The notes below the pieces were generated by a model. It saw only the letters and a program-made list of their open reading frames with translations, searched no databases and was not told where the DNA came from. DNA of 26,434 bases from Candidatus Fermentibacterota bacterium (GTDB lineage Bacteria > JAFGKV01). The stretch lies in NCBI GenBank assembly GCA_016928395.1, contig JAFGKV010000271.1, positions 1-26,434 of the forward strand. Reading direction: 5' to 3'. Shown piece by piece: positions 1 through 26,434 of this stretch. A program made the translations under genes and the position numbers. The stretch's first letter is position 1. Each line of letters opens with the position of its first letter.

Positions 1-54
1 ACCTTCGAGAACTCCGCGACGCTGTTCGGGGTTACCCTCTCCCACGCCTTCTAA
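1..54 (+). CDS. C-terminal end of an outer-membrane beta-barrel-like protein (5' partial)
   Basis: The frame is open from the first base and stops at TAA (52-54). The visible tail is TFENSATLFGVTLSHAF. Alternating hydrophobic residues ending in a C-terminal Phe are the usual signal of the last strand of outer-membrane beta-barrels, recognised by the BAM complex. A strong GC hairpin follows 20 nt later, as expected for the true end of a gene. Only 17 residues are visible, so the family cannot be named; an outer-membrane location is an inference from the last residues alone. Confidence 0.45.
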   Translation, partial: TFENSATLFGVTLSHAF

Positions 55-74
55 GCGAATCATCCTGCGCTTCT

Positions 75-102
75 GACGGCCCCGGCCCCTGCCGGGGCCG
101 TC
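75..102 (+). terminator. GC-rich terminator-like hairpin
   Basis: A perfect 12-bp inverted repeat (75-86 pairing with 91-102) with a 4-nt loop lies just after the upstream stop codon. The trailing sequence is only modestly T-rich, so it is not a textbook intrinsic terminator. It lies between converging genes and may serve both strands. Confidence 0.6.
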
Positions 103-267
103 GTGCTGTTGCCGCCATCCATCTGAACTAGGCGTCGGTTCGGCTGCAAAACCCGGATACCGAAAGAGTGGGACGTACCCCTGGACAACTCATGACGGGG
201 TATCTTTCCCACAGATTCACGAACTCTATACTGTCACCGTGCGTGAGAACAAAGAGCATTGCCAGTC

Positions 268-1401
268 TTAGCACTCGCGGGATCGCAGGTATGACTCCAT
301 CTGTTGAATCGTGTTCAAATTTGGGATGACTGTCAAACCCAGATCGGCCAGATCGACGAACGCGACATCCCGCCCGACATACAATGGCCGGATCCGCCGC
401 TGTCCCGCGTTCAAAAGACGCTCTGCATCGGGTAGAAGACGCCGGCGATACACGGCCAGCAGAGGCTCCAGCATGGCACCGGCGCCTTGCGGCACGGCCG
501 CTTCGTGACAAAGAGCCGCGTCCAGCAGTCGTGTCACAAGTCTCTCGGGAATCTCGGGGAGGTCGCAGGCCACCACCAGGTTGCGATCGCTGGCGCTGGC
601 GGCAAGGCATGATGCCAGACCCATGAGAGGGCCCTGGCCGGCAACGCGATCGGCCACAATTCTAACCCGGGGGGGCAAAGGCCCAGAGGTCGCATCCCCG
701 ACGCCAACAATGACCTCACGGACAAGGTGCCGGATCTGCGTGATCACCATTTCCAGCAACGTGATGCCGCCCATAGACACGGCACGTTTGTCTCTGCCCA
801 TGCGCCGGCTGGCCCCACCCGCCAGCACGATGCCGGTCGGCGGCTCACGCAACTGCCACCTCTGCCGCACGATATCGAGGGCTTCCAGACGAAGGTCGAA
901 GCTCTGGCCGTCGAACCGCACCTCTCGGTCAGCGAATCGCTCCACAGCCCTTGCCGTTGCCTTGGCCGGCCCCGACCCCTCACGCCGAAGCATGAGGAAC
1001 AGGTCGGGATCGAGCACCGTGCGAAGACGGTTGGATTCCACCACCGCCACGCTTCCCGCCAGAGCCTCGCACAGGGCCTGTGCCCCCGCCATCAGGTGAT
1101 CCTCACGAACCTTCAGCCAGAGAACCCGCCCCGCCCCGGCCTCTTTCATGCGGGCGGTATCCTTGCCCAAAGCGCTGTCGTCGGCATCCGTGAGGCAAAA
1201 AGGGCCGTCAAAGGATGAACAGGCGCCGCAGCCCTCCCCTCCCCTGGGGCATTTCCCCTTCCCTTGTGGTTCCGTCGTGGTGACCTTTACAGCGATGATG
1301 GGGCAATGAGCAAGGAAGCGTCGGAGTATACGGCAGGCTAGTTCAGTCTTGCCGGCATCCCGATTGGCAGATCCGATCAAGAGGACACCGGGGGCCCGCA
1401 A
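268..1401 (-). CDS. mobA: MobB-like/MobA fusion: molybdenum cofactor guanylyltransferase with N-terminal P-loop domain
   Basis: The protein (377 aa from a TTG start) has two domains. Residues 1 to about 180 form a MobB-like P-loop domain with GSANRDAGKT as Walker A. Residues from about 188 are MobA, opening with the nucleotide-binding loop GIVLAGGASRRMGRDK and keeping the GPLMGL and ACDLPE motifs. MobA transfers GMP from GTP to molybdopterin to make MGD. The N-domain carries a Cys cluster at C51, C58, C61 and C69, suggesting a metal site. It lies downstream of a Mo/W formate dehydrogenase and its channel, consistent with cofactor supply. The start is unsure: TTG at 1401 has a poor ribosome site, whereas a GGAGG at 1449-1445 sits 7 nt before an in-frame CTG at 1437, which would add 12 residues. 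Confidence 0.9.
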   Translation of the reverse strand: MRAPGVLLIGSANRDAGKTELACRILRRFLAHCPIIAVKVTTTEPQGKGKCPRGGEGCGACSSFDGPFCLTDADDSALGKDTARMKEAGAGRVLWLKVREDHLMAGAQALCEALAGSVAVVESNRLRTVLDPDLFLMLRREGSGPAKATARAVERFADREVRFDGQSFDLRLEALDIVRQRWQLREPPTGIVLAGGASRRMGRDKRAVSMGGITLLEMVITQIRHLVREVIVGVGDATSGPLPPRVRIVADRVAGQGPLMGLASCLAASASDRNLVVACDLPEIPERLVTRLLDAALCHEAAVPQGAGAMLEPLLAVYRRRLLPDAERLLNAGQRRIRPLYVGRDVAFVDLADLGLTVIPNLNTIQQMESYLRSREC

Positions 1402-1511
1402 CCGCGCGCCCCCGGTGTCGTTAGACGTGGAGTTCAGACCATTTCCTCCGGGCGCTGCATCGCCGCCTGAGACCCGAGGAGTTCATGGCGAGACGCCTTG
1501 GAGTCTTCAGA

Positions 1512-2303
1512 TTACTTCTGTGGCTCCGGTACGGTACACGCACACTTCTTGAAGGCCATGTAATAGATGAACGCAACAAACCCGGCTCCGCCGACGATAT
1601 TTCCCAGCGTTGCCCACAGCAGATTGTTCATCATGCCACCCCAGGAAACCGTCGCGGGACTCAGAATCTTCCCAATCGGGATGAAGTACATGTTCGCCAC
1701 GCTGTGCTCAAAACCGGAGGTAACGAAGGCCATGATTGGGAAGAAAATGCCGAAAATCTTCCCTACGATGTCGTGGGACGCGAGTGCCAGCCACACGGCG
1801 AGACACACGAGCCAGTTACACATAATGGCCCTGAAGAAGATCTGCATCGTGGGAAGTCCGGCCTTCATCGATGCGATTGCCACTGCTTTCTCAGCAACCT
1901 TCCCGGCCACGAGCCCACTTTCCGACATGAACCACACCAGCAGAAGGGACCCTATCAGATTCGCGACCCAGACGTAGAGCCAGTACTTGAGCATCGTCAC
2001 GAACTTGGTGTTGCCACCCAACACCGACATGAAGATCAGATTGTTGCCCGTGAAGAGCTCCGCTCCGGCGATCACCACCAACATGAGGCCGACGCTGAAC
2101 ACGGCACCGCCCAAGAATATGTTGATGCCTGGGTCCTCAACATTCGCCATAACCCTGGTGGCGAGCTGGGCTCCGAACGCTATGAATGCTCCGGCAAGAA
2201 TGCCAAGTATCATCACCTGCCAGAAAGACAGTTGACACTTCTTGACACCAACCTGCGACATCACGCTTTCCGCGATATTCGCGGGGGCGTTGAAACTGGA
2301 CAT
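1512..2303 (-). CDS. focA: Formate/nitrite transporter family channel (FocA-type)
   Basis: This 263-aa membrane protein has about six hydrophobic segments. It shows both hallmarks of the FNT family: AGAELFTGNN after the second or third helix, and GFEHSVANMYFIPIGK with the conserved central His. FNT proteins form pentameric channels for formate, nitrite or hydrosulfide. Proximity to a formate dehydrogenase makes formate the likely substrate, by inference. The ATG at 2303 is chosen because AAGGAGAGG precedes it closely and the family N-terminus begins here; the open frame continues 63 codons upstream but that part does not look like protein. It lies 437 nt downstream of fdhB, so it may have its own promoter. 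Confidence 0.9.
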   Translation of the reverse strand: MSSFNAPANIAESVMSQVGVKKCQLSFWQVMILGILAGAFIAFGAQLATRVMANVEDPGINIFLGGAVFSVGLMLVVIAGAELFTGNNLIFMSVLGGNTKFVTMLKYWLYVWVANLIGSLLLVWFMSESGLVAGKVAEKAVAIASMKAGLPTMQIFFRAIMCNWLVCLAVWLALASHDIVGKIFGIFFPIMAFVTSGFEHSVANMYFIPIGKILSPATVSWGGMMNNLLWATLGNIVGGAGFVAFIYYMAFKKCACTVPEPQK

Positions 2304-2740
2304 GCTCCTCTCCTTTTCTTTGCCTTTGTGGTTTCGGCGTCTGCTTGAGCTCGCTCGCGAACATACGCCAACGGGGCCCGTGGCGGGGCCTGACTGCAAA
2401 AGCCTCGCCTTTCTCTCCTCTGCGCAGCCCAACTCGCAGGAAACCCAGGCCATTGGCCAGAGACCGGGTAGCCAGCGTGTTAGGCGATCCATCCCCGCCC
2501 CCCTTCAGCGCCTTCTCTTACACGGTTTCACTCCTCTCGTTGAAGTCCGCACCCAGCGGCGCTCACCCGCGGTCGCCCGCGCGGTTCGACGCCGACACGC
2601 CTGACGAAGACTCGTGTTAGGGAGGCCGACCGGCACTCCCACCATCACTGCTGGTCCACCGCTCCTCAGCAAATCGGCAGCCGAAAGGTCTCACAACGGC
2701 CCTCGGCCGATCTATGCGACACGGTGCATCCGGCCACGCC
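2304..2740. other. Gene-free interval between fdhB and focA
   Basis: No convincing coding sequence was found in either strand of these 437 nt. I looked for a selenocysteine tRNA because of the neighbouring Sec gene, but no cloverleaf could be folded. It contains the focA ribosome-binding site at its left end and a hairpin at 2620-2640. No clear sigma-70 promoter for focA was seen. Confidence 0.6.
2620..2640 (-). terminator. Hairpin downstream of fdhB
   Basis: A two-tier inverted repeat: an outer 5-bp stem (GGGAG/CTCCC) encloses an inner 4-bp GCCG/CGGC stem. It lies about 100 nt past the fdhB stop and before focA. There is no U-run, so it may be a processing or attenuation element instead of a terminator. 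Confidence 0.3.
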
Positions 2741-4573
2741 TTAGTGGCTGCTTGCGGTATAGTACCTCCCCAAAGAGCGATCACAGGCCGCACACCCGTA
2801 GTCGGCCCGGCAATGCGCTTCGAACTCGGCCGGGAAGTTCTTCACCAGAGTTTCCAGCGGCATGATGGGCGACTGGCCCAATGCGCACAAAGAGGTCTTC
2901 TTCATGAGGGCCGCCGTCTCCCGCATCTTCTCGACATCCGCCCACTCGGCGGTCCTCTGCGCTAGGCGCCGGGCGGTATGATGGAGTTGGGCGGTGCCAA
3001 CGCGGCAGGGCACGCATTGCCCGCACGACTCATGCTCGAAGAACGACATGGTCTGCACCAGAAAATCCACAGGGCACGTGGTCTGGTCGCACACCAAGAC
3101 CACGCCGGATCCCAAAGTAACGCCGTGTTTCATGGGAGTATCGATGTCAAGCGGAAGATCCATCAGATCCTCGCACAGCACACCACCGGCACTGCCTCCG
3201 ACTTGGGCGAACTTGAAATGAGAACCCTCGCGAAGCCCCCGCCCATATACATCGATGATCTCGCGCAGCGTAGCGCCCATGGGAAGTTCAACCAGGCCGG
3301 TCCGGTTCAGAACGCCCGAGAGGCAGAATAGCTTGGTGCCGGGGCATGACAGCGTGCCGACCTCCTTGAACCACTCCGCACCCCTCTGCAGGATCATCGG
3401 CACGGACATGAGGGTCTCCACATTATTGACCGTGCTGGGGCTGCCCTGGAACCCGGCTTGCCCCGGGAACGGAGGCTTGAAGCGGGGATACCCGCGGAGA
3501 CCCTCCATGGAGTTCATCAATGAGGTTTCCTCGCCGCACACATAGGCGCCGCCGCCTTCCTTGATGAACACATCGAAACTGAAGCCTGATCCGAACAGGT
3601 CTTCCCCTAGGCATCCGTCCAGGCGGGCCTGGTCGATGGCCCTCTGCAGGATGTCGATGGACCGGCGATACTCTCCCCGGACATAGATATACCCGACGGT
3701 GGCATCGGTGGCGAAACCACAGATCGCCATACCCTCCAAGAGCAGGTGGGGATCGCCTTCCATGAGCACCCGGTCCTTGAAAGTCCCGGGTTCTCCCTCA
3801 TCGGCATTGCAGATGACGTACTTCTGCATGGGGCCCTTGACCACAAACGACCACTTGAGGCCCGCGGGGAACCCCGCGCCTCCGCGGCCGCGAAGCCCGG
3901 AGTCCTTGACGACGGCCACCACGTCCGCTGGGCTCATTCCCACCGCGCGGCGCAAGCCGGTATAGCCGCCCGCCTCGCGGTAGCGTGCGATCTCGCCCGG
4001 ATCCACGCGGCCTATGTGGGCCAGCAGTCGCGCGGTCTGCCGCTCATCGTGGATGATGGTGGCAGCCGCGGAAGTCTCCGGCCCGCACCCTTCACCGTCG
4101 CCGGATGCACCTGCCCGGTAGAATTGCAGGATGGAGGCCAGCCGTTCCTCGGTGAGATTGCCATGAAGATCGTAGTTCACCATCATGGCCGGCGCCACCG
4201 AGCATGCGCCCAGGCACTCGCATGTTTCCAGATAGAACATGCCGTCGGCAGTGGCTTCTTTCTCCCTAATGCCCAGGAGACGGCCGATGGCTTCCAGTAC
4301 ATTGATGGCGCCCGAGGTGTGACACGGCGTTGACTTGCAGACCCTGATTACGTACCGCGCCCTGGGAGCGGTCTTGAACATCGTGTAGAAGTCGACAAAA
4401 CCGGCCAGCGCGCTGGGAGGCAGATTCATCTCCTCCGCAACCCCCTCCAGTACGGTCGGCGCCAGGACATTGCGTTCGGAGAGCGTCTCCAGTTCGCGCA
4501 GGATCGCCATCAGGTGTTCCCGCTCGCTCCCGAACTTCTCGACGACCGAGCGGATAGTGTCTTTTGCGATCAT
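2741..4573 (-). CDS. fdhB: NAD-dependent formate dehydrogenase diaphorase subunit, NuoE-NuoF fusion
   Basis: A 610-aa fusion. Residues 1 to about 155 are a NuoE-type thioredoxin-like [2Fe-2S] domain with ligands C79, C84, C120 and C124. Residues from about 180 are NuoF, with the FMN/NADH-binding glycine loop GRGGAGFPAGLKW (229-241), the CNADEGEPGTFKDR segment, and a [4Fe-4S] site C517-x2-C520-x2-C523 plus C563. The role is to pass electrons between FdhA iron-sulfur centres and NAD(H). It lacks the C-terminal two-cluster ferredoxin extension found in many HydB/NfnB-type relatives, ending instead in a short tail with three Cys (HCRADYGCAAC). Its ATG shares bases with the fdhA stop (ATGA, 4573-4570), so coupled translation is likely. 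NAD versus NADP use cannot be told from the sequence. Confidence 0.93.
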   Translation of the reverse strand: MIAKDTIRSVVEKFGSEREHLMAILRELETLSERNVLAPTVLEGVAEEMNLPPSALAGFVDFYTMFKTAPRARYVIRVCKSTPCHTSGAINVLEAIGRLLGIREKEATADGMFYLETCECLGACSVAPAMMVNYDLHGNLTEERLASILQFYRAGASGDGEGCGPETSAAATIIHDERQTARLLAHIGRVDPGEIARYREAGGYTGLRRAVGMSPADVVAVVKDSGLRGRGGAGFPAGLKWSFVVKGPMQKYVICNADEGEPGTFKDRVLMEGDPHLLLEGMAICGFATDATVGYIYVRGEYRRSIDILQRAIDQARLDGCLGEDLFGSGFSFDVFIKEGGGAYVCGEETSLMNSMEGLRGYPRFKPPFPGQAGFQGSPSTVNNVETLMSVPMILQRGAEWFKEVGTLSCPGTKLFCLSGVLNRTGLVELPMGATLREIIDVYGRGLREGSHFKFAQVGGSAGGVLCEDLMDLPLDIDTPMKHGVTLGSGVVLVCDQTTCPVDFLVQTMSFFEHESCGQCVPCRVGTAQLHHTARRLAQRTAEWADVEKMRETAALMKKTSLCALGQSPIMPLETLVKNFPAEFEAHCRADYGCAACDRSLGRYYTASSH

Positions 4574-7287
4574 CGCACATCCTCCCGGGGATACACCTTC
4601 TCCACTTTGCAGGCACAGACCTTGAACTCCGGGATCTTGCAGGCCGGATCCAAGGCATCGATGGTCAACACATTGGCGGCCGCCTCCCGGAAGTGGAAGG
4701 GAATGAACACCACATTGGCCTTGGGGCGGTCGCTTATGAAGGCCTTAAGCCGGAGGCTGCCCCGGCGAGTCGAAACCGAGACGATCTCCCCGTCGCTGAC
4801 GTCGATGTTCCTGGCATCGTTGGGGCCGATCTCCACGTAGGGACCGGGCACTATCTCATTCAGGATTCTTGAGTTTCGGCTCATGGTGCCCGTGTGGAAA
4901 TGCTCGAGAACCCGGCCCGTGGTCAAGACCATGGGGTATTCGGGATCCACTTCTTCCGCTGGTGGGGTGTAGTCAATGGGTGTAAGAAGGCCCAGACCCC
5001 TGGCAAAACGGTCTTTGTGCAGGAACTGGGTACCCGGATGGCCCTCAGTCGGGCATGGCCACTGCAGAAGTTCCCTGTCGAGCCGTTCCCAGGTCATGCC
5101 TGCATACGACGGGGTCACGCCCCGCATCTCGTCGAAGATCTCCTCGGCGCCCCGATAATCCCACTGGGCGCCCAGCCGATTCGCCAGAGCCTGTGTGATC
5201 CACCAGTCCTCGCGGTCGTCACCCACCGGCTCCACCACGCGATGCATCAGCTGCACACGCCGTTCGGTATTGGATACCGTGCCCTCCTTCTCGAGGAAAG
5301 AGTAGCTGGGAAGCACCACATGGGCGTATTCGGCGGTCTCGGTCAGGACTATGTCCTGCACGATGAGCAGGTCGAGGGCCTTCAGCGCTTCGATGACGTG
5401 ATGCTGATTGGGATCAGACAAGACCGGGTTCTCACCCATGATGTAGAGCGCGCGAACTTTGCCGTCGATGGCCGCATTCAGGGATTCCACGATAGTCAAA
5501 CCGGGCGTCTCCGGAAGGGAGGGTACGCCCCATGCCTGCTCGAACTTCTTGCGGGCATCGGGATTGGTCACCGGCTGGTAGGCAGGGAACACATTGGGCA
5601 GACCGCCCATGTCGCACGCGCCCTGCACATTGCTCTGGCCGCGCAACGGGTTCACTCCTCCTCCCGCGACGCCGAGGTTGCCCAGAAGCATCTGCAGATT
5701 GGCCACCGATTTGACACCGTTCACACCGGACTTGAACTGGGTGATGCCCATGCAATAGTAGAGTGCCATGGGTTTCGCAGCCGCCAGCAACCGCGCAGCC
5801 GCCACAATCTGATCGGGATCGGCAAGACCGCAGATCCCGGCAACGTATTCCGGTGTGTACTTCTGCAGCGTCTGCTCCAAGGCCTCGAATCCCTCGCAGC
5901 GGGTTTGAACATAGGCTGCGTCGTGCAGGCCTTCGCGCAGGATGACATGCATCAGCCCGTTGAGCAGGGCGATATTCGTACCCGGCAGGATCTGAAGGAA
6001 AATATCCGCGTATCGCGCCATCTCGATCTTCCGGGGATCAGCGACCACCAGCTTCTTCCCGCCGTGGATCACCGCCTTCTTGATCATGGACGCGATGACC
6101 GGATGATTTTCGGTGGTGTTCGAGCCGATAATGAAGAACGCCTCGGAGACCGGAATCTCACGGATGGAGTTAGTCATGGCGCCCGAGCCCAACGTGGCCG
6201 CCAGACCGGCGACCGTTGAGCTGTGTCAAAGCCGTGCGCAGTGATCAACATTGTTCGTGCCGATCACTCCGCGCATGAACTTCTGGAGGAGGTAGTTTTC
6301 CTCGTTGGTGCACTTGGCCGATGTAAAGGACATGACGGCATCAGGCCCATGCTCGGCCTTGATCGTGGCCAGGCGACCCGCCGCATAGTCAAGGGCCTCA
6401 TCCCATGTGGCCTCGACGAGCTGGCCTTCCTTGCGGATCAGCGGGGTCTTCAGACGCTTCGGGCTCTGTACGAAATCGAAGCCAAAGCGTCCCTTCACGC
6501 ACAGGTGCCCGCGGTTCGGGCCGTGGATCGACCCCTCCGCCTTCACCAGTTGTCCTTCGCGGTTGGTGAAGAAGTTGATCTGACAGCCGACACCGCAATA
6601 GACGCACACGCTGTTGCGAGAGGTGAGCTCCCAGGCCTGTCCGCGACCCAGGACCGTCTGAAATGATAGTGCGCCGGTTGGGCAGAGCTGCACGCACTGA
6701 CCGCACTGCACGCACTCCGACTCGCCAAGCAGGTCTCTGATGCCAGTGGTCAGATGGGTATGGCTGCCGCGACCGGCGAAATTCCACACCCTGCTCAGTT
6801 GGATCTCTTCGCATGCCTTCACGCAGCGTCCGCAGAGGACGCAGCGGTTCTCCTCCCGCCGCAGACCCTCACTGGAGCTGACATCCCGCACGCGAAGATT
6901 CCGTGGCGCGCTGCTCGGCGGAGGCACATCAATGCCGTGCTCGAAGCACAGCGACTGAAGCTCACACGCACCGTTGGCCTCACAGTACAGGCAGTTGTGA
7001 TCACCCTCGGCCAGGAGGAAGTTCAGTATGCCTCTGCGCATATCGAGAATCTCGGGATCCACGGTGACGATATCCATCCCAGGCGCCACCGGCTCCGTGC
7101 ATGCCGTCTTGTACATGGTCTTGTTCACGCGCACGGCGCAGACACGGCACGCGCCGGTGCGGCTGATCTGGGAATGGTAGCACAGGGTCGGAATCCGCAC
7201 GCCATGGGCAGCGGCTGCATCGAGGATGGTCTGGCCTCGTTCGCATTCCACCGTTTTCCCGTTAAGCTTGATCTGTATCGTTGCCAT
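4570..7287 (-). CDS. fdhA: Selenocysteine-containing formate dehydrogenase catalytic subunit (UGA read-through)
   Basis: Two open segments (7287-6229 and 6225-4570) are one gene of 905 aa interrupted by an in-frame TGA at 6228-6226. The context is [27 protein letters not shown], exactly the Sec/Cys active-site position of FdhF/FdhA enzymes (residue 354). N-terminal clusters follow the NuoG-like order: [2Fe-2S] C36, C47, C50, C63; C99/C102/C108 with H97; two ferredoxin-type [4Fe-4S] sites (C149/152/155/159 and C192/195/198/202); then the molybdopterin-proximal [4Fe-4S] C228/231/235/263. The remainder is the molybdopterin oxidoreductase and dinucleotide-binding domain. It interconverts formate and CO2 at a Mo or W bis-MGD centre, probably in the cytoplasm since no Tat signal is present. 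GGGAAGG precedes the ATG at 7287. Confidence 0.95.
6191..6228 (-). promoter_or_regulatory. bSECIS-type selenocysteine insertion hairpin in fdhA
   Basis: Immediately 3' of the UGA (6228-6226) the mRNA can form a stem-loop. An inner 4-bp stem CGCC/GGCG (6211-6208 with 6202-6199) closes a GGUCU apical loop, and AACG/CGUU (6217-6214 with 6194-6191) forms the lower stem, with an irregular internal part. The GGUCU loop starts 18 nt after the UGA, as in E. coli fdhF, where this loop binds SelB. The geometry and codon context make read-through far more likely than a nonsense mutation. Confidence 0.88.
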
Positions 7288-7296
7288 TGCCTTCCC

Positions 7297-7698
7297 TCAG
7301 GAACGTGTACGTTGGGCCAGAACTTTGCGGATGGTCTCGACGAGTTTCTTCGGTGCGATGGGCTTTTCCAGGAACATGTCGACGGGCCAGGGCCTGTCGG
7401 TGATATACTGGAAGGTTTCCACGTAATCCTTCGACTGAGACATTGCCGTCAGCATCACGATTGGAATCTCCTTGGTTTCCTCGCTGTTCTGCAGCTCGTA
7501 CGCCAGGTCGAAACCCTCCGTGTCCGTTGCCATCATCACGTCAAGCAGAATCAAGGCCGGCGCTTGTTGGGCAATCCTTGTGCGGGCCTCGCTCCCATCG
7601 CGGGCGGCGGTGACATCATAGCCTTCCGCCTCCAGAGTGATCCTGACTGCTTCAACCAGATCCGGATCATCATCGACTACGAGTATTTCCTGGGCCAT
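7297..7698 (-). CDS. Single-domain response regulator (CheY-like receiver)
   Basis: A 133-aa protein made only of a receiver domain. It has the acidic cluster D9-D10-D11, the phospho-acceptor D53 in LILLDVMM, the Thr switch in IVMLTAM, and the conserved Lys in FLEKPI. There is no output domain. A roughly 15-residue stretch between the Thr switch and the Lys motif (SQSKDYVETFQYITDRPWPV) is longer than in CheY. It ends 9 nt before fdhA, so it is probably the first gene of the fdh operon. No histidine kinase is adjacent, so its partner is unknown. AAGGAG lies 11 nt upstream of the ATG at 7698, a little far but usable. Confidence 0.9.
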   Translation of the reverse strand: MAQEILVVDDDPDLVEAVRITLEAEGYDVTAARDGSEARTRIAQQAPALILLDVMMATDTEGFDLAYELQNSEETKEIPIVMLTAMSQSKDYVETFQYITDRPWPVDMFLEKPIAPKKLVETIRKVLAQRTRS

Positions 7699-8496
7699 GG
7701 CGGCGTTCGCTCCTTCCCGGTGCGCAAAACCAGGTGGGTCGGGGACGAATCGGCAGTCCCGTCCGCTCCGAAAGCCCGCGCCCGGAACACGGCGCCCGGA
7801 ACCACCTTCTTCTACGGTTGATATTCGACATTCTCCTGTTCGGGCGACGGGAGCAACGCCTCATGAGCACCGCCGTCGGATCCCTTCGCCACGGAATCGG
7901 CGGCATGCAGGCCTGCCGATTTCAGAATTCAAGCCGATGCCGAAGCGAGCGCAAACCCGCAACCGCACCGGCCACGTTTCGTAGCATCCGCCCGCGGCAT
8001 ATGCCGCAACGAATCTGGGGCTTTGCAGACGGAGGTCCGTGATGCAACCCACCGCATCGGCGATGATTGCATAGAACGGACTACCATCCGTAAATGCCCG
8101 CAAACCCTACAAGTATATGGGGGTAGCTTCAGTATCTCAAGTGGTAAGAGCGGGCTCGTTTCGCAAGGAGTTCGCTGCGTATGGCTCGTGCTTCCTTGTC
8201 CTTCAGGCGCCCCCTTGGCCGCCTCATTTCCCGCCCGTGCTCTGGCTGGCTCTCCTGGTATCAGCAACTAGAGCACATCTTGGGACGTCGAAGTCTCGGA
8301 ACGGAAATTGCGTGTTTGGCCTACGAGTGGTACGCGAGACACCGACGTAGGCCTTTGTTCCGGCCGACTTTGGAGCGCAGTTGCGGGACGACCCACCCGG
8401 TGTGTACGATGAAGTTCTGTATGCCGAGCCGGTCAGGACCACGAGAGGCCGGACGAATCCCGTAGGGTTCTCTCGGTACGCGACAATGAGGAGTAC
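7699..8496. other. Gene-free interval upstream of the fdh operon and msrBA
   Basis: Almost 800 nt between divergent genes, without a convincing gene. A short minus-strand open frame (7861-8103) lacks a good start and has weak third-position GC bias, so it is not called. The interval holds a perfect 14-bp palindrome (7994-8007), a smaller one at 8029-8040, and a possible msrBA promoter (TTGCGG at 8381, 18 nt, TACGAT at 8405). It probably carries the control region of both operons. Confidence 0.5.
7994..8007. promoter_or_regulatory. 14-bp perfect palindrome upstream of the fdh operon
   Basis: GCGGCATATGCCGC is self-complementary over its whole length. A second inverted repeat, ACGGA-GG-TCCGT, lies 22 nt further right (8029-8040). 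Both lie about 300 nt upstream of the response regulator start and could be dimeric-regulator sites. No regulator can be named. Confidence 0.3.
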
Positions 8497-9450
8497 ATGA
8501 TGATGCGACACCACACTCTGGTCATGGTACTGGTAGCAGGCGCAGCCATTCTAGTGCTCATGATGGCCAAGGCAGAAACGATGGTTGATGGAGAGGAAGA
8601 GACCATGCGACAGCTCACTGCCGAAGAGGCACGAGTGATCCTACAGAAAGGTACCGAGCGAGCCTTCACCGGCGAATACTGGGACCACCACGAAGACGGC
8701 ACCTACCGATGTCGTCAGTGCGGCGCTACCCTCTTCTCATCCGGTCACAAGTTCGACTCGGGATGCGGCTGGCCCAGCTTCGATGACGCCGAGCCCGGAG
8801 CCGTCAAGGAGGTGCCTGACGCTGACGGACGGCGTACCGAGATCGTGTGCGCCGCCTGCGGTGGCCACTTGGGCCATGTCTTCAGGGGTGAGGGGCTCAC
8901 CCCGGCTGACACACGCCACTGCGTAAACTCAATCTCGATGACCTTCGAACCCGCCTCGCCTCCTTCGGAGAAAGCCTACTTCGCAGGAGGGTGCTTCTGG
9001 GGAGTCGAGTTTTGGTTCGAGAAGGAACCAGGAGTGAGCGCCGCTGTGTCCGGCTACATGGGCGGGGGAACAGAGCGGCCGAGTTACGCCGAGGTGTGCA
9101 GCGGCACTACTGGTCATGTCGAGTCCGTGGAGGTCACCTTCGATCCGACGGTGGTCTCGTATGAGACATTGGCCAGGCTGTTCTTCGAGATCCACGATCC
9201 GACCCAGGTCGAGCGGCAGGGCCCGGACGTGGGAACCCAGTACCGTTCAGTTGTCTTCTACGCATCAGACGAGCAACGACAGGTTGCCGAGTCACTGATC
9301 GCGCGGCTTGAGGAGAGAGGATACAACGTCGCCACCCGCCTGGAACCTGCCACGACCTTCTGGAGGGCCGAGGATTATCACCAGGACTACTACACGCACA
9401 AGGGATCGACCCCCTACTGCCACGCCAGGGTACGTCGCTTCTCAGACTAG
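8497..9450 (+). CDS. msrBA: Bifunctional peptide methionine sulfoxide reductase MsrB-MsrA, membrane-anchored or exported
   Basis: A 317-aa fusion. Residues 1-26 are a hydrophobic signal or anchor segment. The MsrB domain (about 37-150) reduces Met-R-sulfoxide: it has zinc ligands C72/C75 and C118/C121 and catalytic C142 in RHCVNSIS. The MsrA domain (about 158-316) reduces Met-S-sulfoxide: it has GGCFWG with catalytic C166. The B-then-A order is the reverse of PilB-type proteins. The start at 8497 follows TGAGGAG at good spacing. A second in-frame ATG at 8605 (M37), preceded by a GAGGAAG, would give a soluble form without the signal. The likely job is repair of oxidised proteins at or beyond the inner membrane. 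Confidence 0.93.
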   Translation: MMMRHHTLVMVLVAGAAILVLMMAKAETMVDGEEETMRQLTAEEARVILQKGTERAFTGEYWDHHEDGTYRCRQCGATLFSSGHKFDSGCGWPSFDDAEPGAVKEVPDADGRRTEIVCAACGGHLGHVFRGEGLTPADTRHCVNSISMTFEPASPPSEKAYFAGGCFWGVEFWFEKEPGVSAAVSGYMGGGTERPSYAEVCSGTTGHVESVEVTFDPTVVSYETLARLFFEIHDPTQVERQGPDVGTQYRSVVFYASDEQRQVAESLIARLEERGYNVATRLEPATTFWRAEDYHQDYYTHKGSTPYCHARVRRFSD

Positions 9451-9874
9451 GGTCCCCACAGGGGTCACGCCCCCCGTTACCGGATCCATCTGAACTACTC
9501 GGGCCTGGCAACGTGGAGCGAAGCGACGCTTCCCACAGAGGCACAGAGGGTACAGAAGAAGATAGGTCTCACGCAAAGTCGCCTGGATAAGTAAGGAGAT
9601 AGGAGTAAGGAGTGAGGAGATGGGCGGCGGCCAGCCTTGGGCAGTATCCAGAATCCAGAAGGCCCATCCAATCTTCCGTTCGTCCATTCATCCCATCATT
9701 CCATCGTTCCAGTATTCCGACCCTGAACCCTGGAGCCTGCGAGCGAAGCGAAGCCGGCAGTCTGGCCTGAACTCGGAGCCCTTCCAACTGCGAGCGAAAC
9801 CGTGAGCAATACGCTGTGCCCGGCACACCCCGTGGCCCTGATCACGCCTCCCGAACCCGCCGCTGAGATATCAC
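9451..9874. other. Repeat-bearing intergenic region
   Basis: No gene is seen in these 424 nt. The region is a patchwork of low-complexity, word-like sequences: a CACAGAGGCACAGAGG tract (9534-9549), a GGAGATAGGAGTAAGG tract (9594-9622), CATCATTCCATCGTTCCAG-like pyrimidine-rich runs (about 9690-9715), and GCGAGCGAAGC-like short motifs. Related sequences recur in the gaps at 21.9-22.5 kb and 26.4 kb. Confidence 0.6.
9594..9622 (+). repeat. 29-bp dispersed direct repeat, copy 1
   Basis: This purine-rich sequence (AGGAGATAGGAGTAAGG then AGTGAGGAGATG) is identical to 26369-26397. It contains internal GGAG-type near-repeats. A shortened reverse-complement relative (TCTCCTCACTTCTATCTCCC) is seen near 22389. 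Confidence 0.85.
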
Positions 9875-10489
9875 CTATGATTCGTCGGGTGTCTCTTTCA
9901 CCTCAGGGTTGTAATGACGGATGGCTGCGCGCAGCTCCTGCTCGGGCACGACAACGAGAGAGACACTCATCCCGGTGGACTCCTCGAGATCGCGAACCAT
10001 GATCTCGTCATAGGGCCGCGCCGTGGCAACACTCAGGACGTCGCCGGTGATGTCTATGGGCAAGAACAGCGCCTGCAGTGCCAGTTCCGGGGGAAGCAGA
10101 CGCGCGGTGTCGGGGTCGACTTTGAGCTGGCGCAGCCTGAGACAGGGGAGGCCGTAGTCCAGCGCCATGAGCTGGGCCAGGTCCTCGTCGGTGAGATAGC
10201 CGAACCGTACCGCCATGCTCCCTAGTGGTTCGGTCAATGCCTGTGATCTCGTGACGATGCGATCCAGTTGCTCATGATTCAACAGACCCCGCTCGACCAG
10301 AGACTCGCCAAGCTGTTTCTCCAAATAGACGCTGAGCAGGGCCTCATCGACCCGGCCCAGCTCCAGAAGCGCGCGGCCCACGGGCACCAAACGCTGCTTG
10401 GAGTGTTCCAGTGCTGCCTCCAGATCCTCGCCCGAGATTACTCCATCTTCCAGGAGCATCTCACCTAACCGTTTCCTGAACAGACGCAC
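9875..10489 (-). CDS. Stand-alone MshEN/GspE N-terminal-type domain protein
   Basis: A 204-aa protein with no ATPase domain. It contains two related helical repeats, RLGEMLLEDGVISGEDLEAA and a second beginning LGESLVERGLLNHEQLD, followed by the alpha/beta unit typical of the N-terminus of type II secretion and pilus ATPases (LARLLPPELALQALFLPI-like region, then DVLSVATARPYDE). In the known MshEN family the LG-x2-L-x3-G repeats can bind c-di-GMP; whether this copy does is an inference. The GTG at 10489, with AGGTAGGG upstream, is preferred because the upstream extension looks non-coding. It is divergent from the peptidase gene and no pilus genes lie nearby. Confidence 0.8.
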   Translation of the reverse strand: MRLFRKRLGEMLLEDGVISGEDLEAALEHSKQRLVPVGRALLELGRVDEALLSVYLEKQLGESLVERGLLNHEQLDRIVTRSQALTEPLGSMAVRFGYLTDEDLAQLMALDYGLPCLRLRQLKVDPDTARLLPPELALQALFLPIDITGDVLSVATARPYDEIMVRDLEESTGMSVSLVVVPEQELRAAIRHYNPEVKETPDES

Positions 10490-10628
10490 TGTCCCTACCT
10501 CACCACCACGGGATTCGCCCTGGATTGCCGCGCAGAAAATCACGCACACCGTTGCGAGCGGAGTTGAACCCTCGCATTTTAGCACCAGGGGCGCAGTGCG
10601 CAAGGGGAGGGGACGATCTCCAAGGATC

Positions 10629-10658
10629 TTGAACACAGCCCACCTCATCTAGTATGCT
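10629..10658 (+). promoter_or_regulatory. Possible sigma-70-type promoter of the M1 peptidase gene
   Basis: TTGAAC (10629-10634) and TATGCT (10653-10658) are separated by 18 nt, ending 29 nt before the start codon. The -35 and -10 elements match the consensus at five and four positions. It shares the gap with the divergent MshEN gene. Confidence 0.4.
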
Positions 10659-10687
10659 GGGCGGTAACCCGTTCCGGAGGTACTTCG

Positions 10688-13612
10688 ATGCTATCGATTC
10701 GCGCACTCAGTGTCGTCCTCCTCTGTGCCGCGACCGCGTATGCCGGTCCGCGGGCCCCCATCCACAGCTTCTCACCCCCTCCAACCCACCGGGAGGATCG
10801 CACACCCACGCTGGATGTGCTGCACTATGCGTTGGACATCGCGCTCCTTCCTGAGACGCGAGAACTCCACGGGATTGCCTCCATCACCATGCGGGCCCTG
10901 GGTGAGGAACTGGGAGAAATCCCCCTTGACTTGGCGGTTCTTTCCGTGCAAGGCGTAACCGAGGGCGAGGAGATAGTCCCCTTTGCGACAACGGATGATG
11001 GCGTGCTGCTCCAACCTGCGGTCCCACTCCAACCGGGACAGCCCCGAACCTTCGTCCTGCAGTATGGCGGCCTTCCCGGCAACGAGGGCGGTTCCTCGCC
11101 CTGGGGCGGGTTCTTTTTCAGTGGGAACATGGCCTATTCCGTCGGTGTTGGGCTCTATGCCGATCCGCCCTCGATGGGTCGTTTTTGGTTTCCCGGGCAC
11201 GATGTCCCTGGAGATAAGGCGACAGCGGATATCACGCTCCGCGTGCCGGCGGAATGGCTTGGCATCGCCAATGGCGCCATTGTCTCCGATTCTCTGGAGG
11301 GCTCGACCCGGGTCATGCGGTGGGCCACGGAGCTTCCCATCGCCACCTATCTCATGGCCATCGCCGCCGGCCCCTATGTGGAGGTAGCCGACAGCGGCAC
11401 CGTACCCATCCGCCACTATGTGCTTCCCTCGCAAGTTGATCGGGCCCGGGCCAGCTTCATCCATGTGCCTCAGATGATCGAGCTTTACAGCCGCCTCTTC
11501 GGCCCCTATCCCTTCGAGCGGTTCGGCTATGTCTCTTCGAACCTCAGTGGAGGGATGGAACATCAGACCATGGTGACTTTGGGGTCGTTCGCCATCAACG
11601 GCCTGCTCACCTGGGAAACGCTCATCGCGCATGAGCTGTCGCACCAATGGTGGGGCGACTGCGTTACCTACCAGGATTGGACTCAGATCTGGCTCTCGGA
11701 AGGGTTCGCTACCTACAGTGAAGCGCTGTGGGCCGAGGAGATCGATGGTCACGCCGCCTACGTGGCCTCAGTGCATCAGATGATGCAGGAGTACTTGGGC
11801 AGCGGTGAGGACTACTTTCCCCTCAACGAGCCTGACGTGTTGTGGGGAAACGCCACGTACGAGAAGGGAGCGTGCGTGGTGCACATGCTGCGCCAGGTGC
11901 TGGGTGACAGTCTCTTCTATTCGGGTCTAGCCACATACCGAGCTCAACACGAGTATGGCAACGCCACCGTCGACAGCCTCGAGCTATCCCTGGGGGAGGC
12001 TGCCGGCCTCAACCTCCAGTGGTTCTTCGACCAATGGGTTCGAAGCCCCGGTCATCCGGAACTGGCGTTTCGCCTCACCACCTATCCCTTCCTCAATGGA
12101 GACACGGGAATTGAGCTGGAGGTCTCGCAACTGCAGGACATCGGCCCAGTGTTTCGTTTTCCATTCCGGTGCGCCGTTGACTGCGCTGACACAACAGTCT
12201 GGATGACCTTCTTGGATTCCTTACCCGTTCAGGTGGGCAGCGTGCGAGTACAAGGCCCCGTCACGGACATCCGGCTCGACCCGGAGCACGACCTCCTGTT
12301 CCGAAATCTTGGCATGTCAACCTCTGACCGGCTCCTTCTGGACCACATGCTGGTGGTTGACGACGGTGACATGGACGGCGGCCTCGATCCGGGCGAGACC
12401 GCCGACATCTTCGTGGGAATCCTGAATCCCTTCAGCACACTGGGGGCTGTGGTGATCGAACTCGTCTGTGACGATCCGGCGATCGCCATCATTGAGGGAA
12501 CCGTCACGCTGGATTCTCTGGCCGGGGGCTCGGTGTCGACCACCATCTCGGACCCCTTCAGGATCCAGGCATCCCCCTCGGTGGCCCACACGATGCAGGC
12601 ATCACTCCGCGTGATCACGGAAGAAGACGCACTCATCTCCGTACCCATTACACTGCACCTGGGGACCGCCATCCGCCTCCTGGTCGATGATGGAGGCACC
12701 GGCGACTCCTATGCCCCATACTTCCTCGCTGCCCTGGACACCCTGCCCGACGGGCACGACCGGGAGCTCTGGGCGGTGCACCGGCAGGGATGCCCCTCTC
12801 CGGCCCGTCTGAGCAAGTATGCCGATCGGGGCATGGTGACCTGGTTCACGGGTGATGTCGCCTCCTCGGCCTTAGATGACGACGAGATCGAGGCATTGAA
12901 AGCCCTGCTCGATGCCGGCGGGTCGCTGTTCTTGACCGGGCAGAACGCGGTGGATGATCTCCCCCTGTCACTTCCCGGCCAGGCATTCTTGAACGACTAC
13001 CTCAAGGTCAGCGTCGTGGATCTTTCCTGCAACACCACCCGGGCGGTGATGGGCATCGATGGTGATCCCATCGGCAATGGCGTCATGGGCGTGATTCAGG
13101 GCAGCGGAGGGGCCGACAACCAGACATCACTCACCGTTATTGCGCCCCTGGAGGGTGCAGACCCTGCCATCTACTATCGCAATACCGATTTTGTGTGTGC
13201 AGCACGGGCCGCAGATCGTGGAAGAGCTGTCGTATTCTCTTTCGGCTTCGAGGCGCTCAACGAGACTCAGTCACAGTTCACCTCGCGGGAAGAGATGATC
13301 CGTCGAGTCGCGGACTGGCTGGAAGGCCCCGGTACCGGAGTATCCTCCGTCCCGGCGCCCCGGTTCACCCTCTGGTCGCCCAGCCCGTGGCGTGGTCCAG
13401 GACGCATCAGTCTGTGGTTGCCCGCGGCATCCTCTGTGCAGATCGCCTTGTACGATTTGGCGGGAAGGCAGGCGCGCACGGTGCACAGGGGTGTGCTTCC
13501 CGAGGGAGTCAGTTCACTCGGCATGCCCGAGGGAATCCCCCCGGGCGCGTACCTGCTGGTCGCCCGCACGGAAACGCAGGCGGCGCGATCTCCGGTCATC
13601 ATCATCCCCTGA
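10688..13612 (+). CDS. Secreted M1-family zinc metallopeptidase with accessory and FlgD/Por-like C-terminal domains
   Basis: A 974-aa precursor. A signal peptide ends near residue 19 (LLCAATAYA). The M1 aminopeptidase core has zinc motif HELSH (315-319) and third ligand E338 in WLSEGFATY, exactly the HEXXH-x18-E spacing. The usual GxMEN substrate loop reads GGMEHQ. Later regions include a beta-rich segment with a calcium-like acidic loop (DDGDMDGGLDPGE), a class I glutamine amidotransferase-like fold (VTWFTGD and LFLTGQNA regions) without a recognisable catalytic triad, and a C-terminal FlgD/Por-type Ig-like module (about 905-974). It would degrade peptides outside the inner membrane. Start at 10688 follows GGAGG by 7 nt. 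The next gene starts 2 nt after the stop. Confidence 0.93.
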   Translation: MLSIRALSVVLLCAATAYAGPRAPIHSFSPPPTHREDRTPTLDVLHYALDIALLPETRELHGIASITMRALGEELGEIPLDLAVLSVQGVTEGEEIVPFATTDDGVLLQPAVPLQPGQPRTFVLQYGGLPGNEGGSSPWGGFFFSGNMAYSVGVGLYADPPSMGRFWFPGHDVPGDKATADITLRVPAEWLGIANGAIVSDSLEGSTRVMRWATELPIATYLMAIAAGPYVEVADSGTVPIRHYVLPSQVDRARASFIHVPQMIELYSRLFGPYPFERFGYVSSNLSGGMEHQTMVTLGSFAINGLLTWETLIAHELSHQWWGDCVTYQDWTQIWLSEGFATYSEALWAEEIDGHAAYVASVHQMMQEYLGSGEDYFPLNEPDVLWGNATYEKGACVVHMLRQVLGDSLFYSGLATYRAQHEYGNATVDSLELSLGEAAGLNLQWFFDQWVRSPGHPELAFRLTTYPFLNGDTGIELEVSQLQDIGPVFRFPFRCAVDCADTTVWMTFLDSLPVQVGSVRVQGPVTDIRLDPEHDLLFRNLGMSTSDRLLLDHMLVVDDGDMDGGLDPGETADIFVGILNPFSTLGAVVIELVCDDPAIAIIEGTVTLDSLAGGSVSTTISDPFRIQASPSVAHTMQASLRVITEEDALISVPITLHLGTAIRLLVDDGGTGDSYAPYFLAALDTLPDGHDRELWAVHRQGCPSPARLSKYADRGMVTWFTGDVASSALDDDEIEALKALLDAGGSLFLTGQNAVDDLPLSLPGQAFLNDYLKVSVVDLSCNTTRAVMGIDGDPIGNGVMGVIQGSGGADNQTSLTVIAPLEGADPAIYYRNTDFVCAARAADRGRAVVFSFGFEALNETQSQFTSREEMIRRVADWLEGPGTGVSSVPAPRFTLWSPSPWRGPGRISLWLPAASSVQIALYDLAGRQARTVHRGVLPEGVSSLGMPEGIPPGAYLLVARTETQAARSPVIIIP

Positions 13613-13613
13613 G

Positions 13614-14159
13614 ATGGAACTCAGTCTGCGCCTGGAGCTCAGGCGCAAGGCTATGCAAACCCTGGGGCTCGTGTTCGTGCCGTTTGGCCAGATCGGCGCC
13701 TTGGGGCTTCTGGCTCTGGCGGCAGTGGAAGGCCTCCATCTCCTGAGGCATTCCCACGGCGGAGTTCCTCTGTGGCGCAGTGTCCGCCGTCTGGGGGAAC
13801 GGGGAGCGGGCAGGGATGTCGGGCCTCTCCTGCTGGCTCTGGGTGCAGCCTCGGTGCTCCTGGTTGTGCGGGGACCGTGGGCCTGGGCCATTCTGTGCCA
13901 GCCTTTCGTCGCCGACTCGGCCGCCGCTCTCGTGGGCCGGCGGTGCGGCGGAGTTCAAGTGCCGGGTAGTGGCAAGACCCTGGCGGGATCAGCGGCCTTC
14001 TTCATAGTGGCCGCGCTGGGCGCCGCCTTGGCGGGGCTCCCCGTGCAGGCATCGCTCCTCCTGGCGGGAGCGGGAACGATGGTGGAGGCCTTCGCTCCCT
14101 GGGGCCTGGACAATCTGCTGCTCCCCCTGGCCGGCCTCGCCCTTTGGAATCTGCTCTAG
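13614..14159 (+). CDS. VTE5/DGK1-type membrane lipid kinase or CTP-dependent transferase
   Basis: A 181-aa integral membrane protein with about five hydrophobic segments. The cytidylyltransferase/dolichol-kinase superfamily motifs are visible: PFVADSAAALVGRRCG, then GSGKTLAGSAAFF, then VEAFAPWGLDNLLLPL. Relatives phosphorylate phytol, dolichol or diacylglycerol using CTP, or make CDP-diacylglycerol. The exact substrate cannot be assigned here. The ATG is 2 nt past the peptidase stop, so it is probably co-transcribed with it, though a functional link to a secreted peptidase is not obvious. It is somewhat shorter than typical 200-230 aa family members. Confidence 0.75.
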   Translation: MELSLRLELRRKAMQTLGLVFVPFGQIGALGLLALAAVEGLHLLRHSHGGVPLWRSVRRLGERGAGRDVGPLLLALGAASVLLVVRGPWAWAILCQPFVADSAAALVGRRCGGVQVPGSGKTLAGSAAFFIVAALGAALAGLPVQASLLLAGAGTMVEAFAPWGLDNLLLPLAGLALWNLL

Positions 14160-14173
14160 ACGCAACGGTGCCC

Positions 14174-14194
14174 CGCTCCGCTGGATGCGGAGCG
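14174..14194. terminator. Bidirectional hairpin between converging genes
   Basis: CGCTCCGC and GCGGAGCG form a perfect 8-bp stem around the 5-nt loop TGGAT. It sits 14 nt after one stop codon and 32 nt after the opposing one, the expected site of a shared terminator. A clear U-run is absent on either strand. Confidence 0.6.
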
Positions 14195-14226
14195 CCGGAG
14201 GCCTGCAGCGGCAATGAACACCCCGC

Positions 14227-15606
14227 CTACTGTCCGCTCTCCTCTGCCGAACGATGCGCTGACTCCGCGGCCCCGGCCACCAGCGCCGCAACGAGCCAGT
14301 AGGCTTTGAGGTATTCCTGGCTGTTGAAGGCGTTCTGCACCACCAAGGCCGCGAAGGCAGCGGCCAGCCCGATGGCAAGGCCCCGGTCAAAACCCCTCCC
14401 GCCGCGGCGCAGCAACAGGATAATCTGCCGCGCCACCGCGAAATTGAAGGCCAGGAACAACAGCAGACCCGGCACGCCCGTCTCGGCCAAGAGCTGCAAG
14501 TATGTGCTGTGAGCTTCCATGCCTGACTCGGAACCACGTATGTAGTTCTTGGGGAAGCGGGCGCCGGGAACCTTGTAGTCGAGGAAACGGCGATAGAAGC
14601 TCCCCAAGCCTACTCCCAGCACCGGATTCTCAGTGAACATGCGCCATCCGGTCTTGTAGGCTCCGACCCTGGCCATCAGGGATGAATCCATCTCGGGCGT
14701 CGTTCGACGGGTAAGGCCCTCAACCTGTTCTTGCGGCAGCACGAGTATCAGGACCACGACCACGCCGATAACCACCGGCACCAGTCTGATGAAACGGGGA
14801 TAGAGCAGCACGAAGAGCACCACCGACGCCATGAATCCGATCCATCCGGAACGGCTGAACGAGAGCACCAGCCCAGCGGAACTGGCCAACACCGTCACCA
14901 GCAGTGGCAGCCTGACCCGGCGCGAATCCACGAACAGGGTGAGCCCCAACGCCAGGCATAGGTACACGAACATGTAGGTCGCGAATACATTCGGATGATC
15001 GAACACACCGCTGGCCTGCACATAGCCTTTCCACGTCACGAAAGTACCCGTGGCAGGGTGAAGGCCCAGCCCGAGGATGGTCGTTCCGGTAAGGAACTGG
15101 TAGATGCCCAAAGCCGCCATTGCCACCGACGGAGCAAGCACCGCGGCCACCGAACGGCGCAGCATGCAGGCGTTTCGCAATCGGTCTGCGGCGATGATGA
15201 GGAAGATGATGTAGCCAAAGATGCGGAAGGCATTGCCCAACGCCGCCATGGGGAAGCGGCTAATCAGGCCGGAGATGGCGCACCACGCCACGAACGCCAA
15301 CCCCCAGAGAGGGATGTCACTCTTGAGCGGCCGCCACCTCCGAAGCGTGGGAAGCCAGGCCACCACTAGCACCGCAAAGACTGGCTTCGCCAGCTCCACT
15401 CCCGCGATCATGATGAAGGCCGAGGACAGCGGTATGGCAATGAGATAGGCAATCAGCGCCCGGTCGGGATCTGCGACGATCCATACTCCGCCGAACAGGG
15501 CTACTACCATGGGGATGGTCATCAACCCGAGCCTCGGAGCAAGCAATCCTCCGGCGAGAATCACCGCCACCAACGCGGCTCCTCTGAGGCAAAAGATCCT
15601 TCCCAC
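14227..15606 (-). CDS. O-antigen ligase/polymerase-family membrane protein (Wzy/WaaL-like)
   Basis: A 459-aa polytopic protein with about 11-12 hydrophobic segments. The Wzy_C signature is clear: FDHPNVFATYM, then LVLSFSRSGWIGF, then a large periplasmic loop with NPVLGVGLGSFYRRF and EAHSTYLQLLAETGVPGL. Family members join or polymerise glycans on lipid carriers at the outer face of the inner membrane, or transfer glycans to proteins. Which acceptor applies here is unknown. Translation appears to start at GTG 15606, with GGGAG 7 nt upstream. It is transcribed alone, convergent with the DGK1-like gene and divergent from the GH13 gene. No other polysaccharide genes are adjacent. Confidence 0.87.
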   Translation of the reverse strand: MGRIFCLRGAALVAVILAGGLLAPRLGLMTIPMVVALFGGVWIVADPDRALIAYLIAIPLSSAFIMIAGVELAKPVFAVLVVAWLPTLRRWRPLKSDIPLWGLAFVAWCAISGLISRFPMAALGNAFRIFGYIIFLIIAADRLRNACMLRRSVAAVLAPSVAMAALGIYQFLTGTTILGLGLHPATGTFVTWKGYVQASGVFDHPNVFATYMFVYLCLALGLTLFVDSRRVRLPLLVTVLASSAGLVLSFSRSGWIGFMASVVLFVLLYPRFIRLVPVVIGVVVVLILVLPQEQVEGLTRRTTPEMDSSLMARVGAYKTGWRMFTENPVLGVGLGSFYRRFLDYKVPGARFPKNYIRGSESGMEAHSTYLQLLAETGVPGLLLFLAFNFAVARQIILLLRRGGRGFDRGLAIGLAAAFAALVVQNAFNSQEYLKAYWLVAALVAGAAESAHRSAEESGQ

Positions 15607-15811
15607 TCAAAGCTCCCGTTCCTGATCGAGAGATATGGCCAGAGCGTCATCGCAACGCGAGCGTCTGGCGCTGTCTGAAGTCGGCGATGAGTCATCGGCC
15701 ATTCTGCGTGCACGTGCGGAACGTACCAGTTCCGCGGAGAAGGTGTGCGCTCGAGGTGTCGTATTCAAGGCCGTCGCACACCCTCCATGCCTAGTGGGAG
15801 CAGACAAGCCT

Positions 15812-15839
15812 TTGACAGCGGACCGGTAACGCGTATGAT
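15812..15839 (+). promoter_or_regulatory. Near-consensus sigma-70 promoter of the GH13 operon
   Basis: TTGACA (15812-15817), 16 nt, TATGAT (15834-15839). The -35 is a perfect match and the -10 matches five of six. Transcription should start near 15846, leaving a leader of about 40 nt before the ATG at 15887. This is the best promoter in the window and suggests strong, largely activator-independent expression. Confidence 0.75.
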
Positions 15840-15886
15840 CCCTGCCTCTGCTCCGACAGTATCCCCATGTGGAAAGGCTCTCATCC

Positions 15887-18800
15887 ATGCCACTCATCCG
15901 CATTCTCCTCGTCGCCTCGCTGTGCGCACCGGCATCCGCTCTGGTGGTGTATTGGGATCCTCCCGCTCCTGCTCCGGGAAGTACCGTCACCATCTTCTAC
16001 AATGTGATCGAGGGAACGCTTCCCGATAATACGAATCCCGTCTACATTCATCTGGGCGTAAACGGATGGCAAGACGTCCATGACCACGCCATGGCGCCCG
16101 ATACCGCTACCGGCTGGTGGTATTACCGCTACCCAATACCGGCGGACGTCACCGTCATCGATTTCGTTTTCACCGACCTTCAGGGTAACTGGGACAACAA
16201 TGGCGGCATCGGCATTGACTGGCACATAAGCCTGATCTGCTCATGGATACCCTTCGCGCCCAATCCCAACGACTCGGTGGAGATTGTCGTTCGTTCCGGT
16301 GGCGGCCACATCGTGTGGTTTGTCCGCTCGGGCATCCATTCCCTGCCGCCCATTCCCCAGTACTGGCCGCAGGGTTCCTCGCCCACCCCTGATGACGAAG
16401 CCGTGGCCACGCCGCTGAGCGGACCTCATCCTGATGGTACGTACCGGGCCGTCATCGGTCCCTTTACCAGCGCCCGCCAGGTGGTGGATGCGGTCAAATT
16501 CAAGATTCTGTGGGCTGACGGCACCCACGACGCCACCCTGTTCGAAATCACCGCAGACCATACTCCCCTATCCGGCGATCCAGTGGTCTCCATTCTCAGC
16601 CCCCAACCCGGCGCCTCCATCACCGAGACGGATATCCTCGTCGACGCGACAGATGCCGACGCTGTAGAAATCTGGGGCGGTCCCGATTCCCTGGGCACCT
16701 TCACCGCCCCGCCCTACGCCGTCTCGTGGGTGCCTAGTCCCCACACCTTCGGACCGGTCACCGTGACAGCCAAGGGCGTCGGCACGGAAGGCAGGGTCTC
16801 CTTCGACCGCGTCGGCGTCACGGTGCCGCCGGTGGTGATTTCGCGGGCTGCCCCCGCCGGCATCACCGACGGGGTGACGGTCGTGGGCGCTGTCGCGAGC
16901 TTCGCCCTGTACGCTCCGGCCAAGGACTATGTTGCACTGAAGGGCTCGTTCAACCGCGAGTATCCCAATGGCGAGTTGATGTACCTCTCCGGCGACACCC
17001 TATGGTGGGCAGCCAAACGGCTCTCGCCCGGCGACTACCTCTATCAGTACAACATTGAAGGCATCAAGTGTATCGCCGATCCATGGAGCAGGGATGTCAC
17101 CTGGGTGTCTCCCGGCACCGAGAGCGAGTCGGGAAGCTATGAGCATGCCAAGACCCGCTTCAGTGTCGGCGCTTCGCCCTTTCCCTGGACGGACGGAGGA
17201 TTCGTGCGGCCATCGGTGGAGGAGATCGTGGTCTACGAACTCCACGTGGGTGATTTCGCCGGCCTGCCCGATGGCGGCATAGGCGTCTACGCCGATGTCA
17301 TGGCCAAGCTCGCTGAAGGCTACTTTGACAGCCTCGGGATACATGCGGTGGAACTGATGCCGGTGGACGAGTTCGAGGGCGCCAACTCCTGGGGCTACAA
17401 CCCTTCGTTCTACGGCGCCCCTGAGACAACCTACGGCACGCCCGAGCAGCTCAAGGCTCTGGTGAACGAGTTCCACGCCCACGGCATCGCGGTTCTGGTT
17501 GACGTGGTATTCAACCACATGTGGGGCAGTGCACCGCTGTTCCAGCTCTACCAGCCTCTGGGAGACTGGAACTACCAGAATCATGACTACGCCAACTGCC
17601 CCTACTTCCACGATCAAGCCTCGCAGTGGGGGTACAAGCTGCAGCACTGGCAAGAGGTCGGCGGCCGGAGGTATCGAACATGGAAGTATGTGACCGATGC
17701 TCTGCGCACGTGGGTGCAGGACTACCACATCGACGGGTTCCGCTACGATGCCTCATGGGGGGTCGGGTGGGACGGCTACAATGCCAACGGCATGTCCTTT
17801 TACACCTGGTACATGCGTGAACTGGACCCGGGCCTCATCCAGATCGTGGAGGAAGACAATGCCTCCCGGGTGAACTCCACCGAAGCCGATGCCGGCTGGA
17901 ACTTCAGTTACTTCCACGCCATGAAGGCCAACCTCCAGCAGATCAACGATTCGGGGCACACCTGGGGCAACATGATCGCTTTGGCCAATGAGTTGTCATA
18001 CTCCAGCCAGGGTTTCCAGGAATGCTACGGCCCGTTGAACTACGTCGAGAGCCACGACGAAACCCGCATCATCTACGAGGCCATGACCTACCAGGGGATG
18101 GACTATCCGACCGCCCTCAAGAAATCACGGCTCGGCGCCGCCGTGCTTCTCACGGGAACGGGCACGCCCATGATCTACCACGGCCAGGAGTTCGCGCAGA
18201 ACGCCACCAGCAGAAACCCCGACGGCGGCATCATTCCCCAGCCCCTTCAGTGGCAGAATCTCAGTACTCCCTCGGGCTACGCCCTGTTCCAGCATTATCG
18301 CAGGCTGATCTGGCTCCGGGCCACCCATGAGATCATCCGAAGCCCCAGCTTCCAAGTGACGTCCAGGAGCAATACCACCAAGCATATCGTGTTCTGGCGG
18401 GGTGATGCCGGTACAGAACAGCAGATCGTGGTGGCAGCCAATTTCGACACCGCCGACCACCTCATCGGCATCGAGTTCCCGGGCAGCGGCACATGGTACG
18501 AATTCACGGAAGACGATTCCCTGGAGGTACAGGGCGGCTACTCTCCGGTGTATAACCTTCCCGCCTCCACGGCCAGGATTTTCGTGAATGCCAGAACATG
18601 GCCCATGGCGGGAGAGGGGGCTCGGCCAGTTCCTTCCCGGATAACCCTGGCGCAGAATCATCCCAATCCCGCCAGCGTGGCCACGGTCATTTCCTACTCA
18701 CTCCCTTCGCCGTGTCCGGCCGTGCGGATCGAGATCCACGATCTGCTTGGCCGCCGGGTTCGCCTGCTGCTGCAAGGGAGTGCCGAAGCGGGCCGGCACG

Positions 18801-18916
18801 AAACCCTGTGGGATCTGCTGACAGACTCCGGCGCTTTGGCGCCCAGCGGCGTCTATCTCTGCATGCTTCATGCCGAGGGTCGCGTCGCAACCCGCAGGCT
18901 GGTGGTGGCCCGCTAG
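15887..18916 (+). CDS. Secreted GH13 alpha-glucan enzyme with starch-binding-type modules and C-terminal sorting-like domain
   Basis: A 1009-aa precursor. A signal peptide (LLVASLCAPASA) is followed by a CBM25-like domain (about 20-110), a second beta-rich region, a Big-type Ig segment, and a CBM48-like domain (SFALYAPAKDYVALKGSF). The GH13 barrel shows all four regions: DVVFNH (539-544), GFRYDASW with nucleophile D621, IVEED with acid/base E655, and VESHDE with D724. The CBM48 plus barrel pattern is nearest to branching enzymes and trehalohydrolases, so specificity is open (amylase, pullulan- or glycogen-active). The C-terminus (LAQNHPNP to SGVYLCML) is a FlgD/Por-type module. ATG 15887 is chosen because GGAAAGG lies 9 nt upstream; GTG 15869 is an in-frame alternative. 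Confidence 0.93.
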   Translation: MPLIRILLVASLCAPASALVVYWDPPAPAPGSTVTIFYNVIEGTLPDNTNPVYIHLGVNGWQDVHDHAMAPDTATGWWYYRYPIPADVTVIDFVFTDLQGNWDNNGGIGIDWHISLICSWIPFAPNPNDSVEIVVRSGGGHIVWFVRSGIHSLPPIPQYWPQGSSPTPDDEAVATPLSGPHPDGTYRAVIGPFTSARQVVDAVKFKILWADGTHDATLFEITADHTPLSGDPVVSILSPQPGASITETDILVDATDADAVEIWGGPDSLGTFTAPPYAVSWVPSPHTFGPVTVTAKGVGTEGRVSFDRVGVTVPPVVISRAAPAGITDGVTVVGAVASFALYAPAKDYVALKGSFNREYPNGELMYLSGDTLWWAAKRLSPGDYLYQYNIEGIKCIADPWSRDVTWVSPGTESESGSYEHAKTRFSVGASPFPWTDGGFVRPSVEEIVVYELHVGDFAGLPDGGIGVYADVMAKLAEGYFDSLGIHAVELMPVDEFEGANSWGYNPSFYGAPETTYGTPEQLKALVNEFHAHGIAVLVDVVFNHMWGSAPLFQLYQPLGDWNYQNHDYANCPYFHDQASQWGYKLQHWQEVGGRRYRTWKYVTDALRTWVQDYHIDGFRYDASWGVGWDGYNANGMSFYTWYMRELDPGLIQIVEEDNASRVNSTEADAGWNFSYFHAMKANLQQINDSGHTWGNMIALANELSYSSQGFQECYGPLNYVESHDETRIIYEAMTYQGMDYPTALKKSRLGAAVLLTGTGTPMIYHGQEFAQNATSRNPDGGIIPQPLQWQNLSTPSGYALFQHYRRLIWLRATHEIIRSPSFQVTSRSNTTKHIVFWRGDAGTEQQIVVAANFDTADHLIGIEFPGSGTWYEFTEDDSLEVQGGYSPVYNLPASTARIFVNARTWPMAGEGARPVPSRITLAQNHPNPASVATVISYSLPSPCPAVRIEIHDLLGRRVRLLLQGSAEAGRHETLWDLLTDSGALAPSGVYLCMLHAEGRVATRRLVVAR

Positions 18917-19804
18917 ATGACAACGGCAGAGACAGAGCTTCGACTCGTCCCGCAACCCCTTGAGACCATGAACTCCCTGACCCTGCGCATCGCCGATCAC
19001 GGAATCCGGCTGATCTTCCCTGATGACAGCCTCATCTCCTCTGCCCGGGATCGCTACGGCGGGTTCCTCAGCAATGAAGAACCCGACACGGTCATGGCTG
19101 TCTCCTTCCCCGAGCGTCTCCAGCCGGTCGTCGATGCCGGGGTCCCCTGGGCCCGGTGCGCTACGGATGACATTCGCTTCGGGCGCAATGACCTTGTGGC
19201 GGAAACTGATTCCTCCTTCGGCCATGTGGCCGTGCAGATGCGCACGTTGGTCTACACCCTGGATGCCCTCCTCCGCATCTTCTACTCCATCGTGCTCATT
19301 CGGCGGGGCGGGCTTTTGCTCCACGCGGCGGCGGTAGGGATCGACGGCCGGGGCGCGGTGTTCGCCGGGCCCACGGAAAGCGGCAAATCAGAGCTTTCCC
19401 ACATGGAATTCGGAACCCATCTGACCGATGAACTCTCTCCCGTCAGGCCGCAAGGCCATGGATTCTCGGTCTTTGGAAGCCCGTTCTGGGGATTGTTCGA
19501 AAAGGGAGGGTACAATCGCGGCCTGCCCCTGGCGGGCCTGTTCTTCCTCTCCCGAGGCCCGACACGGCTGGAGCGGCTTTCACGCGCCTTGGCCTTGCCG
19601 CGCCTTTTGCGCTGCGTGCTGAACTTCTCCCGGGAGCCCGAAGTCGTCGAGGCCGTGATGGCCAATTCCGCCCGTGTGCTGGCGAGGGTCCCTCACGCCT
19701 CCCTCGTCTCACCCCCGGATGAGACGTTGTGGCCTCTGGTGTCCGGCTTTCTGGTCTTTCACCGCTCGGGCTCCGACTCAGCATCTTTGCAGGAGCATGT
19801 GTGA
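18917..19804 (+). CDS. HPr kinase-like P-loop protein
   Basis: A 295-aa soluble protein. The C-terminal half resembles the HprK kinase fold: LLLHAAAVGIDGRGAVFAG leads into Walker A GPTESGKSE (151-159), followed by HLTDELSPV, the likely Asp-containing second motif. The N-terminal half is not recognised. Related stand-alone HprK-like proteins occur in peptide-modification clusters and in unlinked genomic settings; this one has no HPr, no PTS gene and no RiPP gene nearby, so the substrate is unknown. The ATG follows the GH13 stop codon with no gap, so it is probably translated by reinitiation. It overlaps the next gene by 4 nt. Confidence 0.75.
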   Translation: MTTAETELRLVPQPLETMNSLTLRIADHGIRLIFPDDSLISSARDRYGGFLSNEEPDTVMAVSFPERLQPVVDAGVPWARCATDDIRFGRNDLVAETDSSFGHVAVQMRTLVYTLDALLRIFYSIVLIRRGGLLLHAAAVGIDGRGAVFAGPTESGKSELSHMEFGTHLTDELSPVRPQGHGFSVFGSPFWGLFEKGGYNRGLPLAGLFFLSRGPTRLERLSRALALPRLLRCVLNFSREPEVVEAVMANSARVLARVPHASLVSPPDETLWPLVSGFLVFHRSGSDSASLQEHV

Positions 19805-20739
19805 GCCCCTCTCGAGAGATGGCCCTAAACCGCGCGCAGCTGCTGCGCCGGAACGACGAATGGGTACGGGCGTGCCTTGCATCACCTCATGCATTGGCAG
19901 TGTTGGTGGCGGACGGCAAGGTCCTGGCGAGTGAGGACGGATCACGGCCCGTGTTCGTGCCCTTGGGCTGGTTGGGAGAACGGATGACCACGGCCGATCC
20001 TGTGGTCCTCCTGGGCACGAGGAACGATACGGCCTATGTCGCCGTTGGCCTTGGCGAAGCGTGGGTGCCGCCGGTGATGGCTAAGGACGGCCGGTGGGTC
20101 GAGCTCCGGCAGATGGGGGCGTTGTTTCACACCTGGGAAGGTGAGGTACTGGGCTGCGCCAGGGCCCTGGTGTACTGGCATACCCACAACCGCTTCTGCG
20201 GGATATGCGGCGCCGCCACTGAGAGTGCCCAGGGCGGCTCTGTTCGCATGTGCACAAATGGCTCATGCGGCAAGTTCCACTTCCCGCGCACCGACCCCGC
20301 GGTTATCGTCCTGGTTTCCGCCGGGGAGGAGTGCCTGCTCGCCCGTCAGAGAATCTGGGTCCCCGGGAGATACTCGGCCGTGGCCGGTTTCGTGGAGCCG
20401 GCAGAGAGCTGCGAGCATGCCGCCGCTCGGGAGGTCGAAGAGGAAACCGGCATCCTCGTCGAGGACGTTCGCTACCGGTTCTCCCAAGGATGGCCATTCC
20501 CCCGGAGCCTCATGATCGCGTTCCGGGCACGGGCCGTGGGGCGGGATATCACCGTGGATACTGATGAACTGGAGGATGCCCGCTGGTTGTCTCGAGAGCA
20601 GATCGAGGAGGGTCTCATGTCCGGCCGGCTTTCGCTGCCTCCGGTGTTTGCTGCGGGGTTTAGGCTTGTGGAGGAATGGTTTGACGAGGGAGGGAGTCGT
20701 CTCCGGGATCTGGTGACGCGCCCCGTGGCCGGGGGCTGA
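19801..20739 (+). CDS. nudC: NAD+ diphosphatase / RNA-deNADding Nudix hydrolase NudC
   Basis: A 312-aa protein with all NudC hallmarks: a zinc site opening with FCGICG (C133, C136) and a second Cys pair in MCTNGSCGKFHFPR, the Nudix box GFVEPAESCEHAAAREVEEE, and the family signature SQGWPFPRS. NudC hydrolyses NAD(H) and removes the NAD cap from RNA. GTG at 19801 is chosen as start because AGGAG lies 5 nt upstream and the gene then overlaps the HprK-like stop as GTGA; ATG at 19819 is the alternative. It overlaps the next gene by one base. The SQGWPFPRS signature differs from the usual SQPWPFPQS at two positions. Confidence 0.93.
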   Translation: MSPSREMALNRAQLLRRNDEWVRACLASPHALAVLVADGKVLASEDGSRPVFVPLGWLGERMTTADPVVLLGTRNDTAYVAVGLGEAWVPPVMAKDGRWVELRQMGALFHTWEGEVLGCARALVYWHTHNRFCGICGAATESAQGGSVRMCTNGSCGKFHFPRTDPAVIVLVSAGEECLLARQRIWVPGRYSAVAGFVEPAESCEHAAAREVEEETGILVEDVRYRFSQGWPFPRSLMIAFRARAVGRDITVDTDELEDARWLSREQIEEGLMSGRLSLPPVFAAGFRLVEEWFDEGGSRLRDLVTRPVAGG

Positions 20740-21365
20740 TGTCGGTGGCCCAGTCCGGTGATGAGAAGGTCCCCCTGGTCTTGACGGGGGAGGCGACGCT
20801 TCAGATTGAGGTCAAGAAGAGCCGGTTCATCGCCCATGCGTCTCCGGCCTCCTGTCCCGGCGAGGCCATGAGCTTCCTGGAACGGGTGCGTGATCCCGGG
20901 GCGACCCACAACTGCTGGGCGTACCGGATTTGCCCCGCATATCGGTTCTCTGATGACGGCGAACCCGCGGGCACCGCAGGCAGGCCCATGCTGAGCGCTA
21001 TCGAACGCCGAAACATCGATCAGGTCATGGTGATCGTGACCCGGTTCTTCGGCGGCATCAAGCTGGGTGCGGGCGGCCTTGCTCGCGCCTATGGCGGGGT
21101 GACCTCTGCCTGTCTTCAGCAGGCCTCAACCCGGCCCTTCGAGCATGAGAAACAGGTTGAAGTCAGCGCGACTTTCTCCCTTACTGGCAATGCGTACAAC
21201 CTTCTTCAGAAGTACGCATTGGAGCGCCATGATGAGCGCTACGACGAGCGCGGAGTAGTCTTCCTTGCCAAAGGCCCTCAACGCCTGATCGACGATTTCG
21301 TGCACGATCTGGTTGAGCTGTCATCCGGCGGGGTACACATCACGGAGCACCCGAAGCCCTCCTGA
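20739..21365 (+). CDS. yigZ: YigZ/IMPACT-family protein (UPF0029)
   Basis: A 208-aa protein matching the YigZ family throughout: KKSRFIAHASP at the N-terminus, THNCWAYRI, RFSDDGEPAGTAGRPML, and RFFGGIKLGAGGLARAYGG, followed by the smaller C-terminal domain. The length is typical. The bacterial function is not settled; eukaryotic IMPACT regulates the GCN2 kinase. The ATG shares its first base with the nudC stop (TGATG), indicating translational coupling. Neighbour NudC acts in NAD/RNA metabolism, but a joint role is only an inference. Confidence 0.93.
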   Translation: MSVAQSGDEKVPLVLTGEATLQIEVKKSRFIAHASPASCPGEAMSFLERVRDPGATHNCWAYRICPAYRFSDDGEPAGTAGRPMLSAIERRNIDQVMVIVTRFFGGIKLGAGGLARAYGGVTSACLQQASTRPFEHEKQVEVSATFSLTGNAYNLLQKYALERHDERYDERGVVFLAKGPQRLIDDFVHDLVELSSGGVHITEHPKPS

Positions 21366-21366
21366 C

Positions 21367-21891
21367 ATGGCCACCGACTTCGTCACCGGACGCCAGATCT
21401 ATGAGCGCATGATTCGGGAGGCCATTCCCGCCGCGGAAGACTTCGTCTGGATTGCCACCGCCGACCTCAAGGATCTCCACGTCGCCAAGACGAACCGAAT
21501 GGTCCCCTTCCTGGAGACCCTCTCCGATCTCATCGAGCGAGGCGTCGCGGTTCGTCTGGTCCACGCGAAGGAACCCGGGCCGGCATTCCGGGAGGACTTT
21601 GATCGGTACCCAGCGCTCATCGAAGGACTGGAGCGCATGCTGTGTCCGAGGGTGCACTTCAAGACCGTGGTGGTCGACGGCCGCATCGCATACTGCGGCA
21701 GCGCGAACTTGACCGGGGCCGGCATGGGCGCCAAAAGCGATCATCGCCGCAACTTCGAAGCGGGGTTCATCACCACCGAGGCATCCCTCGTGCAGGCCAT
21801 CATGGACCAATTCGATGAACTGTGGATGGGCTCCCATTGCCCCGAATGCGGCCGCACCGAGTACTGCGCCGAATTCCACGACCTGATCTAA
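21367..21891 (+). CDS. Single-HKD phospholipase D-family protein with C-terminal Cys motif
   Basis: A 174-aa protein with one catalytic HKD motif, VHFKTVVVDGRIAYCGSANL, giving H-x-K-x4-D followed by the family GSAN. One motif per chain means it would need to dimerise, as known for Nuc-type endonucleases of this superfamily. The C-terminus has CPECGRTEYC, a zinc-ribbon-like cluster of three Cys, suggesting nucleic-acid contact. No signal peptide is visible. The ATG at 21367 lies 1 nt after the yigZ stop, making it the last gene of the run that starts with the GH13 enzyme. Nuclease versus phospholipase activity cannot be decided from sequence. Confidence 0.85.
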   Translation: MATDFVTGRQIYERMIREAIPAAEDFVWIATADLKDLHVAKTNRMVPFLETLSDLIERGVAVRLVHAKEPGPAFREDFDRYPALIEGLERMLCPRVHFKTVVVDGRIAYCGSANLTGAGMGAKSDHRRNFEAGFITTEASLVQAIMDQFDELWMGSHCPECGRTEYCAEFHDLI

Positions 21892-22016
21892 GGCGTGCTT
21901 CGCTCGCAGTCCTCAGTTGACTGTTCACTGTTCACAGTCGGCCTCCCCCTTTGGTGAAGGAGGATCGAGAGGGATTTCTTTTGTGGTGCAACGTGCTCGG
22001 CATTCCACGATCAGAA

Positions 22017-22069
22017 GACTGCCGACCGATTCGGCCCCGCAGGGCAAGGCACACCGTGGCGAGAGAATG
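22017..22069 (+). repeat. 53-bp direct repeat, copy 1
   Basis: It begins GACTGCCGACCGATTCGG and ends GGCGAGAGAATG, and is identical to 22150-22202, 133 nt away. Confidence 0.9.
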
Positions 22070-22149
22070 CAGCTTCGCTTCGCCCGCAGGCGACAGGGTT
22101 TAGGGTTCGGGGTTCAGCCCGGGCTGCCGACTGGCTACTGCCGACTGCC

Positions 22150-22202
22150 GACTGCCGACCGATTCGGCCCCGCAGGGCAAGGCACACCGTGGCGAGAGAA
22201 TG
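22150..22202 (+). repeat. 53-bp direct repeat, copy 2
   Basis: Identical to 22017-22069. Its last 14 bases also form the left arm of the hairpin at 22189-22227, which copy 1 lacks. Confidence 0.9.
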
Positions 22203-22227
22203 AGGATCCTTCCCATTCTCTCGCCAC
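22189..22227. repeat. 14-bp inverted repeat with 11-nt loop
   Basis: GTGGCGAGAGAATG (22189-22202) pairs perfectly with CATTCTCTCGCCAC (22214-22227). The loop contains the palindrome AGGATCCT. It could be a termination hairpin or part of a mobile repeat end. Confidence 0.8.
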
Positions 22228-22571
22228 TCTCCGGCCTTCCTTTGAGTCCTTTGAGTCTTTGTGGTGAATTGCCTTCTCGGTGACCTCTGTGCCTGCTATG
22301 TTGATCTCAGTCAAGTCCTATCCGTCGGAGATCCTGTACGAACGTAGTTCACGCTGCGCTCGCAGTCATCGGTCCTCAGTACCGCCTGTCTCCTCACTTC
22401 TATCTCCCAATGATGCTTCAGCCGGTCTCGCGCCCAGGGAATGCCAGAGCCAATGGGTGATCCTGCTACCTCAGATCTACTCCGGTTAGGGTGGCCGATG
22501 AGTCGCCGAGTACGCGCAAGTGATCAACATCTATAGGTCACGCGAATGCTCGCCGAAAGCAATCTCCTTCC

Positions 22572-22892
22572 TCAGAGATCGAGCTGGGTGGAGATCGCCC
22601 TGCCGATGCCCTGCATCTCATCCGACGTCAGGACACCTTCCTTGTTGATCAACCGCTTCGTGCTGACCGTTGTCACCTGGTCGGCCATTGCTTTGGATCG
22701 CTTTCCGCGGATGGTTACATAGGCCTCGCTGGGGTAGAGCCTCCCTGTTGAGCCGGTCAGCGGTACGACCTGAACGCGGTTAAGGAACTGGTTGGAGGCG
22801 TCGTTGCTCACAATCACCGCAGGACACAGTTTCCGGATCTCCCCCCCGACGGAAGAGGAGAAGTCGATCCACCAGACTTCACCCCTTTTCAT
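22572..22892 (-). CDS. mazF: MazF/PemK-family endoribonuclease toxin
   Basis: A 106-aa protein with the full MazF layout: MKRGEVWWIDF at the N-terminus, KLCPAVIVSND, VQVVPLTG, and the C-terminal VSTKRLINKEGVLTSDEM strand-helix. MazF toxins cut mRNA or tRNA at short motifs and are neutralised by the antitoxin made from the same operon. Start ATG 22892 lies inside the antitoxin gene, overlapping it by 14 nt; ATG 22901 is an in-frame alternative. The antitoxin-first order is typical for autoregulated pairs. Confidence 0.93.
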   Translation of the reverse strand: MKRGEVWWIDFSSSVGGEIRKLCPAVIVSNDASNQFLNRVQVVPLTGSTGRLYPSEAYVTIRGKRSKAMADQVTTVSTKRLINKEGVLTSDEMQGIGRAISTQLDL

Positions 22893-23109
22893 CGTGCACA
22901 TCCTGGCATGTCGCGTCTGACCACTCCTCTGCCTCCGCTTCGCGAACCGAGTCCGCGGCCATCGCCCGGTACGCTTCATAGAGGTCCTTTCTTACCACGT
23001 GTGGCCGCACAAGGTCCTCTATGAACCGGCTTATCTTCCGGGGGGGGATTGCCTCCTTCAGCCCATCATAGACCTCTTCGGACACGGTCAAGGTCAGCTT
23101 CTTCTGCAT
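22879..23109 (-). CDS. mazE: Ribbon-helix-helix antitoxin of the MazF pair
   Basis: A 76-aa protein. The N-terminal part, KKLTLTVSEEVYDGL, is a ribbon-helix-helix DNA-binding strand and helix, followed by ISRFIEDLVRPHV. The acidic C-terminus (EAEAEEWSDATC) is the likely toxin-binding tail. This is the RHH type of MazF antitoxin, not the AbrB-type MazE of E. coli, so the gene symbol is functional only. The ATG at 23109 is preceded by a strong GGAGGTGAT. It overlaps mazF by 14 nt and is transcribed from the promoter at 23301-23329. Confidence 0.88.
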   Translation of the reverse strand: MQKKLTLTVSEEVYDGLKEAIPPRKISRFIEDLVRPHVVRKDLYEAYRAMAADSVREAEAEEWSDATCQDVHDEKG

Positions 23110-23176
23110 GGCATCACCTCCGCTCTGCAACACGCGCCTCGTGCAAAGCCCGTTCCATCGGGTGGTCGGAACGAAG

Positions 23177-23198
23177 CCCCGCACCCGCAGGTGCGGGG
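23177..23198 (-). promoter_or_regulatory. GC hairpin in the mazEF leader
   Basis: CCCCGCAC and GTGCGGGG form a perfect 8-bp stem around a 6-nt loop. It lies within the predicted 185-nt 5' leader, about 70 nt before the antitoxin start. It could stabilise the transcript or attenuate it. Confidence 0.45.
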
Positions 23199-23300
23199 TC
23201 AAACCCAGTCCTCCAGAAGACAGGCGAGACAACCCGCATACCAGGGATGGTGGGGCGACCTCCGTGCAGTCCGAAGGAGTTCTCCAAGAGCCTCACACGT

Positions 23301-23329
23301 ATACTACACGTGTAACTCGGAAGCGTCAA
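23301..23329 (-). promoter_or_regulatory. mazEF promoter with overlapping ACGTGT repeats
   Basis: On the minus strand, TTGACG (23329-23324), exactly 17 nt, TAGTAT (23306-23301). Two ACGTGT direct repeats, 11 nt apart, flank and overlap the -10 element. This is the expected placement of an operator for an RHH antitoxin that represses its own operon. Confidence 0.65.
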
Positions 23330-24136
23330 GGACGAGTGGCTAAGTGGCGAGGGTAGTCTGCGAGATGTCAACGAAGGCGGAGATGAGACTCCGCGCACGA
23401 GCGAGTCTGCTCTCACTGGTGAGAGGTAACTTGACATTGACCAACGTCATATGCCAGCCCGTGCGCTGTCGGGCTCACATGGCGAAAGCGACGGGCGACC
23501 GGCCAGTGGGCGAACCCACTGCCCGGACTGCCGCCCCCGAGCGGCCCGCCTGAGCAGTCCCAAGATTATGGATTCAAGGTTTGATAATCATAGAGAGGGC
23601 AATTTCGGTGTGACAGGTCGGTGGGTAGGGCCGAGATTGGTTTCTAGGCAAGAGAGGAGGCGAGATTCTCTCGTGTCTGATTCGTCTATGCCGCGAGCCA
23701 CACCAGGGTTGGGACACAACCATGAGATCTGAACTACCACCTGGGCCACGGCATGGAACCGATGATCATCTGGGGTCCAGACAGACCAGGGGCCGTGAGG
23801 AGAGCCATATCGCCCTATACGAGCCTTGAGCTCGATGGGTGACTGGCGCGGATCAGCAGAAGCTGATCGCTACCCCATCTGAGAGATGTACGGGTGCGAT
23901 GAACGACGAGGGATTCGAACCTACCTTCTGGAGTAGAGGAGGTCGCGGAAGCAGACCGTTGTCTTCGGAAGGAGAGGCGTTCTTCCCCTTGACCCGCCCT
24001 CTAATGGGTGACCCCACGGACACCGCCCGACGACGGAGAACTACATGCTACGCAGCAGTGTATCCGTCACACGGACCACTTGATGACTGGAGACATAGAA
24101 TATCCCCAGACCCGCTCTGACATGAGGCAACGAAAG
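23330..24136. other. Gene-free interval between mazEF and higBA
   Basis: About 800 nt with no convincing gene on either strand; short open frames lack ribosome sites and family features. A fragment near 23910-23930 reads on the minus strand like a tRNA T-arm (GGTTCGAATCC), but no cloverleaf can be folded around it. Confidence 0.5.
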
Positions 24137-24442
24137 CTACATCGCAACCGAGTGCGCGCGAACTTCCCGGTCCAGTCTCCCGCCGAGTTCATCCGTCGCT
24201 ACGTCCAGATCGTAGTCTGCCTGTAGTCCGAGCCAGAACTGCGGGGTGGTGCCGAAGTACCGGGCGAGTCGGAGCGCGGTCTCAGCGGTCACCCGGCGCT
24301 TGCCAAGGACGATCTCATTGATACGCCTCGGCGGCACGCCGATGCTGAGTGCCAGTCGATTCTGGCTGAGTTCGAGCGGCTTCAAGAACTCCTCCAACAG
24401 CACCTCGCCAGGGTGCACGGGAGCGAGTTTGCGCTGTGTCAT
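24137..24442 (-). CDS. higA: HigA-family antitoxin (XRE-type helix-turn-helix)
   Basis: A 101-aa protein with the HigA/VapI layout: PVHPGEVLLEEFLKPL at the N-terminus, then the helix-turn-helix LSQNRLALSIGVPPRRINEI, then AETALRLARYFGTTPQFWL, and a C-terminal basic/acidic tail. It neutralises HigB and represses the operon. ATG 24442 is chosen by family alignment and by AAGGGA about 9 nt upstream. It starts 13 nt after the toxin stop, in the toxin-first order typical of hig loci. Confidence 0.95.
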   Translation of the reverse strand: MTQRKLAPVHPGEVLLEEFLKPLELSQNRLALSIGVPPRRINEIVLGKRRVTAETALRLARYFGTTPQFWLGLQADYDLDVATDELGGRLDREVRAHSVAM

Positions 24443-24455
24443 GGTCGGTATCCCT

Positions 24456-24737
24456 TCAGTGGTTGTCCACGATTTCGACGTCATAGGCGTCGCCGTCCCG
24501 CCAGACGAAGCACACCCGCCACTGATCATTGATGCGGATGTTATGCTGACCTTGACGGCTGCCTGACAGCTTCTCAAGGCGATTCGCCGGCGGACTCCGC
24601 AAGTCATTCACGGAGTGCGCGTTGTTGAGCATGCGCAGCTTCCGAAGCGCCACCGATTGGATGTCTCCCGGCAGCCTCCGAGAAAACTCGCGATTGAAGA
24701 TCTTCGCAGTTTCGGAATCGGCGAATGACTTGATCAT
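24456..24737 (-). CDS. higB: HigB-family RelE-like mRNA interferase toxin
   Basis: A 93-aa protein of the HigB/RelE fold, with MIKSFADSETAKIF, then LRKLRMLNNA, LRSPPANRLEKLSG, and the C-terminal core INDQWRVCFVWRDGDAYDVE. HigB toxins cleave mRNA on the ribosome. The length is typical. No Shine-Dalgarno sequence precedes the ATG; the predicted promoter puts the transcription start at the first base of the ATG. A three-codon frame (ATG-CAC-TGA) just upstream overlaps the start as TGATG. Confidence 0.95.
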   Translation of the reverse strand: MIKSFADSETAKIFNREFSRRLPGDIQSVALRKLRMLNNAHSVNDLRSPPANRLEKLSGSRQGQHNIRINDQWRVCFVWRDGDAYDVEIVDNH

Positions 24738-24743
24738 CAGTGC

Positions 24744-24779
24744 ATGATATAACGCGAGACGTTAAACGTCCAGCGTTAT
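24744..24779 (-). promoter_or_regulatory. higBA promoter and nested palindromic operator
   Basis: On the minus strand, TGGACG (24772-24767), exactly 17 nt, TATCAT (24749-24744). The 31-bp segment 24749-24779 is a nested palindrome centred on 24764: outer arms ATAACGC/GCGTTAT and inner arms ACGTT/AACGT around a central A. It covers the -35 and spacer and touches the -10, so a bound HigA dimer or tetramer would block polymerase. Confidence 0.75.
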
Positions 24780-25164
24780 GGTGTGTGGCAACTCGCTGCT
24801 CTGGCGGAGCCTGGGACACACTGCTTCTTCGCGCAGCGAGCACATCGGGGTTCGCATCAATCGGCGCGCTCGACCGTGTCGGGCTCAGCTCGAAAGTTGA
24901 CAACTTGACCACGTCCCCACACCGATCCCACTCGGCCGACCTGGGTCACGGAGTAACATTCGGCCTGCTTCAACTGGTCCGGAAGTCTTATCTGGCGGCT
25001 CCGTCGCTCAGTAAGTTGATATTTTACCTACGTCCCTAGCCCCGCTCCCTGGGCTGCTCCTCTAAACCGGCTCATCCAGAGGGAACATCGAGGTCCACGA
25101 CGTTGGCCTGGAGCATCTGCCGCATGCCGGCGGCCCCGCAGTCCGCGCGTGTGATCACTGAGGT
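24780..25164. other. Gene-free interval between higBA and the third toxin-antitoxin pair
   Basis: These 385 nt separate divergent operons. No gene, RNA or repeat could be recognised. Confidence 0.5.
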
Positions 25165-25227
25165 TTGACGATCTGTCAGGCGGAGATAGTTTATACGGTG
25201 GACACATACACAGACAGGAGGATTGCC

Positions 25228-25428
25228 TTGACTCGACTCCGAGAGATCGAGACCGCAGTTGAGACTCTGCAAGATGACGAATATGGCGACTTTCGGGAAT
25301 GGTTCCGCGCGTACGACTGGGCGAAATGGGATCGTCAGATAGAGTCTGACTCGAAGGCCGGACGGCTCGCGCTCCTCGTCCGCGAGGCGCAGGACGCCAA
25401 GGATCAAGGGACCCTGACCCCCCTGTGA
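25228..25428 (+). CDS. Small acidic antitoxin of a RelE/ParE-type pair
   Basis: A 66-aa protein rich in charged residues: TRLREIETAVETLQ, then the aromatic core REWFRAYDWAKWDRQIE, and a C-terminus DAKDQGTLTPL. The pattern matches a family of small proteins typically encoded upstream of RelE/ParE toxins. The start is TTG at 25228, chosen because AGGAGG (25216-25221) lies 6 nt upstream; longer frames from further upstream would leave that site unused. A TTGACG at 25165 may be its -35, but a matching -10 is unclear. It overlaps the toxin by four bases. Confidence 0.8.
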   Translation: MTRLREIETAVETLQDDEYGDFREWFRAYDWAKWDRQIESDSKAGRLALLVREAQDAKDQGTLTPL

Positions 25429-25688
25429 CGCACCGGGCCACAGAGGCATTCTGGCGCCGTTACCGTGCGCTACCCGCGGACACCCAAACCCCTGCTGACA
25501 AAGCTTTCCAACTCATCCAGGCGAATCCGCGGCATCCGTCCCTGCAGTTCAAGCGAGTTGGCGACTTCTGGTCTGCGCGAATCGATTCGGCCCACCGTGC
25601 GCTCGCGGTCCCCAACGGAGAGGATTTCATCTGGGTCTGGGTCGGTTCCCACGATGAATACGAGCGACTGATCAGAAGCCGCTCATAG
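25425..25688 (+). CDS. RelE/ParE-superfamily toxin
   Basis: An 87-aa protein beginning TEAFWRRYRALPADTQTPAD and continuing with NPRHPSLQFKRVGDFWSARI, RALAVPNGEDFIWVWVGSHD and EYERL, the short beta-sheet toxin core. It starts at GTG 25425 overlapping the antitoxin stop (GTGA), so synthesis is tied to antitoxin translation. Whether it cuts mRNA (RelE-like) or inhibits gyrase (ParE-like) is not decidable from sequence. Order and overlap support a type II pair. Confidence 0.87.
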   Translation: MTHRATEAFWRRYRALPADTQTPADKAFQLIQANPRHPSLQFKRVGDFWSARIDSAHRALAVPNGEDFIWVWVGSHDEYERLIRSRS

Positions 25689-26219
25689 CTGGTTGCTCGA
25701 AGTGGTGTCCAGCCGTCCTACCTTTCGTTCCTGATTTCGAACGTGGTCCAGCATCCAGAGGCAACGGGCTTCCAAGAGGCACTGTTGGGTCATTCACTCG
25801 CCATTGTCAGCCATTGGGTGCTGGGTTTCGGGCTTAGGATTTCCTCCTTGTGCCGCCCTCGCTGATCCTTGCCTCCGTGGCCTAGCCACACCGTGGTCGG
25901 CGCAGTCGACACTGGCCACCGAGGTGCGTTCCGCGCACACGGCGGTCCGTACAGCGGCACTGTCTCCTGACGCCCTAAGCCTGCGCCGGCGAAGGATTAT
26001 GGTGACCTTGTGGACATGGAATGCGAGCTCCGCACGTATGAACTTGTGCGCCCAGGCATTACCAGTGAACCACGCGGAGCCAGGGCTTGGCATGTGACAA
26101 TCCAGTTGTGATCGAGGGCCGTGGATTGGACCGGCACCCGTGGCAGAGTATTGAGCCACAAGGCTTCTGAGGGTCGGCAGAATGAGCCGCGGCTGGACCG
26201 AGAACAGGTTCGGACGGCA

Positions 26220-26239
26220 CTATTCTAACATGAGAATAG
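26220..26239. repeat. 7-bp inverted repeat
   Basis: CTATTCT and AGAATAG pair perfectly around AACATG. It is AT-rich in a GC-rich setting and could be an operator or a weak hairpin. Confidence 0.35.
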
Positions 26240-26368
26240 CGGTCAGTGTCGGCCCAGTCTTAGCCGGAGCCCTCGGCGGGAGCCGAGGATCGTCGCGGCG
26301 AGCAGGAGTGGAGGATGTGCGATCCGATCGTGTTCATCACGGCCCCGGGTGAAGGTGTCTTTTGAGTG

Positions 26369-26397
26369 AGGAGATAGGAGTAAGGAGTGAGGAGATG
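26369..26397 (+). repeat. 29-bp dispersed direct repeat, copy 2
   Basis: Identical to 9594-9622, 16.8 kb away and in the same orientation, again in gene-free DNA. Confidence 0.85.
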
Positions 26398-26434
26398 AAG
26401 AAGTCAAGGGGTGAAGGGGCTAAGAGGGAAAGAA

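Follow-up and report, generated by a model that had tools for sequence, protein, structure and literature searches.

Results

The fdhA reading frame and its in-frame UGA codon

The window analysed here, a 26,434-nucleotide stretch of a Candidatus Fermentibacterota genome, carries on its minus strand a gene, fdhA (4570 to 7287), for a formate dehydrogenase alpha subunit of 905 codons plus a stop. Translation from 7287 to 4570 with TGA read as selenocysteine (Sec) encounters a single internal stop, at codon 354, and the frame terminates with a TGA at 4572-4570. The minus strand from 6240 reads TGC GCA CGG CTT TGA CAC AGC TCA ACG, in which the internal TGA occupies 6228-6226, the position given in the first-pass annotation, and its protein context is CARL-TGA-HSSTVAG. 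Routine gene callers had been expected to break the gene into a 353-residue and a roughly 540-residue piece, and ORF calling did give 353 aa (7287-6226) and 540 aa (6192-4570, with a TTG start). Reading through the UGA thus corrects an annotation in which one enzyme is cut in two. The computed mass of the read-through protein is about 99.2 kDa, a small correction to the approximately 98 kDa proposed earlier.

The read-through protein matches TIGR01591, formate dehydrogenase alpha subunit, with 850.8 bits against a cut-off of 666.25. It consists of an N-terminal NuoG/HydA-like Fe-S region (about residues 1-210) and an FdhF-like catalytic domain (about residues 226-898) that is 43% identical to E. 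coli FdhF over residues 226-898. In the alignment with FdhF, codon 354 falls on Sec140, so that the first-pass annotation was right to place the TGA at the catalytic Sec/Cys position; the same codon is aligned in the homologues. The equivalents of His141, Arg333 and Lys44 are kept, as are the four 4Fe-4S cysteines. The solved structures that match FdhA over nearly its full length are formate dehydrogenases, for example 6tg9 and 7e5z.

The genes that surround fdhA

All of the neighbouring genes described here lie on the minus strand. Directly upstream of fdhA is a gene for a single-domain response regulator (7297 to 7698), which is likewise found upstream in the sister genome and in L053, both described below. 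Downstream, the ATG of a gene for a 610-residue protein (2741 to 4573) overlaps the fdhA stop codon; the product resembles a fused NuoE-NuoF (FMN/NAD, Fe-S) diaphorase subunit, with matches to TIGR01958 and TIGR01959 that are both below the cut-offs. A NuoEF-type gene is also found downstream of fdhA in L053-L056 and L064. In the window, the fusion gene is followed by a listed 326-residue ORF for a formate/nitrite (FocA-type) transporter (1512 to 2492; TIGR00790, 225.8 bits, just below the cut-off of 232.3), and an Fnt-like gene adjoins fdhA in L057-L060. The last of these genes (268 to 1401) would encode a 377-residue MobB-MobA-like molybdenum cofactor guanylylation protein, its matches being below the equivalog cut-offs. 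Because fdhA is followed by the NuoE-NuoF fusion, the formate/nitrite transporter and the MobB-MobA-like protein, a soluble NAD-linked formate dehydrogenase is suggested. FdhA and the NuoE-NuoF-type subunit probably form this enzyme, its NAD linkage being judged from gene content, and the adjacent formate transporter and MobBA protein would serve it.

A stem-loop follows the UGA codon

The RNA beginning with the UGA is predicted to fold into a 15-bp stem-loop (-23.8 kcal/mol) whose apical loop, GGUCU, begins after 18 nt. The element lies within 6173 to 6231 of the minus strand, with the stem at about 6222-6186 and the loop at 6207-6203. In the sequence record of E. coli fdhF, the corresponding stretch is TGACACGGCCCATCGGTTGCAGGTCTGCAC, and the spacing from UGA to loop is identical. 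The fold and the fdhF record therefore both agree with the earlier description of a stem with a GGUCU loop 18 nt past the UGA, as in fdhF. The fold energy of the exact 44-nt SECIS element gives z = -3.67 (1 of 200 shuffles was as good), but the signal fades to non-significance in longer stretches, with z = -0.05 for a 91-nt stretch. Folding energy by itself is thus weak evidence, and for this reason we relied on comparative evidence.

The element matches Rfam SECIS_3 over the full length of the model (E = 1.9e-10), but with only 48 bits against a gathering score of 63. At gathering thresholds, Rfam found no match in the window, and SECIS_3 emerged only when an E-value threshold was applied. 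Sister fdhA and three other Sec-type relatives also lacked a match at gathering thresholds, which suggests that the SECIS_3 cut-off misses this clade.

The stem-loop is conserved in Sec homologues and decayed in Cys homologues

The codon aligned with UGA354 could be read in 104 related loci, and was TGA in 53, TGC or TGT in 47, and another codon in four distant paralogues. The sole stop among 905 codons thus hits the one catalytic codon, and 53 related loci share TGA there, which rules out placement by chance. After removal of duplicates, 52 Sec loci and 46 Cys loci were compared. Standard base pairs form at the apical positions 18-30, 19-29, 20-28 and 21-27 in 98-100% of the Sec loci, as opposed to 41-76% of the Cys loci. 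The GGUCU loop is present in 51/52 Sec loci but in only 9/46 Cys loci, and 49/52 and 12/46, respectively, are predicted to form an apical hairpin. The sole exception to GGUCU in the Sec group is a TGA homologue (L089, 5057-5105, plus strand) with the loop GGGCU.

Covariation was examined in an alignment of 45 Sec loci, using a five-pair helix, 500 shuffles and slid versions of the helix. Paired cells made up 98.7% of the total, and 31 cells had changed on both sides, compared with 10.9 +/- 1.9 after shuffling. The covariation score of 0.436 (shuffled, 0.146 +/- 0.019) was reached by none of the 500 shuffles and none of the slid versions. Shuffle tests can be inflated by relatedness; a better control is provided by the Cys homologues, which are concordant. 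These results show that the SECIS helix and loop have been kept in the TGA set, with compensatory changes, and have decayed in the Cys set.

The genome of Candidatus Eisenbacteria isolate Prado127 (locus L065), which by contig position and identity corresponds to G001, a member of the host's genus, encodes a sister FdhA with 88% protein identity and TGA at the same codon. Differences between host and sister fdhA at codon positions 1, 2 and 3 number 36, 22 and 165 upstream of the UGA and 25, 12 and 120 downstream. Since most of the differences are at third positions on both sides, the part downstream of the UGA is under protein-level constraint. A further FdhA of the sister, less closely related (48%; L050, G001:C393:1875-4013, minus strand), again has TGA at the Sec position; at the threshold that gave this locus, the host assembly yielded only one FdhA match. 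A bin labelled Acidobacteria (L053, JAGOHA010000001.1, 3593-8529) contains a Sec-FdhA that is 82% identical, likewise accompanied by this response regulator and a NuoEF fusion; either the genes were transferred horizontally or the bin is mislabelled.

Sec-decoding genes in the host genome

The host assembly is a 94.2% complete draft of 4.79 Mb in 343 contigs. The first-pass annotation had stated that the organism must own selA, selB, selC and selD, and had proposed a search of the genome for all four, with the absence of selB and selC to count against the selenoprotein reading. Both of these are present: selB at C24:7719-9593 (342 bits, over the cut-off), and the tRNA-Sec gene at C59:4177-4270 (76.8 bits; ARAGORN anticodon tca). 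Two selD genes, on C199 (395 bits) and C22 (370 bits), also exceed the cut-off. For selA the expectation was not borne out as stated, the gene not being found in the 94.2% complete assembly with either the family model or the SelA of the sister genome. A weak match at C22:3939 was rejected as SelA, since it belongs to a cysteine desulfurase/SclA-like protein. Complete selA genes are present in the same-genus genome G001 and in a genome of the same family (G002). In G001, selA shares a 4.1-kb contig with genes for two further proteins, one of 389 residues and one that is methyltransferase-like, for which the best matches in the host assembly are not close (35% and 33-40% identity). As the neighbours of sister selA are absent as well, a stretch missing from the draft is the simplest reading, and an assembly gap is the likeliest cause of the absence of selA.

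The selD gene on C22 (L021, about 4980-6027, plus strand) has an in-frame UGA at the Sec position (TAAGUAAK) and is a second likely selenoprotein gene. By eye, its neighbours are the cysteine desulfurase/SclA-like gene and a gene for a YeeE/YedE-like membrane protein. Rfam gave no SECIS match for this selD, so its SECIS, if any, would be of another type. The selD match on C199 (L024, G000:C199:54349-55278, minus strand) lies within a 783-residue open frame and possibly represents a fusion protein.

Discussion

The gene described here is almost certainly that of a Sec-containing, molybdopterin-dependent formate dehydrogenase alpha subunit, in which UGA354 would be recoded by way of SelB and the stem-loop. 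When the ribosome meets UGA354, SelB carrying Sec-tRNA(Sec) would bind the stem-loop immediately downstream, and Sec would be inserted in place of termination. Sec354 is the expected metal ligand at the active site of an enzyme that would presumably convert formate to CO2, or catalyse the reverse reaction. That Sec is actually inserted at UGA354 is very probable, given a conserved TGA at the Sec position that is shared with the sister genome, a covarying SECIS element that has decayed in Cys homologues, and the presence of selB, tRNA-Sec and selD. Two observations count against it, namely the missing selA and the SECIS_3 score under the Rfam gathering cut-off.

One could envision fdhA as a pseudogene with the TGA as a nonsense mutation, given that the frame does contain a stop codon and that selA was not found. 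The same TGA, however, occurs in the sister genome and in about 50 further loci, the 905 codons contain no second stop, and downstream of the UGA purifying selection persists. A sequencing or assembly error at a TGC or TGT codon could likewise be envisioned in a fragmented 343-contig draft, but TGA stands at the same codon in independent assemblies, and the loop and helix are of the Sec-homologue rather than the Cys-homologue type. On the grounds of conservation, we rejected both explanations, each of which we consider extremely improbable. An alternative that accepts recoding is that selA has truly been lost and that another PLP enzyme, such as the cysteine desulfurase/SclA-like protein encoded beside the Sec-type selD, makes Sec-tRNA(Sec). 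The absence of selA from a 94% complete assembly and the position of the SclA-like gene next to selD would fit this scheme. We think that it is very unlikely, if slightly less so than the preceding two, because full selA genes exist in same-genus and same-family genomes, the two neighbours of sister selA also lack close counterparts in the host, as a missing stretch would explain, and cysteine desulfurase-like genes near selD are already known (PMC5029168).

With Sec recoding by SelB as the preferred reading, FdhA can be compared with known systems. E. coli FdhF (formate dehydrogenase H), which works with hydrogenase 3, has Sec at the aligned active-site position and the same catalytic and Fe-S residues, but it lacks the N-terminal NuoG-like Fe-S region, the alignment starting at residue 226. 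In the fdhF SECIS, the GGUCU loop is likewise found 18 nt after the UGA, although that element matches Rfam SECIS_2 whereas the element described here matches SECIS_3. The NAD-linked FdsABG-type enzymes (PDB 6tg9, 7e5z/7vw6) match nearly the whole of FdhA, the NuoG-like N terminus together with the catalytic domain, and have a NuoE/F-like partner, in our case with NuoE and NuoF fused; they presumably carry Cys where FdhA has the UGA. Sec-FdhA proteins of Spirochaetes and of Syntrophorhabdaceae/Deltaproteobacteria bins (L054-L064) are 64-71% identical and share the positions of the UGA and the SECIS. Their partner genes vary: fdhA is followed by NuoEF in the spirochaetes, and several syntroph-type bins have a formate transporter there.

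Among bacterial selenoproteins, FdhA is the most widespread (PMC13188914), with 1276 examples in 822 organisms (PMC5029168). The Sec-FdhA described here is a routine member of this commonest family, and its mechanism holds nothing new. In the literature collection that we searched, no paper was found that mentions both Candidatus Eisenbacteria and Sec decoding. The host shares its genus with a Candidatus Eisenbacteria bin, and the present finding adds this relative of Candidatus Eisenbacteria to the Sec-decoding lineages.
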